Below are positions 1 to 64,000 of a stretch of DNA of 64,000 nt, piece by piece. The translations under genes and the position numbers were made by a program. The DNA lies in the NCBI RefSeq assembly GCF_900188225.1, contig NZ_FZOC01000001.1, forward strand, positions 186,001-250,000, written 5' to 3'. The notes beneath the pieces are model-generated. The model ran no database searches, had not been told where the DNA came from, and saw nothing but the letters and a program-made list of their open reading frames with translations. This DNA comes from Humidesulfovibrio mexicanus. Lineage in GTDB: Bacteria > Desulfobacterota > Desulfovibrionia > Desulfovibrionales > Desulfovibrionaceae. Numbering within the stretch: position 1 is the first letter of the stretch; the number at the start of each line of letters is the position of its first letter.

Positions 1-228
1 CTTGTACCCGGTCACCTTGGACAGGATGCGCACCATGGGAGCGATGCCGTTCTTCTTGTAGTAGTCCTGCAGGAAGTCGATGACCTTCTGGTGGTTCTCG
101 GTGATGACGGGGATGCCCTCGCTCTCCTTCACGAACTCCACCCACTCAGGGTTCCATTCCTCAAACTTCAGCAGAAAGCCGTCCTCGTCAACCTCGAACT
201 TTTTTCCCTTAAACTCGAGAATAGCCAT
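1..228 (-). CDS. dsrC: DsrC/TusE family sulfur-carrier protein (3' end outside window)
   Basis: Sulfur-relay protein. In sulfate reducers DsrC carries sulfur from dissimilatory sulfite reductase as a trisulfide on two C-terminal cysteines, which lie beyond the window edge. The visible 76 residues begin MAILEFKGKKFEVDEDGFLL and include EWNPEWVEFVKESEGI, HQKVIDFLQDYYKKNG and APMVRILSKVTGYK, which match the conserved core of the family. The start is fixed by a strong AGGAGG 7-8 bases upstream of the ATG. It is transcribed in the same direction as the YcaO-TPR gene 159 bp upstream. The family call is firm; whether it is true DsrC or a related TusE-like carrier cannot be settled without the C-terminus. 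Confidence 0.93.
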   Translation of the reverse strand, partial: MAILEFKGKKFEVDEDGFLLKFEEWNPEWVEFVKESEGIPVITENHQKVIDFLQDYYKKNGIAPMVRILSKVTGYK

Positions 229-387
229 TCGTCGTCCTCCTTTAGGATCTTGTGAATAACGCCTCAGCCTTTCCTGTCCAATTCGAGCCGTGAAGAGTCC
301 ACAGCCTGTGTTCGTCAAAAAGCTCCTAAAGTATTTCGAAGTCATGGTCAATATGGATGCCGCAGCTATCCCCCTAGGCGAAGAGGC

Positions 388-2124
388 TTAGGCATCGGAA
401 GCCCCGCGGAGTTCATCGAGGTGTTTGCGCGCGTATTCCAGCGACGGATCCAAGCCAAGCGAAGCCTCAAGGCACTGCACCGCCTCGTCGCGCTCGCCAA
501 GGAATTTATGGCACAGGCCAAGGTTGGCCAAGTCCGGTGCGGAACCGCTGTCCAGTGCCAGTACGGCGTGGAAGTCCGCCTTGGCTAGTGCGAACGCACC
601 GGCCTTGAAGCGTCCCACCCCGCGCAAGTTGAAGTACTCCTTCACCTCGGCATCAAGCGCGATGGCGCGGTCAAGATGGTCGATGGCGGCGTCCCAGGCG
701 GATTTCTGGGAAAGTGCATAGGCCTGGTAGAAGGCGCACAAGGCCCGTTCTTCGGCTGCGGGCTGATGCGGTTCGGCCTGCGCAAAAAGGTCCGCAGCCT
801 GATCGATATTCCCCTGGCGCAGGGCCAGCAAGGCACGATAGAACGGCAAGTGGCTGGCGTCGGGCGCCACCTCGGCCAGAACGGCAAGCCCCGCCTCGGC
901 CTCGGCCTCCGGGGCCTCCTCGGCCAGCTTGCGCCCGACAAAAAGCCCCAGGCTGCGGTGTCTGGTCCGCTCGCGGAAATCAAACCCGGGGACAAAGTTA
1001 TAATTTGCGGGCACGCCGAGATCCGGATGCGTGGTATCCACGGTATACAGCCAATACCCCAAAGCTTTCAGCCCATCCGCAAGGCGGGACAGTTCCACGC
1101 GGATATTGGCGTCCTCAACACAGGGGAGATCGCCAAGATCGACTTCCGGTCCTTCAGTCAACCAGGCGAACTGGCCGGGATCGGTGAACTTCCGCAGTCC
1201 AGAGGCCTCGTACACGCGGCCGGTCTCGAAATCTCCCGCAAGCTGCGCAATCTCCGTCACGGCGCGCACCGCCGCCTTGACCGGGGAGGCCGCGGTCCCG
1301 GCCGTATACACGATTTCGCTTAAGGCCGGGTAGGTCTTGGGATCAAAGGCCAAGGCGGCAACGGTCGGCACGGGCATCCCAAGGCTGAAATCCTTCAAGA
1401 GCAGCATGATGCCATTGGCGCGAAACCGTTCGCACAAATCCTTGAGCACGGGGTCGGTAAGGGAATCCTGGCGGATGGTGGGCAGCACAGGGGCATTCCG
1501 GTCCACGATGGCCGACACGTGGCGCTCCACCAGTTCGCAGGAACCCTGCAGCACGGATTCCTCCGGAGTATTGCCAGCGGAAGAGCCGTTGAACTCGTTC
1601 AAGGTCTTGAACCAGTCCAGGGGAACGGCCACAGCCTCGCCGCTGGCCACGTCCAGCACCTCGCAAAACCGCCAGCGCACAAGGTTCATGAGGCGCCGCG
1701 CATCCTCGCGGGTCAGGTCGTCGTCCACGGACTGCCGGATACGGTCAATATCCATAAGGCGGTCGCCAAAACGCTCTTGCGCCTCGTCCCAGGAGCCAAG
1801 AAAAAAGTTGTCCGCATCCTCCCAGAAGCTGAAGTAGCTGAAGCGCTCGACGAGCTCCATCAGCGCCGAGGCCTCGGCCTGGTCGGGGCTCGCGCCCTTG
1901 CCCATCTGCTTCCGGGTCGGCATCACCGCGCGCGCGGCAGGTCCGCACACGCTCAAAAACACCGGAATCCCCAGTCGGCCGGTGTCCACCCGCCTCGTCT
2001 CCTCCAGCACGCCAGGGCATTTCTCCTCCAGCCGCGCCTTGACTCGGGCAACGGTCTGCGCCGGGGCGACCGCCTTGTCCTGATCCGCCGTGTAGGCCTT
2101 GAAGCAATCCTGCAACTGAAACAT
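388..2124 (-). CDS. YcaO-domain protein with C-terminal TPR repeats
   Basis: About 578 residues. The N-terminal two thirds is a YcaO domain, an ATP-dependent cyclodehydratase/thioamidation fold that activates a backbone amide. The ATP/Mg motif SxxxExxER is visible at residues 86-94 (S-ALM-E-LV-ER), and the second helix EESVLQGSCELVERH follows near residue 190. THPDLGVPA and a downstream PG are also typical. From about residue 420 the protein is a run of TPR-like helical repeats, as in TPR-fused YcaO proteins. I start it at 2124 because GGGAG lies 6 bases upstream; an in-frame start 39 bp earlier has no such site. It lies directly upstream of dsrC on the same strand, suggesting a sulfur-related role. 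No RiPP precursor or TfuA was seen. The substrate is unknown. Confidence 0.88.
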   Translation of the reverse strand: MFQLQDCFKAYTADQDKAVAPAQTVARVKARLEEKCPGVLEETRRVDTGRLGIPVFLSVCGPAARAVMPTRKQMGKGASPDQAEASALMELVERFSYFSFWEDADNFFLGSWDEAQERFGDRLMDIDRIRQSVDDDLTREDARRLMNLVRWRFCEVLDVASGEAVAVPLDWFKTLNEFNGSSAGNTPEESVLQGSCELVERHVSAIVDRNAPVLPTIRQDSLTDPVLKDLCERFRANGIMLLLKDFSLGMPVPTVAALAFDPKTYPALSEIVYTAGTAASPVKAAVRAVTEIAQLAGDFETGRVYEASGLRKFTDPGQFAWLTEGPEVDLGDLPCVEDANIRVELSRLADGLKALGYWLYTVDTTHPDLGVPANYNFVPGFDFRERTRHRSLGLFVGRKLAEEAPEAEAEAGLAVLAEVAPDASHLPFYRALLALRQGNIDQAADLFAQAEPHQPAAEERALCAFYQAYALSQKSAWDAAIDHLDRAIALDAEVKEYFNLRGVGRFKAGAFALAKADFHAVLALDSGSAPDLANLGLCHKFLGERDEAVQCLEASLGLDPSLEYARKHLDELRGASDA

Positions 2125-2145
2125 CAACACTCCCCTAAGCGTAAA

Positions 2146-2175
2146 CAAGGGCCGGAAACGCACTCCCGGCCCTTG
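2146..2175 (-). terminator. Hairpin terminator after the Tim44-like gene
   Basis: A 10-bp perfect stem (CAAGGGCCGG / CCGGCCCTTG) with a 10-base loop, followed on the minus strand by TTT. It lies between the Tim44-like stop and the YcaO start, so it could separate the two transcription units. Confidence 0.6.
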
Positions 2176-2199
2176 ACGTTTGCGTGGCGCGCTGCCGCA

Positions 2200-3189
2200 C
2201 TACCCTTCCAGTTGTTGTATGCCCTCAAGACGCCAGTTGGCCGAAAGGTCGGCGGTGGGACGCGAAAAGTGCCAGACCTCGCGCACCTGCTTGGGCCGCT
2301 CCTCGGCCGCGTCCTCACGCATGAGCACATCGAAAAGCACTGTGGCCACAGTGTCCTGATTGTCCTCGCGAAACTCGACCAGCCGCGCATTGACGAGCAG
2401 CAGTTCGGTCTTCGAGGGCTGAGGGGCCGCGGAAGCCTGTCGGCGGATCTCTGCAAGGACCTCAGGGGTAGTGAACAGAGCGATGTCGTCCAGGTCCCGA
2501 CGGTCCCAGGAATGCTGGAGGCGGGCGTACACGGTCTTTGCCCCCTCCAGGAACTCGTGGACGTTGAACCCCTGCGGCACGGCGGGACCGTCGACGACAT
2601 CGGCGGCGGGCGCCACGCCAAAGCCGCCCGTGGGCTGGGGGGACGCGTTACGGCCACCCGCAGAATCCTCGCGGGAACGCAAATGGCCCCAGCTCTGTTC
2701 CGCGCGATCATACGCATCAGGCGAAGCGGAACCGGTGGGCCCCGTGCCCGGAGCAGCGGCCGCGCGGCGTCGAAGCAGCTTGAATCCCAAGAAAATCACA
2801 AGGCCGATGAGCAGGATGTCCAGCATCCCGATGCCGCCTCCTGCGCCCCAGCCCATGCCGCCGTGGCCGAAAAGCATGGAGCCAAGAAGCCCGCCAGCCA
2901 TGAATCCGCCCAGCCCCCAGCCCATGCGGGAGAACATGCTCGGACGCTGCTGCTGGGACATGGCGCCTGGCGCGGCGGACTGCTGCTGGTTCATCGGCCG
3001 CGCGGCAGGCGATGGCTGCGTCGGGGAAGTGGGCGAAGTCTGGCGCGGTGCATAGCTGCGGGAATACCCGGCCTTGCCGCCAAAGGAACCGCCCCCGCCC
3101 ATGCGCTTGGCAAGGGCGAAATCAGCCAGAAGGCCGCATGTAAGCACAACGGCCAGAAGGCCGCTCATAGTCTTGGTCGTCACGTTCAT
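2200..3189 (-). CDS. Tim44-like domain protein, exported or membrane-anchored
   Basis: 329 residues. It has an N-terminal signal segment (MNVTTKTMSGLLAVVLTCGLL...ALA), then a low-complexity Gly/Ser/Pro/Gln region and a Gly-rich hydrophobic stretch (GGFMAGGLLGSMLFGHGG, ILLIGLVIFLGFKLL). The C-terminal domain of about 150 residues resembles the Tim44-like fold (FNVHEFLEGAKTVYARLQ, WDRRDLDDIALFTTPEV). Bacterial proteins of this class are membrane-associated and mostly uncharacterised. The start is chosen for GAGGA 9 bases upstream. The response-regulator stop lies 16 bp upstream, so the two are likely co-transcribed. Confidence 0.82.
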   Translation of the reverse strand: MNVTTKTMSGLLAVVLTCGLLADFALAKRMGGGGSFGGKAGYSRSYAPRQTSPTSPTQPSPAARPMNQQQSAAPGAMSQQQRPSMFSRMGWGLGGFMAGGLLGSMLFGHGGMGWGAGGGIGMLDILLIGLVIFLGFKLLRRRAAAAPGTGPTGSASPDAYDRAEQSWGHLRSREDSAGGRNASPQPTGGFGVAPAADVVDGPAVPQGFNVHEFLEGAKTVYARLQHSWDRRDLDDIALFTTPEVLAEIRRQASAAPQPSKTELLLVNARLVEFREDNQDTVATVLFDVLMREDAAEERPKQVREVWHFSRPTADLSANWRLEGIQQLEG

Positions 3190-3205
3190 TGTGCAAATCC
3201 TCGCG

Positions 3206-3601
3206 TCACACCTCGAATCCGAGGCTGCAGATGGTCTCATACAGACGTTCGGTCAAGATCGGCTTGGTGATGTAGGCCGTAGCCCCTCCCCTGTACGCGC
3301 TCATGACCGAGCGCATATCCCCCAGGGCCGTGGTCATGATGATCTTGACACCCTGGCCCGGCTTCACCCCGGCCAGCCGCTCCAACCGGCGGATCTCCTC
3401 AAGCACCTCCTGCCCGTTCCTGCGCGGCATCATGATGTCCAGACACAGGAGCTGGAAGGGGCGGCCCTCCTCCAGGGCCAGACAATAGGCGGCAAGGGCG
3501 AGTTCGCCATCCTCGGCCAGAACGCATTCGCCGAACCGGGCCAGGAGCCCGGACATGTACCGCGCACTGGCGCAGTCGTCCTCGGCTATGAGAATGCGCA
3601 T
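3206..3601 (-). CDS. Single-domain (receiver-only) response regulator
   Basis: 131 residues, CheY-like. Acidic pocket EDD is at residues 7-9, the phospho-acceptor Asp is in LCLDIMMPRRNG, the Thr switch in IIMTTA and the Lys in TKPI. There is no output domain. It ends 16 bp before the Tim44-like gene, suggesting an operon; no histidine kinase is in the window. The start follows an AAGAGGTGG-type ribosome site. What it controls is unknown. Confidence 0.9.
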   Translation of the reverse strand: MRILIAEDDCASARYMSGLLARFGECVLAEDGELALAAYCLALEEGRPFQLLCLDIMMPRRNGQEVLEEIRRLERLAGVKPGQGVKIIMTTALGDMRSVMSAYRGGATAYITKPILTERLYETICSLGFEV

Positions 3602-3758
3602 GGAGCCACCTCTTCCCCTCCTCCTACCCGATGTTCGGTCCGGGCACAATCTCCGCTGGCGCACACGGGCGCGCCCTTGCAACACGGCGCGAGTCCACGT
3701 ACTCTCAGCCTTCAAGGCCCGGCCAGATTCGGGCCGCATCCCTGGAGGCACATTCCCC

Positions 3759-4070
3759 ATGTCATACCTGACTGTTTCGGTCCAGAGCGGCGGGCCGTCA
3801 AAATGGACCGCGTGGCCGTTCAACTCCGGCGTTGGCGGCGACTGGGAGACCAGCCTGGCCACTTACGCGTTTTCTTTCGCCATCTTGGCTGTCATCTGCA
3901 TTTTTCTGCGACTGCTTTACGGCCCCAAAGGCATTTGGCGAGACAAAGAGATGGACCGCGAAGCCGAAGAGATGCGGCGGCGCGAGCACGCGCAGCTCGA
4001 CGCCGATTTCCGTGCAGGGAGGCTGAGCCGACAACTCTATGAGCTCAAAAAGAGGTCCATCGACAGATGA
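3759..4070 (+). CDS. Small membrane protein with SHOCT-like C-terminus
   Basis: 103 residues. One membrane segment at roughly residues 33-55 (LATYAFSFAILAVICIFLRLL) is followed by a charged helical tail (MDREAEEMRRREHAQ). The tail ends in a short motif (DADFRAGRLSRQLYELKK) resembling the SHOCT oligomerisation motif. I start it at 3759, with GGAGG about 10 bases upstream. Its stop overlaps the start of the HD-domain gene (ATGA), so the two are translationally coupled. The function is not recognised. Confidence 0.72.
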   Translation: MSYLTVSVQSGGPSKWTAWPFNSGVGGDWETSLATYAFSFAILAVICIFLRLLYGPKGIWRDKEMDREAEEMRRREHAQLDADFRAGRLSRQLYELKKRSIDR

Positions 4071-4852
4071 ACGACCCACTCGTTGACCATGTCGCCGAAC
4101 GCTTCAAGGCCTTTGCCGGACGCTACATCACGGACCGAGACGACGCCTTCGCCTATCGCCTCAAGATCGACCACACGCTCCGGGTTCTGGCCATTGCCGA
4201 ACGCCTGTGCCGCGATGCGGGATTGGACGCCGGGCTCACGCAGGCCGCGCGTCTGGCGGCCCTTCTGCACGATGTCGGCCGCTTTCCCCAGTACCAGCGA
4301 TACCGCACGTTCCGGGATGCGGAATCCGCCAACCATGCGGCCTTGAGCATCACCCACACCCTGCGCGAGGGGCTTCTTGAAGACGCGCCCAGCCCTGTCC
4401 GGCGGCTTGTCCTGGGGGCCGTGTACCTGCACAACAAGCGGTTCCTGCCTCCGCTGCGCTCCCCGGCCCTGCACACAATCGCACGGGTGCTTCGGGACAG
4501 CGACAAGCTGGACATCTACTCGGTCATGATCGCCCACTTCTCCCAGGAAAACCCCAAACATCCCGAGGTGGCCCTGAGCGTTGTGGACCAACCGGACCGC
4601 TACACTCCAGCCGTGCTCGACACCGTGCTCAACAGGCAGCACGGAGATTACCAAGCAATCGTCTATGTAAATGATTTCAAGCTGATGGTCATTGGCTGGC
4701 TCTATGACCTGAACTTTGGTTCCTCAGCACGGATGCTGCAGGAGAAAGGCTATCTGGACACCCTCATCGACTGGCTGCCCCAAAATGAACACGTCATGAG
4801 GCTTCGGCGCCAGGTGCATGAGGACCTTGCCCGCAAGGCGGAGTGTGCTTAA
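4067..4852 (+). CDS. HD-domain phosphohydrolase family protein
   Basis: 261 residues. The metal-dependent HD fold is visible: first His in KIDHTLRVLAIA, the His-Asp doublet in AALLHDVGRFPQYQRY, later His in SANHAALSITHTL and Asp in LRDSDKLDIYSVM. HD proteins of this size hydrolyse phosphomonoesters or nucleotides; the substrate cannot be told from sequence. It overlaps the upstream small membrane protein by 4 bases and lies 39 bp before the flavoprotein gene, so the three may form one unit. Confidence 0.85.
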   Translation: MNDPLVDHVAERFKAFAGRYITDRDDAFAYRLKIDHTLRVLAIAERLCRDAGLDAGLTQAARLAALLHDVGRFPQYQRYRTFRDAESANHAALSITHTLREGLLEDAPSPVRRLVLGAVYLHNKRFLPPLRSPALHTIARVLRDSDKLDIYSVMIAHFSQENPKHPEVALSVVDQPDRYTPAVLDTVLNRQHGDYQAIVYVNDFKLMVIGWLYDLNFGSSARMLQEKGYLDTLIDWLPQNEHVMRLRRQVHEDLARKAECA

Positions 4853-4891
4853 CTCCCTGGTGTCGGCTTTTCACCGCCATAAGGAGATCCC

Positions 4892-5836
4892 ATGGAACCA
4901 AAGAAGATCTTCGATGTCGTCATCCTGGGCTGCGGGCCTGCCGGTATCCAGGCCGCCATTCACGCCTCGCGCAAGAAAGCCAGCGTGCTGCTGCTGGGAC
5001 GGCTGAACAAGAGCAGCCTGTTCTGGGCGCACGTGGAAAACTTCATGGGCATGTTCAAGACCAGCGGAGAGGCAATGCTCACAACCGGGCTGGCGCAGGC
5101 CAAAAGTTTCGGGGCGGAGACGCTGGAAGAGGATGCCCTGCGCATCAGCCAGACGGGACGCTGCCTGGAAATCGAAACCGAGAGCGGAAATGTGCTCTGC
5201 GCAAGAGCTCTGGTCGTCGCCACGGGCACCACGCGCAACCGCCTGGGGGTTCCCGGCGAAAAGGAGCTTCTCGGCCGCGGGGTGTCCTATTGCGTGGATT
5301 GCGATGGCGGCTTCTTCCGGGGCGAGGACGTGGCCGTGGTCGGCGGGCAAAGCGCCGCGGCCGGCGGGGCGCTCACCTTGCTTTCCATGGCCAGAAGCGT
5401 GCACCTCGTGGCGGAGTCCCTTGACGTGTCTCCCGTCCTCAAGGCCAAGCTGGCGCAATCGGGCGTTGTGCTGCACGAAGGCGTCAAGCCCGTGGCAGTA
5501 CAGGGCGAGGGGAAAGTCAGCGGTCTCGCCCTCTCCGATGGACAGACCCTCGCGGTGTCAGGCGTCTTCATAGAACTTGGCGCCAAGGGCGTGCTTGAAC
5601 TCGCTTCCTCCCTGGGGCTGACCCTGGACGAAAGCATGAAGTACATCGACACGGACAAGCGGCAAGCCACGAGCGTTCCTGGCGTGTTTGCCGCCGGAGA
5701 CATCTGCGGCCCGCCCCTGCAGATGGCCAAGGCCGTTGGCGAGGGCTGCGTGGCAGGCAGCAACGCGGCGATGTACGCAAAAAACATGAAACTGGCCCAG
5801 GAAGGCCCTGACGAGGAGCAGCCCCAGGCGCAATAG
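4892..5836 (+). CDS. Thioredoxin-reductase-like FAD-dependent oxidoreductase
   Basis: 314 residues, low-molecular-weight thioredoxin reductase fold. The FAD dinucleotide motif GCGPAG is near residue 12, the redox-active CxxC in YCVDCDGGFF near residue 135, and the C-terminal FAD motif in FAAGDICGPP. The second nucleotide-binding loop is altered (VVGGQSAAAGGA), and the basic HRRxxxRA motif used by NADPH-dependent enzymes is not visible in ARSVHLVAESLDVSP. The electron donor may therefore be NADH, ferredoxin or something else. An AGGAG site lies 8 bases before the ATG. It is transcribed behind the HD-domain gene. Confidence 0.86.
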   Translation: MEPKKIFDVVILGCGPAGIQAAIHASRKKASVLLLGRLNKSSLFWAHVENFMGMFKTSGEAMLTTGLAQAKSFGAETLEEDALRISQTGRCLEIETESGNVLCARALVVATGTTRNRLGVPGEKELLGRGVSYCVDCDGGFFRGEDVAVVGGQSAAAGGALTLLSMARSVHLVAESLDVSPVLKAKLAQSGVVLHEGVKPVAVQGEGKVSGLALSDGQTLAVSGVFIELGAKGVLELASSLGLTLDESMKYIDTDKRQATSVPGVFAAGDICGPPLQMAKAVGEGCVAGSNAAMYAKNMKLAQEGPDEEQPQAQ

Positions 5837-5868
5837 CCCCTCCGTCCCCCTCCGAGACATCGCTGCCG

Positions 5869-5910
5869 AAGGCCGATTCCCGTGCGACCGGCGCTGCGGG
5901 AATCGGCCTT
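5869..5910. terminator. 14-bp perfect hairpin between convergent genes
   Basis: Arms AAGGCCGATTCCCG (5869-5882) and CGGGAATCGGCCTT (5897-5910) with a 14-base loop. It sits between the stops of the flavoprotein (+) and feoB (-) and could serve both. There is no long T-run on either side. Confidence 0.55.
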
Positions 5911-5942
5911 GGCATTGAAACGCGCCCTGAGGAAGACTCCCG

Positions 5943-7925
5943 TTACAACATGCGCAGCAGCCACTGGTACACGGCAAGGGCCGCCACAAGCGCCGCCAGG
6001 GCCGTTCCCCCGGCCACGGCCAGCACCACCCAGGAACGCCCGCACTCCTTGCGCAGCACGCCCATTGTGGCCACGCACGGCAAAAACAGCGACTGCGCCA
6101 CCATGAAGGACATGGCTTGCGCAGCGCCCATCTCCGCGCGCAGCACCTCCGGCAGGCGGTCCAACGGAACGCCGTAGATTATCGCCAAGGTCGCCAGCAC
6201 GGCCTCCTTGTTCAATACAGAGGTCAACAGCGAGGTCAGAAGCCGCCAATCGAAGCCAAGCACCGCGCCAAGGGGCTCAAGCCGCACGCCGACCTGGCCG
6301 AGCAGACTGGTGCGGATGTCCCCAGTTGGATAGTAGGCGAAGAACCACACCAGCACGCAGAAGCTGACGATCAGCGTCCCAGCCTTCTGGACGAACGCCC
6401 AGCCACGGGCCACTGCCTCGGATGCGATGACCCGAAGTCGAGGACGCTGGTAGCGCGGCAGTTCAAGAAGCAAATGCTGTGCCTCGCGCCCGGGCAAAAG
6501 CCGGTCCACAGTGGTCCCGGCAAGTCCCAGGAGCAAGGCGTTGAGCACCAGCACGCCGAACACGGCCGCCCCGGCGATCCACGGGGGAAACAGCCAGGAC
6601 GCCAGTGTGGCCGAAACCGCCAACTTGGCGCTGCACGGGACAAAGGGCGCGAGAATGGCCGCCATTTTGCGCTGCCGGTCGGAATCGCAAATGCGGCCGG
6701 CCGATACCCCGGCCACATTGCACGGCAGGGAAAACAGCAAGGCGACGAAAGCCTTCCCCGTCAGGCCGATCCGCGTCATGGGGCCATGCATGACGTAGGC
6801 GATGCGCGCCAGGTAGCCGACATCCTCGAGCAAAGCGAAGATGGCGTAAAAGGTCACCAAAAACGGCGTCAGGCAGACCACCGAGCCCACCCCGCGCACC
6901 ACGCCCATGCCGAGTCCGCCCAGCCAGGGCGACACCGGCGACAGCAGGCCGTTCACGTATCCCTCGGCGTAAAACATGCCTTTCATGATAAGGTACGGCA
7001 GAGGGAACCCGACCAACATCCCAACCGTAAACGCGAGCACGAGCACGAGCACCGCCAGCAGCGGCCCCGCCAGCGGATGTGTGGCCACAATGTCGAACCG
7101 GCCGAAAACCGGGCTGATCTCGCCAACCTGCCTGAGCGCCGCGCGTGCCATCTCCACCGCCTTGGCGTGGCGCGCGGCGTTGATGCCGTGACCATCGAAC
7201 TGAAAGGACTCGATCTGCACGATGGTATTCGCAGGAAGCTCCCTGCGTGCCCACGCGAGCATGTCCTGGTCGCCCTCAAGAACCTTCAGCGCCAACAGCC
7301 CGGCGCTTGCGCCACGCGGGTGCCCGATGGAAAGGCTGGCGCGCATGGTATCCCAGACAGACCGAACCTTGTCCGGCAGATAGGAAGGCACAGCCGTGGA
7401 ACGTAACGCCGTTCCGGCCCCGGTCGCAAGGGCGCGGTCGACAGCGGCCTCAAGCTCCTCCAGTCCGAAGCCCTTGGCAGCATTCACCGCAACGACCGGC
7501 AAACCGCTCGCGCGTTCCAAAACCTCGGCATCGAAGACCAAGCCCTCGCGCTCTGCAATGTCGATCATGGTCACGGCCAGCACCACCGGCACGCCGATGA
7601 GCGCAGCGTCCAAGGCATGGCAGAGAGCCCGCTCAAGCGAGATGGCAGAAAGCGCCAGGACAATCACGTCGGGCCTGGAGTCCAGCAGGAAATCGCGTGC
7701 GATACGCTCCTCCTCCGAGGCCGGAGTAAGGCCATAGTTTCCCGGCAGATCCACCACGGCGACGGACCGCCCGCGGATACGGGCAAGACCGGTCTTCTTG
7801 TCCACGGTGCGTCCGGGCCAGTTGCCCACCTGCTGGCGCAGGCCGGTAAGGGCGTTGAACAATGTCGACTTGCCGGTGTTGGGCTGCCCGGCCAAGGCGA
7901 CCATGGGGAGGACGGCGGCGTTCAT
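5943..7925 (-). CDS. feoB: Ferrous iron transport protein B
   Basis: 660 residues. This is the inner-membrane Fe(II) transporter with an N-terminal G domain: P-loop GQPNTGKST at residues 13-21, switch region GRTVDKKTG, G3 VDLPGNYGL, and G4-like VTMID. Core membrane segments carry the Gate-type motifs SLPCNVAGVSAGRI and PFVPCSAKLAV, each with the conserved Cys. The start at 7925 follows GAGGAGG and overlaps the feoA stop (ATGA). It is the last gene of a TonB receptor-feoA-feoB unit. The C-terminal region keeps membrane helices to the end. Confidence 0.96.
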   Translation of the reverse strand: MNAAVLPMVALAGQPNTGKSTLFNALTGLRQQVGNWPGRTVDKKTGLARIRGRSVAVVDLPGNYGLTPASEEERIARDFLLDSRPDVIVLALSAISLERALCHALDAALIGVPVVLAVTMIDIAEREGLVFDAEVLERASGLPVVAVNAAKGFGLEELEAAVDRALATGAGTALRSTAVPSYLPDKVRSVWDTMRASLSIGHPRGASAGLLALKVLEGDQDMLAWARRELPANTIVQIESFQFDGHGINAARHAKAVEMARAALRQVGEISPVFGRFDIVATHPLAGPLLAVLVLVLAFTVGMLVGFPLPYLIMKGMFYAEGYVNGLLSPVSPWLGGLGMGVVRGVGSVVCLTPFLVTFYAIFALLEDVGYLARIAYVMHGPMTRIGLTGKAFVALLFSLPCNVAGVSAGRICDSDRQRKMAAILAPFVPCSAKLAVSATLASWLFPPWIAGAAVFGVLVLNALLLGLAGTTVDRLLPGREAQHLLLELPRYQRPRLRVIASEAVARGWAFVQKAGTLIVSFCVLVWFFAYYPTGDIRTSLLGQVGVRLEPLGAVLGFDWRLLTSLLTSVLNKEAVLATLAIIYGVPLDRLPEVLRAEMGAAQAMSFMVAQSLFLPCVATMGVLRKECGRSWVVLAVAGGTALAALVAALAVYQWLLRML

Positions 7926-8149
7926 GCCTCCTCCTCGACACTCACGGTCAGGGCTAGGGCTCTCGCCACAGCAAAAATGCTGCGTCCGCACTCAAGGAGC
8001 AGGGCTTTCCGCTTCCCGTTCCGCAGCACAGTGACGCGCACGCCAGGCAGGATGCCCATTCCCGCCATGCGTACCCCGTGCACGCCCGACACAGCCACTT
8101 CAAGCACGATGGCGCGCCCGCCTTGCCTGATTTCCGTCAATGGTCTCAT
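7922..8149 (-). CDS. feoA: Ferrous iron transport protein A (SH3-like)
   Basis: 75 residues, the small cytoplasmic FeoA partner of FeoB. MRPLTEIRQGGRAIVLEV, then RMAGMGILPGVRVTVLRN and SIFAVARALALTVSV match the FeoA beta-barrel with its GMxPG-type turn. It starts 16 bp after the stop of the upstream TonB receptor and overlaps feoB by 4 bases, so all three are probably one transcript. Confidence 0.92.
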   Translation of the reverse strand: MRPLTEIRQGGRAIVLEVAVSGVHGVRMAGMGILPGVRVTVLRNGKRKALLLECGRSIFAVARALALTVSVEEEA

Positions 8150-8165
8150 AGGAATCCCTCTCTTC

Positions 8166-10226
8166 TTAAAACGTCGCGCCAAGTTCCACGCCAACCGTAA
8201 GCGGCGACGCCATGACCGCCGGCGCCAGCGTTCCGGGCATGAATTGAAAGGCGCGCACCACATAACGCTCATCACCAAGGTTCTTACCCACCAGCGCGGC
8301 GTGCCAATGCTCGGCCCTGTAGCCGACCTTGGCGTTCACCAGGGTATACGGGTCCTGTTTGAGCGTGTTCATTTCGTCCAGGTACTTGGTCCCGAAGCGC
8401 GTTGCGTCGAAGCCCATGAAAAAGCCGCTTGCGTGCTGGTAGGTGAAGCCGCCACCAAAGCTCGAATCAGCCGTATTGGGGATGTACTTGCCGGAAGGAT
8501 CGCCGGAGGCCATGGGCTTGTATTCGTCGAACTTCGCGTCCATGAAGCCGCCCTGACCGAATACCGTCAGGCCCGGCAACGGTGCCCACTGGATCTCGGC
8601 CTCCATACCCCGGCTGTGGCTTTTGGCCGCGTTCTGCCTTGACTGCACGCCGCCAGCGGTGATGGCCGTCACCTGCATGTCGTCCCAGACGATGCTGAAC
8701 GCTGCGGCGCTCAAACGCAGGGAACGATCAAAAAGTTCGGCCTTGTATCCCAACTCGTAGGTGAGAGAATACTCAGGAGAAACCACGGGGCTGTCACGCA
8801 AGGTGGTGATGTTGGTCTCGTTGGCGGTGAAATCGCCCGAGCGCGAGCCCCTGCTCACGGAAACGTAGGCGGTCTGCCTGTCGGCAAACTCCCAAGAAAG
8901 CGATGCGCTGGGCAGCACGCTCGTCCAGCCTTTCGTCATGGCGAAGTCGGCGTTGCTGTCAAGGCTGCGCCATTTGAAGGCCTGGCGTTCGTAGCCCAGA
9001 CGCAGCCCGCCAGTGAGCTCCCAACCCGGCAGAAAACGCCAGCCTGCCTGCCCGAAGGCTGCGGCGGAATTGTTGCCGATGGACGCTGTGGACGCACCAG
9101 TGGCGAATGCGCCCGTGCCGCCGGTGTCATAGTCCGTGTTCTCGTGCAGCAGGAACATGCCCCCAAGCCAACGCCAGGGCCCCTGCCCTTCCGGCGAGGC
9201 CACGCGCATCTCGTGGGTCAGTGTGCTGAAGTCTTCCTTGTAGTCCAGGTTGAACAACGCCGCCGAAGAGGTATCCATGTCCATGAGCATCTTGTAGCGC
9301 GAGGCGGAGTAGGCGGTAATGCTGGTGAACCGCCCCATTTCCATGTCCCGGTTCACGGTGAGCATGGCGGTGGAAAGCCCGCCCTTGTCCAGCCCCGGCT
9401 CGTCGCTCTGGGCGTGGTAGGTGCGCCCGTTGGCCATGTTGGTCCAGCCCATGGCGCCGTGATACTCGTCCAGAATGCCAGCCAGGGTCACGTCCGTCCG
9501 GCTGTCGATGTCCGCCCTGAGCTTCAGGTGCATCCCGTTCTGCCAGGAGCTGTCGGCATCGTTCTTGCCGTACATGTCGTTGGTGATGAAACCGTCTGAG
9601 GAACTCCGCCAACCCGACACCCGGTAGCTCAACACATCGTTGATGGGACCGCCCAGGGCCGCCTTGAAGGTGGCCTCTCCATAGGAGCCGTAGCTTACGT
9701 CGGCCTTGCCTTCCAACATCCGCGATGGTTGCGGAGTGAAGACGTTGATGACGCCCGCGTTGGTGTTGCGCCCATAAAGCGCGCCCTGTCCGCCGCGCAG
9801 CACCTCAATGCGCTCCACGTCGTAGAGCGAGTCCAGGCCGACATAGGGCAGCGTGGCCCCGTCTATGTTGACGTTCCAGGTCTTGGACATGGTGGTGACC
9901 CCACCAATGCCACGGTAGTTGAACTCCGTGAAGTGCGCGCCAAACTTCTGCATGTTCAGGTTGGGCACCAACACGGGCAGGTCGCGCAAATTCTCCACGC
10001 CCAGGTCCTCAATCTGCTGCTGGTCCAGAGCGGTGACGCTCACCGGGACCTTCACGAGATCCTGCTGGACCTTCTGCGCAGAGACGACGACCGGGCTCAG
10101 CCTCGTGGCGTTGTCCTGCTCTTCCGCAGCAAGGGCCAATTCGACCGAACCGGAAAAGGTGGCCAGCATGGTGCCCGCGGCAATCAGGCAGGCCAGCGTT
10201 GTCATATTCCGTGAATGTGGGGGCAT
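8166..10226 (-). CDS. TonB-dependent outer-membrane receptor (iron/siderophore type)
   Basis: 686 residues. A signal peptide (ends ...VELALAAEE) is followed by a TonB-box-like stretch (LSPVVVSAQKVQQDL). The plug domain carries VERIEVLRGGQGALYGRNTNAGVINV, and a 22-strand-type barrel ends in a terminal Phe (VELGATF). Two ATGs lie 6 bp apart; AAGGAG abuts the first but sits 6 bases before the second, so I start it at 10226 (MPPHSRN). It is followed by feoA after 16 bp. The ligand is unknown; pairing with FeoAB and PchR-like regulators points to an iron complex. It is related to the second receptor of the island. Confidence 0.93.
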   Translation of the reverse strand: MPPHSRNMTTLACLIAAGTMLATFSGSVELALAAEEQDNATRLSPVVVSAQKVQQDLVKVPVSVTALDQQQIEDLGVENLRDLPVLVPNLNMQKFGAHFTEFNYRGIGGVTTMSKTWNVNIDGATLPYVGLDSLYDVERIEVLRGGQGALYGRNTNAGVINVFTPQPSRMLEGKADVSYGSYGEATFKAALGGPINDVLSYRVSGWRSSSDGFITNDMYGKNDADSSWQNGMHLKLRADIDSRTDVTLAGILDEYHGAMGWTNMANGRTYHAQSDEPGLDKGGLSTAMLTVNRDMEMGRFTSITAYSASRYKMLMDMDTSSAALFNLDYKEDFSTLTHEMRVASPEGQGPWRWLGGMFLLHENTDYDTGGTGAFATGASTASIGNNSAAAFGQAGWRFLPGWELTGGLRLGYERQAFKWRSLDSNADFAMTKGWTSVLPSASLSWEFADRQTAYVSVSRGSRSGDFTANETNITTLRDSPVVSPEYSLTYELGYKAELFDRSLRLSAAAFSIVWDDMQVTAITAGGVQSRQNAAKSHSRGMEAEIQWAPLPGLTVFGQGGFMDAKFDEYKPMASGDPSGKYIPNTADSSFGGGFTYQHASGFFMGFDATRFGTKYLDEMNTLKQDPYTLVNAKVGYRAEHWHAALVGKNLGDERYVVRAFQFMPGTLAPAVMASPLTVGVELGATF

Positions 10227-10307
10227 GTGCATCTCCTTGAAATTTTGTCCTCCCCAGCTACCTCCAAGGCACACGACGCCGCTCCCCGTTTTCACACCAG
10301 CATTGCC

Positions 10308-10337
10308 CAATTTTAAATCAAATTCCCTTCCTTCAAA
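10308..10337 (-). promoter_or_regulatory. Candidate promoter of the TonB receptor-feoAB unit
   Basis: On the minus strand TTTGAA (10337-10332) and TAAAAT (10315-10310) are 16 bases apart. This gives a leader of about 80 bases before the receptor ATG. Visual match only. Confidence 0.35.
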
Positions 10338-10340
10338 GGC

Positions 10341-10369
10341 TTGATGCCGGACATGAATTTGAATATTAT
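10341..10369 (+). promoter_or_regulatory. Sigma-70-type promoter of the AraC regulator pair
   Basis: TTGATG (10341-10346), a 17-base spacer and TATTAT (10364-10369), 30 bases before the ATG of the first regulator. The -10 element lies inside the Fur-box-like palindrome. Confidence 0.55.
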
Positions 10370-10374
10370 TCTCA
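10360..10374. promoter_or_regulatory. Fur-box-like palindrome in the divergent intergenic region
   Basis: TGAATATTATTCTCA reads on the other strand as TGAGAATAATATTCA. It matches the 7-1-7 Fur consensus TGATAATNATTATCA at 11 of the 14 specified positions. It overlaps the -10 of the regulator promoter and lies upstream of the divergent receptor-feoAB unit. Fur repression under iron sufficiency is inferred. Confidence 0.6.
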
Positions 10375-10399
10375 AAAAGAACAAAACGACGGAGCACCC

Positions 10400-11317
10400 A
10401 TGCCTTCCGAACCCGGTACCAAGAGCCTTCAAACACATGTGCTGCCCCCCCAGGTTCTGCGCCAGGGCGGGGTGGAGGTGTTCCCCGGCATGACCCTTTT
10501 CCCTGCCCTGCTGCCCCACGGCAAAAGCGTATCCGGCACGTTTGAAACCCCTCGGGAAACGCTGGAGTTCGGCTACATGCTGCGTGGCAGAGCCAGGGCG
10601 GAAAGCCGCGACCAAAGCAAACGGTATTGCATCGATATGCCCCAAGACACCGTCATCCTGCGTAGACCTCCCGGATTGCCAGGGGTGTTCCACGGCAGCT
10701 CCGATGACGACCTTGCCCTTATCGGGCTGGAGTTCACTCCGGAATCGGCGGAACGGCACCTGTGGCCTTGGCGGCCCGGCGCCCAGCCCGAACCCGTCGT
10801 CACCGCGTCACTCTCCGCGCAGGAACGCTACTTGGCCTGGCAGCTACTGGAGTCGGACACGACCCTATCCTTCGGCCCGCTGCTCCGTCAGGGGCTTGTG
10901 CTCCAACTGCTGTCCGTGACCTTGGGGCGTCTACACGGCGTTGACCGATGCGAACGCGCGAACATCGCCCCGTTCGAGCGCAGAAAGGTGAACGCGGCCA
11001 GGGATCTGCTCGACCAGTGTCTGGAAACCCCGGCCGACCTGGCCGACATGGCGCGTGAAGTCGGCCTGCCGCCCGCGCGTCTCAAGGCCGGGTTCGTGGC
11101 CCTCCACGGCATGACGCCGTTCCGCTATCTCCATGAGCAACGGATGCAACACGCCCGGCTGCTCATTGAACAGGAGGACTGCTCGGTGAGCGAGGCCGCC
11201 TGGCGCATCGGGTATACAAACGTCAGCCACTTCGGTGCAGCCTTCAAGCGCCGGTTCGGAGATCTTCCGGGCGATCTGCGCAAAAGCTGCATTGCATTGG
11301 GAAAGGCGCGGCCATGA
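10400..11317 (+). CDS. AraC-family (PchR/YbtA-like) transcriptional regulator, first of a tandem pair
   Basis: 305 residues. An N-terminal ligand-sensing region is followed by a C-terminal double helix-turn-helix from about residue 205: LADMAREVGLPPARLKAGF, then FRYLHEQRMQHARLLIE and VSEAAWRIGYTNVSHFGAAF. The 'LKAGF' form of the first HTH is typical of PchR-type siderophore regulators, which bind the ferri-siderophore and activate its receptor. GGAG lies 5 bases before the ATG. The gene overlaps the second regulator by 4 bases and is divergent from the receptor-feoAB unit. Confidence 0.9.
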   Translation: MPSEPGTKSLQTHVLPPQVLRQGGVEVFPGMTLFPALLPHGKSVSGTFETPRETLEFGYMLRGRARAESRDQSKRYCIDMPQDTVILRRPPGLPGVFHGSSDDDLALIGLEFTPESAERHLWPWRPGAQPEPVVTASLSAQERYLAWQLLESDTTLSFGPLLRQGLVLQLLSVTLGRLHGVDRCERANIAPFERRKVNAARDLLDQCLETPADLADMAREVGLPPARLKAGFVALHGMTPFRYLHEQRMQHARLLIEQEDCSVSEAAWRIGYTNVSHFGAAFKRRFGDLPGDLRKSCIALGKARP

Positions 11318-12273
11318 AACTGTATTGCGGCGTTCGGGAATCCAATGTGGACTACCGGCCAGAAACAGGAGGGCCGCAGTGGCAGGTTATAAGCGCCGAA
11401 CTGCGGCCGGGAATGCTGTGTGTGGCATCACGTCTGGATGCAGCAAAGTCCGGGAGCTTCGATTTCGAAATTGAGAACCCGCCTGTGCATTTCGGAGGCA
11501 TCCTCCATGGCAGCAACCGTTGCAGTTACTCCAGCGGACAGCTCAAGGGGCATGAAGTGGTACGCACAGGCGGCGACAACGGCATAGTGTGCCTGCCAAA
11601 AACAACGGGACGAGTGGAATGCGCCCCAGGTGAAGATGCCTGTGTTGTAACCGTGCTGGTTTCTCCTAATGTGTTGCGTCACTATCTGGACGATGCCAAG
11701 GAACAGACGCCGCAGCCTCTGCGCCGCGTACTGCGGCCATACCCGGAGCAACTGCTTTGGCGGGGAAGGCGCAACGCCAGAAAGACCTACCTGCTTGGCG
11801 CGCTGCTGGAAACCCTGCGCCATCGCCCTGCCTGGCGGCTCATGCAGGAAAGCATGGCCTTGGAACTTGTCGCGCTACAGCTTGAGGAGTGCCGCGAGGA
11901 ACAACGGCACCCCCCTACGCCACCACGCATATCAAAAGGCGATGAAGAACGTCTGCGCGAGGCCAAGCGGCTCCTGCTGCTTGATCTGGAACATCCTCCG
12001 AGCATCTCCCAGCTTGCGCGCCTTGCGGGACTGAGCGAAAAAAAGCTCAAGGCAGGATTTCCCGTTCTCTTCGGCGATACCGTGTACGGCTGCTTTCGCG
12101 CGCACAGGCTGAATCATGCGCGCCGCCTCATTGAGGAGGACCGGCTGTCCGTCAGCGAAGTGGCCTACAGCATCGGCTATTTGAACTTGAGCCATTTCAG
12201 CCAAGCCTTCCGGGTACGTTTCGGCATGAACCCCAGCGAGCTTCTGCGCCGACGTTCCGAAAAACTGCCATAA
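11314..12273 (+). CDS. AraC-family (PchR-like) transcriptional regulator, second of a tandem pair
   Basis: 319 residues. Its C-terminal DNA-binding domain is clear (ISQLARLAGLSEKKLKAGF, VYGCFRAHRLNHARRLIE, VSEVAYSIGYLNLSHFSQAF). The N-terminus differs from that of its neighbour, so the two may sense different ligands or act together. The start overlaps the previous stop (ATGA), so translation is coupled. It lies 120 bp upstream of the second TonB receptor, its likely target. Confidence 0.9.
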   Translation: MKLYCGVRESNVDYRPETGGPQWQVISAELRPGMLCVASRLDAAKSGSFDFEIENPPVHFGGILHGSNRCSYSSGQLKGHEVVRTGGDNGIVCLPKTTGRVECAPGEDACVVTVLVSPNVLRHYLDDAKEQTPQPLRRVLRPYPEQLLWRGRRNARKTYLLGALLETLRHRPAWRLMQESMALELVALQLEECREEQRHPPTPPRISKGDEERLREAKRLLLLDLEHPPSISQLARLAGLSEKKLKAGFPVLFGDTVYGCFRAHRLNHARRLIEEDRLSVSEVAYSIGYLNLSHFSQAFRVRFGMNPSELLRRRSEKLP

Positions 12274-12281
12274 GGCGCCGC

Positions 12282-12302
12282 GCGGGGCAATCTCGGCCCC
12301 GC
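12282..12302 (+). terminator. GC hairpin after the regulator pair
   Basis: GCGGGGC (12282-12288) and GCCCCGC (12296-12302) form a 7-bp stem with a 7-base loop, 9 bases after the stop codon. No T-run follows, so it may be a weak or Rho-assisted terminator. Confidence 0.4.
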
Positions 12303-12335
12303 AACGGTTAGCGCCCCGCCGTCCTCTTCGGCTAG

Positions 12336-12358
12336 TTGAGTTTGAACGTCAAACTCAA
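12336..12358. promoter_or_regulatory. Perfect 10-bp inverted repeat upstream of the receptor-transport operon
   Basis: TTGAGTTTGA, spacer ACG, then TCAAACTCAA. It is centred about 47 bp before the receptor ATG, in the only gap between the regulators and the operon. It could be an operator for the PchR-like regulators or another dimeric repressor. It has no T-run, so it is less likely to be a terminator. Confidence 0.5.
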
Positions 12359-12393
12359 ATCGGGTCCGCTCCGTGCGGGCCTTGGAGGACGCA

Positions 12394-14469
12394 ATGCTTT
12401 TACGTTCGCTTTGGCTGGCGCCGCTGCTGTTGGTCCCAGTCCTGGCCCTTGCAGATGACGGAGCTGGAGCGTTCCGAGCGGATAACGCAACAGAGCCGCA
12501 CTTGCTCGAAACCGTCCGCGTCACCGCCACCAAGCGCGAAGAGGAGCTCCAGCGCGTTCCAGCCAGCGTTTCCGCGTTGGACGAGACCTCTCTGGAGCAG
12601 ATGGGCGCGCAAAAACTGGGCGAAGCCGTCCGCGCCCTGCCCAACGTGCACCTCAAGCAGGCCACATCGGGTTCGGCTTTGGTGATACGAGGCCTATCCA
12701 CCATAGACACCTCGCTCTACAACTCCGGCGGTCTTTACGTGGACGGGGTCGCCCGCCCACTCACCTATATGCAGAACCTCGACCTCATGGACGTGGAGCG
12801 CATCGAGGTGCTGCGCGGCCCGCAAGGCACGCTCTATGGCCGCAACAGCGATTCCGGCGTGGTCAACGTGGTGCTGCGCCAACCCGGACTCGAACCATCG
12901 GCCCGCATCTTTGCCGACTATGGATCGTACAACTCGCTGCGCACCGGGGCCAGCTTCAGCACCCCTCTGGACTTCCAAACCCTCTTCCTCTCCGGCAGCC
13001 TTCTCCGCAACGCCACGGACGGCTTCACCACCAATGTTTCAAAGAACGACGACAGGGCGGCCAAAAGCACCTACCTCATGGGGCGAGGCTCACTCCTCTG
13101 GAAGCCGCGCGAGGACTTCGACATGACCCTGTCGTTCGACTCCGACAACTCCTCCGACGGCGTCGGCAAATTGCGATACGAAACCGGAACCAACGCCTCC
13201 AGACGGTTCAAGGTCCGCTCCAATGCAGCGGACGACTCCAGAGAAAACAGCCTGGGACAGACCCTCAAGTTGCGTTGGAGCGCCGACTTCGGCGAGGTAT
13301 CTGCGGCATCCTCCTTCCGAGACTATACTTACGGCTTTCTTACGGACCTGGACAGGACCGCGGCGGCGCAAGGCTACTCGAACATGGCATTGCAGCAAAA
13401 CAGCTGGAGTCAGGAACTGCGCCTGGCCTCCCCGGTCGGGAGCGCGATGACCTGGCTGGCTGGGGTATACGCCGGCCGAGACGATACCTCGGTGCGCTTC
13501 GACCGCATCCGCGCGGTGGGCAACCTGTATCTCGACACGTCCATGACCGAGGCAAGCTACGCCTTGTTCGGCCAGGGCACCGTGCCATTGTGGGAGGGAC
13601 TGCGCCTGACCGTTGGGCTTCGGGCCGAGGCGACGCAAAGCCGTGGGACCCAACGCTATGCGACCGCCCTCCTCTCCCGAGAGTATGGAAAGAATCTGGA
13701 CGACACGGCTCTGCTGCCCACTGCCTCGCTGGCCTACGACTTTGCCAAAGACGTGACGGCTTACGCCACCTTTGCGCAAGGCTATCTCTCGGGCGGCTAC
13801 AACCCCTTTTCAGCCACAGATCAGACGTCCTTCTTCTACAGGGCGGAGCACACCACAAACTACGAGCTCGGCCTCAAAACGGCCTGGCTGGACGGACGGC
13901 TCACGGCAAATGCCGCGCTGTTCCACACCGAGGTGCGCGACAAGCAGGTGCGCCAGGAAGTTCCCGGAGGTGGCGTCGGGGCATGGTCCTTCTCCAACGC
14001 CCCGGAAGCCCATGTGGACGGGATGGAGATTGAATTCAAGGCCCTGCCCTGGACTGGATGGGAACTCTCTGCCGGAGCGGGCTACGCCAAAAGCGAGGTG
14101 GACCGCTGGAAGGCAAGCGTCGGCGGTACGCAATACGATTACAAGGGTAAACGTTTACCTTGGGCTCCGGAAATCACCTGGAACCTTGGCGCGCTTTATA
14201 CGCACGAAAGCGGCGTATTCGGCCGGGTGGATGTGCTCGGTGCGGGCAAGCAGTACTTCGACGCGGAGAATACGCTGCTCCAGACCCCATACCAGACCGT
14301 GAACCTTCGGCTGGGCTATGCCCGTGACGGCTGGGAGTTCGCCCTCTGGGCCAAAAACGTTTTCGACACGGCATACACCACAAAGCAGGTCAAAGATACG
14401 GCGGGAAACCGCATGGTTGAGGACGGCGACCCACAAACCTTCGGAATAAGCGCTGCATGGAGCTTCTGA
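12394..14469 (+). CDS. TonB-dependent outer-membrane receptor, first gene of metal-complex uptake operon
   Basis: 691 residues. The signal peptide is MLLRSLWLAPLLLVPVLALA, followed by a TonB-box-like ETVRVTATKREEELQ. The plug carries VERIEVLRGPQGTLYGRNSDSGVVNV and the barrel ends in the terminal aromatic GISAAWSF. The ATG at 12394 has GGAGG 6-7 bases upstream; a GTG 21 bp earlier is in frame but lacks one. Its stop shares one base with the start of the methyltransferase gene. It resembles FyuA/siderophore-type receptors and the other receptor in this island. The ligand is unknown. Confidence 0.93.
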   Translation: MLLRSLWLAPLLLVPVLALADDGAGAFRADNATEPHLLETVRVTATKREEELQRVPASVSALDETSLEQMGAQKLGEAVRALPNVHLKQATSGSALVIRGLSTIDTSLYNSGGLYVDGVARPLTYMQNLDLMDVERIEVLRGPQGTLYGRNSDSGVVNVVLRQPGLEPSARIFADYGSYNSLRTGASFSTPLDFQTLFLSGSLLRNATDGFTTNVSKNDDRAAKSTYLMGRGSLLWKPREDFDMTLSFDSDNSSDGVGKLRYETGTNASRRFKVRSNAADDSRENSLGQTLKLRWSADFGEVSAASSFRDYTYGFLTDLDRTAAAQGYSNMALQQNSWSQELRLASPVGSAMTWLAGVYAGRDDTSVRFDRIRAVGNLYLDTSMTEASYALFGQGTVPLWEGLRLTVGLRAEATQSRGTQRYATALLSREYGKNLDDTALLPTASLAYDFAKDVTAYATFAQGYLSGGYNPFSATDQTSFFYRAEHTTNYELGLKTAWLDGRLTANAALFHTEVRDKQVRQEVPGGGVGAWSFSNAPEAHVDGMEIEFKALPWTGWELSAGAGYAKSEVDRWKASVGGTQYDYKGKRLPWAPEITWNLGALYTHESGVFGRVDVLGAGKQYFDAENTLLQTPYQTVNLRLGYARDGWEFALWAKNVFDTAYTTKQVKDTAGNRMVEDGDPQTFGISAAWSF

Positions 14470-15524
14470 TGGACACCTTGGCACACGACGACATGCTTCT
14501 TGGATTCGCCCCCCTGGGCGAGTGGCTTCTGGGGCCTGTACGCATGGCCCTGCTCACCACCGCAATCGAACTCGGCATCCCTGAACTCCTTGCCACAACC
14601 AGCGATGCGGATGAGGTGGCGCGCCAACTCGACGCGCATTCCGGAAACACCCGGTTGCTGCTCGACGCCATGGCGGCGATGGGCTTGGCCGAAAAGCACG
14701 GCAACGCGTATGCGAACTCGCCCCTGGCGGAACGGCATCTGCGTGACGGTTCGGAAACCAACCTGCTGGACGTGATCCAGCGGATGACCGCCATGCAGCA
14801 CAAAAACCTGGTTCGACTTGCCGATCTTGTCCGCAACGGGCCGCCGCCGCTCAAGCAGGAGGACAAGTTGGAGAACCCGGAACTTTGGCGCAAGGCCGCG
14901 CGTGGGCTGGCCAACTACCAGCGTTCCGGACTGGCGCAATACGCCGCGAGCCTTGTGGCCGCGCTGCCGGAATCCGCAAGCCTGAAACATATGCTCGACC
15001 TTGGCGGGGGGCCTGGCGTTGTGGGCATGGCCATCGTCGAACGCCATCCAGGCATGACCGGGGTGTTGTGCGACATGCCCAACGTGGCGGAGACCGCGCA
15101 GGCGGAGATTGCGGCCAAAGGCCTCAGCAACCGCATTCGTGTCCTTTCCGGCGATTACAATACGCTCGACCTGGGGGGCGGCTTCGACCTCGTATGGGCC
15201 AGCCATACCCTGTACTACGCCAAGGAGCTTGATGGTTTCATGGGCAAGCTGCTCGATTGTCTCAATCCCGGCGGCGTGTTCGTGAGCCTGCACGAGGGCC
15301 TGGAGCAAGGGCGGACACGTCCTGAATATTGCGTGTTGTCACGCCTGTGCCTCGCACTGGAGGGGCAAGACGTCTCCTTCGACTCTGGCCGCATCGCAAA
15401 GGCAATGCTGGAAGCAGGCTTCCAATCCGTGGAAAGCCGTGTTGTGCAGCTCTCGCTGGGAAGCGCCCGGCTGGATATCGCCCGCAAGGCGGGGCGGCTG
15501 CCAGGAGCCGGAGCCCTTGCATGA
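14469..15524 (+). CDS. SAM-dependent methyltransferase, O-methyltransferase type with dimerisation domain
   Basis: 351 residues. The N-terminal winged-helix dimerisation region (ALLTTAIELGIPELLATTSD, LLLDAMAAMGLAEKHGNAY) is followed by a Rossmann domain. Its SAM motif is LDLGGGPGVVGMAIVE, with the acidic residue in LCDMPNV and DFDLVWASHTLYY and PGG downstream. This is the layout of small-molecule O-methyltransferases (Methyltransf_2). GGAG lies 6 bases before the chosen ATG; an in-frame ATG 12 bp earlier is inside the receptor gene. The gene is wedged between a TonB receptor and ABC transporter genes with 1- and 4-base overlaps, so it probably modifies the imported ligand or makes it. Confidence 0.87.
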   Translation: MDTLAHDDMLLGFAPLGEWLLGPVRMALLTTAIELGIPELLATTSDADEVARQLDAHSGNTRLLLDAMAAMGLAEKHGNAYANSPLAERHLRDGSETNLLDVIQRMTAMQHKNLVRLADLVRNGPPPLKQEDKLENPELWRKAARGLANYQRSGLAQYAASLVAALPESASLKHMLDLGGGPGVVGMAIVERHPGMTGVLCDMPNVAETAQAEIAAKGLSNRIRVLSGDYNTLDLGGGFDLVWASHTLYYAKELDGFMGKLLDCLNPGGVFVSLHEGLEQGRTRPEYCVLSRLCLALEGQDVSFDSGRIAKAMLEAGFQSVESRVVQLSLGSARLDIARKAGRLPGAGALA

Positions 15525-16537
15525 ATCGGCGGGGATTCTTGCGGTTCGCAACGTGCGGCGGCGCCGGGCTTGCCCTCGCGATAGCAGGCTGCGGCGCCCC
15601 GCAGGACACGGCCACAGCGCTTCGACTGAGCGGACCGGCCCTTGCGGAGTCACTGCCGTTGTTGCTCTTGCAACGCACGCTCCAAAGCCAAGGCCGACAG
15701 GCCGCCTTCACTCCCTGGCAGTCGCCGGATCAGTTGCGCTCCCTCATCAGCGCCGACACGGTGGATGCAGCGGTCCTCACAATCACAGCCGCTGCGGTTC
15801 TATACAACCGCGGCGTTCGCTTGCAGGTCGCCGCACTGACGGAACCTTCGCTATGGATCGTTTCAACCACCCCAGAACTCCGATCCCTTGAGCAACTGCA
15901 CGCCCAGGAAGTGTGCCTGCCCTTTGGTCCTGGCGATACTCCGGACCTGTTGCTGCGCTGTCTGGCGGACCGCCTAAACGTAACGCTTCAGCCCAGGCAT
16001 ACGGGCGGCAGCCTGGAAGCGGTCAACCTGCTTCTGGCCGGGCGCGCGCGACACGCCTTCCTGAGCGAACCTGCCGCCAGCCTTGCGGTTCGCCGAACGG
16101 CGGATGCCGGAGGCTGCGTGCTGCGCAAGGCGGTAGACGTGCGCGAGACCTGGGCCGAGGCATTTCCGGAATCCCCTCGACTGGCCCACGGCGCCCTGGC
16201 CGTGTTCGCCTCAAGATCCGACATACCGGCCCCAAGGCCGCTCGTAGCCCGGTGCGAGGAGCCGGACAGCCTAGACTGGCTGCGCGCCGCATATCTGCGC
16301 GAGGCCGCCTTGGTGGCTCGCGACCCGCACCAGGCCGCCATGCTGGCAATAGAAGTCTTCCCCGACTTGGGACGACAGACCGTGGACGGCATCGTGCCAG
16401 GCTCCGACCTGCGCCCGGCAATCGGGTCGCAAGGAAGGGATGCAGCCCAGTTCCTGCTGGCGCGGCTTTTTGAGCTGTCCCCCAAAGCCCTTGGCGGCAA
16501 GCTTCCTGGACCAGGCTTTCTGGAGCTTGGACAATGA
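15521..16537 (+). CDS. ABC transporter substrate-binding protein, SsuA/TauA/NitT-like, Tat-type lipoprotein
   Basis: 338 residues. The N-terminus MNRRGFLRF looks like a twin-arginine motif and is followed by a hydrophobic stretch ending in a lipobox (AIAGC), so the mature protein is probably a membrane-tethered periplasmic lipoprotein. The body has the two-lobed periplasmic-binding fold of the sulfonate/nitrate/thiamine-precursor class (LPLLLLQRTLQSQG, DAAVLTITAAAVLYNRG, GRARHAFLSEPAASL). The ATG overlaps the methyltransferase stop (ATGA) and the stop overlaps the permease start. The substrate is not predictable. Confidence 0.86.
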   Translation: MNRRGFLRFATCGGAGLALAIAGCGAPQDTATALRLSGPALAESLPLLLLQRTLQSQGRQAAFTPWQSPDQLRSLISADTVDAAVLTITAAAVLYNRGVRLQVAALTEPSLWIVSTTPELRSLEQLHAQEVCLPFGPGDTPDLLLRCLADRLNVTLQPRHTGGSLEAVNLLLAGRARHAFLSEPAASLAVRRTADAGGCVLRKAVDVRETWAEAFPESPRLAHGALAVFASRSDIPAPRPLVARCEEPDSLDWLRAAYLREAALVARDPHQAAMLAIEVFPDLGRQTVDGIVPGSDLRPAIGSQGRDAAQFLLARLFELSPKALGGKLPGPGFLELGQ

Positions 16538-17292
16538 CCGTGCGACGCCTCTCAAGCCGCTCGGCGACAGTGCTTGGCGTTCTGCTGGCGCTTGGCCTCT
16601 GGGAGTTGGCGGCCCGCGCCTCCTCCGGACTGGCCGTCGCCTCTCCGTGCGACACCCTGCTGGCCTTTGCCGAGCTCTTAAAAGAGGACGACTTCATCGG
16701 CGAGCACTTGGCCGCCAGCCTGCTGCGTACGGCATGTGGCCTCGGCCTTGGCCTGTCACTGGGCCTTACGGCAGGGGCGCTCACGGTCATTTGCCCATCC
16801 CTCCGACAGGTTATGGCGCCCTTCCGTTGGACGCTCACCAGCGTGCCCGGAGTCGTGGTGGTCATGCTCGGAATGCTTTGGCTGGGCATGGGCACCCCCA
16901 TGGTCACCGGCATCGTGGCCCTTATGACCGCACCCGCAATCTATGTCGCGGTTCTGGAAGGACTCGCCGCCGTGGACGCGGAACTCATCGAAATGGCGAG
17001 ACTCTACAGGCTTCCGCCATATTTGCGCGCAACCCAATTGTATCTTCGCGCCCTGGCGGCTCCGCTCTTCTCGGCCTTGGTTTTGGCCCTTGGCGGGGCC
17101 ATGCGCGTGGTGGTGCTGGCCGAAGCGCTGGGAGCATCGCAAGGGCTCGGGCATTTGTTGGCCATGGCCAGGACAAACCTGGACACGCCTCGGCTGTACG
17201 CCCTGGCATTGCTCTCCATGTCCGTGGTCGGCATGGTCGAGTTGGTGCTTATCGGTCCGGTTCGACGCCTGGCATGGAGGTGGCGGGGATGA
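16534..17292 (+). CDS. ABC transporter permease, SsuC/TauC-like
   Basis: 252 residues with about six membrane helices. A BPD_transp_1 EAA loop is visible near residue 150 (AVDAELIEMARLYRLPPYLRATQLYLRALAAPLF). It acts as the inner-membrane channel for the adjacent binding protein. Start and stop overlap the neighbouring genes by 4 bases each, giving tight translational coupling. Confidence 0.9.
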   Translation: MTVRRLSSRSATVLGVLLALGLWELAARASSGLAVASPCDTLLAFAELLKEDDFIGEHLAASLLRTACGLGLGLSLGLTAGALTVICPSLRQVMAPFRWTLTSVPGVVVVMLGMLWLGMGTPMVTGIVALMTAPAIYVAVLEGLAAVDAELIEMARLYRLPPYLRATQLYLRALAAPLFSALVLALGGAMRVVVLAEALGASQGLGHLLAMARTNLDTPRLYALALLSMSVVGMVELVLIGPVRRLAWRWRG

Positions 17293-17894
17293 CCACTGTG
17301 CTTTCGTTTCATGCAGCGAGCAAGACCCATGCGGGGAGGACAGTTCTTCCGCCAACGGATATCGTTCTCGCTCACGGAGACATCTTGGCCGTTACCGGGC
17401 CAAGCGGAGCCGGAAAATCCACATTGCTCCGATTGGCCGCTGGACTCGCCACGCCAGATTCAGGCCGCGTCGCCATCGCGACCAGGCGCATTGGATTCGT
17501 GTTTCAAGAACCGCGGCTGCTCCCCTGGCTGTGCGCCCTGGACAACGCGTCTCTCCCGTTGCGGGCGGCAGGATGCTCACGGGACGAAGCCGGAAGGCGG
17601 GCGTCAACGCTGCTCGACGCCCTGGGCCTGGCGGAATTCCATCGCGCTTTCCCTTCGCAGCTTTCAGGAGGGATGCGCCAACGCGTAAGCTTGGCCCGCG
17701 CCCTGGCCCTTGAACCGGACCTGCTGCTCCTGGACGAACCTTACACAGGCTTGGACGAGGCTCTCAAACAGGACGTGCGCGGCCTTGTGGAGCGGCAGCT
17801 TATGGCCACCAACGCGGCCGCAGTCCTCGTCACCCACGACCGCGGAGACATTCCGGATAGGGTACGCACAATCCTGCGTCTTGGGACAGTATAA
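17289..17894 (+). CDS. ABC transporter ATP-binding protein, SsuB-like
   Basis: 201 residues, short for the family. All ATPase motifs are intact: Walker A GPSGAGKST near residue 40, Q-loop FVFQEPRLLPW, signature LSGGMRQRVSLARAL, Walker B LLLLDEPYTGLD and His switch VLVTHD. It starts inside the permease stop (ATGA). It is the last gene of the TonB receptor, methyltransferase, ABC operon. Confidence 0.92.
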   Translation: MTTVLSFHAASKTHAGRTVLPPTDIVLAHGDILAVTGPSGAGKSTLLRLAAGLATPDSGRVAIATRRIGFVFQEPRLLPWLCALDNASLPLRAAGCSRDEAGRRASTLLDALGLAEFHRAFPSQLSGGMRQRVSLARALALEPDLLLLDEPYTGLDEALKQDVRGLVERQLMATNAAAVLVTHDRGDIPDRVRTILRLGTV

Positions 17895-18135
17895 AGCGGC
17901 CTCAAGGCGCATGAAACGTTGGTGGATCATCCGTGAGTGCAAAATCACTTCGTGAGCCGCCCATGAAGCTTTCTTGACCCGAATGTCCGTCGGGCACCAT
18001 TCCCCTGCCCAGGAAACGGCCAAATTGGCCCATCCGCACAACGCAGACCACTTCATTGGGCATTATTGCTCCAACAAGGGGTAGAGGCGGAAACCATCGG
18101 GGCCTATCCTTCCGGCTGAAACACAGGAGGACCCG

Positions 18136-18816
18136 ATGAACATACGTTCCTGGATTATGCCAACGGCGCTGGCCATTGCCTCAACCGCACTGCTCCTGGC
18201 CGCCTGGGCCTATGGCGGAGGCAGCATCGACGGTTTTACGAACCAACCGGTGAGACCGCTCTTTCTTGCCTGCACGGCAATCATGTTTTTTGCTGGACCG
18301 TTGGCCTCAAGGCGTATCGGCAACGTAAACGCAAAGGGTGACAACCATGTGAAACAGCAGGATTACATGATCTTCATTAGCATGGGTCTGAGTCTGGCGC
18401 TCGGCCTGCTCAGTCCCTGGAGCGATGCCAAAGGAATCGGCGTGCTGCCAGGGGGGAACGTCCTGCGCTGGATAGGACTGGCCGTCTACCTGCTTGGTTC
18501 TGTGCTCATGATCTGGGCTCCGGTGCACCTGGGACGCCTATTCAGCACGCGCGTAACCCTGCAGGAAGGACACAGGCTGGTGACAGACGGCCCTTTCGCC
18601 TTCATGCGGCATCCTCGTTATGCAGGCTGTCTCTACTGGGGGGTAGGCCTGCCCCTTGTGTTCCTCTCCATACCTGGGCTCGTGGCGGCGCTACTCTACG
18701 GCCTTACCTTCGCCTGGCGCATCCATGACGAAGAACGGCTCCTGGCTGAGCATTTCGGTGACCAGTGGGCGGCCTACGCCAACCGGACCAAACGTCTTGT
18801 GCCGTATCTCTTCTAG
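18136..18816 (+). CDS. Isoprenylcysteine carboxyl methyltransferase-like membrane protein
   Basis: 226 residues with about five membrane helices. The C-terminal half carries the ICMT/PEMT signature: LVTDGPFAFMRHPRYAGCLYWGVGLPL, then HDEERLLAEHFGDQWAAYANRTKRLVPYLF. Bacterial members are integral-membrane SAM-dependent methyltransferases of mostly unknown substrate. AGGAGG lies 5 bases before the ATG. The gene stands alone 240 bp after the ABC operon. Confidence 0.84.
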   Translation: MNIRSWIMPTALAIASTALLLAAWAYGGGSIDGFTNQPVRPLFLACTAIMFFAGPLASRRIGNVNAKGDNHVKQQDYMIFISMGLSLALGLLSPWSDAKGIGVLPGGNVLRWIGLAVYLLGSVLMIWAPVHLGRLFSTRVTLQEGHRLVTDGPFAFMRHPRYAGCLYWGVGLPLVFLSIPGLVAALLYGLTFAWRIHDEERLLAEHFGDQWAAYANRTKRLVPYLF

Positions 18817-19508
18817 ACAGGAGGCAGAGAGTCCCCATCCCAAGCCCTCGCCGCTCCAGCGTTTTCCTGGCTCTCGCCCTGCTGGGGGGGAAATTGAAGA
18901 CGCTCTCCTGCCGGTCCGCACCGGAGGGGGGAGAGAGGCCTGGCGTCATGCGAGCGATGCCCTGTTTTGCCTGGCGAACATGGCGAATCGCCTCGCAGCC
19001 GGTTTGATGCCGCTAGAAGCGGCGCCGTGGTCGCCTGCGGCAAGGGCACGGAAGCCGCTGGTCGGAACTCGGCAAAAAGTCCATTTGGCCATGCTGTCTT
19101 TGTGGAGCAGCCGGACAGTGTGAACGTGCTGCGAGGACGCGTCCATCCGCCGACATGTTCCAATGGTGACGCGATGGCGGGGAAGCTCATCTTTGGCCCC
19201 AGCCTGCGGGCTTCTCGCCATACCGACGAGCCATCGAGGAGCAGATTTGCAATCTAGACTATATCATGACTTTCTTTAACATGTTACTTTCACAGTATAC
19301 ATTAACTTTCGTCTCAAGAAAAATAAAGGATCCACAATCCCTAGGCGGGGCCTCCACCAGCGGGGGCCCCGACACTGGGCCAGTGGTTCCAAGGCCAGGC
19401 GCAGCGGCAGCGTGCCCGGATAGCGGGGCCAAAACCCAAGCGGTTAGGCACCGCCGGACGCATGACGCGGAAGGGACATGCGTCCGGCGGCTGGTCGTTT
19501 TCGACGGC
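18817..19508. other. 690-bp stretch without a recognisable gene
   Basis: Short open frames here have no ribosome sites and no recognisable domains, and their translations are Arg/Pro-rich as expected from GC-rich non-coding DNA. The middle (about 19258-19330) is a distinctly AT-rich patch, unlike the flanks. A 14-bp hairpin lies at the right end. It may be a degraded gene or repeat remnant. Confidence 0.5.
19451..19490. terminator. 14-bp hairpin downstream of rsgA
   Basis: Arms CCGCCGGACGCATG and CATGCGTCCGGCGG with a 12-base loop, 19 bp past the rsgA stop. There is no clear T-run. It is probably a terminator or mRNA 3'-end stabiliser. Confidence 0.5.
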
Positions 19509-20564
19509 TTATTTCTCCATTATTTTCTTTGACGCTTTCACGTGCCGGGAAAAGGCCCGCTCCTTCATGCGGCGTTGGTGGACCGAGGATGCGGTATGCT
19601 GGGCCTCTTTTTGAAGTTTGAGGTAGTTCTCATAGCGTTTGCGTGACAGCTCGCCGCACGCCAGGGCAGCGAGCACCGCGCAGCCCGGCTCGGTTGTGTG
19701 GCTGCAATCCGCGAAGCGGCACGCGGCGGCAAGTTGGGCGAAACGGTCGAAAGCGGCCCCAACGCCGACCTCGCCGACAGCAAGGCCGAACTCGCGCATC
19801 CCCGGCGTGTCGATAAGCAGCCCTCCGTTCTCAAGCATCAAGAGTTGCCGACGCGTGGTGGTGTGCGTGCCCTCGCCCGTGGCGCTCACCGCGGCGGTTC
19901 TGAACAACTCGCGTCCGGCAAGGCGGTTCATCAAGGTCGTTTTCCCCACCCCAGAAGAGCCAAGCAAACAGCAAGTCCTTTCAGGCCCAATGTGCTGCAG
20001 CACGGCATCAAGGCCATCTCCGGTGACATTGCTGAAGGCAATGGCGGGTGCGCCGGTGATGCGCTGCACCTCGGTCAGCATCTGCGCGAGTTCGGCTGGT
20101 TCCGCGAGGTCCGCCTTGGCGAGAAGCGCCGCAGGCTGCACTCCCCCCTCCAGGGCCAGCACAAGGGCGCGTTCCAGACGGTTTGGATTGAAGTCATACC
20201 CACAGGCCTGAACGATGAAGGCGACATCGACATTCGCAGCGATCATCTGCACCCTGGACACGCTGCCGGCCGCTCTGCGCCGCAGGAAGGTGCGGCGTGG
20301 CAGCACCTTCTCGATGATCGCGGCGCTCCCGCCGTTGTAGCGCCGTATGGCCACATAATCGCCGACGCAAGGCAGTTCGGCTGGGTCGTCCACAGCATAG
20401 CACAACCGGCCAGAAGGTTCGGCTGACACTTCCCTGATTCCATCATGCACGGCGCACTGGCCGCGATCCACCGCGATGACCCGCGCGGGCACGCATCCCT
20501 CGTCCATCTGGATCGGTCCGATGTTCCTTTCCCAAAACTCAAAACCCAATTGCCTCAAATCCAT
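19509..20564 (-). CDS. rsgA: Ribosome small subunit-dependent GTPase A
   Basis: 351 residues. It is a circularly permuted GTPase that checks late 30S assembly. An N-terminal OB fold (VGDYVAIRRYNGG) precedes the G domain in permuted order: LLAKADLAEPAEL (G4), P-loop GSSGVGKTT and DTPGMREFGL (G3). The C-terminal zinc motif is CRFADCSHTTEPGCAV. The start at 20564 follows AAGGAA; upstream in-frame codons have no support. The basic tail is typical. Confidence 0.93.
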   Translation of the reverse strand: MDLRQLGFEFWERNIGPIQMDEGCVPARVIAVDRGQCAVHDGIREVSAEPSGRLCYAVDDPAELPCVGDYVAIRRYNGGSAAIIEKVLPRRTFLRRRAAGSVSRVQMIAANVDVAFIVQACGYDFNPNRLERALVLALEGGVQPAALLAKADLAEPAELAQMLTEVQRITGAPAIAFSNVTGDGLDAVLQHIGPERTCCLLGSSGVGKTTLMNRLAGRELFRTAAVSATGEGTHTTTRRQLLMLENGGLLIDTPGMREFGLAVGEVGVGAAFDRFAQLAAACRFADCSHTTEPGCAVLAALACGELSRKRYENYLKLQKEAQHTASSVHQRRMKERAFSRHVKASKKIMEK

Positions 20565-21019
20565 GACAGTTCCTTCGCGGCCGCAGTGGCTCCACTGGCC
20601 GCTCCGTATCGCGTAATGAAAAACGCGCGCCATTGGTACAGGACCAAAACGGCACACAAAGTGCTGCGGCGAGACTCCCTTGCGCGAAGCGCGGAAAACG
20701 GCCGCAACAAGACGCGGACAAAGGGAACTGGACGTTGGCGTAGATTCAGCTTCCCGCATGGAAAAACATGCGGGCGCTGGCGGCCAGAAAATACAGGCAG
20801 GGCGGACCACCGTCAGAAAGACGGAACGATCCGGGGGTCAGGCGCTCCTACCGGCCGCGGCTGTCGCCGACGCCCGAAAGGACAAGATCCATGAGAGAGT
20901 TCGTCACAAAAACCTCTTGTTCAATACGACATGAGATCAACTAGCCAAGAGCGGCGCACTCGTCAACAGCTTGAGCCGACGAAGAGTGCGCGGTGTGACG
21001 GCGGGCGCAGCGCTCGCGT
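20565..21019. other. 455-bp intergenic region between rsgA and the hydrogenase operon
   Basis: No convincing gene was seen. It holds an 8-bp perfect hairpin (CCCGCATG, loop GAAAAA, CATGCGGG at 20753-20774) and a larger hairpin near 20954-20991. It must contain the rsgA promoter, but no strong consensus was seen. Confidence 0.45.
20954..20991 (-). terminator. Candidate terminator of the hydrogenase operon
   Basis: GCGCACTC (20954-20961) pairs with GAGTGCGC (20984-20991), extended by GTC/GAC after a 3-base bulge. It begins about 28 bp after the hydA stop. No T-run follows. Confidence 0.4.
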
Positions 21020-22459
21020 CTATTTCCGGTTGAAGCGGACCATGCTCTGTGGCTTCTCGTCAAGGCCGCGGGCGTCGATGCAGTGCGTGGAGCAGCTGAT
21101 GCATGGGTCATATGCGCGCACCAGCATGGACAGCCGCAGCTCCATCTCCTGTTCCGAAAGGCTGCTCAACCCTGGCACGATGGCGTCAAAATCCTTTTGG
21201 ATGTTGCCGTGGTTCTGGTTGGTGGGGATGACGCAATCGGCCTGAAAAATGCGGCCCTGGTCGTCGTATTCGTAAAAATGGAACAACAGCCCGCGCGGAA
21301 CCTCGACAGCGCCAGTGCCGCGCCCGGCGCAGATGTGCGAAGGCCTGGCGGGCGCCTCGTCGCGGATGCCGCGGGCCAGAAGCTCCTCCACCTGCACAAG
21401 GGATTCCTCCACCGTGTGCACGCACTCCACAAGCTGGGCGATGGTGATCATGTAGGGGTTGGTGCAGCCCTTTTTGAGGCCGAGCTTCTTGGCGGCGGCC
21501 TTGGCGCGCGGCATGAGGAAATCCGCGTTCAGGTTGAAGCGAGCAAGCGCGCCCACCATGTACGATTCGCCCACATTCCTGGTCCACTTGGCCGTTGATG
21601 TCGGGACGATGTACTCGCGGGTGATGTTGCGGTACTGGCGCGCAGGTCGGCGCTCGTCCTTGCTGGTGCCGATTTCGCCCCAGTACATGGCGTATTCGGA
21701 AGGCGAAACGAGGGCCACGTACTCGGTCTCGCGATCGAAGCGGGGCATACGGTCCATGAGGCCGGCGAAGAAATCCACGGCGAAATCGAGATTGGGCAAG
21801 GTGTCCAACAGCAATCCGCGCAGGGTCACCAGATCGTCCGTGGTGGGGAACATGGTGAAGCCGCCCGGCGTCATGCGCTGTGGATGGGTGGTGCGACCGC
21901 AGACAAGACGGCTGAATTCGTTGGAGACCCGGCGCGCGGCGATGAACTTGAGCACGGCGTCCCTGTGCGTATGGGCCAGGGAGAGCACAGAGTCCACCCC
22001 CATGAGGTCGGGCAGGACGAGATAGACGATGTGCAGCAGGTGGCTTTGCAAATTCTCCGCGTGCAGGGCCAGGCGGCGCAAGAGGTGCGTCTGCTCGCTG
22101 ACGTTGATGTTCAGCGCGTCCTCGGTGGCCTGGAGGCTTGCGAGTTGGTGGCCGATGGCGCAAATGCCGCAAATGCGCGAAACGATGTGATGCACGTCGG
22201 TGTAGTCGCGCCCGACCACCATGGCCTCGAAAAAACGCGGCGCCTCGGGCACCTCCCAGCGGCAGGTGGACACGCGGCCATCGGGCTCCACGTCCACAAC
22301 AATGTTGCCGTGGCCTTCCACTCGCGTCAGATAGTGCACATGGACCTTCTTTGGTCCGGGCGCGGCCTTGGACTCCGCCTCAGGCACGGATATGGGGCGA
22401 GCGGGAGATTTCCCCTTTGCGGCCGCCCCTGGAGCGGTCTTTGCTGCTGTCTTGGCCAT
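21020..22459 (-). CDS. hydA: [NiFe] hydrogenase large (alpha) subunit, group 3b type
   Basis: 479 residues carrying the NiFe active site. The N-terminal Cys pair is in RICGICAIGH near residue 96 and the C-terminal pair in DPCISCSTH near residue 450. About 20 residues follow, the likely maturation-protease tail. An unusual Ala/Lys/Pro-rich extension of about 35 residues precedes the conserved VHYLTRVEGHG. It is the last gene of a hydB-hydG-hydD-hydA operon, the order seen in bidirectional NAD(P)-linked hydrogenases (sulfhydrogenases). No hyp maturation genes are in the window. Confidence 0.93.
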   Translation of the reverse strand: MAKTAAKTAPGAAAKGKSPARPISVPEAESKAAPGPKKVHVHYLTRVEGHGNIVVDVEPDGRVSTCRWEVPEAPRFFEAMVVGRDYTDVHHIVSRICGICAIGHQLASLQATEDALNINVSEQTHLLRRLALHAENLQSHLLHIVYLVLPDLMGVDSVLSLAHTHRDAVLKFIAARRVSNEFSRLVCGRTTHPQRMTPGGFTMFPTTDDLVTLRGLLLDTLPNLDFAVDFFAGLMDRMPRFDRETEYVALVSPSEYAMYWGEIGTSKDERRPARQYRNITREYIVPTSTAKWTRNVGESYMVGALARFNLNADFLMPRAKAAAKKLGLKKGCTNPYMITIAQLVECVHTVEESLVQVEELLARGIRDEAPARPSHICAGRGTGAVEVPRGLLFHFYEYDDQGRIFQADCVIPTNQNHGNIQKDFDAIVPGLSSLSEQEMELRLSMLVRAYDPCISCSTHCIDARGLDEKPQSMVRFNRK

Positions 22460-22504
22460 GATGTCCTCTCCTCGGCCCGACTGGCCGGTGGGTTTCTCGG
22501 TGTG

Positions 22505-23245
22505 CTAGAGGGCCGCTCCGGTATCGCCCAGGAAGAAGCGCAGCAAATCCTGGATGGCCTTGCGGCTGGTGCCGGGCCGGTCCATGACGATGCGCGCGGC
22601 ATCAAGGTTTGCGCCGGGCACAAGGCCACGGCAGCCCCAGCAGTGCGCCCCCTGCGAAACGCAGGCCGCGCCGCAACCTGCCCTGGTGATGATGCCCAGA
22701 CACATGCGCCCCATCTCGTATCGGCACACGTTGCCCGCCTGCTTGCACTCCACGCACACGGGGAAATCCGGAATCCACGGCGCGCGCCCAAGCAGAAGCT
22801 CCTTGGTGATGCGGGCGAATTCGGAAGCGTCGATGGGACACCCCGGGACCTCGGCATCCACCTTGACCACGCTCTTCAACGGGCGCGCCGCATAGGTGGG
22901 AAACCAGCGCGCGGAGGAACCGTATACCTCTTCGCGGTAGACATTCTCGGCAATGAAGTTCTTGAGACAGTTGATCCCGCCGATTGCGGCGCAGGCGCCC
23001 AGCGCGACCAGAACCTTTGCGTTCTTGCGAATCTCCTTGAGCCGGACTTCATCTTCCGGACGGGTGATGGAGCCTTCGACAAAGGCCACATCGTAATCGT
23101 CGGAGTGTCCGGTGGCCACCTCGCGGAAGCTCACCACCTCGACGTGGTCCAAAATGTCGAGCAGGCGTTCTTCAAGGTTGGCGATCTGCAACTGGTCGCC
23201 TTCGCAGCCGGCGAAGTCGAAGAAGGCGATTCTCGGTTTGGCCAT
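22505..23245 (-). CDS. hydD: [NiFe] hydrogenase small (delta) subunit, group 3b type
   Basis: 246 residues. It carries Fe-S clusters next to the NiFe site: Cys in FFDFAGCEGDQLQIANLEE, then LGACAAIGGINC, VPGCPID and a C-terminal Cys-rich part (CVECKQAGNVC, GCGAACVSQGAHCWGC). This matches the short cytoplasmic small subunit of group 3 enzymes; there is no Tat signal. The start at MAKPRI has only a G-run as ribosome site. It lies between hydG and hydA. Confidence 0.92.
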   Translation of the reverse strand: MAKPRIAFFDFAGCEGDQLQIANLEERLLDILDHVEVVSFREVATGHSDDYDVAFVEGSITRPEDEVRLKEIRKNAKVLVALGACAAIGGINCLKNFIAENVYREEVYGSSARWFPTYAARPLKSVVKVDAEVPGCPIDASEFARITKELLLGRAPWIPDFPVCVECKQAGNVCRYEMGRMCLGIITRAGCGAACVSQGAHCWGCRGLVPGANLDAARIVMDRPGTSRKAIQDLLRFFLGDTGAAL

Positions 23246-23261
23246 TGTGTCCCCCCCCCGC

Positions 23262-24095
23262 CTAGATGGCTTCCTGGTAGGCCTCGATGTCCGTGTAGCA
23301 GAACACGGGGCCATCGATGCAGGCGTTGAGCTCATTGATCTGGCAATGGCCGCACTTGCCGAGGCCGCACTTCATCTTGCGCTCCAGGGAAACAAAGATC
23401 TGGTCCGAGGCGATTCCCTTCTTGCGGCACTCGGCGATGACGAAACGGTACATGATCGGAGGCCCCACCATGGCCACGTAGGTATTGCCCGGATCGAGGT
23501 CGGCCTTGGGCAAAAGCGTGGTGATAACGCCCACATTGCCCTTCCAGGTCTCATCAGGCATGTCCACGGTCTCCAGGACCTCCACATCCCCGCTCTTGGC
23601 GAGATCGGCGATCTCGTCCACGAAGATGCGCTCCTTGGGCTCGCGGGTGCCCACCATCAGCACCATGCGGCCGAATTCGTCGCGGTGACGAAGCTGATAG
23701 AACAGCAGGGAACGCAAGGGGATGTATCCCAGGCCGCCCGCAACGATGAGCACGTCCTTGCCCACGAACTTCATGACGGGAAAGCTGGTGCCGTAAGGGC
23801 CGCGGATGCCCACCTTCGCTCCGGGCTCCAGGGCGTGCAGCGCGCCCGTCACCGCGCCGATCTTGCGCACGGCGATTTCGAAAGTGTTGTGGGTGCGCCT
23901 GGGGGGGGAACTGATGGAAAACGGAGCCTCGCCAACGCCGTACACCGAGAGGTTGACGAACTGTCCCGGCTTGTGCGCAAGCGGCTTGCCGTTGTCCTGC
24001 TCAAAGGTGAAGCGGGTGACGAAATCCGACAGTTTGGTCTTCTCGACCAGCGTAACCGGCCGCGGCACGTAGGGCGAGAAGAGCTTAGTGTTCAT
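23262..24095 (-). CDS. hydG: Hydrogenase FAD/NAD(P)-binding (gamma) subunit
   Basis: 277 residues of the ferredoxin-NADP reductase fold. FAD-binding residues are around APFSISSPPR, the nucleotide-binding loop is VAGGLGYIPLRSLLF, and a C-terminal 2Fe-2S motif is CGLGKCGHC...C. It passes electrons between NAD(P)H and the Fe-S subunits. GGGAGG lies 9 bases before the ATG, and the start overlaps the end of hydB by 11 bases. Confidence 0.93.
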   Translation of the reverse strand: MNTKLFSPYVPRPVTLVEKTKLSDFVTRFTFEQDNGKPLAHKPGQFVNLSVYGVGEAPFSISSPPRRTHNTFEIAVRKIGAVTGALHALEPGAKVGIRGPYGTSFPVMKFVGKDVLIVAGGLGYIPLRSLLFYQLRHRDEFGRMVLMVGTREPKERIFVDEIADLAKSGDVEVLETVDMPDETWKGNVGVITTLLPKADLDPGNTYVAMVGPPIMYRFVIAECRKKGIASDQIFVSLERKMKCGLGKCGHCQINELNACIDGPVFCYTDIEAYQEAI

Positions 24096-25131
24096 GCGCG
24101 GTTTCCTCCCAAAGCTCGTTGAAGACCTTGAGGGGATTGGCGATGCCCGCCGTGCAGGCGCGCACGCAACGCCCGCAGCCCACGCAGCCCAGTTCCCCGA
24201 TCTTGTCGTAGATGTATTTGCCCTTGCGAAAATATCGGTGGCGGTATCGGTCCTGGGCCTTGGGACGGAAATTGTGATTGCCCGCCACTTTGGCGAAGCC
24301 TTCCAACATGCAGCCGTCCCACTCGCGGTAGCGCACGCCCTGCTCAAGGCGGTCGTCAGCCTCCTCGCGGATGTCGAAGCAGTAGCAGGTGGGGCACACC
24401 AGGTTGCACGATCCGCAGGCCAGGCACATCTGGGAATAGCGACGCCACAGCGGGGAATCCCAACACTTGGCGAGCAAAAGCGGAGTTTCCTCCCAGTTGT
24501 AGCGCAAGCCGCTCTTGCGGGCCTTGAACAGGATGCGCGCCTTTGCCCTGCGCGCGCCTTCCTTGTCTCCGGGCGTGGAGGGAAGCAGCGGACCGCCCAT
24601 GGCGAGAAGTTCCTCGCCGCGCGCGGACCCCACTTCCACGGTAAACGAAGCCGGGCCGATCTTGGTCCAGTAGAGATCGAAGCCGTGGTCCACGCTGCCT
24701 GCGCCCACAGTGGCCCAGAAGGCCGAAGACGACACGGTGAGCGGCTCATAGCCCATGATCACCGTGGCGGCCCTGCGGCGCACATAATTTTGGTCAGGAG
24801 CGCCGGTTTCCAGCAGTTGGTCGAGCTGATTGACGGCTTTGACATCGTAGGGGTGCACGCCAAAAAGGATCTGCGGCGGCGCGTCGAACACTGGCGCGGC
24901 CTCGCAGGTCTTGCGGTTGAAAGTAATCAGCGCCTCATGCGGGGGGAGCAGAAACCGCTTTGGGGAATTGTAGGCCACGTCGAAATCCCAGGCGATCTCC
25001 AGGCCCGGCTTCCACGGCACCAGATCATAGAATCCTTCACGCAACCTGGCCGGGACATAAAGCGCATGGTTCTCGCTCCACCTCTCGAACAGCACGGGCA
25101 GCTGTTCCTTGTAGACGGTGTACGTCGTCAT
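24085..25131 (-). CDS. hydB: Hydrogenase 4Fe-4S (beta) subunit
   Basis: 348 residues. Two ferredoxin motifs near the C-terminus (CLACGSCNLVCPTCYC around residue 230 and CVGCGRCVRACTAG around residue 315) form the electron wire between the hydrogenase module and the flavin subunit. The N-terminal 200 residues are of the HydB/AsrA type. It is the first gene of the operon. The ATG follows GGAGGGAAC. The 162-bp gap upstream must carry the promoter; no strong consensus was found. Confidence 0.92.
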   Translation of the reverse strand: MTTYTVYKEQLPVLFERWSENHALYVPARLREGFYDLVPWKPGLEIAWDFDVAYNSPKRFLLPPHEALITFNRKTCEAAPVFDAPPQILFGVHPYDVKAVNQLDQLLETGAPDQNYVRRRAATVIMGYEPLTVSSSAFWATVGAGSVDHGFDLYWTKIGPASFTVEVGSARGEELLAMGGPLLPSTPGDKEGARRAKARILFKARKSGLRYNWEETPLLLAKCWDSPLWRRYSQMCLACGSCNLVCPTCYCFDIREEADDRLEQGVRYREWDGCMLEGFAKVAGNHNFRPKAQDRYRHRYFRKGKYIYDKIGELGCVGCGRCVRACTAGIANPLKVFNELWEETAHEH

Positions 25132-25293
25132 TGTTCCCTCCGGGTCGGGGCTGTAACGTTGCTCCGTACCACATTAGGTCATTCTCCCAGGAAATGGCAA
25201 GCCGCGTTCAAAAATGCACATGGTTTTCCAAGAAAAAGGGAGGAACACCCAAAGATGTCCTCCCCAATTCCGCGCGCTCCAGCGCAAAGCGCC

Positions 25294-26679
25294 TCAGCGG
25301 ACGGAGACGAGCCACCCCCGCAGGGCGGCAAGCTGCGCCGCAACAGGGTCCGGCCCGGTGCCGCCGGGCAGAGAACGTCTGCGCACAGCCGCACCATGCC
25401 CCAACACGACGAACACATCCTGATCGACCAAAGGCGAAAAGCCCCGCAATTCCTCCAGGCTCAAATCCTCAAGCCGCACGCCCTTTTTTTCCGCCAGGGC
25501 GACAGCCGCGCCTGTGGCGTGGTGCGCCTCGCGAAACGGCAGCCCCCTGGCCGCAAGATAGTCGGCCAGCTCCGTGGCGTTCAAAAACCCCTTGTCCAGG
25601 GCCGCCAGCATCGCATCAGGCCGAAATTCAAGCACGGCCAACATGTCGGCCATGATGGACACCGAGGCGCTCACCGTCCGGTCCGCGTCGAAGAAGGGCT
25701 CCTTGTCCTCCTGCATGTCGCGGTTGTAGGTAAGCGGCAACCCCTTCATGATGGTCAAAAGCGTGGTGAGCGCGCCGTACACCCGTCCGGTCTTGCCTCG
25801 CATCAGCTCACACACGTCCGGGTTCTTCTTTTGCGGCATGATGCTCGAGCCCGTGGAATACGCGTCCGGCAGCTTGACGTAGCCAAAATTCGGATTGGCC
25901 CACAGGATGATTTCCTCGCACAGCCTGCTCAGGTGCATCATCACCACGCTGCCGCAAAACAGCGCCTCCAGCGCGTAGTCCCGGTCGCTCACGGCGTCCA
26001 TGCTGTTGGCGAAGGTGGCGGGAAAGCCCACGCCCTCGGCCACCAGGTCGGGCCGGATGGGATGCGTGGTGCCGGCCAGCGCCGCAGCGCCCAGCGGCGA
26101 CACGCGCACCCGCTTCAGGCAGTCGGCAAGGCGCTCGTGGTCCCGCTTGAACATCTGCGCGTAGGCGAGCAGATGCTGGGCCAGGCTCACAGGCTGGGCG
26201 GGCTGCAAGTGCGTACAGCCGGGCAGAAGCGTCTGCGCGTGCTCCTCCGCCCTGCCCGCCAGCACATCCACCAGGCGCGCCAGTTCGCAGCGCCACACCT
26301 CCAGACGGGCGTTCACGTGCAGGCGGAAGTCGAGCCCCACCTGGTCGTTACGGCTGCGCGCCGTGTGCAGCTTGCCGCCAACAGACCCGACGATCTCCGT
26401 CAGGCGGCGCTCGATGTTCATGTGCACGTCTTCCAGCTCGCGCTTCCAGACGAACGTTCCCGCCTCAATTTCGGACAACACCTGGTCCAGCCCGCGCACC
26501 AGCGTCTCGGCTTCATCAGGCGAAATGATGCCGGTCACGCCAAGCATCCTGGCATGGGCCTTGGACCCGGCGATGTCCTCGCGATACAAGGCCCTGTCGA
26601 AGCTCTCGGACTGGGTGTACTCCTCCACCGAAGCCGCCGAGGCCTCGGCGAAACGTCCGCCCCACATCTTCTTGGTCAT
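25294..26679 (-). CDS. argH: Argininosuccinate lyase
   Basis: 461 residues. It performs the last step of arginine synthesis, splitting argininosuccinate to arginine and fumarate. The family signature [12 protein letters not shown] is near residue 278, the catalytic-loop motif HTARSRNDQ near residue 107 and [11 protein letters not shown] near residue 155. The start at MTKKMWGG follows GGAG. It is third in argF-argG-argH on the same strand, separated from argG by a strong hairpin. Confidence 0.96.
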
Positions 26680-26741
26680 GGTGTCGTCTCCTGGCGTCGC
26701 GTGCGATAACAGGGTGAGGCGCCGCCTTTCCAAGGCCCCCT

Positions 26742-26793
26742 CATGCCCTCCGGGTGTTCGCTGCCCAGAGGCCGTGAACACCCGGAGGGCATG
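26742..26793. repeat. 18-bp perfect inverted repeat between argG and argH
   Basis: Arms at 26742-26759 (CATGCCCTCCGGGTGTTC) and 26776-26793, loop 16 bases. There is no T-run. It may act in mRNA processing, partial termination or argG message stability. Confidence 0.6.
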
Positions 26794-26852
26794 GGAACCC
26801 AGAAGGGGTATGCCCCCGCGCCGGGGCCCAGGGGAAGCGCCCCGAAGCGCTT

Positions 26853-28049
<1,197 letters not shown>

Positions 28050-28074
28050 TGGCTTCTCCGCGTGTGCGATGTGG

Positions 28075-28980
28075 TTACAGGGCCTCGAAGACCCACTCGA
28101 GAACGGCCTTCTGCATGTGCAGGCGGTTCTCGGCCTCGTCGAAGATCATGTCCGCGTTGGCCTCGAACACTTCGTCGGAAATTTCCTCGCCCCGGTGCGC
28201 GGGCAGGCAGTGCATGACCTTGCAGCCCGGCTTGGCCAGTGCCATAAGGCCGTCGTTCAGCTGGTACCCCTCGAAGGCGGCCTCGCGCCGGAGCTGCTCG
28301 GCTTCCTGCCCCATGGAGGCCCAGACGTCGGTATTCAGGTAGTCGGCGTCCCTGGCGGCCACGGCGGGGTCTTCCGTCAACGTGACGCGCGCGCCCAGCG
28401 CCTTGGCCCTGGCCACGATGTCCGTATCCGGGGTGTAGCCCGAGGGGCAGGCCAGGGTGAGGTCGAAGCCGTACAGGGCCGCGGCCTCGATCCACGAATG
28501 CGCCATGTTGTTGCCGTCGCCGATCCAGCCCACCTTGAGGGCGGGCAGGTCCGGCGTGCGCTCGTACATGGTGAGCACATCGCTCATGACCTGGCAGGGG
28601 TGGTGTTCGTCGGTGAGGGCGTTGACCACGGGAATGCTGCCCCACTCCACAAGGGTCTCCAGCTTCTCCTGCCCGAAGGTGCGCACCACAAGCGCGTCGG
28701 CGTAGCGCGAAAGCACGCGGGCGGTGTCCTTGAGCGGCTCGTTCCGGCCCAGCTGTGATTCGTGCGGGGTCAGAAACACCGTCTGGCCGCCCAGGTGCCG
28801 CACGGCCACCTCAAAAGACACGCGCGTACGCGTGGAGGCCTTCTCGAAAATGAGGATGACGGTTTTGCCGTCCAGCATCCTGGTGCGGATGTCGCCATCC
28901 TTGAGAGCCTTGGCGCGCAGCAGCACGGCGCGTGCCTCTTCCTTTGAGAGGTCGAGGATGTTCAGAAAGTGTCTGGGCAT
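28075..28980 (-). CDS. argF: Ornithine carbamoyltransferase
   Basis: 301 residues. It makes citrulline from ornithine and carbamoyl phosphate. The carbamoyl-phosphate motif [11 protein letters not shown] is near residue 50, HPCQ near residue 128, and the ornithine-side motif [10 protein letters not shown] near residue 260. It is first of the argFGH cluster. Confidence 0.97.
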
Positions 28981-29092
28981 GACGGATACTCCTCAAAAGC
29001 CGCCCCGTGGCGATTTGTGGAAAAAGGGCATTTTGCCCAAGGCAGCTGCGCTTGTAAAGGGAAAGCGCGCCAAGACGGCGCAGGTCCTGGCT

Positions 29093-29539
29093 TCAGGCCA
29101 GACAGGCGCGCGCCACGGCGCGCTCGGTCAACTCGTCCATCTCCGGTCCGTGGTCATGCCCGGCCAGATGCAGAATGCCATGAGCAAGCAGACGGGCCGT
29201 GTGTTCGCGGGGCCCTTGCCCATAGAGAAAGGCCTCGCGGACAAGGGTCTCCGCGGAAAGAAACAGCGCCCCAAGGTCACGGGGCCGCGCAGGATCGTCC
29301 TCGGGGAAACTCAGGATATTGGTGGGCCCAAGGCAGCCCAGAAATTCCGCATTGAGCTCGGCCTGCGCCGCGTCGTCGACCACGGTCAGGGAAAGCCCCG
29401 CACCGGAGAGGTCCAGGGCGGCGAGAAGAATGGCGACGAGTTCCAGCAACTCGCGCCGGGTGAGCGGGAAGCGGGGGTCCAGGCAGGAGGGCGCGGCCTC
29501 GATGCTCAAGGCGACTCTGGATACGCGCGCCACGGTCAT
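29093..29539 (-). CDS. ybeY: Endoribonuclease YbeY (rRNA maturation)
   Basis: 148 residues. The zinc site HGILHLAGHDH near residues 125-135 is the family signature (HGxLHLxGxDH). NILSFPED precedes it. The start overlaps the PhoH-like stop by 4 bases, the usual phoH-ybeY pairing in rRNA processing. Confidence 0.94.
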   Translation of the reverse strand: MTVARVSRVALSIEAAPSCLDPRFPLTRRELLELVAILLAALDLSGAGLSLTVVDDAAQAELNAEFLGCLGPTNILSFPEDDPARPRDLGALFLSAETLVREAFLYGQGPREHTARLLAHGILHLAGHDHGPEMDELTERAVARACLA

Positions 29540-30558
29540 GCGCGCTCCTTGCCCCTCTCGACGTCGCGTCTCTCGGCCTCGCGCCCCCCGCCCTGCCGCT
29601 GTTCGCGCTCGTAGGCCTGCACGATGCGGCCCACCAGCGGATGGCGGATGACGTCCTCCTCATGGAACCGCACGAAGCCAATACCCTTGACCCCTTGCAG
29701 GATGCGGCTGGCGTCGACGAGCCCGGAGCGGGCCTGGCTCGGCAGGTCGATCTGGGTCACGTCGCCGGTGACCACCGCACGGGAACCGAAGCCCAGCCTC
29801 GTGAGAAACATCTTCATCTGCTCCGGCGTGGTGTTCTGGGCCTCGTCAAGGATGACGAAGGCATCGTTCAAGGTGCGGCCGCGCATGAAGGCCAACGGGG
29901 CCACCTCGATGACGCCGGTCTCGAGCATGTCCTGCACGCGGGCGAAGTCCAGCATGTCGTGCAGGGCGTCGTATAGCGGACGCAGATACGGGTTGACCTT
30001 TTCGGCCAGGTCGCCGGGCAGGAAGCCGAGCTTCTCCCCGGCCTCCACCGCCGGGCGGGCCAGCACGATGCGCTTGACCTCCCTGCGCATGAGGGCGGAA
30101 ACGGCCAGCGCCACGGCAAGATACGTCTTGCCCGTGCCCGCCGGGCCGATGGCGAACACGAGGTCGTTTGCACGGATGGCTTCCAGGTAGTCGCGCTGGC
30201 TGATGGTCTTGGGCGCGATGGTCTTCTTGGGCGAGGCCACGTACACCGTGTCCATGAAGATGCGCCGAACGTCCGCTCCGGGTTCGCGCAGCAGGATGCG
30301 CCAGGCGCAGTCAACGTCCTGCGGGTGCACCTGCCTGCCCTCGCGCAGCAGCCCGTACAACTGCGTCAACACTCCGGCGCAGACCTCCACAAGGTCGGTC
30401 TCGCCGCGCAAGGTGGCGCTGGTCCCACGCGTTTCAATGGCCACGCCGCTCTTCTCGGTGAGCAGGGCCAGGTTGGCGCCCTGCGGACCAAACAATTTGT
30501 TGGCCAGACCAGAATCCTGAAACTCCAGCTTGCGGCTGGCGCCGCCTTCCATGCTCAT
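29536..30558 (-). CDS. phoH: PhoH-family P-loop ATPase
   Basis: About 340 residues. An N-terminal KH-like region (LALLTEKSGVAIETRG) precedes the PhoH ATPase: Walker A GPAGTGKTYLA near residue 142, ARPAVEAGEKLGFLPGD, Walker B FVILDEAQNTT and TGDVTQIDLP. Two in-frame ATGs lie 6 bp apart and neither has a decisive ribosome site. The C-terminal tail is Arg/Glu-rich. It pairs with ybeY and probably acts in RNA metabolism. Confidence 0.9.
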   Translation of the reverse strand: MSMEGGASRKLEFQDSGLANKLFGPQGANLALLTEKSGVAIETRGTSATLRGETDLVEVCAGVLTQLYGLLREGRQVHPQDVDCAWRILLREPGADVRRIFMDTVYVASPKKTIAPKTISQRDYLEAIRANDLVFAIGPAGTGKTYLAVALAVSALMRREVKRIVLARPAVEAGEKLGFLPGDLAEKVNPYLRPLYDALHDMLDFARVQDMLETGVIEVAPLAFMRGRTLNDAFVILDEAQNTTPEQMKMFLTRLGFGSRAVVTGDVTQIDLPSQARSGLVDASRILQGVKGIGFVRFHEEDVIRHPLVGRIVQAYEREQRQGGGREAERRDVERGKERA

Positions 30559-30640
30559 GCCCTGCGAATGCCTCCGTGTGCTGCCAATGGCATTGGCTAC
30601 CGCAATCGGCGCCGCCCCGCAAGACCGCGAGCCGTTTCCG

Positions 30641-31714
30641 TCAATGACCATGCCCTGCGCCGCGCGCGAGCCACGCCCGCGCGATGAGCGCCAAAAGCAA
30701 AATGGCGCTGGACGTTTCCACCCAGGCGGGCAGAGCCTCGCCCACTTGGCCGAGAATGGCGTGGATGTCAAAACCAAGAGCGGCATACAGGCGGTTGGCC
30801 AGAACACCGAACAGCAGCGAACACGCCGCGATGGATGCGACATAGACCGCCGTAAGCGCGGGACCGAAGCTGCGGGCCATGACGGTGATGGTGGTGGCGT
30901 TCGTGGCTGGTCCCGAGAGCAGGAACACAAGCGCCGCGCCAGGGGAAAGCCCCTTCAGAAGCAACGATGCCGCGATGGGCGTGGAGCTTGACGCGCAGAC
31001 GTACATTGGAATCCCCGCCGCCAGCATGATGAGCATGGAAGACAATTCGCCGCCCGGAACATCGCTGAAGAAATCAGGAGGCAAAATCAGCGAGATGGCT
31101 CCGGCCACGAGGATTCCGATGCACAGCCAGCCCCCCACGTCGGAAAGCATCTCGTCGAAGGCTTCGCCAACTCCGGCGCGCAGCCGAACGCACATCCCCG
31201 CCGCATGATCGTGCTGATTCCCGGCAGAGCAGCCACCGCAACAGCAATCCGCACCAGCCAAAGGCGACAATGTCTGCGGTTCCTGTCGCAGCAGCCTTTC
31301 AGGCAAAAGGTTGGCGGCCAATCCCGCGGCCACGGCCGTGATCAACGCGGCCAAGGGCCGCAACGCCGTCATCAGCGGATCGATCATGGCCCAGGTAACG
31401 GCCAAGGAATCCACTCCTGTTTCCGGCGTCGAAATCATAAAGGCCGTGGTGGCTCCCGGACCAGCTCCCTGCCGTTTGAGCCCCAGCGCGGCGGGCACGA
31501 CCCCGCAGGAACACAGCGGCAACGGAACGCCCAGGGCCGCGGCCTTGAACACCGAAAGCGGCCCCCGCCCGCCCAAATGCCGCGTCAGCAATCCGTCCGG
31601 CAGCAGCCCCTTGAGCACTCCGGCGAAGAGAAACCCAAGCAGGACATACGGCGCGGCCTCTCGCAGCACCCCCCAGCATTGCATCAAATAGGCCGATACC
31701 AACCCGCCTTCCAT
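30641..31714 (-). CDS. SO_0444-type Cu/Zn efflux permease (DUF318 family)
   Basis: 357 residues with about eight membrane helices in two bundles. Family marks are PLPLCSCGVVPAALGLKRQGA near residue 60 and ASSSTPIAASLLLKG near residue 255. A central metal-binding loop is rich in Cys and His (DCCCGGCSAGNQHDH). AGGGGG lies 6 bases before the ATG. It is downstream of an SmtB/ArsR-type repressor on the same strand, with a candidate operator just before the gene. This points to export of zinc, copper or cadmium. Confidence 0.85.
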   Translation of the reverse strand: MEGGLVSAYLMQCWGVLREAAPYVLLGFLFAGVLKGLLPDGLLTRHLGGRGPLSVFKAAALGVPLPLCSCGVVPAALGLKRQGAGPGATTAFMISTPETGVDSLAVTWAMIDPLMTALRPLAALITAVAAGLAANLLPERLLRQEPQTLSPLAGADCCCGGCSAGNQHDHAAGMCVRLRAGVGEAFDEMLSDVGGWLCIGILVAGAISLILPPDFFSDVPGGELSSMLIMLAAGIPMYVCASSSTPIAASLLLKGLSPGAALVFLLSGPATNATTITVMARSFGPALTAVYVASIAACSLLFGVLANRLYAALGFDIHAILGQVGEALPAWVETSSAILLLALIARAWLARGAGHGH

Positions 31715-31729
31715 GCGTGGCCCCCTAGA

Positions 31730-31755
31730 TGAACAAACATTTGAGCACTTATTCA
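31730..31755. promoter_or_regulatory. Candidate 12-2-12 ArsR/SmtB operator
   Basis: An imperfect 26-bp palindrome opening TGAACAAACATT and closing AGCACTTATTCA, with a 2-base centre (7 of 12 half-site positions match). It lies 16 bp before the permease start, in an AT-rich gap, as expected for SmtB-type repression. Confidence 0.5.
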
Positions 31756-31779
31756 TACGTAAAACAAAAAAATAGCGCC

Positions 31780-32199
31780 CTATTCCAATACATGCTCCAG
31801 ACCCTGGGTGATAAGGCTATGCACATGGCCATCGTCCAGGGCGTAAAAAACGTTCTTCCCTTCCTTGCGGGCGCGAACCAGTTTTGCCGTGCGCAACAGC
31901 CGCAGTTGGTGCGACACGGCTGAGGCGCTCACGTTCAACACCGCCGCAAGATCGCACACGCACAATTCTCCCAGGCTCAAGGCATGCAGAATGCGGACGC
32001 GGGTTCGGTCTCCAAGCAAACTGAATAGTTCCGCAAGCCCATCGGCCGTGGCGTCATCGAGAAACGAGGAGCGCACACGAGCCACCCTGTCCTGATGGAC
32101 ACAAACGTCTTCGCACTGCTCCGGTACGGAGAGGCTGTCCTGCGGCTGCGCACGCGCCCTGTCCGCACTCGGACCGACTTCGCATGAACGATTGCTCAT
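31780..32199 (-). CDS. ArsR/SmtB-family metal-responsive repressor
   Basis: 139 residues. The winged-helix core runs LFSLLGDRTRVRILHAL, ELCVCDLA and SASAVSHQLRLLRTAKLV. The alpha-5 zinc motif DxHx10HxxE is complete at the C-terminus (DGHVHSLITQGLEHVLE), and ELCVCD adds an alpha-3 Cys pair; N-terminal Cys residues (CEDVC) may complete a CadC-like site. It is probably a Zn/Cd/Pb sensor. A second TGAA...TTCA element overlaps its start (32185-32206), hinting at autoregulation. No strong ribosome site was seen. Confidence 0.9.
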   Translation of the reverse strand: MSNRSCEVGPSADRARAQPQDSLSVPEQCEDVCVHQDRVARVRSSFLDDATADGLAELFSLLGDRTRVRILHALSLGELCVCDLAAVLNVSASAVSHQLRLLRTAKLVRARKEGKNVFYALDDGHVHSLITQGLEHVLE

Positions 32200-32206
32200 A
32201 TATTCA
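32185..32206. promoter_or_regulatory. Possible second repressor operator at the arsR start
   Basis: A 22-bp element with TGAACG at one end and TATTCA at the other, overlapping the repressor start codon. It is weaker than the 31730-31755 element; an autoregulatory site is inferred only. Confidence 0.3.
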
Positions 32207-32236
32207 AGATACCCTTCACCCTCACGTTTGTCAAAC

Positions 32237-33319
32237 CTATTGCCTCGCCGTGGCCTCGGTAAGCAGGGTGACGTTGCTTTTGGTGAAGAAGCCCTCAAAT
32301 CCCTCGTACCGTTGGATGTATTCATTGACAATGAGCGTGTGCGGCGAAGGCCGACTGAAGGTCTGCTTGAGGCCCTCCTCCGGCGAGCCCACCAGTTCAA
32401 GCAGGAACTCCATTCCCTGGGCCTTGAGCCCGGCGAAGGTCTCCTCGATGCGACTGGTGCGGAAGGCCAAGTGGTGGATGCGCCGCCCGTAGTTCCTGAT
32501 GAACTTCTCCGTGGGCCCCTCCTGCCCGTCAGCTGAATCGCCCAGGCCGGAGGTGATGACCATGGCATAGGGCTCGCCCGGCAGGCGTGCAACATTGGTG
32601 ATGGAATTCAAGTTGTCCACGTACACGGCCATGGAAAACTCGTAGTTGGTTAGTTCCAAGAACTCCACGATGGCATCGTCGCGGTCCCGCGCCCGTACGC
32701 GAACAGAGGCATGGTCGAACACGCCGATCTGTCGCAAATGTGGCGCGTCGGGCTTTGCGAAACGCAGCCCGCCCGATCGACAGGGCTCCAATGCCCGCGA
32801 GTTCGATCCGACTTCCCGTTGCACAAATCCGTAGGACAGGGCGCTGCATGTCGACACTGCGGTCCGGATGAAGAGGCCACCGTCAGAGCGCACGGGCGCT
32901 TCTGTCATAAACCGCACCCCACGGCGTTTCTGTATGCCGACATAGCGCTCCAGGTCGGGACAGGCGAAAACCATGCTCTCCACGCGACTGCGCGGCACAT
33001 GGAAAGACTTTGGGCCCAAAGGTTCAGATGCGAATGCCCAGTTGGGTGCGGTGCGGGTGCGCAAGAGAAAATTCGCGGATCCGGCAAGGGTCAGCAGACA
33101 CCCTTGCCCATCTGGAAAAAGGAAATGCCCGCCGTAACCGTAGCCTGTGGTTCCTAAAAATTCTACAACAGCGTCTTCAAGATGGTCCGGGGCCACACTG
33201 ACCACGACTGTATCCAGCCCGCCGACAAGTCCTGCGAGGCCTGAGTCCCGACGCATTGCGTCCACCTGCTCCACACGTCTGCGCAACTCGGTATCGTCAT
33301 TGCGAAACCCCACACTCAT
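32237..33319 (-). CDS. 4-hydroxyphenylpyruvate dioxygenase-like VOC protein
   Basis: 360 residues of paired vicinal-oxygen-chelate domains. The C-terminal half keeps an HPPD-like Fe(II) triad: His203 (VFDHASV), His282/283 (RIHHLAF) and Glu333 (IVNEYIQRY), ending EGFEGFFTKSNV as in HPPD. The N-terminal domain is less conserved. True HPPD uses O2, which is notable in an anaerobe, so the substrate may be another 2-oxo acid or the role may be oxygen-related. GGGGAGG lies 5 bases before the ATG. It shares no operon with tyrosine catabolism genes here. Confidence 0.78.
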   Translation of the reverse strand: MSVGFRNDDTELRRRVEQVDAMRRDSGLAGLVGGLDTVVVSVAPDHLEDAVVEFLGTTGYGYGGHFLFPDGQGCLLTLAGSANFLLRTRTAPNWAFASEPLGPKSFHVPRSRVESMVFACPDLERYVGIQKRRGVRFMTEAPVRSDGGLFIRTAVSTCSALSYGFVQREVGSNSRALEPCRSGGLRFAKPDAPHLRQIGVFDHASVRVRARDRDDAIVEFLELTNYEFSMAVYVDNLNSITNVARLPGEPYAMVITSGLGDSADGQEGPTEKFIRNYGRRIHHLAFRTSRIEETFAGLKAQGMEFLLELVGSPEEGLKQTFSRPSPHTLIVNEYIQRYEGFEGFFTKSNVTLLTEATARQ

Positions 33320-33463
33320 GCAGCCTCCCCGCGCCTCGGGCGCAACTCAAAAACACGTCAACACCACCCCCAAACTCCTGCGCACCTAATTGACACAGCC
33401 AAGGGAGTGGACGTAATATACGTAGCTATTCCCAAAAGAACAACCACGGGCAAAGGAATCCCC

Positions 33464-34681
33464 ATGCTGACCCCAGAAAAAGAACACGCTGAAGCCTCGG
33501 AACGCCTCTCCGAGCTGTTGCGCCAGGCTGCCATGGGGTGCATGGTCGGGGTGCCGCAATGGGAGGATTTTGCAGCAAGCACCGGGCAAGGCGCGTATGT
33601 CGAAGCCATGCAGCGCTTGACGCGGCTCGAACTGCCGCCTGAAGAAGCGAAGGAGAACCTGCTCGGCATCGTGTCCCACCAGCAAAGCCTCTGCCAGGAG
33701 CTCGGCCGTCCGGTAAGCCTGATCACCGCCACCTGTGATTTCTTCATGCACGTTCGCCCGCTGCTGCGCGACCCCATCCTCGTGGAGGTGCGCCTGCTAC
33801 AGCAAAAAGAGGAATGCGCGTACCGAGACGAGCTCACCGGCCTGTTCAACCGCCGCTCCTTCAACCAGGAGGTGCCCAGGGAGATGGAGCGCTTCCGTCG
33901 CTTCGGGCAGCCCTTTTCGCTGCTCATGCTGGACCTGGATCATTTCAAAATATTCAACGACCGTCACGGGCACTCGGCCGGGGACCAAGCCTTGCGCGAT
34001 GTCTCCAGAATCATGCAGGAAAAGGCCCGGCTGTACGACCGGGTGGTTCGCTACGGGGGCGAAGAATTCGCCGTCATTCTCCCGCAGACCTCGGCAGAAG
34101 AAGCGCTGTTCATGGCTGAGCGCATCCGGGAAGCAATGGCTGAACACCATGTGCTTTACGCGGGGGAGGATCTCGGAGCCATAACCATCAGCATCGGCGT
34201 GGCCGCTTTCCCCCAAGACGCGCTCAGCATGTCGGACCTTGTGCGCAACGCGGACAAGGCGCTCTATCTCGCCAAGCAGGAACGCAACAGGGTGCGCAGA
34301 TTCCAGGACAGCCAGCGCAGCCACCCCCGGTACACCCTGAGCACTCCCCTGCCCTTCCGGATCATGAGCGGGCAGACTGGCCGCATCGATGCTGACGTCC
34401 TGGACATGAGCCTGGGCGGGCTCTCCTGCAAAGTTCGGAAATCCCTGCCCAAGGCCTCAACGTTGCATCTGGTGCTCTCCGATCCCGAGCGTCTCGTCCA
34501 CCTCCCTCTGCAGGCAGAGGTGCGGCGCGTTGTGGAGACAGAAGACAGGAGCTACCAGATAGGGCTGTCCTTCCGGCTGGAGAGCGTGGAGGATCAAATG
34601 AAGCTCATGGCCCTGCTCGAAGGCCGCATGACCGTTCCGGGACATGTTGCGGAAGTGCAACCCGGCATCTCCGACGCCTAG
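33464..34681 (+). CDS. Diguanylate cyclase with C-terminal PilZ domain
   Basis: 405 residues. An N-terminal helical region of about 115 residues is followed by an intact GGDEF domain (YRDELTGLFNRRSF, metal Asp in MLDLDHFK, GGEEF at 198-202). An inhibitory I-site RLYD lies five residues before GGEEF. A PilZ domain follows (RSHPR near 297, then DMSLGG). It therefore probably makes c-di-GMP and also binds it. The start follows AAAGGA. Its TAG stop shares the tetranucleotide CTAG with the stop of the convergent glycosyltransferase gene. Confidence 0.92.
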   Translation: MLTPEKEHAEASERLSELLRQAAMGCMVGVPQWEDFAASTGQGAYVEAMQRLTRLELPPEEAKENLLGIVSHQQSLCQELGRPVSLITATCDFFMHVRPLLRDPILVEVRLLQQKEECAYRDELTGLFNRRSFNQEVPREMERFRRFGQPFSLLMLDLDHFKIFNDRHGHSAGDQALRDVSRIMQEKARLYDRVVRYGGEEFAVILPQTSAEEALFMAERIREAMAEHHVLYAGEDLGAITISIGVAAFPQDALSMSDLVRNADKALYLAKQERNRVRRFQDSQRSHPRYTLSTPLPFRIMSGQTGRIDADVLDMSLGGLSCKVRKSLPKASTLHLVLSDPERLVHLPLQAEVRRVVETEDRSYQIGLSFRLESVEDQMKLMALLEGRMTVPGHVAEVQPGISDA

Positions 34682-35925
34682 ACGCCTTCCCCCTGCGGCC
34701 AACACCGGTACAGGGTGGCCAGGTCCTCAAGGCCAAGGGACTGCATGAACACAGCCACCTCGGCGGCCACCTTCGGCAGCTCTCCGCTGCGCGTGATCTC
34801 GGTCCGCCAGGCCAGCCAGTTTTCAGCCATGGACAGCCGCTTGGCGTCCCCGCACAGCCTGGCCAACCGGGCCAACTCGACCATGCACTCCGCATCCGGA
34901 CAAAACCGGCTTTGCAGAAACCGCTGGGCGCAGGCGCCCGCCACATCCCCCCAGGCCTCAAGCATCCCGGCGAGATGTCCATACCCGGCAAGCCATAAGG
35001 GCTCGCGCTGGAGCAGCTCCGCGCACTCCGCAGCTCCGAGCCCCTGCGAGAGCCTCCCGGCAAAGATCCGCTCCCTGCGTGGCGGCAGCGCAAGATACGG
35101 GCGCAGCACGGCATTCAGGCGCAACTCGTAGCCATCGCGCGCAGCGTGAAAGGCCAGATCCGGCACGAGCAGTGTGAGGCAGCGCTCCTTGAGCACGCGC
35201 GCGTTGTGCGCCTCGTGGTCATTGCGGCCGGGAGTCTGGCTTGCCAGGTGGATGATGACGCTCTCCGGCACGCACAACTGCTGGAACCCCTTGCGGTTGA
35301 TGCGGACACCAAGCTCCACGTCCTCCCCGCCATTGCGGTACTGTTCGCAAAAGCCGCCGCATTCGTCGAAAAGCACACGGGGCAGAAACAAGGCCGCGGC
35401 GGTAAGCGCCTGCACGGCCCTGCGCTTGCGCACAAGAGGGTGCCCGATGGGAAAAAATTCATAGACATGCTTCGGATAGAGTTGCGGCCCAACGGCGATG
35501 CCCAAGTGCTGCACCCGTGCGCCAAGGAGCGGATCGTCCGGATAGCGCAAAAGCGGGCCGACGGCACCGATGCGCCCGTCGGCTTCCAGCGACTGCAACA
35601 GAGGGGGCAGCCAGTTCGGAGACATCAGGGTGTCGTTGTTCAGGAAAAACAGCAGTGGCGAGGCGGCCGCGCGTGCGCCTGCGTTGCAGGCCGGGCCGAA
35701 GTTCCGGTTGGTCTCGAAGCGCAGCAGGCGGAAGCGCCCCGGAAAAAGTGCCTGGCCCAAGGGCAGACAGTCCGTGGCAGTGCCGTCGGAGGAGGCGTTG
35801 TCCGCCACCACGACCTCGAAGTCCACGCCGACCGTGTGTTGGCGCAGACTCTCCAGACAGGCCCGCGTCAGTTCCCACTTGTTGAACACCGGAATAACGC
35901 AGGAAAACAACGGCACGGCGTTCAT
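34678..35925 (-). CDS. Family 2 glycosyltransferase
   Basis: 415 residues. GT-A fold: CVIPVFNKWELTRACLESL at the N-terminus, VVADNASSDGTA, FETNRNFGPACNAGA and the metal-binding FFLNNDTLM. About 160 C-terminal residues form a helical, TPR-like tail. It is 20 bp downstream of a second GT2 gene, suggesting a two-gene unit for surface-glycan or flagellin glycosylation. The acceptor is unknown. Confidence 0.88.
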   Translation of the reverse strand: MNAVPLFSCVIPVFNKWELTRACLESLRQHTVGVDFEVVVADNASSDGTATDCLPLGQALFPGRFRLLRFETNRNFGPACNAGARAAASPLLFFLNNDTLMSPNWLPPLLQSLEADGRIGAVGPLLRYPDDPLLGARVQHLGIAVGPQLYPKHVYEFFPIGHPLVRKRRAVQALTAAALFLPRVLFDECGGFCEQYRNGGEDVELGVRINRKGFQQLCVPESVIIHLASQTPGRNDHEAHNARVLKERCLTLLVPDLAFHAARDGYELRLNAVLRPYLALPPRRERIFAGRLSQGLGAAECAELLQREPLWLAGYGHLAGMLEAWGDVAGACAQRFLQSRFCPDAECMVELARLARLCGDAKRLSMAENWLAWRTEITRSGELPKVAAEVAVFMQSLGLEDLATLYRCWPQGEGV

Positions 35926-35945
35926 CCTGCCCTCCCCTTCGCGGC

Positions 35946-37595
35946 TCAGCCGACTTCGGTCATGGCATCGAGCCGCGCAAAACGTTCGGCCATGTCGCGT
36001 TCCAGCAGCTCCTCGCCCTCGCGGCTGATGCGGGCAAGGCCCTCCTCGCCGTGCTTGGCCTCCAGCTTGCGCAGGTTGGCGCCGGCACAGGCGATTTCAA
36101 CCGGGCTGCGCTCTGCGGCCATGCCACTGCGGCGCTTGTGCCGCACGCACAGATGCCCCTGGTACGCAACGCCGCCCCCGGAAAGAAACACCCGCAAATC
36201 GCGCTCCAGGTCGTCGTACTGCGAGGGCGAAAACCGGATGTCGAAGCCGCCTACAGCATCGATGGCGGCGGAACGCAGCATGTGGCAGCAACCCGTAACG
36301 CTGACGCACGGGCGCAGATAGCTGAACTGCCCGAAATCGGGCTGGCGAAGGTGCATGGAGGGCAGGTGCATGAGCAGGCTCTGCTCGTGGGGTGGACGAG
36401 GGGCCAAAGGCGTGTAGTCCACGCTCTGCGCCACCAACGGGTTGGCCTCGTCCACCACGCGGCAGCCCCACACCTGGGCCCGGGGCGCAAGCGCAGCCGC
36501 CGCTCCCAGGCGGCCCAGCCAGTCATGGGGCAGGCTCACGTCGTCATCCAAAAAGACAAGAAATTCCCGGCGCCGCACCTCCGGCAGGGACAAAAGCCAG
36601 TTGCGGGCTGCGGGAGCGCCAACGTTCACCGGCAGACGCAAAGAGGTCAGCCGTTCAGCAAAGACGCCGCGCCAGCGTTCGATGACTTCGGGCGTGGCAT
36701 CGGAACTGCCGTTGTCCAGCACCCAGACGCCCGCGTCGTGCATGTCGGACGCGGCCAGGGAGGCCAAAGTCTCGTCCAGCTCGCGGGCCTTGTTCCAAGT
36801 GTAGAGCAGTATGGCGGCGCTGCCGGGAACTGGCGAACACAGGCGATCCACGCCGCGCAGGATGTCATCGAGGCGCAGCAGCTCGCTGGTGCGCCAGGGA
36901 GCGGAGAGCACGGCCTCTGCAAGGAGGATTGCGGCCTCTTCCACCCTGCCCAGGCGCAGCAGACACTCTGCGCGCAGGTTCGGCGCTCCTCCTGGGAAGA
37001 ACTCGCCCAGCGCCTCCAGCAGGGCCAGCGACTCCTCGGCGCGGTTCTGGGCCAGCCGAAGCAGGGCCTGGGCGTGCAGACGCAGGGGCGCAAGGGGCCT
37101 AGGCCACTGCGCCTGGGCAAGCGCCGCCTCGGCCAGGGACCAGTCTGCCATGGGCCAAGACACATTCCAGGCCTGGGCCTTCCAGTACAGATTCTCGGGC
37201 TCGCGGGACATGAGGCCGGGCAGGGCCTCTCTGGCCTCTGACCGAACACGTCCATGCCAGGGATCGTCACCGTGCGGAACCCGCCAATGGCGCGGCAAGG
37301 CGGCGAGCACGGGCCGCAGGGCCTCTGGAGGAGCGGGCAGATCCGGCCCGCGCAGACCGGAGAGCAACAAGCCCAGGTCGCCGGAAAGGGGCTCAGCGCA
37401 CCAGGCCGCGGCGAGGATGTCCCGGCCCATGACAGCCAAGCGGCAGCGTTCGGAAGCGGTGGAAACTCCCGCCTGGGCCAGGCATTCCCCGGCCAGGGCG
37501 GCGAGATGGTCTCGGCCAGTGGAGCCGCGTGCGGCGAGAATGCGGACCGGTCGTGGCAATGCGGCCCACAAGCGGCTGGGCCGCTCCGGGCTCAT
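35946..37595 (-). CDS. Family 2 glycosyltransferase with N-terminal helical repeats
   Basis: About 549 residues. The first 245 residues are Ala/Leu/Arg-rich helical repeats (TPR-like). A GT2 domain follows: ILLYTWNKARELDETLASL, VLDNGSSDATPEVI, VNVGAPAARNWLL, and the metal motif FLDDDVSL. I start at 37595 because of a G-run before that ATG; an in-frame ATG 24 bp upstream is possible. It is paired with the neighbouring GT2 gene. Confidence 0.85.
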   Translation of the reverse strand: MSPERPSRLWAALPRPVRILAARGSTGRDHLAALAGECLAQAGVSTASERCRLAVMGRDILAAAWCAEPLSGDLGLLLSGLRGPDLPAPPEALRPVLAALPRHWRVPHGDDPWHGRVRSEAREALPGLMSREPENLYWKAQAWNVSWPMADWSLAEAALAQAQWPRPLAPLRLHAQALLRLAQNRAEESLALLEALGEFFPGGAPNLRAECLLRLGRVEEAAILLAEAVLSAPWRTSELLRLDDILRGVDRLCSPVPGSAAILLYTWNKARELDETLASLAASDMHDAGVWVLDNGSSDATPEVIERWRGVFAERLTSLRLPVNVGAPAARNWLLSLPEVRRREFLVFLDDDVSLPHDWLGRLGAAAALAPRAQVWGCRVVDEANPLVAQSVDYTPLAPRPPHEQSLLMHLPSMHLRQPDFGQFSYLRPCVSVTGCCHMLRSAAIDAVGGFDIRFSPSQYDDLERDLRVFLSGGGVAYQGHLCVRHKRRSGMAAERSPVEIACAGANLRKLEAKHGEEGLARISREGEELLERDMAERFARLDAMTEVG

Positions 37596-37727
37596 TGCGC
37601 CCCCCGACGCAGGATGCATGTACGGAATGGAGTCGCGGGAGTTCTAAGGATTGCGGACCGCTGCGTGACTGCCCCATGGCTGTGGCCCGAAATGCGAATG
37701 CGGTCCATGCCTTCCCCCTTGTGGATG

Positions 37728-37757
37728 CGCCGGGGCGGAAGGGCGTCCGCCCCGGCG
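37728..37757 (-). terminator. 12-bp hairpin after ettA
   Basis: CGCCGGGGCGGA (37728-37739) and TCCGCCCCGGCG (37746-37757), loop 6 bases, 12 bp after the stop. There is no T-run. Confidence 0.5.
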
Positions 37758-37768
37758 GGAATGATCCG

Positions 37769-39445
37769 TCAGCGGGTCAAGTGGCGGTACTTGATGCGGT
37801 GCGGCTGCTCGGCGGCAGCGCCCAGGCGCGCCTTGCGATCCGCCTCGTACTCGCTCCAGTTGCCCTCGAAGAAGCTTACCTGACTATCGCCCTCGAAAGC
37901 CAGAATGTGCGTGGCGATGCGGTCCAGGAACCAGCGGTCGTGGCTGATGACCAGCACGCAGCCTGCGAAGTTCACCAGCGCATCCTCAAGCGCGCGCATG
38001 GTGTTCACGTCCAGATCGTTGGTGGGCTCGTCGAGCAGGAGCACGTTGGCCCCTTCACGCAACAGAGAGGCCAGGTGCACGCGGTTTCTCTCGCCGCCGG
38101 AAAGCACGCCGACTTTCTTCTGCTGGTCCGCACCTGTAATGTTGAACTTGCCGATGTAGGCGCGGGCGTTGACTTCGCGGTTGCCAAGCTTGATGACGTC
38201 GTTGCCGCCGGAGATGACCTCGTACACGGTCTTGTCCGGGTCCATGGCGCGCTCCTGGTCCACATAGGCCAACTGCACGGTCTCGCCAATGCGGATGCTC
38301 CCCTCGTCGGGCGCGTCCTTGCCGGTGATCATCCGGAAGAGCGTGGACTTGCCCGCGCCGTTGGGACCGATGATGCCCACGATGGCTCCCGGCGGCAGGC
38401 TGAAGGTCATGCCGTCCACCAGCAGGTTGTCGCCGAAGGCCTTTTTGACCCCGTTGGCCTCGACGACCACATTGCCCAGGCGCGGCCCGGCGGGGATGAA
38501 GATCTCAAGCTCCGGCGCAAGCTTCTCCGTTTCCTGGGAAAGAAGGTTTTCATAGGCGCTGATGCGCGCCTTGCCCTTGGCATGGCGGCCGCGCGGGCTC
38601 ATGCGTATCCAGTCCAGCTCTCGCGCCAGGGTCTTCTGGCGGTCGCTCTCGGCCTTCTCCTCTTGGGCGAGCCGCTGCTGCTTCTGCTCCAGCCAGGAAG
38701 AGTAATTGCCCTGCCAGGGAATGCCCCGGCCACGATCCAGCTCCAAAATCCAGCCAGCCACGTTGTCCAGGAAGTAGCGGTCGTGGGTGACGGCGATGAC
38801 CGTTCCCGCGTACTGCTGCAGGTGGTGTTCAAGCCAGGCTACGCTCTCGGCGTCCAGGTGGTTGGTGGGTTCGTCCAACAGCAGGATGTCCGGCTTCTGC
38901 AAAAGCAGACGGCACAGGGCCACACGCCGCTTCTCACCGCCGGAGATGACCTTCACGGGCGTGTCCGCCGGGGGGCAGCGCAGGGCGTCCATGGCCATTT
39001 CCAGGCGCGAATCCAGATCCCAGGCGTCCAGGGCGTCCAACTTCTCCTGCACGGCCGCCTGCCGGTCGATGAGCTTCTGCATGGCGTCGTCGTCCATGGG
39101 CTCGGCGAACTGTTCGTTGATGCGCTCGAACTCGGCCAGCAGGTCCACGGTCTCCTGGGCGGCCTCGGCCACGACCTCGCGAACGGTCTTGCTTTCGTCC
39201 AGGTTGGGCTCCTGTTCCAGAAAGCCGATGGTGTAGCCGGGAGAAAGGGCGATCTCGCCCTGGAAATCGGTGTCCACACCGGCCAGAATGCGCAGCAGAG
39301 AACTCTTGCCCGAGCCGTTCAAGCCCAGGACGCCAATCTTGGCGCCGTAGAAGTACGACAGGGAGATGTCCTTCAACACCTGCCGCTTGTCGTGAAATTT
39401 GCTCACGCGCATCATGGAATAGATGATCTTGTACGGTTCGGCCAT
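37769..39445 (-). CDS. ettA: ABC-F protein, energy-dependent translational throttle EttA
   Basis: 558 residues with two ABC ATPase domains and no membrane segments. Walker A motifs are GLNGSGKSS near residue 40 and GPNGAGKST near residue 360; signatures are SGGEKRRVALCRLLL and SGGERNRVHLASLL; Walker B motifs are DILLLDEPTNHLD and VLLLDEPTNDLD. The inter-domain linker (WIRMSPRGRHAKGKARISAYE) is the P-site tRNA-interaction motif of EttA. It binds the ribosomal E site and senses the ATP/ADP ratio. Confidence 0.96.
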   Translation of the reverse strand: MAEPYKIIYSMMRVSKFHDKRQVLKDISLSYFYGAKIGVLGLNGSGKSSLLRILAGVDTDFQGEIALSPGYTIGFLEQEPNLDESKTVREVVAEAAQETVDLLAEFERINEQFAEPMDDDAMQKLIDRQAAVQEKLDALDAWDLDSRLEMAMDALRCPPADTPVKVISGGEKRRVALCRLLLQKPDILLLDEPTNHLDAESVAWLEHHLQQYAGTVIAVTHDRYFLDNVAGWILELDRGRGIPWQGNYSSWLEQKQQRLAQEEKAESDRQKTLARELDWIRMSPRGRHAKGKARISAYENLLSQETEKLAPELEIFIPAGPRLGNVVVEANGVKKAFGDNLLVDGMTFSLPPGAIVGIIGPNGAGKSTLFRMITGKDAPDEGSIRIGETVQLAYVDQERAMDPDKTVYEVISGGNDVIKLGNREVNARAYIGKFNITGADQQKKVGVLSGGERNRVHLASLLREGANVLLLDEPTNDLDVNTMRALEDALVNFAGCVLVISHDRWFLDRIATHILAFEGDSQVSFFEGNWSEYEADRKARLGAAAEQPHRIKYRHLTR

Positions 39446-39470
39446 GCCTGTCCCTTGTTCCTGGTCGTTT

Positions 39471-39502
39471 AAAAAAGCGGGGCCGGTATGACCCGGCCCC
39501 GT
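39471..39502 (-). terminator. Intrinsic terminator of the S1-domain gene
   Basis: A 9-bp GC stem (CGGGGCCGG / CCGGCCCCG) with a 6-base loop, followed on the minus strand by six Ts. It begins 8 bp after the stop codon, between it and ettA. Confidence 0.88.
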
Positions 39503-39509
39503 TGCGTTC

Positions 39510-40997
39510 CTACTTCTTCGCCTTCATGGCCTGGGCCAGCATTTCCCCCAAAAGCCCCATGGGCTTCTCGGCGGCCTTTTGCGGTCTGGCGTACTGCTTC
39601 CATTCGCCGCTTTCGCGTCCGCCGCCGCCCTCGCCCTTGGCGTCCTCGCGAACCTCAAGGGGCGAAAGCGCGATGCGGCGCTCGCCCGCGCGCAGATCCT
39701 CGACCAAGAGAGTCACGGAGTCGCCGCGCTGGAGTTTGTCAAACGGCTTGGGATCAACCGCCGCGGCGATGCGGGACTTGGGCAAAAGCGCGGTGATGCC
39801 GGGCTCAAGGGTCACGAAAATGCCGAAGGTCTCGCGCTTTTCCACAGTGCCCGACACCTGCGTGCCGGGAGCGTACTTGGCCGCGGCCTCCAGCCAGGGA
39901 TCGCCCTCGGCGTCCTTCATGGACAGGGAGATGCGCCGCTTCAGCGGGTCGATCTCCTTGATGACCACGGCTACCTCGTCGCCAACCGCGACCATGTCGC
40001 CGGGCTTGTTCACGCGCTTCTTGTAGCTCATCTCGCTCACGTGGACCAGGCCGTCCACGCCGGGCATAAGCTCCACAAAGGCGCCAAAGTCGGCCAGACG
40101 CACCACCTTGCCGGTGGCCTTGTCGCCGTCCTTCAGCCTGCCCGCGACATCGGCCCAGGGGTCGCCCATGGTCTGCTTGCGCGACAGGGAAATCTTCATC
40201 TGGCCGGGCTTCTTGCCAGGCTCCACGCCCAGCACCTTCACCCGGATCACGTCGCCCACGCTCACGGCCTCGTCCGGCTTGGCGATGCGGGCAAAGCCAA
40301 GTTCGCTCACGTGGACCATGCCCTCAAGGCCGGGGGCGATTTCCACAAAAGCGCCGAAGTCGGTCAGACGCACGACCTTTCCTTCCAACTCGTCGCCGGG
40401 GTTCACGCTGGCCAGGAACTGTTCGGTGGCGGCCTGGCGCTCGCGCTCAAGAAGGGCGCGGCGGGTGACGACGATGTTGCGGCCGCGCTCCTCAAGCTTG
40501 CTGATGAGGAAGGGCAGGGTCTGGCCCACGTATTCCTCGGGGTTCTCGACGAAGCGCGCATCGATCTGGCTCACGGGGCAGAAGGCCCGGCGGCCCATGA
40601 TCTCCACCGAGAAGCCGCCCTTGCAGGTCTCCTTCACGCGGCCGTCCACAGGCAGGCCGGAATCCTTGGCGCTCTGGAGCATCTCAAGCCCGCCGGCCCC
40701 GGCCAGGGCGCGGGAGAGAACGATCTCGCTGCGGGTCTTGGAGACCACGTAGAGGTCCATGGTATCCCCTTCCTTGTGGGGGAACTCGCCCTCAGCGTCG
40801 AGAAGGTCCTTCTTTTCGCCCACACCGTCGATCTTGGTGCCGGTGTCGAAATAGACGCTGTCGGCGCCGATGCTGATGATGCGGGCGGAAACCTTGTCGC
40901 CCACGTTCAGGGGTTCGCCTTGCCCGGCGTAGCTGGCCTCGAAGAGTTCGGCGAAGCTCTGCTCCATGTCCCCGTTGTTTTGTGCCTGATCCGTCAT
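39510..40997 (-). CDS. rpsA: 30S ribosomal protein S1-like protein with five S1 domains
   Basis: 495 residues. Five S1/OB repeats are visible, at roughly residues 28-98, 110-185, 198-278, 290-365 and 375-445. The third and fourth are the most canonical (LTDFGAFVEIAPGLEGMVHVSE and LADFGAFVELMPGVDGLVHVSE). The C-terminal tail is Gly/Lys-rich. S1 recruits mRNA to the 30S subunit; a six-repeat protein is usual in proteobacteria, so this may be a paralogue. CAGGAG lies 6 bases before the ATG. Confidence 0.85.
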   Translation of the reverse strand: MTDQAQNNGDMEQSFAELFEASYAGQGEPLNVGDKVSARIISIGADSVYFDTGTKIDGVGEKKDLLDAEGEFPHKEGDTMDLYVVSKTRSEIVLSRALAGAGGLEMLQSAKDSGLPVDGRVKETCKGGFSVEIMGRRAFCPVSQIDARFVENPEEYVGQTLPFLISKLEERGRNIVVTRRALLERERQAATEQFLASVNPGDELEGKVVRLTDFGAFVEIAPGLEGMVHVSELGFARIAKPDEAVSVGDVIRVKVLGVEPGKKPGQMKISLSRKQTMGDPWADVAGRLKDGDKATGKVVRLADFGAFVELMPGVDGLVHVSEMSYKKRVNKPGDMVAVGDEVAVVIKEIDPLKRRISLSMKDAEGDPWLEAAAKYAPGTQVSGTVEKRETFGIFVTLEPGITALLPKSRIAAAVDPKPFDKLQRGDSVTLLVEDLRAGERRIALSPLEVREDAKGEGGGGRESGEWKQYARPQKAAEKPMGLLGEMLAQAMKAKK

Positions 40998-41113
40998 CTG
41001 CTGCTCCTGTGCGATGTTCCGCAAAGATATTGGCGGGAGATTGCCGCCTGGGGCGTGTATTATCGAAGGAGACGGACTTGTCAAACGAAGAGGCGGCTTT
41101 TTCTGGCCGACCC

Positions 41114-41140
41114 TAAAGTTTTTTAAGGAAAGACCGATAG
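41114..41140 (+). promoter_or_regulatory. Sigma-28 (FliA) flagellar-type promoter
   Basis: TAAAGTTT (41114-41121), an 11-base spacer and ACCGATAG (41133-41140). Consensus TAAAGTTT-N11-GCCGATAA differs at two positions only. It lies about 50 bp before the small repeat-protein gene. Confidence 0.85.
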
Positions 41141-41192
41141 GACGCGAAGAAGGCGTTGTCTTAACCTGCGGCGTCAAGGAGGTGGTCACGGC

Positions 41193-41483
41193 ATGTCAAT
41201 CAGCTCCATCAGCGGGTCCTCATCCGGCTACGGCTCCGACCTGTTCGGCGCCCAGGTGGTGAGCAAGACTCTGGATTACATGAACAACCAAGGCTCCGGA
41301 AGCGATTACGCCATAACCGACAAGCAGAGCTTCGGAGCAGCCGTTGTCTCCAAGACCCTGGACTACATGAACAGCGGCGGCAGCAGCGGCGGCTCCGACA
41401 TGGCCCAGACCTACGACTTCAACAAGAGCGTCCTTTCCGGCTACATGTCCGGCATAGGGCAGTTCGCCGACTACAACATCTAA
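41193..41483 (+). CDS. Small tandem-repeat protein, possible YjfB-like motility protein
   Basis: 96 residues, Ser/Gly-rich. A 14-residue unit (FGAxVVSKTLDYMN) occurs twice, at residues 18-31 and 47-60. The codons of the copies differ at synonymous sites, so the protein sequence is under selection. A weaker third copy may be DFNKSVLSGYM near residue 75. The 'MSISSIS...VVSKTLD' layout recalls the short YjfB putative motility family, but that link is tentative. AAGGAGGT lies about 10 bases before the ATG. A sigma-28 promoter drives it, so it is probably co-expressed with late flagellar genes. Confidence 0.75.
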   Translation: MSISSISGSSSGYGSDLFGAQVVSKTLDYMNNQGSGSDYAITDKQSFGAAVVSKTLDYMNSGGSSGGSDMAQTYDFNKSVLSGYMSGIGQFADYNI

Positions 41484-41512
41484 GCGCCCAGCCCTGACGA
41501 CGCCGTTCGAAA

Positions 41513-41541
41513 GCCCCGCCGAGGCCAGTCCTTGGCGGGGC
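41513..41541 (+). terminator. Terminator of the sigma-28-driven gene
   Basis: GCCCCGCCGAGG (41513-41524) and CCTTGGCGGGGC (41530-41541) form a 12-bp stem with one G-T pair and a 5-base loop, 29 bp after the stop. The following T content is weak (ATTGTCGTGTCT). Confidence 0.65.
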
Positions 41542-41678
41542 ATTGTCGTGTCTAAAATCGCCCCCTGCACGATGCTGGAAATGCCGCGGCCAGGGGCGTA
41601 CACTTGCCAGACGGACCAAGAACGGCTAAAGGGCGTCCTCCAACCTCCCCCCACGAACAGCCCAAGGAACACCAAGAC

Positions 41679-43097
41679 GTGAGCAGGGAACAGCACAAAG
41701 TACTTATCGCAAACCGGGGCGAAATCGCCGTGCGCATCATGCAGGCGTGCCGCGACCTCGGACTTGGTTTCGTCGCCGTCTACACCCGGGAAGACGCAGC
41801 CTCCGGCCACGTGTCCCTCGCCAGGGAACTGGGCGGCGAACAGGCCCTGGTGCGCATCCACAACTATCTCGACGCGGGCGACATCCTCTCCGCTGCCGAT
41901 GCCAGCGGCGCCACGGCAATCCATCCCGGCTACGGGTTCTTCTCGGAAAACTACCGCTTCGCACGCCGGGTCGAGGAACGCTCCCGCCCGATGGTGTTCA
42001 TCGGCCCGTCCTGGCGCGTTATCCGCGACCTGGGCGACAAGATCAACACCAAGCGGCTGGCGAGACGCCTGGGTGTCCCCACTGTGCCGGGCAGCGACCG
42101 CGCCATCTACGACGAGATGGAGGCAGAGACCATCGCCCAGCAGCTCTTCGACTACCAGGAGCGGCAGGGGGTGGCCAAACCCATGGTGCTGGTCAAGGCC
42201 AGCGCGGGCGGCGGCGGCATGGGCATTGACGAAGTGCACAGCATGAACCGCTTCCGGCAGACCTACCGGCGCATTCGAAACTATTCCCAGCGCCAGTTCA
42301 ACGACCCCGGCGTGCTCATCGAGCAGCGCATCTTCAATTACAACCACTTGGAAGTGCAAATCGTTTCCGCAAGAGGCGGGGACAACCCCGTGCACTTCGG
42401 TACGCGCAACTGCTCTGTGCAAAGCCCCGGCAGGCAGAAGCGCATCGAGACCGCACCAGGATTCGCCCCGGAAAGCCTCGCCTACAGCTTCGACGCCCGG
42501 AAGGTCATGGACGACATCGTGCGCCACTCCCTGTCCATCGCGCGCGAAATCAAGTACGACAACGTCGGCACCTGGGAATGGATCGTCACCCCCAAGGGCG
42601 AGCCCTTTCTCATGGAAGTCAACACGCGCATCCAGGTGGAGAACGGAGTTTCGGCCGCCATCGCCCGCATCAAAGGCCAGCCGGGCGTCAACCTGATCCG
42701 GGAGCAGATTCGCCTGGGACTTGGCGAGCCCATGGGCTACACCCAGCAGGACGTCAGCTTCGACGGCGTGGGCATCGAGTACCGCATCATCGCCGAGGAC
42801 ACGCAAAACCGCTTCGCCCCTTGGACCGGCCGCATAGAGAAGATCGCCTGGCGTGATGAGCCCTGGCTCAAGCTGCACACCCATGTGCCCCAGGACCGCC
42901 CCTATCAGATCCCCACCGAGTACGACCCCAACTTGGCTCTCGCCATCGTTTGGGGCAAGGATCTCGAAGAGGCCAAGGCGCGCGGCGCCGCCTTCCTGGA
43001 TGATTTCGTGCTGACCGGCGTGGACGCCCAAGGCCTGGAGCTCAAGTCGAATATCGCCTTCCTGCGCGAGAAAACACAGGATCTGCTGGAATTTTAA
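41679..43097 (+). CDS. accC: Biotin carboxylase subunit of acetyl-CoA carboxylase (divergent)
   Basis: 472 residues from a GTG start (VSREQHKVLIANRGEIAVR), with AAGGA about 9 bases upstream. ATP-grasp marks are KASAGGGGMGI, HLEVQIV and LMEVNTRIQVEN. The usual 'QVEHP' is QVENG and 'QRRxQK' is SPGRQK, so it is a divergent member. Catalytic Glu, Asn and Arg of the EVNTRIQVE strand are kept. It lies 20 bp before the fused carboxyltransferase, and the pair should form an acyl-CoA carboxylase. No biotin carrier gene is in the window. Confidence 0.88.
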   Translation: MSREQHKVLIANRGEIAVRIMQACRDLGLGFVAVYTREDAASGHVSLARELGGEQALVRIHNYLDAGDILSAADASGATAIHPGYGFFSENYRFARRVEERSRPMVFIGPSWRVIRDLGDKINTKRLARRLGVPTVPGSDRAIYDEMEAETIAQQLFDYQERQGVAKPMVLVKASAGGGGMGIDEVHSMNRFRQTYRRIRNYSQRQFNDPGVLIEQRIFNYNHLEVQIVSARGGDNPVHFGTRNCSVQSPGRQKRIETAPGFAPESLAYSFDARKVMDDIVRHSLSIAREIKYDNVGTWEWIVTPKGEPFLMEVNTRIQVENGVSAAIARIKGQPGVNLIREQIRLGLGEPMGYTQQDVSFDGVGIEYRIIAEDTQNRFAPWTGRIEKIAWRDEPWLKLHTHVPQDRPYQIPTEYDPNLALAIVWGKDLEEAKARGAAFLDDFVLTGVDAQGLELKSNIAFLREKTQDLLEF

Positions 43098-43117
43098 AGC
43101 CAGCCAGGGACCTCCGA

Positions 43118-45370
43118 ATGGTTATTGAAAAAAGCCTCGAAACTCTTTCCCAGCGCGTGGCCTATGCCCGCGACATTCTCGGCGCCCGCGTCAGCGAACG
43201 TCTGGAGTCCATCAGCCAGGACATCCAAACCTTGTCTCAAAAGGCCGACAACCTTGATGCAGAGGAGGCCATGGACAAGGCGACCGGGCTCTCGGCCCGG
43301 CTGAGCGCCCTTGAGGAGGAGCTGGACAAGCAGCTCAGCCCCATGGACAAGGTGCGCATTGTCCGGCACCCCCAACGCGTATGCCTCAAGGACATCCTGG
43401 AAAACGTGTACGACAACTACACCGAGATCGGCGGCCGCGACGAGGTCTCCATCGATCCGGGAATGCTCATCGCCCGCGCCTACATCACCCGGCGCGTGGG
43501 CAAGCGCGTCATCCACCATCCAGTGATGGTGGTGGGCCAGGAAAAAGGCCACGGGCAGGAGTTCCGCAACGGCGGGTCCATCAAGCCCTGGGGCAACGCC
43601 AAGGCCCTCAAGTACATGAAGGTCGCGGCGCAGGAGAACATCCCCATCCACGCCTACGTGTCCACCCCCGGCGCCTACCCGGTGGAGGACTACCCCGGCG
43701 CGGCCCAGCAGATCGCCGAAAACATATACGAAATGGCCGGGCTCGACGTGCCGGTTGTGGCGATCTTCTCCGAGGGCGGCTCCGGCGGGGCCGAGGCCAT
43801 AGCCCTGGCGGACAAGCGCCTCATGTTCTCCCACGGCTATTACTCCGTCATCTCGCCCGAGGGCGCGGCGGCCATCGAGTGCAAGTTCCACGGCGAAACG
43901 CGCGCCACTCCCGAACTCATCGAAATGTGCGCCAAGCACCAGCAGATCACCGCCCAGGACAACCTCAGAAACGGGTACATTGACGCCATACTGCAGGAGC
44001 CGCCCCTTGGCGCGCGCAACGAGCACTTCGACTTCTTCAAAATGCTGCGTTCGGCCGTCATCCGCGCCACGGACGAGGTCGTGGTGAACGTGCGCAGCGT
44101 GAGCCTGCTCCGGCGGCTGGCCATGCGCGGCTCCAAGCGCAGGCAGGTGGGCGAGGATGTCATCGTGCGCTGGGAACTCTCCCCGGACGATCGCGAACTG
44201 TTGGTGTGGAGACGCTACCAAAAGTACCGCAGAATGGCGCGTCACGCCTACATCGACAAGCGAGGCATTCTGGAGCGCCTGGCGGCCAAGCACATGGAGT
44301 TCCTTTTTTCCGTCTATTCCACCGTGCGCTTTGAAATCCTCAAGCATTACCAAAAGAAAATCGCCCGCGTGGCCACGGATGTCACCGACGAGATCCACGT
44401 GGTGACCAGCCGCATGGACCGCATGACCTGCCGCGCCATGGAGGTGCTCGGAATTCCGCAGTGGGGGAGCGGCGAAGACGAAAGCGCCCTCACCTGCCTT
44501 TCCGAGCCCACCCGGGACAGTTCCCGCGTAGCCAACTCCGGCTATGTGAGCCCGAAGTCGCTGGAAGACCGCGAGTTCACCTGCCCCCACTCCGCGGAAC
44601 GCGGCTGCCTGGACATATGGGCCCGCGACCTGTTCGGCGAATTCGCCGGTGTGTGTCCCAACTGCGGCTACCACTTTCCCATGGAATACCAGTGGTACAT
44701 GGCCAACGTCTTCGATCGGGGCAGCGCGCGCGAATTCAACCTCTCCATCGCCGCAGGCAACCCGACAAATTTCCCCAAATTCGACGAGCGCATCCAGAAG
44801 GCCAAACAGAGCACCCACCTGCAGTCCTCCTGCGTCACCTTCAACGCCAACATCCGGGGCATACGCATCACCTGCGGAATGCTCGTGGCCAATTTCCGCG
44901 GGGGAACCGTGGGCAGCGCGGAAGGCGAAAAGCTCATCCGCGCCCTGGACCTGGCGAGAAAACGCCACCAGCCGTTCCTGGCCTATGTGCACGGCACGGC
45001 CGGCATCCGCATCCAGGAAGGCGTCAACGGCCTCATCCAGATGCCGCGCGTGACTATGGCCGTGCGCCGCTACATCGAGGAAGGCGGGCTGTACATCGTG
45101 CTCTACGACACCAACTCCTACGCCGGACCGGTGGCCAGCTTCCTCGGCTGCTCCCCCTACCAGTACGCGGTGCGCAGCTCGCGCATCGGCTTCGCCGGAC
45201 CCGGCGTCATACGCGACACCACCGGCATGGACATCCCCCCCGACTACCACAGCGCCTACAAGGCGCTTTCGCGCGGGCACATTCAGGACATCTGGGACCG
45301 CCGCGACGTGCGCGCCAACCTGCATCAGGCCTTCCTGACCATGGGCGGACGCAACCTCTACTACCGCTAA
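43118..45370 (+). CDS. Fused AccA-AccD acetyl-CoA carboxylase carboxyltransferase
   Basis: 750 residues. The N-terminal half is AccA-like (alpha): GGSIKPWGNAKALKYMKVA, STPGAYPVEDYPGAA, IFSEGGSGGAEAIALADK and YSVISPEGAAAIE at residues about 150-270. The C-terminal half is AccD-like (beta): a zinc ribbon (C-x7-C...CPNCGYHFPM near 495-530), then GTAGIRIQEGVNGLIQMPR and YIVLYDTNSYAG. The alpha-before-beta order in one chain is unusual for bacteria. It follows accC closely and transfers the carboxyl group to the acyl-CoA. Confidence 0.87.
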   Translation: MVIEKSLETLSQRVAYARDILGARVSERLESISQDIQTLSQKADNLDAEEAMDKATGLSARLSALEEELDKQLSPMDKVRIVRHPQRVCLKDILENVYDNYTEIGGRDEVSIDPGMLIARAYITRRVGKRVIHHPVMVVGQEKGHGQEFRNGGSIKPWGNAKALKYMKVAAQENIPIHAYVSTPGAYPVEDYPGAAQQIAENIYEMAGLDVPVVAIFSEGGSGGAEAIALADKRLMFSHGYYSVISPEGAAAIECKFHGETRATPELIEMCAKHQQITAQDNLRNGYIDAILQEPPLGARNEHFDFFKMLRSAVIRATDEVVVNVRSVSLLRRLAMRGSKRRQVGEDVIVRWELSPDDRELLVWRRYQKYRRMARHAYIDKRGILERLAAKHMEFLFSVYSTVRFEILKHYQKKIARVATDVTDEIHVVTSRMDRMTCRAMEVLGIPQWGSGEDESALTCLSEPTRDSSRVANSGYVSPKSLEDREFTCPHSAERGCLDIWARDLFGEFAGVCPNCGYHFPMEYQWYMANVFDRGSAREFNLSIAAGNPTNFPKFDERIQKAKQSTHLQSSCVTFNANIRGIRITCGMLVANFRGGTVGSAEGEKLIRALDLARKRHQPFLAYVHGTAGIRIQEGVNGLIQMPRVTMAVRRYIEEGGLYIVLYDTNSYAGPVASFLGCSPYQYAVRSSRIGFAGPGVIRDTTGMDIPPDYHSAYKALSRGHIQDIWDRRDVRANLHQAFLTMGGRNLYYR

Positions 45371-45390
45371 TTCCCCTGTGGAGGCTTTAC

Positions 45391-45433
45391 GCAAAGGCCC
45401 TGCGGACTGGTTCCGCCGGGCCTTTGCTTTTTT
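45391..45433 (+). terminator. Intrinsic terminator of the acc operon
   Basis: GCAAAGGCCC and GGGCCTTTGC form a long stem with an inner CGG/CCG pairing, followed by TTTTTT. It lies 20 bp after the carboxyltransferase stop. Confidence 0.9.
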
Positions 45434-45552
45434 ACGTAGCACAGCAGCCAATCATCACCCTTCCGTCACGCTGCTGTCACACGCTCCCGCCGCACTTGAC
45501 CTAATCTTCCAGGCCGAAACAGCGTCTCCACCACGTCTCCACGAGGTTCGCC

Positions 45553-47883
45553 ATGCTCAAGACCGTGCTCAAACGCCTGCGCTCCGGCACTTTGCACAGC
45601 GGGTTCATCAGCATCCCCCAGCCTGCCCCGCAGCCGCCACACCGCCTAAGGGAACTGCTGCGCGCAGGACGTGACCTGGATATCCTGCTCATCAACGTCC
45701 GGGACTTCGCCCTGCTGCGCGAACTGTACGGACGCGATCTTGCGCAGGAGATTGAAAACCAGCTGCAGACCGTGCTGCGCCGCGCGGTGAACGAGCGCCT
45801 GCGCACGTCCCCCACGTGCATGGCCCTTGAACCCGGCGAATACTTGCTGTGCTGGCCTTCGCGCGGGGACGACCCCCGCTCACAACACGACACGGCCTAC
45901 GAGATCAAGCTCATCGCCCAACGAGAGGCCAACGCCCACCTGCTCCGCTGGGCCGGTCGCGAGCTGGGGCTCGGCTTTGGCTGTGCGCGACACGAAGGCG
46001 ACGCCATGGGTGCGGACGCCAATCGCGAAGCCAGGCTTTTCCAGGCCGTGGGCGAGGCGCGCCTGCGCGCCAAGATGCGCATGGACCTGAGCCAGCTCTC
46101 CCTTTCCTCGGAATTCAACGCCATTTTGCACGAAAGGACCGTACGCGCCCTGTTCCAGCCCATAGCCGACTTCTCCACCGGCACCATCATGGCCTGGGAG
46201 GCCCTTGCGCGTGGGCCGGAGGGCAGCGCGTTCCAGTCGCCCGCCGTGCTTTTCGACTTTGCCGAGCAAAGCGGCAAGCTTTTCGCCCTGGAGCGCCTGT
46301 GCCGTGAAAAAGCCATCCGATCGCTTGGAGGCATCGGCCAGGGGCAAAAGCTCTTCCTGAACATCCACCCCAAGACCATGGCCGATCCGGAGTTCACCCA
46401 TGGCAAAACACTGGAGCTCCTTGAAGAAGTCGGCCTCGCCCCGGAGAACATCGTCTTCGAGATCACCGAGCGCCACAGCATCCATGAATTCGCGCTGTTC
46501 CACCGCACGCTCGACCACTACCGCAGCCAGGGCTACCTGGTGGCTGTGGACGACGCCGGAGCGGGCTATTCCGGCCTCACCTCGGTGGCGCAGATTCGCC
46601 CGGAGTTCATCAAGATAGACATGTCCCTCATCCAGGGCATCGACAAGGATCCGGTCAAGCGCGCCCTCATCGAAACCTTCGTCACCTTCGCCGACAAGAT
46701 CGGGTCCAAGATCATCGCGGAGGGCATCGAAGCGCAGGCCCAGGCTGCTTGCCTCATCGACATCGGCGTCCATTACGGCCAGGGCTTCTACCTTGCCCGG
46801 CCCGCCGCACCCAAACCGGCTCTCTCCCTGGATACCGCCTACCTGCGCAAGACACAGGAACCCACGCGCGTCATCACAGGCTGCCTCATTCCCGTGGGCA
46901 ACCTGGTGGAGGCCGCCCAGACGCGCCGCCAGGGAACCCTTGTGCCCGAAGCGCAGCACTGCTTCGAAACCTGCCGCCAGCAGGCCAGCATCGTGGTGGT
47001 GGACCAGGAATCCGCCCAGCCAGTGGGGCTGATCATGGAGTATCAGCTGAACCGCCAGCTTTCCGGTCAGTTCGGCGCGGCGCTGTATTCCAAGCGGCCC
47101 ATCGACGCCATAATGGACAGGAGCCCGCTCATCGTGGACGAGGCCACGGCAGTGGAGCACACGGCCAAGGCAGCCATGCAGCGGGAGAAGATCAAGGCCT
47201 ATGACGACATCATCGTCACACGGCACGGCAAGGTGCTGGGCATCGTTACCGTGCAGCGCCTGCTGAACACCCTGGCCCATGTGCAGGTGGAAATGGCCAA
47301 GGGCACCAATCCGCTCACCGGCCTGCCCGGCAACGTCACATTGGAACGCGAGGTGGAGGCCGGAATCGGCGCGGGCAAGCGCTTCACCATCGCGTACGCC
47401 GACCTGGACAACTTCAAGGTCTACAACGACACCTACGGCTTCAAGAACGGCGACCGCGTGATCAAACTCGCGGCCGATATTCTGGACCACGCGCTGCGTC
47501 GCTTCGGTGAAGGGCAGGACAAGCTCTTCCACATCGGCGGCGACGACTTCGTCATGCTCTGCAAGCCGGAAACGGTGGAACGCATCTGCCGGTCGGCCAC
47601 GCGCTGCTTCCGCAGGCTCATCCGCACCTGCTACTGCCAGAAGGATCGCCAAAGCGGCGAGGTGCGCGCCACAGGGCGTGACGGCGTCGAACGCGCCTAT
47701 CCGCTGGTGTCCCTGTCCATCGGCATTCTGGAGATCGGCGGCGCCTGCACCCTGCTTGAAATCGGCGAACGTGCGGCGCACGTGAAGAAATACGCCAAGT
47801 CCATGCCCGGCAACGTGTACGCCTGGGACCGGCGGCCCGCCCTGGGGACCCAACCATCGCAGACGGTTGCTGCTGCGGTGTAA
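45553..47883 (+). CDS. EAL-CBS-GGDEF signalling protein with degenerate N-terminal domain
   Basis: 776 residues. Residues about 40-165 resemble a degenerate GGDEF-like fold (LDILLINVRDFALLRELYG). An EAL phosphodiesterase domain spans about 190-425 with intact-looking residues: EAL at 216-218, N270, EITE at 303-306, DD at 333-334, K354 and E390. A CBS pair follows (about 440-575), then a GGDEF domain whose motif is GGDDF at 662-666. The predicted main activity is c-di-GMP hydrolysis, with CBS nucleotide control. It stands alone after the acc terminator. Confidence 0.9.
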   Translation: MLKTVLKRLRSGTLHSGFISIPQPAPQPPHRLRELLRAGRDLDILLINVRDFALLRELYGRDLAQEIENQLQTVLRRAVNERLRTSPTCMALEPGEYLLCWPSRGDDPRSQHDTAYEIKLIAQREANAHLLRWAGRELGLGFGCARHEGDAMGADANREARLFQAVGEARLRAKMRMDLSQLSLSSEFNAILHERTVRALFQPIADFSTGTIMAWEALARGPEGSAFQSPAVLFDFAEQSGKLFALERLCREKAIRSLGGIGQGQKLFLNIHPKTMADPEFTHGKTLELLEEVGLAPENIVFEITERHSIHEFALFHRTLDHYRSQGYLVAVDDAGAGYSGLTSVAQIRPEFIKIDMSLIQGIDKDPVKRALIETFVTFADKIGSKIIAEGIEAQAQAACLIDIGVHYGQGFYLARPAAPKPALSLDTAYLRKTQEPTRVITGCLIPVGNLVEAAQTRRQGTLVPEAQHCFETCRQQASIVVVDQESAQPVGLIMEYQLNRQLSGQFGAALYSKRPIDAIMDRSPLIVDEATAVEHTAKAAMQREKIKAYDDIIVTRHGKVLGIVTVQRLLNTLAHVQVEMAKGTNPLTGLPGNVTLEREVEAGIGAGKRFTIAYADLDNFKVYNDTYGFKNGDRVIKLAADILDHALRRFGEGQDKLFHIGGDDFVMLCKPETVERICRSATRCFRRLIRTCYCQKDRQSGEVRATGRDGVERAYPLVSLSIGILEIGGACTLLEIGERAAHVKKYAKSMPGNVYAWDRRPALGTQPSQTVAAAV

Positions 47884-47965
47884 GGACCGACAGCGCCCCC
47901 TCCCCCGCGGCGGGAAGCCCTATGCTCCGCCACGGAAGAGGGGCGCGCCTGGGCCGCACGGCCGC

Positions 47966-48469
47966 CTATGCGACAGGCGGGGTAAACACGCGAGTTGCCA
48001 GTTCGCGGTCCAGCATGAACATGCCGCCGCCATCGCCCACCATCTTGAGCTTGTTGACGGTGTCGCCAAAGCTGGCTTCCTCTTCCACCTGCTCGGAAAC
48101 AAACCACTGCAAAAAAATGGCCGAGGCGTGGTCGTTCTCCTTCTGGGCAAGGGTCATGAGGTCGTTGATGCGCTTGGTGACGGCAAATTCATGCCTCAGC
48201 GCATAATCGAAGGCCGCAAGCGGGGTCTTCCAGGTGCTCGGCGGGGCCTCTATGCCCTGCAGGACAACGCGCCCACCTTTCTCGTTGACGTAGTCGAACA
48301 TCTTGCGGGCATGAAACTGCTCTTCCTGGAACTGCACATCCATCCAGTTTGCGAAACCGGAAAGTCCGGCGTTTGAAAAATACGACGACAGGGACAGATA
48401 CAGGTACGCAGAATAGTATTCCCACTTGATCTGGTCGTTGAAGGCCTTCTCCATCTTTTTGCTCAGCAT
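47966..48469 (-). CDS. ftnA: Non-haem ferritin
   Basis: 167 residues forming a four-helix bundle. Ferroxidase ligands are visible: Glu17 (KWEYYSAY), Glu49/50 and His53 (QEEQFHARK), and the later helix (FLQWFVSEQVEEE). It stores iron in a 24-mer cage. The start follows AGGAG. A short palindrome (GTGTAGTTCTACAC, 48518-48531) lies upstream and may be regulatory. Confidence 0.94.
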   Translation of the reverse strand: MLSKKMEKAFNDQIKWEYYSAYLYLSLSSYFSNAGLSGFANWMDVQFQEEQFHARKMFDYVNEKGGRVVLQGIEAPPSTWKTPLAAFDYALRHEFAVTKRINDLMTLAQKENDHASAIFLQWFVSEQVEEEASFGDTVNKLKMVGDGGGMFMLDRELATRVFTPPVA

Positions 48470-48571
48470 CTGCTCGTCTCCTATGGCGCACGAGGCGCGG
48501 TGGTGGTGGGGAGGCGAGTGTAGTTCTACACACTTTGCGTGCGGATGGGAAGAGAGGACAAGAGCAAAGAA

Positions 48572-50761
48572 TCAGCGCAGGGCATTGCCGGTGAAGATGT
48601 GCCGGATGCGATGCATGAGGTGCGTCATGCGCTGGCCCGAGGTGATGTTGGCCAGGCCCGTGGCCAGCGCCTTCTCGGACCCGATGAACACGGCCAGCCT
48701 GCGGGCGCGGGTGAGGGCCGTGTAGAGCAGGTTGCGCATGAGCAGGACATAGTGCTGGGTGACCACGGGCACCACCACGGCAGGATACTCGCACCCCTGG
48801 GATTTGTGCACGCTCACGGCATAGGCCAGCGTCAGATCCTCCAGCTCTGTGGCGTCAAACGGCACCAAGTTGCCATCGAAATCCACGGACAGGGAGCCGT
48901 CCTCCGGATCCACATCGCTCACCCAGCCCAGATCGCCGTTGAAAACGTCCTTGTCATAGTTGTTGCGCAGTTGGAGCACGCGGTCACCGGGGCGGAACAC
49001 GGCGTAGCCCCGCTTGATCTCCACCCCACGGCGCGGATTCAGGCGCTCCTGCAACAGCTGGTTGAGGGCGCTCGTGCCCACCTCGCCCTTGTGCATGGGG
49101 GTCAGCACCTGCACGTCGCGCATGGGATCCAGGCCAAAGCGCTCAGGAATGCGGGCGGTGACCATCTCCACGATCATCTCCTGCACCTTCTGCGGATTGT
49201 CTTGGGGAATCCAGTAGAAATCCGCGTCCGGCGGCTCCTTGCCGCTCGCCACAGGGAACTGCCCGGCATTGAAGCGGTGGGCGTTGACCACGATGGCGCT
49301 TTCCTGCGCCTGACGAAAAATGTGTGTGAGCACGGCTTTGGGCACCGCGCCGCTCTTGATGAGATCGGAGAGGACATTGCCCGCCCCCACGCTGGGCAGC
49401 TGGTTCACGTCGCCCACAAGCACCAGGCGGCATGTGGCGGGCAGAGCGCGCAAAAGCGCGAGAAACAGACCGGCATCCAGCATGGAGACCTCGTCCACCA
49501 GCAGCACCTCGGCCGACAGTTTCTGGTCTTCGCAATGGTAAAAGCCATGCTCCGGGGAATACAGCAGCAGGCGGTGCAAAGTCTGGGCGGTCTCGCCCGT
49601 GGCCTCTGAAAGCCGCTTGGCCGCGCGGCCCGTTGGGGCGGCCAGCTTGACCTTGAGCTTGAGCCGCGAGAGCGCGGCCACGATGGCGCGGGTGATGGTG
49701 GTCTTGCCCGTGCCCGGGCCACCGGTGATGATGAACACCTTGTTGACGCAGGCCTCAAACACGGCCTCCCGCTGTTCTGGGGAGAGGTCGAAGCCCAGCG
49801 CCGTCTCGATTGCGGGCAGGGCCCGCTTGACCTCCGCGCGGGATACCGGGGCCGGGTGACTCACCAGGCCGAAGAGCCGCTGGGCGATCTCGCGTTCCGC
49901 CCGGTAGCCGCTCATGAGGAACACGGCCTGTTCCACGTTCTGCTCCGGCAGATCCTCCACATGCACGCGTTTCTTACGCTCCAGGGCCTCCAGGCCTTCC
50001 TCCAGCAGGGCCAGATCGTCCAGGCCCAGCATCCGCGAGCACTCGCGGAGGAGCTGCTCCTTTGGGCAAAACATGTGCCCGCCCCGCTCGCCCTTGGAGA
50101 TGAGCACGTAGGCCAGAGCAGCCTCTACGCGCTCGGGAGCGTCCTCGGCGAAGCCGAGCTTCAAAGCCATGGCGTCGGCCGTGCGAAAGCCGATACCCCG
50201 AATGAGGTAGGCCAACTCGTAGGGGTTCTGGCGCAACTTCTCCTCGCTCTGCGCGCCGTAGAGCTTGAAAATGCGCGAGGCATAGGTGGGCGGAACCTCG
50301 TGGCTGTGCAGGAACACGATCAGGCTCTTGACCTCGCGCTGGGTGCGCCAGGACTCCACCATGCCCTCCAGCCGCTTTTTCGTGATGCCCTTGACGGCGC
50401 GCAGACGCTCCGGGTCCGTGTCCAGAATGTCCAGCACGGCCACACCGAACTGCTTGACTAAAGCTTCGGCGGTCTTTTCGCCCACGCCCTTCAAGGAACT
50501 CTTGAGAAAACGCACCACCCCGTGCTCTGTGGCGGGATAGGTCTGCTTGAAATGGCTGGCCTCAAGCTGGCGTCCGAACTTGGGGTGCGTCTTCCACTCC
50601 CCTTCGATCTCCAGAAATTCGCCAGGCTGAAGCTGGCCAAGGCAGCCCACCACGGTGACGATTCCAGGCTCGTCCTTTGCGCGCACGCGCACCACCGCAT
50701 ACCCGTTGTCCGGATTGTGGTACACGACGGTCTGCACCTCGGCCTTGATCGCGGCGGGCAT
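48572..50761 (-). CDS. recD2: RecD2-type ATP-dependent DNA helicase
   Basis: 729 residues, SF1B 5'-3' helicase. An N-terminal OB-like region (VVYHNPDNGYAVVRVRAK) and helix-hairpin-helix repeats (LKGVGEKTAEALVKQFG, AVKGITKKRLEGMVESW) identify RecD2 rather than RecBCD-RecD. The helicase core has Walker A GGPGTGKTT near 344, DEVSMLD and VGDVNQLPSVGAG. The C-terminus has VHKSQGCEYPAVVVPV. It probably acts in recombination or repair. It precedes the ferritin gene on the same strand but with a 100-bp gap. Confidence 0.95.
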   Translation of the reverse strand: MPAAIKAEVQTVVYHNPDNGYAVVRVRAKDEPGIVTVVGCLGQLQPGEFLEIEGEWKTHPKFGRQLEASHFKQTYPATEHGVVRFLKSSLKGVGEKTAEALVKQFGVAVLDILDTDPERLRAVKGITKKRLEGMVESWRTQREVKSLIVFLHSHEVPPTYASRIFKLYGAQSEEKLRQNPYELAYLIRGIGFRTADAMALKLGFAEDAPERVEAALAYVLISKGERGGHMFCPKEQLLRECSRMLGLDDLALLEEGLEALERKKRVHVEDLPEQNVEQAVFLMSGYRAEREIAQRLFGLVSHPAPVSRAEVKRALPAIETALGFDLSPEQREAVFEACVNKVFIITGGPGTGKTTITRAIVAALSRLKLKVKLAAPTGRAAKRLSEATGETAQTLHRLLLYSPEHGFYHCEDQKLSAEVLLVDEVSMLDAGLFLALLRALPATCRLVLVGDVNQLPSVGAGNVLSDLIKSGAVPKAVLTHIFRQAQESAIVVNAHRFNAGQFPVASGKEPPDADFYWIPQDNPQKVQEMIVEMVTARIPERFGLDPMRDVQVLTPMHKGEVGTSALNQLLQERLNPRRGVEIKRGYAVFRPGDRVLQLRNNYDKDVFNGDLGWVSDVDPEDGSLSVDFDGNLVPFDATELEDLTLAYAVSVHKSQGCEYPAVVVPVVTQHYVLLMRNLLYTALTRARRLAVFIGSEKALATGLANITSGQRMTHLMHRIRHIFTGNALR

Positions 50762-50785
50762 GACGTTCCTTGCCTGACCCGGCGC

Positions 50786-51397
50786 CTACACGGCCTGGCG
50801 GTGCATGAGTGACTGGCGCAGGGTCTCGCGGTCCATGAACTTGACCTCGGCCCCCATGGGAATGCCCTGGGCCAAGCGCGACACCCGCACGTCCGGGTGC
50901 GCCTGGGCCACCAGGTTCTTGATATGCGAGGCGGTGCTCTCGGCCTCAAGGGTGGAGCCCAGGGCCAGGATCAGCTCCCGCACGCCCCCTTCCGCCAGGC
51001 GGCGGCGCAGGAGGCCGAATTCCAGGGCCTGCGGACCGACGCCGTCCAGCGGGGAAAGCAGTCCGCCCAGCACAAGGTACAGCCCCCGGTAAAGGCCCAT
51101 CTCCTCCAGCACGAGCAGGGAATCCCACTCCGAGACCACGCACAGCTGTTCGCGGTTGCGGGTGGCGTCGGAGCAAATGGGGCACGGGTCGCTCTCGGCC
51201 AAGCTGGCGCAGGTGGAGCACAGGCACAGGCGCTCGCGCAGGGTCAGAATGGAGCGGCCCACGGCCTCGGCCTGCTCCCGCGGGAGCTTGAGCAGGGCGA
51301 GGGCGGCCCGCAGGGCGCTCTTGGGGCCAAGCCCCGGAAGCCGCGCCAGATGCTCGGCCACCTCGCGCAGGGGGGCGGGCAGTCGTTCCAGGGACAT
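50786..51397 (-). CDS. recR: Recombination protein RecR
   Basis: 203 residues. A helix-hairpin-helix (LARLPGLGPKSALRAAL), four-Cys zinc finger (CLCSTCASLAESDPCPIC) and Toprim domain (LYLVLGGLLSPLDGVGPQ) are in the usual order. It loads RecA with RecFO. The stop of ybaB follows immediately upstream in the transcript, the common dnaX-ybaB-recR arrangement. Confidence 0.97.
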   Translation of the reverse strand: MSLERLPAPLREVAEHLARLPGLGPKSALRAALALLKLPREQAEAVGRSILTLRERLCLCSTCASLAESDPCPICSDATRNREQLCVVSEWDSLLVLEEMGLYRGLYLVLGGLLSPLDGVGPQALEFGLLRRRLAEGGVRELILALGSTLEAESTASHIKNLVAQAHPDVRVSRLAQGIPMGAEVKFMDRETLRQSLMHRQAV

Positions 51398-51709
51398 CTA
51401 GAACATGCCGGGAATCTTGAAACCCCCGGTGAGCTTGCCCATCTCGTCCTCCATCATGCCCTTGGCCTTCTTGAGGGCGTCGGTGACGGCGGCCAGCACC
51501 AGATCCTGCAGCATCTCCACATCCCCGGCCTCCACAACGCTCTTGTCAATAGTGACGGAGAGCACCTGCTGGCCGCCCGTGGCGCGCACGATGACCATGC
51601 CTCCGCCCGCGCTGCCCTCAACCTCGCGGGTTTTGAGCTCCTCCTGCAAGGCGGTCATCTTCTTCTGCATCATCTGGGCTTGGCGCAGCATATCCTGCAT
51701 TCCGCGCAT
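51398..51709 (-). CDS. ybaB: YbaB/EbfC nucleoid-associated protein
   Basis: 103 residues. QAQMMQKKMTALQEEL, VEGSAGGGMVIVRATG and VLAAVTDALKKAKGMMEDEM match the family, a small dimeric DNA-binding protein. It sits between dnaX and recR as in many bacteria. Confidence 0.95.
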   Translation of the reverse strand: MRGMQDMLRQAQMMQKKMTALQEELKTREVEGSAGGGMVIVRATGGQQVLSVTIDKSVVEAGDVEMLQDLVLAAVTDALKKAKGMMEDEMGKLTGGFKIPGMF

Positions 51710-51769
51710 GTCTTCCTCCGGATTGGTTCTTGATTGTGCCGACGCGAAAATGGCGTCGAAAATGTCGTC

Positions 51770-53638
51770 CTAGCGGCCCCGCGGATACACAAGGGCCGGA
51801 TCGCGGCACTCGAAGGTCTCGCGCACGCGCTGCACCAGGGGATGCTCCTGCATCTCGCGTTGGATAAGCCCATCACTCTTCGTCGGTTCGCGCTCGATGC
51901 TCCGCAGGGCCACGCTGGCCTCGGGGCCAAAGTACTCGGCCACGAGCCGCACCAGCCGGGCGTTGTTGTCCCCGCTCTGCATCATGCCGCAATGGGTCTC
52001 GTTGTGGCAGGTAAGGGTCAGCACGCCAGCGGAAAACTCGCCCCGCGCCTGCGCAAGGCCAGTGACGAAGCCGTTGCCGTTCTTGCCCGCCACAAACTCA
52101 AGGAAGCCCTCCCAACTGCGCGGGCCGCTTCCGCCCATGGCGCCAGGCGCGCCCCTCCCCTGTGCGGGAGCGGGCCTCTGCCCTTCCGCAGCGGCAGGCG
52201 CCTCTTCGGGGTCGGAGGGCGTTGCGCCCCCAACGCTAGGAGGATCGGTGGGAGTGCCGGGGCGAAGGCTGTCCGACGTGGCGGTTGGCGCAGCGGTGGA
52301 CGCGTCCTTGGGCGAGCGTTCCGCATGGTCGGCCGTGGCGAAAGACCGCCGCTGTGGCTGCTGCGGCGCGGAAACCGCCTGCGCTACGGCCGGGGCGGCC
52401 TGCCGTGACGAGGCCTGCTCCGGTGCGGCGGAACGCGATGGGGATGGTCCGGAGCTGGCCTGGCCGGAAGAGGATGAACCGGATGGAACGCCACCGCCGA
52501 CAGGTCTCGGTGCAGCGCCGGAGGCTCCGCCCAGGGCCGCGAGGGGAAGCAAGTCCGGCAGGCAGGCCAGATTGAGCAGCAAAAGCTCAAGGGCCTGCGC
52601 CGGCTCAAGACTCTTGACCACGCGCTGCTGGCCGTCAAGGGTCATCTGCCAGCAGGCGTGGATGTGCGCGGGCGCGAAACGCCCGGCCCACTGCGTCCAC
52701 TGGGCGATCTCCTCCTCAGGCAGGCCGATCTCGGAAGCAATGGCCTCGCCCGCCTGGCGCAGCAGGAACATGTTGCGCCAGCAGCCGGAGAGTTCGCGCA
52801 GGAAAAATCCCAGGTCGAGGCCCTGGTCGAGCACGCCGCGCAGGGTGCGCGACAGAAGCGGCAAATCGCGCGAGGCGATGGCTTCCATAAGGGTGAAGAA
52901 CACTTCCTGCCCAGCCAAGCCAAGGCAGGCGCGCACTTCGGCCTCGGCAAGCACGCCAGCGCTGTAGGCCAGGGCCTGTCCCAGTAGCGACATGCTGTCG
53001 CGCACGCTGCCCGCCCCGCGCCGGGCGATGATGCGCAGGGCGCCGGGCTCGTAGTCCACGCCCTCGGCCTTGAGCACGGCCTCCAGGTGAGCGACGAGTT
53101 CGGCCTGGGGCAGCATCTTGAACACGTAGTGCTGGCAACGGGAAAGGATGGTGGCCGGAAATTTATGGGCCTCTGTGGAGGCCAGGATGAAGGTGACGCG
53201 GGCGGGCGGTTCCTCCAGGGTCTTCAGCAGGGCGTTGAAGGCCGCGGTGGAGAGCATGTGCGCTTCGTCGATGATGAAGACCTTGTAGCGCCCTTCAAGC
53301 GGGGCGTAGCCCACGTCCTCCTTGAGGGAGCGCACATCGTTCACGCCGCCGTGGCTCGCGGCGTCGATCTCGATGATGTCCACCGCGTTGCCCGCGTTGG
53401 CCTGCTTGCACAGGCGGCACTCGTTGCAGGGCTCCGGGGCCGGGGCCTTCTCGCAATTGAGCGCCTTGGCGAAGATGCGCGCGATGGTGGTCTTGCCCAC
53501 GCCGCGCGTGCCGCTGAACATGTAGGCTGGGGCCACCTTGCCCGTGGCGGCGGCGCGGGAGAGGATGGCCTTCACCGCGTCCTGTCCGGCCACATCGGCA
53601 AAGCGGCGCGGGCGGTATTTAGCGGTAAGGCTCGACAT
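51770..53638 (-). CDS. dnaX: DNA polymerase III subunits gamma/tau
   Basis: 622 residues. Clamp-loader ATPase: Walker A GTRGVGKTT near residue 47, zinc ligands (CEKAPAPEPCNECRLC), DEAHML and an SRC sensor in ILSRCQHYV. A long Ala/Pro/Ser-rich linker (about 380-520) precedes a tau-like C-terminal domain. No A-rich slippery heptamer was noticed for making gamma by frameshift. It is first of dnaX-ybaB-recR. Confidence 0.96.
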   Translation of the reverse strand: MSSLTAKYRPRRFADVAGQDAVKAILSRAAATGKVAPAYMFSGTRGVGKTTIARIFAKALNCEKAPAPEPCNECRLCKQANAGNAVDIIEIDAASHGGVNDVRSLKEDVGYAPLEGRYKVFIIDEAHMLSTAAFNALLKTLEEPPARVTFILASTEAHKFPATILSRCQHYVFKMLPQAELVAHLEAVLKAEGVDYEPGALRIIARRGAGSVRDSMSLLGQALAYSAGVLAEAEVRACLGLAGQEVFFTLMEAIASRDLPLLSRTLRGVLDQGLDLGFFLRELSGCWRNMFLLRQAGEAIASEIGLPEEEIAQWTQWAGRFAPAHIHACWQMTLDGQQRVVKSLEPAQALELLLLNLACLPDLLPLAALGGASGAAPRPVGGGVPSGSSSSGQASSGPSPSRSAAPEQASSRQAAPAVAQAVSAPQQPQRRSFATADHAERSPKDASTAAPTATSDSLRPGTPTDPPSVGGATPSDPEEAPAAAEGQRPAPAQGRGAPGAMGGSGPRSWEGFLEFVAGKNGNGFVTGLAQARGEFSAGVLTLTCHNETHCGMMQSGDNNARLVRLVAEYFGPEASVALRSIEREPTKSDGLIQREMQEHPLVQRVRETFECRDPALVYPRGR

Positions 53639-53662
53639 GGCGTTCTCCCGATGGTCGTTGCT

Positions 53663-53699
53663 GGCCGGGGCCAGGAGAAGATTCCCCCGCGCCCCGGCC
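53663..53699 (-). terminator. Hairpin between ilvE and dnaX
   Basis: GGCCGGGGC (53663-53671) and GCCCCGGCC (53691-53699), 9-bp stem, 19-base loop, 12 bp after the ilvE stop. There is no T-run. Confidence 0.4.
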
Positions 53700-53711
53700 C
53701 TGATGCAGCCG

Positions 53712-54635
53712 CTAGAAGCGGTATTCCTGAAGCCAGGAGGCGTATTCCGGATTCTCGCCCTTCACGATGCGGAAGTACTCCTTCTGCAGCTGAAGGGTGA
53801 CCGGACCGGCCTGGCCCGCGCCGATGACCCGGCGGTCCACCTCGCGGATGGGGGTGATCTCGGCGGCCGTGCCGCTGAAAAAGGCCTCGTCGGCCACGTA
53901 CAGCTCGTCGCGGGTGAAGAGCTGCTCCTGCACCTCGTACCCCAGCTTGCGCGCCAGGGTCATGATGCTGTGGCGGGTGATGCCGGGCAGCACGCTGGTG
54001 AGCGGCGTGGTCTTGATCATCCGGTCCTTGACGATGAAGATGTTCTCGCCGGAGGCCTCGGACACGTAGCCCTGGGTGTCGAGCATGAGGGCCTCGTGGT
54101 AGCCGTCGGCCACGGCCTCGGTCTTGGCCAGAACGGAATTCACATAGTTGCCGCAGGCCTTGGCCTTGGTCATCATGGCGTTCACGTGGTGGCGGCAGAA
54201 GCTGGAGGTCTTGATGGAGATGCCCTTCACAAGCGCCTCATCGCCCAGGTACGCGCCCCAAGGCCAGGTGGCGATGGCCACGCGGATGGGGTTGGTCCCC
54301 GGATGCACACCCATGACGCCGTCGCCGATGAACACCAGCGGCCGGATGTAGGCGGACTTCATCTTGTTGGCCACAAGGGTGTCGAGCGCGGCCTTGACCA
54401 GCTCGTCCAGGGTGTACGGGATCTTCATGCCCAGAATGTGCGCAGAATCGATGAGGCGCTGCATGTGCTCGGGCAGGCGGTACACCGCGCTGCGGCCGTC
54501 TGTGCATTCGTAGGCGCGGATGCCTTCGAACACGCCGCAGCCGTAATGCAGGGTGTGGGTAAGGATGTGCACGTTGGCCTCATCCCAGGGCACGAGTTTG
54601 CCGTCGAACCAGATTTTCTCCGCTTTCTGCACCAT
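53712..54635 (-). CDS. ilvE: Branched-chain amino acid aminotransferase
   Basis: 307 residues, fold-type IV PLP enzyme. The PLP lysine is in MMTKAKACGNYVNSVLAK; VSEASGENIFIV and FSGTAAEITPIREVDRR match IlvE. It performs the last step of Val/Leu/Ile synthesis. The start at MVQKAEKIWFDG is preceded by GGGAG elements and agrees with family length; an upstream in-frame extension has no support. Confidence 0.95.
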   Translation of the reverse strand: MVQKAEKIWFDGKLVPWDEANVHILTHTLHYGCGVFEGIRAYECTDGRSAVYRLPEHMQRLIDSAHILGMKIPYTLDELVKAALDTLVANKMKSAYIRPLVFIGDGVMGVHPGTNPIRVAIATWPWGAYLGDEALVKGISIKTSSFCRHHVNAMMTKAKACGNYVNSVLAKTEAVADGYHEALMLDTQGYVSEASGENIFIVKDRMIKTTPLTSVLPGITRHSIMTLARKLGYEVQEQLFTRDELYVADEAFFSGTAAEITPIREVDRRVIGAGQAGPVTLQLQKEYFRIVKGENPEYASWLQEYRF

Positions 54636-54787
54636 CTCCCTACTCTCCCTTGTGCGCGAATATGTGCGAGCCACGCCCTGCCGAACAAGAAGTCGGCCGA
54701 GGCTCACGAAGTCATGCAGGCTAAAAAAAAGGGACGGCGAGGTCAAGGGCGGCGCGAGGCGAAGGGGATGCTTGCCCTCCGCCCCTC

Positions 54788-55423
54788 ATGCGGCTATGTG
54801 CCCCCATGCGCGAAAATGATCGTCCCACCGTGCTGCTGGCCACGGATGTCTTCGGCGTTACAGCAGAGCTGCGCGCCCTGGTGCGCCAGTTGTCGGCCCA
54901 TGTCGTGTGCATCTCCCCCTACAGGGACGCCGTCGCGTATGCTCGCGAGCAGGAAGGCTACGCGGCTTTCCTGAAGGCCGGCGGCGTGGAGGCCTATGCG
55001 CGCCGGGCGGCCGAAAGCCTGCGCTCCGGCGCTCCGGGCCACAAAAAATCCTATGACGTGGCGATAGGTTTCAGCGCCGGAGCCACAGCCCTGTGGCTCT
55101 GCCTGGCCGAAGCCGCACTTGACGCGCACCTGCCCTGCCGCGCAGCGCTCTACTACGGCTCGCGCATCCGCGACCACGCCAGCCTGAAGCCCCGCCGCCC
55201 CGTCCAACTCATCTTCGCCGAGCGCGAAGCGTCCTTCGATCCCGTGCCGCTGGCGGCGCAGTTGCGCGCCCAAGGGGTCGAGGCCGCTGTGCTTCCCGGC
55301 ACGGGCCACGGCTTCATGAACCCGCTCTCTCCTGGTTTCGATCCGCAGGTCGTGGCCGACGAACTCCTACGACTCGGCGCACTGCTCCAACCGGAACAGC
55401 ACTCGACTTTCGGTCCGGCCTGA
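54788..55423 (+). CDS. Dienelactone hydrolase-family alpha/beta hydrolase
   Basis: 211 residues. Alpha/beta-hydrolase elements: PTVLLATDVFG, nucleophile elbow GFSAGA near residue 98, and catalytic His in GTGHGFMNP near residue 178. The acid position follows LIFAERE, so Glu may replace Asp. The start is uncertain: a second in-frame ATG at 54806 fits the family better, and neither has a clear ribosome site. It is divergent from ilvE. The substrate is unknown. Confidence 0.78.
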   Translation: MRLCAPMRENDRPTVLLATDVFGVTAELRALVRQLSAHVVCISPYRDAVAYAREQEGYAAFLKAGGVEAYARRAAESLRSGAPGHKKSYDVAIGFSAGATALWLCLAEAALDAHLPCRAALYYGSRIRDHASLKPRRPVQLIFAEREASFDPVPLAAQLRAQGVEAAVLPGTGHGFMNPLSPGFDPQVVADELLRLGALLQPEQHSTFGPA

Positions 55424-55425
55424 AC

Positions 55426-56508
55426 CTATTTGTGCTGTGCGGGCTTGACCTGGCCCTTGGCCTGAACCTTTTCGGATTCGGGCAACAGCAACTCACCCTC
55501 CCCCTGGGAACGCGCATTGGGATCAGGGTTGGGCTCGGCCGATGCGCCGTCCTGCCCCTTGGCCTGGGTTTTGCCTTGCGCCTTGGCCTGTGGCTTGGCG
55601 GTTGCGCCGACCGTCCGTTCCCCGCCGCCCTTCGCCTGCGACGGCTGCGAACCGACAGCACCCGCTGTGGCCGGAACCGCCGCGTCCGCGGCCTCCGGAA
55701 GCATGGGCTGTGCAGCCTCACCGGCATCAGCGGGGCCGCCCTGCGCCTGGGCCGGTTCCGCTTGCGGCTTTGGTTTGGGCTTCGGCCTGTGCGCGGCGGC
55801 CCACAGGGCCGCAAGGATGCGTCCCTGCTCCGGGTGCCGCCCCAGCCAGGCGACCTGGCCGGTCGCGGGGTCGTGCACGCCGCCAAGCAGCAAGGCGCGA
55901 CCATCCTGCACATGGCTGCGGACCACAACGCTCTTGCGCAGGATTGTCTCCATAGCCTGCCACACCAGCGCCCGGACCGCCTTTTCCCGCAAATCACCGC
56001 CCGTGGCTGTCGGACTCCACTCATGCGCCTTGGTCACGGCCTTGCGCAGGTCGGCATATAGCGCGGCAGGCACCCCGACCGACCGGGCATTGCGCATCGC
56101 CGCGTCAATCAGCCGGGAATCGAGACTGCCCAGAACCAGAACGACTGGCGCGCCCAGATGGGCCAGACCGTACTCCAGGGATGCAAGGACCTCCGCCCCG
56201 GCGGCAAGCCCCGCCACACGCACGGAGCAGATTCCACCGGGGGGTTGATCGAACACGGCTTCGGCCGGGGCCGTCATGTCGGAGCTGGTAAGCACCACGG
56301 CAAGTGGCTGCGGCCAGACTTTGCCAGCCTGAAGCGCGACGGACTCGGCAGTGAAATGCGCCTGCGGATTCCCCGCCGCGTAGCGCGAATTGCCTCCCTT
56401 CAGCAGTTGCACCGCTTCATCTGCGGGGACGGAGACTTCCGCGCCCTGGGCCATTGCTGACGGCACGAAGCTGACGATGAGACAGACTATCCCCAAAACT
56501 CGCCACAT
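55426..56508 (-). CDS. Exported beta-carbonic-anhydrase-fold protein lacking zinc ligands
   Basis: 360 residues. A signal peptide (MWRVLGIVCLIVSFVPSAMA) is followed by a beta-carbonic-anhydrase-like domain: LLKGGNSRYAAGNPQAHF, PLAVVLTSSD, EAVFDQPPGGICSVRVAG, ASLEYGLAHLGAPVVLVLG. The zinc positions of the family (Cys in CSDSR, His and Cys in GHxxC) align with Ser75, Ser128 and Ser131, so it cannot be a normal enzyme. The last 115 residues are low-complexity Lys/Pro/Ala/Gln repeats (PKPKPKPQAEPAQAQ, AKAQGKTQAKGQ). AGGAG precedes the ATG. It is probably a periplasmic binding or structural protein. Confidence 0.75.
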   Translation of the reverse strand: MWRVLGIVCLIVSFVPSAMAQGAEVSVPADEAVQLLKGGNSRYAAGNPQAHFTAESVALQAGKVWPQPLAVVLTSSDMTAPAEAVFDQPPGGICSVRVAGLAAGAEVLASLEYGLAHLGAPVVLVLGSLDSRLIDAAMRNARSVGVPAALYADLRKAVTKAHEWSPTATGGDLREKAVRALVWQAMETILRKSVVVRSHVQDGRALLLGGVHDPATGQVAWLGRHPEQGRILAALWAAAHRPKPKPKPQAEPAQAQGGPADAGEAAQPMLPEAADAAVPATAGAVGSQPSQAKGGGERTVGATAKPQAKAQGKTQAKGQDGASAEPNPDPNARSQGEGELLLPESEKVQAKGQVKPAQHK

Positions 56509-56633
56509 GTCGCCTCTCCTCCGCGCCACGCCCCAAAGCCGGGCTCGCACGTTCGTCCCAAACACAGCAGCTTTGCTACGCGGAAACCATCTGTCAAAAA
56601 TTTACAATACCAATACATCCATAACCGCAGACC

Positions 56634-56661
56634 TAAAGATTCGTGTCAATTCTGTCGATAC
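56634..56661 (+). promoter_or_regulatory. Sigma-28-like promoter of flaG
   Basis: TAAAGATT (56634-56641), a 12-base spacer and GTCGATAC (56654-56661), about 60 bp before the flaG ATG. The spacer is one base longer than the consensus. Confidence 0.65.
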
Positions 56662-56722
56662 ACCTATCGTAAAGGAAAGGCTCCCCCCGGACACAGGTCT
56701 CCATCATCATGAGGTGAACGTC

Positions 56723-57163
56723 ATGAACATCAGCCCCTCGGACATGGATGTCAGGCAGGGGTTCTCCCCTGCAAGGCAAGCCGTGGCGACACACGCGCAA
56801 AGCGTGGATCCACAGACGGCCGACACGCAGCGGAGCGCCGCACAGGCGACCGTGGGCCAGCAGGCCACGCGGCAGACGGCAAGCCAGGAGCCAAACGGCA
56901 CGGACGCCCGCTCCCAGGCAGTGGCCGCAACCGCGGACAGAACGACCGCGCTGGGCACGGCCCAAATCCTCGAACAACGGCTCAACGCCACCGGGACCGC
57001 TCTCAAGATCCGCGTCCTGGACAACTCCGAGGACCAGATCCAGGTGGAGATCGTGGACACGCAAAGCAATAAGGTCCTGCGGAAGATACCGCAAGACGAG
57101 TTGCTCAAGCTCTCCGCTTCCATCAAGGAAATGACCGGAGTGCTGCTGAACAACCCGGCGTAG
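56723..57163 (+). CDS. flaG: FlaG-family flagellar protein
   Basis: 146 residues. A Gln/Ala/Thr-rich N-terminal half is followed by the conserved FlaG domain (LKIRVLDNSEDQIQVEIVD, KVLRKIPQDELLKLSASIKEM, GVLLNN). FlaG proteins affect flagellar filament length. GAGGTGA lies 6 bases before the ATG and a sigma-28-like promoter lies upstream. Confidence 0.9.
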   Translation: MNISPSDMDVRQGFSPARQAVATHAQSVDPQTADTQRSAAQATVGQQATRQTASQEPNGTDARSQAVAATADRTTALGTAQILEQRLNATGTALKIRVLDNSEDQIQVEIVDTQSNKVLRKIPQDELLKLSASIKEMTGVLLNNPA

Positions 57164-57288
57164 CCTCCTGGGCTGCGGTTGTCCGGCGACCAGACGCCTT
57201 TGCCCTGCTCCGGGGTTCAGCGCCCTTGCCCTGTCTCCAGCGGACAGGGAACGGGCGGCTGACGGCGTTGCGTGGCCCGGGCATCGGC

Positions 57289-58620
57289 TCAGCGTTCCTG
57301 CAAGGAGCCGCTCAGGGCGTCCACAAAGGGATCAAGGAAATAGCCGAGCACCGAGCGCTTGCCGATGTGGATGGCGATCAGCACGCGCATTCCCGGAAAC
57401 AGGTCGTAGCGGTTCGCCTTGCTGGAAAAATGGTCGGCCTGCGTCTCCACCATTACCTCATAATACGTATTCACGCCACTTGGCAGGGTTTCTGTCACCG
57501 CATCAGGGCTCACATGCAAAACCTTTCCCTCGATGCTGCCAAAGCGTCTGGCATCGCGTGAAGCCAGCTTAACCACAGCGCGCTGCCCTGGCCGAACGTA
57601 CCCGATGTCCTGAATGGGGAGATGCGCGGCAATGACCAGCTTGTCGTCTGCGGGCACGATTTCGGCGACCGTCATGCCCGGCATGACCACCTCGCCTTCG
57701 CTCACCACGGAAAGGCGCTTGACCACCCCGGCCTCGGACGCGCGCAACACGGTCCGCTCCTGGCTGTCGCGAAACTTCTTCATGCGCTGCGTCAACTCCA
57801 TGAGTTCCCGCTGAACCTTTTTGAGTTCGTTCTCCACCTCCTCACGGAAGGTGTTCTGCGCAAGGCCAAGTTCCTCCTTGGCGGCGGCAAGCGCGGCGCT
57901 GGCCCGCGAAAGCGCGGCGGAATGCTCCAGAATGGCGCTCTCGGTGTTGTTGCGCTCCTTCAGCCTCCCGATCAGCTCGTCCTCCTTGACCAGGCGCTCG
58001 CGCAGCAACTCCTCGCTGCGCTGCACCTGCCGGACGACATGGGGAAGATTGCGGCGCAGATTGTCGAGCCTGGCGCTGGTTTCGCGGATATCCTGCTCCC
58101 GTTGGCGGACCTTTTCCGTCAAGGCCGCCAGGTCCGTATTCAAGCGGCTGCGCCTGGCCTGAAACAAATTGCGCGCCTGGTCCACCAGGTCCTTGTGGAG
58201 TTCCTCCAACTGGGGAGGAAACACCGGCTTTTCAAGCCCCTTGGACTCGGCATCCAGGCGCAGGGCTTCGATCTGCAAACTCACCAGCCGCACGTCCAAC
58301 TCGTCCGTGCTGGCGGCTGCGGCGGCGGAATCGAGCACCACCAACGGCTGGTCCGCCTCAACCCGATCCCCTTCCCGCACGAGGATGTCGCGCACGATGC
58401 CGCCTTCAAGATGCTGCACGCGCTTGACCTTGGTCTGGGGAATGACCTCCCCGACGGCCTCGCTCACGATGTCGAGATCACAAAAGGACGCCCAGGCAAA
58501 AGCCAGCACGAAAAGAGAAAAACACAGATAGAGAAAGCGCCGATGGGCGACAAGCGCGGCATCGTCGGCGCAGGTGCGCGCCTTGGGACCAAGCACGGCG
58601 TCAAGCGGCTGCTCGCTCAT
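57289..58620 (-). CDS. HlyD-family type I secretion membrane-fusion adaptor
   Basis: 443 residues. One N-terminal membrane helix (FLYLCFSLFVLAFAWASF), a biotinyl/lipoyl-like hairpin (VQHLEGGIVRDILVREGDRV), a long coiled coil (about 130-290, with EELHKDLVDQARNLFQARRSRL) and a beta-domain (VMPGMTVAEIVPADDKLVIAA) follow HlyD/PrtE order. It bridges the ABC protein and TolC in the periplasm. The start overlaps the ABC gene stop by 4 bases. Confidence 0.93.
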   Translation of the reverse strand: MSEQPLDAVLGPKARTCADDAALVAHRRFLYLCFSLFVLAFAWASFCDLDIVSEAVGEVIPQTKVKRVQHLEGGIVRDILVREGDRVEADQPLVVLDSAAAAASTDELDVRLVSLQIEALRLDAESKGLEKPVFPPQLEELHKDLVDQARNLFQARRSRLNTDLAALTEKVRQREQDIRETSARLDNLRRNLPHVVRQVQRSEELLRERLVKEDELIGRLKERNNTESAILEHSAALSRASAALAAAKEELGLAQNTFREEVENELKKVQRELMELTQRMKKFRDSQERTVLRASEAGVVKRLSVVSEGEVVMPGMTVAEIVPADDKLVIAAHLPIQDIGYVRPGQRAVVKLASRDARRFGSIEGKVLHVSPDAVTETLPSGVNTYYEVMVETQADHFSSKANRYDLFPGMRVLIAIHIGKRSVLGYFLDPFVDALSGSLQER

Positions 58621-60305
58621 GCGTCCTCCGGCTTCGGCCCGCGGGGTGCAGAGGCGCCAAGGCTCGGCGTGGGCTTTACGTTCATGTCCAGCACAAGGGC
58701 CGCGCCCTTGAGTATGTTGACGTCGGCCGTGGCAACGACAAGGGTGCTCCCAGCCTTGGCCAGCCCGTTGAGAATGGCGTAGACGGCGAGGCGTCCCTCA
58801 GAATCAAGCCCCTCTGTCGGGTCGTCGAAAATCGCCAGGCGGCCGGGCGTCATCAACGCGCGGGCAAGGGCGATGCGCCTGCGGATGCCAAGGGGCAGCG
58901 CCTTGCCCCCATCCTGAATCGGCATGTCGAGCCCCAGGCGGGAGGTATCGAGAAAACGGCGCAAAGCGGCGGCTCGCACGGCCTGATTCATGCGCTCCTG
59001 ACTGGCCTGCCCCTTCGGTTCGGGGTCTGCCAGGGCGATATTCTCGCGCAGGGTGGCATCCAAAAATGATGGCTCCTGCGGGAGATACATGAGCTGCCGA
59101 CGCCACCAGTCCGGCGCCAACTGCCGCAAATCCACGCCATCGGCCAGCACCTGTCCGCGCCCCGGCTCCAGCAGCCCGGCCGCGACCTTGCAGAAAGTGG
59201 ACTTTCCCGTGCCGTTGAAGCCGGTGACGCAGAGCACGCTGCCAGGCTGCAGCACAAAGCTCAGGGATTCGAAAAGGGGGCTTGAGGTCCCGGTATAGGC
59301 AAAGCCGATGTCACGGAACTCCAGCCTGCCGGAAAATTCGCGCAAGCTCGTCCCGGACAAGGGTTCAAGGGGCAGGGAATGCAGCTCCGACAACCGTTCG
59401 AGCGCCTGCTCCCCACCGCGCGCGGCCATGTAGGCCTGCATGAAGGCCGCCCCCATGGCAAGGACCTTGCCCGACAGAATGCTTGCGCCGATGAGCCCGC
59501 CCACGGTCATCTCTCCGGCAACCGCAAGCATTGCGCCAAAGGCGTACACGAACACACGCAAGAATACCGCCACGGATTCCTGCCGCAGACGGCTCTTGCG
59601 CTGGTCTCGCGCCAAGAGCGCGCGCAAGGCGCCCAGGGATTCGCGCTTGCTGCGCCAGACGTTGCGCAGAAACTCACCACCCGAAAAGGCGCGCACGGTC
59701 TCCGCCCCCGAGAGTGCGCTGGAAAGCTGGGCGCGGTGCACATGGGTCTCGCGCTGGAGCTTGAGGCCATCGGCCTCGGCCCTGCGCAGTCCCAGCACGC
59801 TGAACAACGCCGAAAGGCATACGGCGAAAACGGTGACGAGCATGAGCCATGGGCTGATGAGCGCGATGGCGATCAGGAACAGCAGCATGAACGGGGCATC
59901 CAGCACGGCGGAGACGTTGGCCGCGTCAAAGGCGGACCGCACCTGGCCCATGGCCCCGAGCAGCTCTTGGTGGCGGGTCGGCGGAAAACGGTTCAGGTCG
60001 CTCAGGCGGGCGCGCGTCACCACCGCCAGACTCCGCTCCTCAAGCTCTTCATCCGGCCCCTGGCTGACAACCCCGGCCAAGCGCGTGCGCACCTCGCCAA
60101 AGGCGAAACCAAGAGCGGAGGCGATGAGTACCCCGATGGTGAGCGTATACAGCGTGCCGTCGAAGCCATAGCCCACGTAGCGGTTGAGCACCAGAATGAC
60201 GTAGACCGAAGAAGCCAGGGACATGAGGTTGGCCAGCAGCGAGGCGGCCAGAATCTCCCACGACACGCGCGGGCACAACGAGAGGCGTCGGAGGAGTTCC
60301 TTCAT
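58617..60305 (-). CDS. Type I secretion ABC transporter with degenerate ATPase motifs
   Basis: 562 residues. About six membrane helices (residues 15-290) precede one ATPase domain, as in PrtD/LapB-type exporters; no C39 peptidase domain is present. Walker A is intact (GFNGTGKST at 362-370) and the Q-loop Gln is at 410. The signature LSGGQ reads LPLGIR (470-475), the Walker B catalytic Glu is Asp (FDDP at 493-496) and the switch His is Ala527 (VATAD). ATP hydrolysis may be slow or absent. It is transcribed between the TolC-like and HlyD-like genes. Confidence 0.9.
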   Translation of the reverse strand: MKELLRRLSLCPRVSWEILAASLLANLMSLASSVYVILVLNRYVGYGFDGTLYTLTIGVLIASALGFAFGEVRTRLAGVVSQGPDEELEERSLAVVTRARLSDLNRFPPTRHQELLGAMGQVRSAFDAANVSAVLDAPFMLLFLIAIALISPWLMLVTVFAVCLSALFSVLGLRRAEADGLKLQRETHVHRAQLSSALSGAETVRAFSGGEFLRNVWRSKRESLGALRALLARDQRKSRLRQESVAVFLRVFVYAFGAMLAVAGEMTVGGLIGASILSGKVLAMGAAFMQAYMAARGGEQALERLSELHSLPLEPLSGTSLREFSGRLEFRDIGFAYTGTSSPLFESLSFVLQPGSVLCVTGFNGTGKSTFCKVAAGLLEPGRGQVLADGVDLRQLAPDWWRRQLMYLPQEPSFLDATLRENIALADPEPKGQASQERMNQAVRAAALRRFLDTSRLGLDMPIQDGGKALPLGIRRRIALARALMTPGRLAIFDDPTEGLDSEGRLAVYAILNGLAKAGSTLVVATADVNILKGAALVLDMNVKPTPSLGASAPRGPKPEDA

Positions 60306-60375
60306 GACCAGACCGCCCCAAAGGGGCCGTGCGCGGGGAGGGGAAAAACAGCTTGGCGCGGCATGGGCGCCCGGC

Positions 60376-61722
60376 CTAATTTTCGACGGCTTCCGGCCGC
60401 AGTTGGCCCATCTGATAGAGCAAGGTGTAGGCGGCGGTGATGTGGTCGATGTCCGCGGTGACCTTGGAACTGGTGGCGGAGACGTAGTCGCGTTCGCCCA
60501 CGAGGATGTCCAGCAGATTCACCTCGCCGCCCATGGCCTTCTTTTTCTTGATGAGCTCCAAAAACGACCAGGTGATGTTGGCCTGATTGTCATACAGAGC
60601 CACCGTGCGCGAAAGCGTGCTCATGTCGTTCCAGGCGTTGCGCACCCGCTCCTCCACCGTACGGCGTCGGTCCAGCAGCGTTTTGCGGATGGCGACGATG
60701 TCGCTCTTGGCCGCGCGCGTGGCCTCCTGGTCCCGGAACCCCTGGAACAGATTGTAGGTGACTTGCAATCCGGCCCGACCTTCCGTGCGGACACTCTTTT
60801 CGCCCTGGTCGTTCTCTTTGCGAACGGCCTCGGCAACTGCCTCGAACTTGGGAAACATGGCCGACTCGCGGGCGGCAAGTTCACCCTTTCGGGCGTTTAT
60901 GCCGTGCTGCAATTCCAACAGAAAAGGGTTGCCGTCAAGCGCCTGCTCAACGGCGGCGTCCAGGTTCGCGGGCAGCTTGGCGCCCGGCATGGCGGGCAAC
61001 AGCAAGGAGTCAATCTGGGAATCGGCGATATCCGCCTGGAACACGGAACGATAATTGTTCCTGGCGTTCACCAGCGCCCGCTCCACGTTGACGCGGTGCG
61101 CCTGCGCTCCGGCGAGCTGCGCCTTGATCTGCAACTCCTCGTAGGAAAGGCCCACTCCCCGCTCGACAAGCGCTTCCTGCATCCCGGAAAGCTTCTTGAT
61201 ATTCTCCTCCGAAAGGATGGCGTAGCGCAGCATCTCCCGCGCGCGGATGAGGCCGAGATACGCGCCCACGCCCTGCATGGTCACTTCCTGGCGGGTCTGC
61301 TCGAGCTTGGTCGCGGACTCTTCCCGTTGCGCCTTGGCCTGGGCGATGCTGCCGCCAGCACCGCCGAAATCATACAGAAGCTGGTTGGCCGAAAGCGTCT
61401 CCACATTGCGGTTCAAATTGGTGTTCTTGGTCTGATCAGGCTGGGTGATGTCCTCAACCCCGGCGTCCACCTGCGCGTTCACGCGCGGATACCACAAGCC
61501 CTTGGCGCGCTTTTCCAGATGTTCCGAAGTGTTAAGATTCGACTCGGCGGCCTTGATGCGGTCGTGGATGCGCATCAGGTGCGCAACGGATTCCTTCAGT
61601 GTCACCGGGAGGGCGACGTCGGGCTTGGGAGCATCGGCGCATCGGGCCGGGTCGGCGGGGACGAAAACAGCCGCCATGGTGGTGAGCAAAAAGGGAATGA
61701 GCCGCACGGCATAATGTTTCAT
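60376..61722 (-). CDS. TolC-family outer-membrane efflux/secretion protein
   Basis: 448 residues. A signal peptide (MKHYAVRLIPFLLTTMAAVFV...RCADA) precedes two TolC repeats with long helices (LEQTRQEVTMQGVGAYLGLIRA and RRRTVEERVRNAWNDMSTL). QLLYDFGGAGG and YNLFQGFRDQEATRAAK are the usual turns between strands. It forms the outer-membrane channel for the adjacent exporter. It is first of the three-gene set. The ribosome site is weak. Confidence 0.93.
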   Translation of the reverse strand: MKHYAVRLIPFLLTTMAAVFVPADPARCADAPKPDVALPVTLKESVAHLMRIHDRIKAAESNLNTSEHLEKRAKGLWYPRVNAQVDAGVEDITQPDQTKNTNLNRNVETLSANQLLYDFGGAGGSIAQAKAQREESATKLEQTRQEVTMQGVGAYLGLIRAREMLRYAILSEENIKKLSGMQEALVERGVGLSYEELQIKAQLAGAQAHRVNVERALVNARNNYRSVFQADIADSQIDSLLLPAMPGAKLPANLDAAVEQALDGNPFLLELQHGINARKGELAARESAMFPKFEAVAEAVRKENDQGEKSVRTEGRAGLQVTYNLFQGFRDQEATRAAKSDIVAIRKTLLDRRRTVEERVRNAWNDMSTLSRTVALYDNQANITWSFLELIKKKKAMGGEVNLLDILVGERDYVSATSSKVTADIDHITAAYTLLYQMGQLRPEAVEN

Positions 61723-61882
61723 AATGTGGCCGCACCCGTGTTGAAAAAACGAAATATGAAATCGACAGTTCCGATGGCTACTGACTTGACGGGATTCGTA
61801 GCCCATGTAAACGATAATGGCAAGTGAAAGTATTCCTTTAATGACATCAACGTTCAAATCTGGACGCAGGGCGGGGAACGGA

Positions 61883-64000
61883 ATGTTGGAACAGCTCAAA
61901 AAAGCGTTTGCGAGCGACAAGGCGGCGCTTCTGCTCACCGGCTTCTGCCTGTCGCTGCTCGTAGGGGCCTTGTACGTCTCGCAGCCCGCCATGCTGCGGT
62001 TTCTGGACTACAAGATTTACGACCAGCTCCTGCGTCGGACCCATTCCACCAAGACTTCCGGCGTTCCGGTCATTGTGGACATCGACGAAAAAAGTCTTTC
62101 GGCGCTCGGCCAATGGCCTTGGCCACGGTACCGCGTGGCCTTGATGCTGGAAAAGATCCGCCAGGGCGGCGCGCTTGCAGTGGGCATGGACATGGTGCTG
62201 GCCGAGCCGGACCGGACTTCCCCATCGCTTTTGCGTTCGCAAATCAAGAAGGAACTGATGGTTGACGTCACCTTCCAGGGCCTGCCGCCCGCCCTGGAAG
62301 ACCATGACGCCCTGCTGGCTTCGGTCCTCAAGGACAAGCCCTATGTGCTGGGCTTCTATTTCTCCTTTTCCCGCGCGGAAGCCGACCAACAGCGCCAGGA
62401 CGGGCAAAGCGCCATCACTCCGGCACAGGTGGCCGTGCTGGAGGCGCCCGGCGCCATGCCCGCCGACAAAGCCTTGCACAGCGCCTTCGGCGCGGTATGT
62501 CCGCTGCCTGTGTTGGGTAGCGCCGCCTCAGCCACCGGATTCTTCAACGCCACCCCGGATGCGGACGGGATTCTGCGGCGAGTCGCCCTGCTCATACACT
62601 ACGATGGGCGGTTCTACCCCAGCCTTGCCCTGGCCACGCTCATGCAGGCCACGGGAGAACAGGGCGTGTTGCTCAAACTCGACACCCAGGGCGTGGAATC
62701 CATGCGCGTGGCCGGGACCGTCGCGCCGCTGGATCGCGCCGGGCAGTTGCTCGTAAACTATCGGGGCGGCGGCGGAATGTTCCCCTACATCAGCGCCGTG
62801 GATGTCATCGAAGGCCGCGCGGACCCGGCGCAGCTCAATGGCAAGGTCGTGTTCATCGGCACCTCCGCCGCGGGACTCAAGGACTTGCGGGCCACCCCCT
62901 TCACGTCGGTATATCCCGGCGTGGAGACCCACGCCACAGTCCTCGACAACATCCTCACCCAGGAATTCCTCACCGTGCCGGACTACGCGCCGGCCGTGGA
63001 GCTCTTCGCAACCCTGCTGGCCGGAATCGCCATCACCCTGCTTGTGTGCTGGGCCAGGGCGGTCTGGATCGTGGCGCCTCTTGTGGCCATGGCCTACGGC
63101 ATGTGGGAAGGCGCGGCACATCTCATGGACACGGCGCGGGTATACATCTCGCCGCTGTATTCCTACATCGCGCTGGGGCTCAACTTCTCCCTGCTCACCC
63201 TGATGAAGTTCTGGCGCGAGGAAAAGCAGAAGAAATTCATCCACGGCGCGTTCTCGCACTATCTCGCGCCTGCGGTCATCAAGCAGATCTACGACTCCCC
63301 CGAGTCCCTGAGCCTCCAGGGACAGGAAAAGGAAGTCACCGTCATGTTCTCGGACGTTCGCGGCTTCACCACCATGAGCGAAAAGCTCACCCCGACACAA
63401 GTGACCGACCTGCTGCACGATTACCTGACCCCCATGACCCGCGTCATCACGCACAACATGGGCACCCTGGACAAGTTCATCGGCGACGCCATCATGGCCT
63501 TCTGGAACGCGCCGGTGGACGTGCCGGAGCATCAAAAAAAGGCGCTGTCCTCGGCCTTGCAGATGTTCACCCACCTGGACGAACTGAACGAAGGCTTCAA
63601 GCAGAAGTTCGGGCTCACCATAAAAATCGGCGTGGGGCTGCACTGCGGACGCGTTCGTGTGGGAAACATGGGCTCGGCCGACCTCTTCGACTACACGCTC
63701 ATCGGCGACAACGTGAACCTGACCTCGCGACTGGAAAGCCTGACCAAGTATTATGGCCAGAAGCTGCTCGTCAGCCAGGCCATGGTGGAGGCCTGCGGCG
63801 ACGCCTACGCCTATGTGGAGATGGACTCCGTGCGGGTCAAGGGCAAACACGAGCCCATCACCATCTACACCGCCATGACCCACGAGGAAGCCGCTGCCCG
63901 CGCGGGGGAGATCCGCGAACACGAAGCAGCGCTTGCGCTTTACAAGTCCCAACGCTTCGCAGAAGCCGAGGCGGCCTTCGAGGCGCTTGGACAATCCACC
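61883..64000 (+). CDS. CHASE2-domain adenylate/guanylate cyclase (3' end outside window)
   Basis: 706 residues visible, open at the right edge. An N-terminal helix is followed by an extracytoplasmic CHASE2 sensor (DYKIYDQLLRRTHSTKTSG, VPVIVDIDEKSLSALGQWPWPR, KVVFIGTSAAGLKDLRATPF) and three membrane helices (about 360-440). A class III cyclase domain comes next: metal Asp in MFSDVRGFT and FIGDAIMAFW, purine-selecting Lys and Asp in LDKFIGD and DYTLIGD, and transition-state Asn/Arg in NVNLTSRLE. The Lys/Asp pair predicts cAMP. The visible C-terminus begins a TPR-like helix (HEAALALYKSQRFAEAEAAF). It is divergent from the secretion genes. Confidence 0.93.
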   Translation, partial: MLEQLKKAFASDKAALLLTGFCLSLLVGALYVSQPAMLRFLDYKIYDQLLRRTHSTKTSGVPVIVDIDEKSLSALGQWPWPRYRVALMLEKIRQGGALAVGMDMVLAEPDRTSPSLLRSQIKKELMVDVTFQGLPPALEDHDALLASVLKDKPYVLGFYFSFSRAEADQQRQDGQSAITPAQVAVLEAPGAMPADKALHSAFGAVCPLPVLGSAASATGFFNATPDADGILRRVALLIHYDGRFYPSLALATLMQATGEQGVLLKLDTQGVESMRVAGTVAPLDRAGQLLVNYRGGGGMFPYISAVDVIEGRADPAQLNGKVVFIGTSAAGLKDLRATPFTSVYPGVETHATVLDNILTQEFLTVPDYAPAVELFATLLAGIAITLLVCWARAVWIVAPLVAMAYGMWEGAAHLMDTARVYISPLYSYIALGLNFSLLTLMKFWREEKQKKFIHGAFSHYLAPAVIKQIYDSPESLSLQGQEKEVTVMFSDVRGFTTMSEKLTPTQVTDLLHDYLTPMTRVITHNMGTLDKFIGDAIMAFWNAPVDVPEHQKKALSSALQMFTHLDELNEGFKQKFGLTIKIGVGLHCGRVRVGNMGSADLFDYTLIGDNVNLTSRLESLTKYYGQKLLVSQAMVEACGDAYAYVEMDSVRVKGKHEPITIYTAMTHEEAAARAGEIREHEAALALYKSQRFAEAEAAFEALGQST

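Follow-up and report, generated by a model that had tools for sequence, protein, structure and literature searches.

A small repeat-bearing protein behind a FliA-type promoter in Humidesulfovibrio mexicanus: a candidate accessory component of the flagellum in Desulfovibrionales

A promoter of the FliA (sigma-28) type that stands apart from the flagellar genes raises the question of what its gene product does. Such a promoter precedes the gene of a 96-residue protein in a stretch of 64,000 nucleotides from Humidesulfovibrio mexicanus (C1:186001-250000 of the host genome), which we call the window. Judging from sequence comparison, we propose that this gene encodes a small, probably cytoplasmic and mostly helical accessory protein of the flagellum that works like YjfB, and we assign this reading a probability of roughly 0.65. 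The coordinates of the features are collected in Table 1.

Table 1. Features at the locus (positions within the window)
Feature	Position	Strand	Remark
FliA/sigma-28-type promoter TAAAGTTT-N11-ACCGATAG	41114..41140	+	14/16 against the consensus, 79 nt upstream of the ATG
Ribosome-binding site AGGAGGT	41177..41183	+	read directly from the sequence
Gene of the 96-aa protein, unnamed family	41193..41483	+	dN/dS below 1 in 13 computable of 14 pairs
Repeat unit 1, FGAQVVSKTLDYMN, residues 18-31	41244..41285	+	predicted helix 15-31, low-confidence model
Repeat unit 2, FGAAVVSKTLDYMN, residues 47-60	41331..41372	+	predicted helix 44-60, low-confidence model
Conserved C-terminal segment YDFNKSVL...GIG	41397..41474	+	predicted helix 69-94, low-confidence model
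G+C-rich 12-bp hairpin 3' of the stop, possible terminator without T-run	41513..41541	+	z -3.06

The open reading frame begins 9 nt downstream of the ribosome-binding site and is present as a single copy in the host genome. As the initial annotation had described, its product carries the 14-residue unit FGA[Q/A]VVSKTLDYMN twice. Of the 14 codons, 8 are different between the two units, compared with one of the 14 residues, and a DNA repeat search did not detect the pair. This synonymous divergence had been read as a sign of selection on the protein, and the orthologues agree: dN/dS lies between 0.04 and 0.40 in 13 of the 14 pairs compared, the remaining pair being saturated at synonymous sites. 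The comparison supports the maintenance of the gene by purifying selection on the protein. Of the terminator that had been ascribed to the gene, a strong hairpin stands, but the T-run is absent and the terminator scan did not report the structure. Long antisense frames over real genes, such as the one at 41220-43031 on the minus strand, are expected in G+C-rich DNA and were not counted as genes.

An AlphaFold2 model of the window protein contains three helices at low confidence (pLDDT 55), and that of a single-unit relative contains two (pLDDT 61), which hints at a helical protein that may become ordered on a partner. Amphipathicity of the helices of the window protein was not significant. The two matches to solved structures, the better one being the AlgoCIS inner protein with an E-value of 0.42, are at chance level.

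The FliA consensus of E. coli is TAAAGTTT-N11-GCCGATAA, and boxes were scored as matches out of its 16 positions. The window box combines TAAAGTTT at 41114-41121 with ACCGATAG at 41133-41140 across an 11-nt spacer and is indeed the near-consensus sigma-28 promoter, two positions off, that had been reported; 50 shuffles of the 250-nt upstream region gave a best score of 12, compared with 14/16 for the real box. The exact sequence TAAAGTTT-N12-CCGATA occurs in the host genome at the window box only. With two mismatches allowed, the host genome yields five box matches versus ten for a backwards control, i.e. no enrichment, and weak boxes elsewhere in this genome therefore count for little. One of four two-mismatch boxes (L118), lying inside a long ORF, was dropped. 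Another of the four (L119, G000:C1:700885-700910, minus strand), a 13/16 FliA-type box, was retained because of its context: it is located directly upstream of a cytochrome c554-type gene. A HAMP/PAS sensor gene comes next, and its match to an MCP sensor model remains under the cut-off; these genes are perhaps a FliA-driven operon for a heme-linked chemoreceptor. A looser pattern of different shape, which by its letters is unable to match the window's own box, gave four matches in the host genome and none in the control. One of these belongs to an FlxA-like gene (L156:1199-1846, minus strand; 26.6 bits, cut-off 26.3), with the FliA-type box TCAAG-N15-GCCGATAT about 53 nt upstream of the open frame, and the other three (L155, L157 and L158) have no clear target. 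One host flagellin is preceded by an 11/16 box that may be due to chance, the other by a sigma-54-like TGGCAC-N6-TGCA recognized by eye. In two genera, FliA-type boxes precede genes for proteins of roughly 140 aa (L162:99-536 and L164:131-541), whose starts look alike by eye and which match no Pfam family over the cut-off.

The protein belongs to a family of its own. A contig scan gave 29 relatives, 25 of them with titles of the Desulfovibrionales group; relative L030, titled Methylomirabilis, lies on a 5.7-kb contig and may be misbinned. Within the order, the family profile (30-row alignment A1, E ≤ 0.001) matched 174 of 348 genomes, spread over 37 of 59 genera; of 297 genomes sampled from the phylum it matched 8, four of these outside the order. 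Members share the core [DK]KQTFGAxVVxKTLDYMN once or twice, then YDFQKSVLxA and a G-x-G near the C-terminus. Single-unit members are found in several genera and outside the order, and the window protein is thus the two-unit version; its repeat unit 2 is the one that aligns with the single unit of the short relatives. The window protein stays below the cut-off of every Pfam and NCBIfam model. When 65 members were compared with Pfam, the weak matches (E ≤ 1) that recurred most often were to DUF5858, with 16 members (best E 0.0038; 13 bits on the window protein, cut-off 27), and to YjfB (PF14070), with 10 (best E 0.013), and NCBIfam gave seven single-member matches with E-values of 0.02-0.09. A phage or plasmid origin was considered and gave no match. 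In genus g39 the profile counts two family matches in most genomes, and at one Solidesulfovibrio locus (L010:4700-4980) a second family copy seems, by eye, to end just upstream of the first. A literature search for YjfB, FliA, Desulfovibrio motility and the motif, with most subscription papers outside its reach, returned no report of the family.

Is the promoter a property of the family or of this one genome? We compared one hand-picked representative of each of 36 genera, four of them outside the order and the other 32 taken from its 37 positive genera. Upstream of the start, at 55-95 nt, 23 have a box of 12/16 or better, 17 one of 13 or better and 9 one of 14 or better. The means over dinucleotide shuffles for these three thresholds are 0.12, 0.01 and 0, respectively. 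At the same loci, none of 275 mechanical control ORF starts reaches 12 and seven reach 11, these controls being the first ATG of open frames of at least 200 aa on both strands, many of them not genes or with wrong starts. A box at promoter distance that is kept across genera is what we take to mark a member of the FliA regulon, and this is found here. Ribosome-binding sites precede most family starts, although the automatic choice of starts was wrong for L008 and L031 and is doubtful for L101, where the start used is upstream of the likely ATG. In the other 13 genera there is no box of at least 12 between 55 and 95 nt; in one of them, g3 (L099), a box of 14/16 stands farther out, at 115 nt. 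The box is missing at that 55-95 nt position from Nitratidesulfovibrio (g12), Solidesulfovibrio (g39), g24, g50 and some further genera, although these encode FliA. Replacement by a sigma-70 promoter in the box-less genera looked plausible by eye, but only 1 of 13 scores at least 9, with a shuffle rate of 6.5% per sequence, and no convincing sigma-54 site was found there either. As far as the upstream regions tell, expression in these lineages must be driven by something other than the box.

Presence of the family is linked with that of FliA, which exceeds the TIGR02479 cut-off in 286 of the 348 genomes of the order. In the high-quality set (at least 90% complete, at most 5% contamination; n = 246, of which 220 with and 26 without FliA by hand count), 137 of 220 FliA-positive genomes carry the family in comparison to 0 of 26 FliA-negative ones (Fisher p 1e-10, not corrected for phylogeny); 83 of the 220 have FliA and lack the family. 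Eight FliA-lacking genomes do carry it. All of them are 54-89% complete, so that a missing contig can explain these cases. In genera g51 and g52 the FliA-lacking members are without the family and some FliA-bearing members have it, and whole genera, e.g. g18, are without it regardless of FliA.

The window gene is flanked by a divergent ribosomal protein S1-type gene (ATG read as 40997, minus strand) and a biotin carboxylase gene (plus strand), and the remaining scanned neighbours encode a two-ABC-domain ATPase, two glycosyltransferases, an acetyl-CoA carboxylase, an EAL/GGDEF protein, a ferritin and a RecD2-type helicase; none of these nine is flagellar. The host fliA is located at C1:175096, 51 kb from the window gene, and its flagellar cluster ends 48 kb away. 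For the one cluster examined, the initial annotation was therefore right to place the gene apart from flagellar clusters. The commonest neighbour family of the family genes occurs at 11 of 56 loci and neighbours otherwise vary; among ten neighbours scanned in other genera, the flagellar one is the FliL of locus L101. At this locus, in genus g48 of another family of the order, the family member follows co-directional fliA, cheY, fliL (PF03748), a 102-aa ORF and the gene of a 141-aa protein with, by eye, a transmembrane segment and a helix-turn-helix (TM/HTH). This row recurs in the host genome as fliA-cheY-fliL-orf-(185-aa ORF)-TM/HTH (L159:1685-4313), with a TM/HTH protein that is 47.6% identical; here the family gene lies 48 kb from the row and has its own FliA box. 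The 185-aa ORF of the host row is missing from the L101 row and matches no Pfam family. Homologues of FliL, FliA or the TM/HTH protein were found at L101 only among the family loci searched, many of which reach just 1.5 kb from the gene.

PMC11607428 places a TM+HTH gene together with YjfB and sigma-28 in one sub-module, and describes YjfB in 2024 as a still uncharacterised small protein linked to sigma-28. Of the family loci searched, L101 alone shows company of this type, with the TM/HTH protein assigned by eye. YjfB resembles the window family in its small size, in a helical segment V-x-K-[KT]-[AT]-L-D, in the FliA box upstream of YjfB-like genes of Desulfobacterota (5 of 10 and 27 of 30), in the one-locus company of sigma-28 and a TM+HTH gene and in its uncharacterised function, but has no counterpart of the repeated unit and of the YDFQKSVL C-terminus. 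A loose resemblance to YjfB was all that had been claimed, and this is also what we find: the window protein scores 13.0 bits against PF14070 (cut-off 27, E 0.11), and profile-profile comparison does not find the link. For this comparison, ten YjfB-like proteins of the phylum (PF14070 E ≤ 0.01, two of them over the cut-off) were aligned as set A3; a FliA box scoring 13 or more precedes five of their ten genes. The hhalign probability against A3 is 4.4% for the single-unit members and 2.1% for the 65 members, or 6.7% and 3.2% when the comparison is repeated without sequence L069. Column-permuted controls reached the single-unit score in 0 of 150 cases and in 0 of 120 without L069, and 1 of 150 equalled the score of the 65-row set; these controls are lenient, as helix periodicity is destroyed and the 150-permutation run kept L069 in A3. 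With 13.0 versus 27 bits and hhalign probabilities of 2-7%, membership in YjfB was rejected, and a distant link may still exist.

A second family bears on this relation. Proteins of about 60 aa from genus g18 (L165-L194, alignment A5), one scanned member of which scores 20.5 bits against the PF14070 cut-off of 27, align with A3 without L069 at an hhalign probability of 91.8%, and are likely a missed branch of YjfB. They were found in 43 of 79 genomes of g18 by single-sequence search, and a profile search across the order detected them in 52 of 348 genomes, all in g11, g18, g32 and g40. In g18, 27 of the 30 genes read are preceded at 65-86 nt by a FliA box scoring 13 or more; the other three score 11, 10 and 8. 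Compared with A5, the window family reaches an hhalign probability of 0.2-0.6%, with 6 of 120 permutations as good. None of the 52 A5 genomes carries the window family. Among the high-quality genomes, A5 is present in 37 of 220 with FliA and in 1 of 26 without (p 0.09; hand count), the exception being G135. In a midpoint-rooted tree built from 40 rows of FliA, one clade (99/92) unites the A5 carriers with a single row that has neither family; this clade lies amid carriers of the window family and is sister to Nitratidesulfovibrio (98/91). The mutual exclusion thus amounts to a single clade and hence to one or few events. In-place replacement by the A5 gene was considered, and no neighbours are shared with the Nitratidesulfovibrio loci within the 1.5-kb flanks. 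We tentatively suggest, at somewhat less than even odds, that two families without detectable relation, the window family and YjfB, are interchangeable solutions to one late-flagellar task. In Desulfovibrionales the window family would have come first, as the midpoint-rooted tree has it; the FliA box would have been lost in the Nitratidesulfovibrio lineage, and in its sister clade a YjfB-like protein whose gene carries a FliA box would have supplanted the family.

These likenesses could also mean that the window family is a true YjfB homologue that has diverged past sequence detection. The VVxKTLD helix is in register with VxKKALD of the YjfB-like proteins, the single-unit hhalign score exceeds every permuted control in both runs, the sizes are similar, many single-unit members start with Met-Asp or Met-Glu and a G-x-G stands near the C-terminus; FliA boxes at 5/10 and 27/30 YjfB-like genes and the shared company at one locus point the same way. 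We nevertheless regard homology as doubtful in view of the low PF14070 scores of the window protein and of the best member, the hhalign probabilities of 2.1-6.7%, the still lower values with A5 and the one permutation in 150 that equals the 65-row set. The anti-sigma-28 factor FlgM (PF04316) is likewise small and part of this circuit, as we propose for the window protein, but the latter has no match to PF04316 and the host has a separate FlgM. The host FlxA-like gene (PF14282) is also located behind a FliA-type box, but the window protein does not match this model.

Fed proteins of Campylobacter are small, FliA-driven and secreted, and are co-expressed with late flagellar genes. The window protein resembles them, at the level of general description, in its candidate co-expression with such genes, and it might accordingly be a late substrate of the flagellar secretion system or a secreted factor that acts outside the cell. 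FliA-type control would suit late export, as would a Ser/Gly-rich protein without Cys and with low predicted order; we consider export unlikely because the N-terminus is variable and conservation resides in the helices and at the C-terminal end, and because the L101 copy sits among regulatory and basal-body genes and not among filament genes. It is less probable still that the family consists of general non-flagellar proteins (surface, stress or signalling) which FliA drives by chance in many lineages: the retention in 0/26 high-quality FliA-lacking genomes and the copy in the flagellar row speak against it, even if several FliA-bearing genera lack the box and the gene stands alone among changing neighbours. 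Hardly credible, finally, is a conserved element that is a sigma-28-driven small RNA with a hairpin and in which the ORF is secondary. The 3' hairpin is strong and sigma-28-dependent flagellar sRNAs are published (PMC10578931), but dN/dS is below 1, conservation at the protein level extends across genera and to other families of the phylum, and most starts have a ribosome-binding site ahead of them.

We favour the accessory protein of the flagellum. The initial annotation had put the gene forward as a FliA-driven candidate for a late flagellar component, and the box in 23/36 genera, the 0/26 FliA-negative genomes, the L101 row and the exclusion with FliA-boxed YjfB-like proteins all support this candidacy. 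A FliA-type promoter would place synthesis late, once hook and basal body are complete and FlgM is exported, and the window protein would be made alongside other late flagellar and chemotaxis genes. One or two helices FGAxVVxKTLDYMN, the Ser/Gly-rich linkers and the C-terminal helix would then fold on a late flagellar partner, for which our best guess is a product of the fliA-cheY-fliL-TM/HTH module because one genus keeps the family gene in this module. The second repeat unit may make the binding bivalent. In sum, we infer that the gene is expressed late in vivo, that its product shares a flagellar task with YjfB and that the repeated helix serves in binding.

A second family with a YjfB-type promoter, one shared context and a complementary distribution suggests that a late-flagellum task has been solved in more than one way. 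One order holds genomes of either family, and a fliA deletion strain of Desulfovibrio ferrophilus exists, whose flagella appeared shorter (PMC9769857) and which would suit a direct test provided that it carries the gene; the task is therefore testable by deletion and cross-complementation. The window family is a candidate for a new accessory component in bacterial motility that experiments can address.
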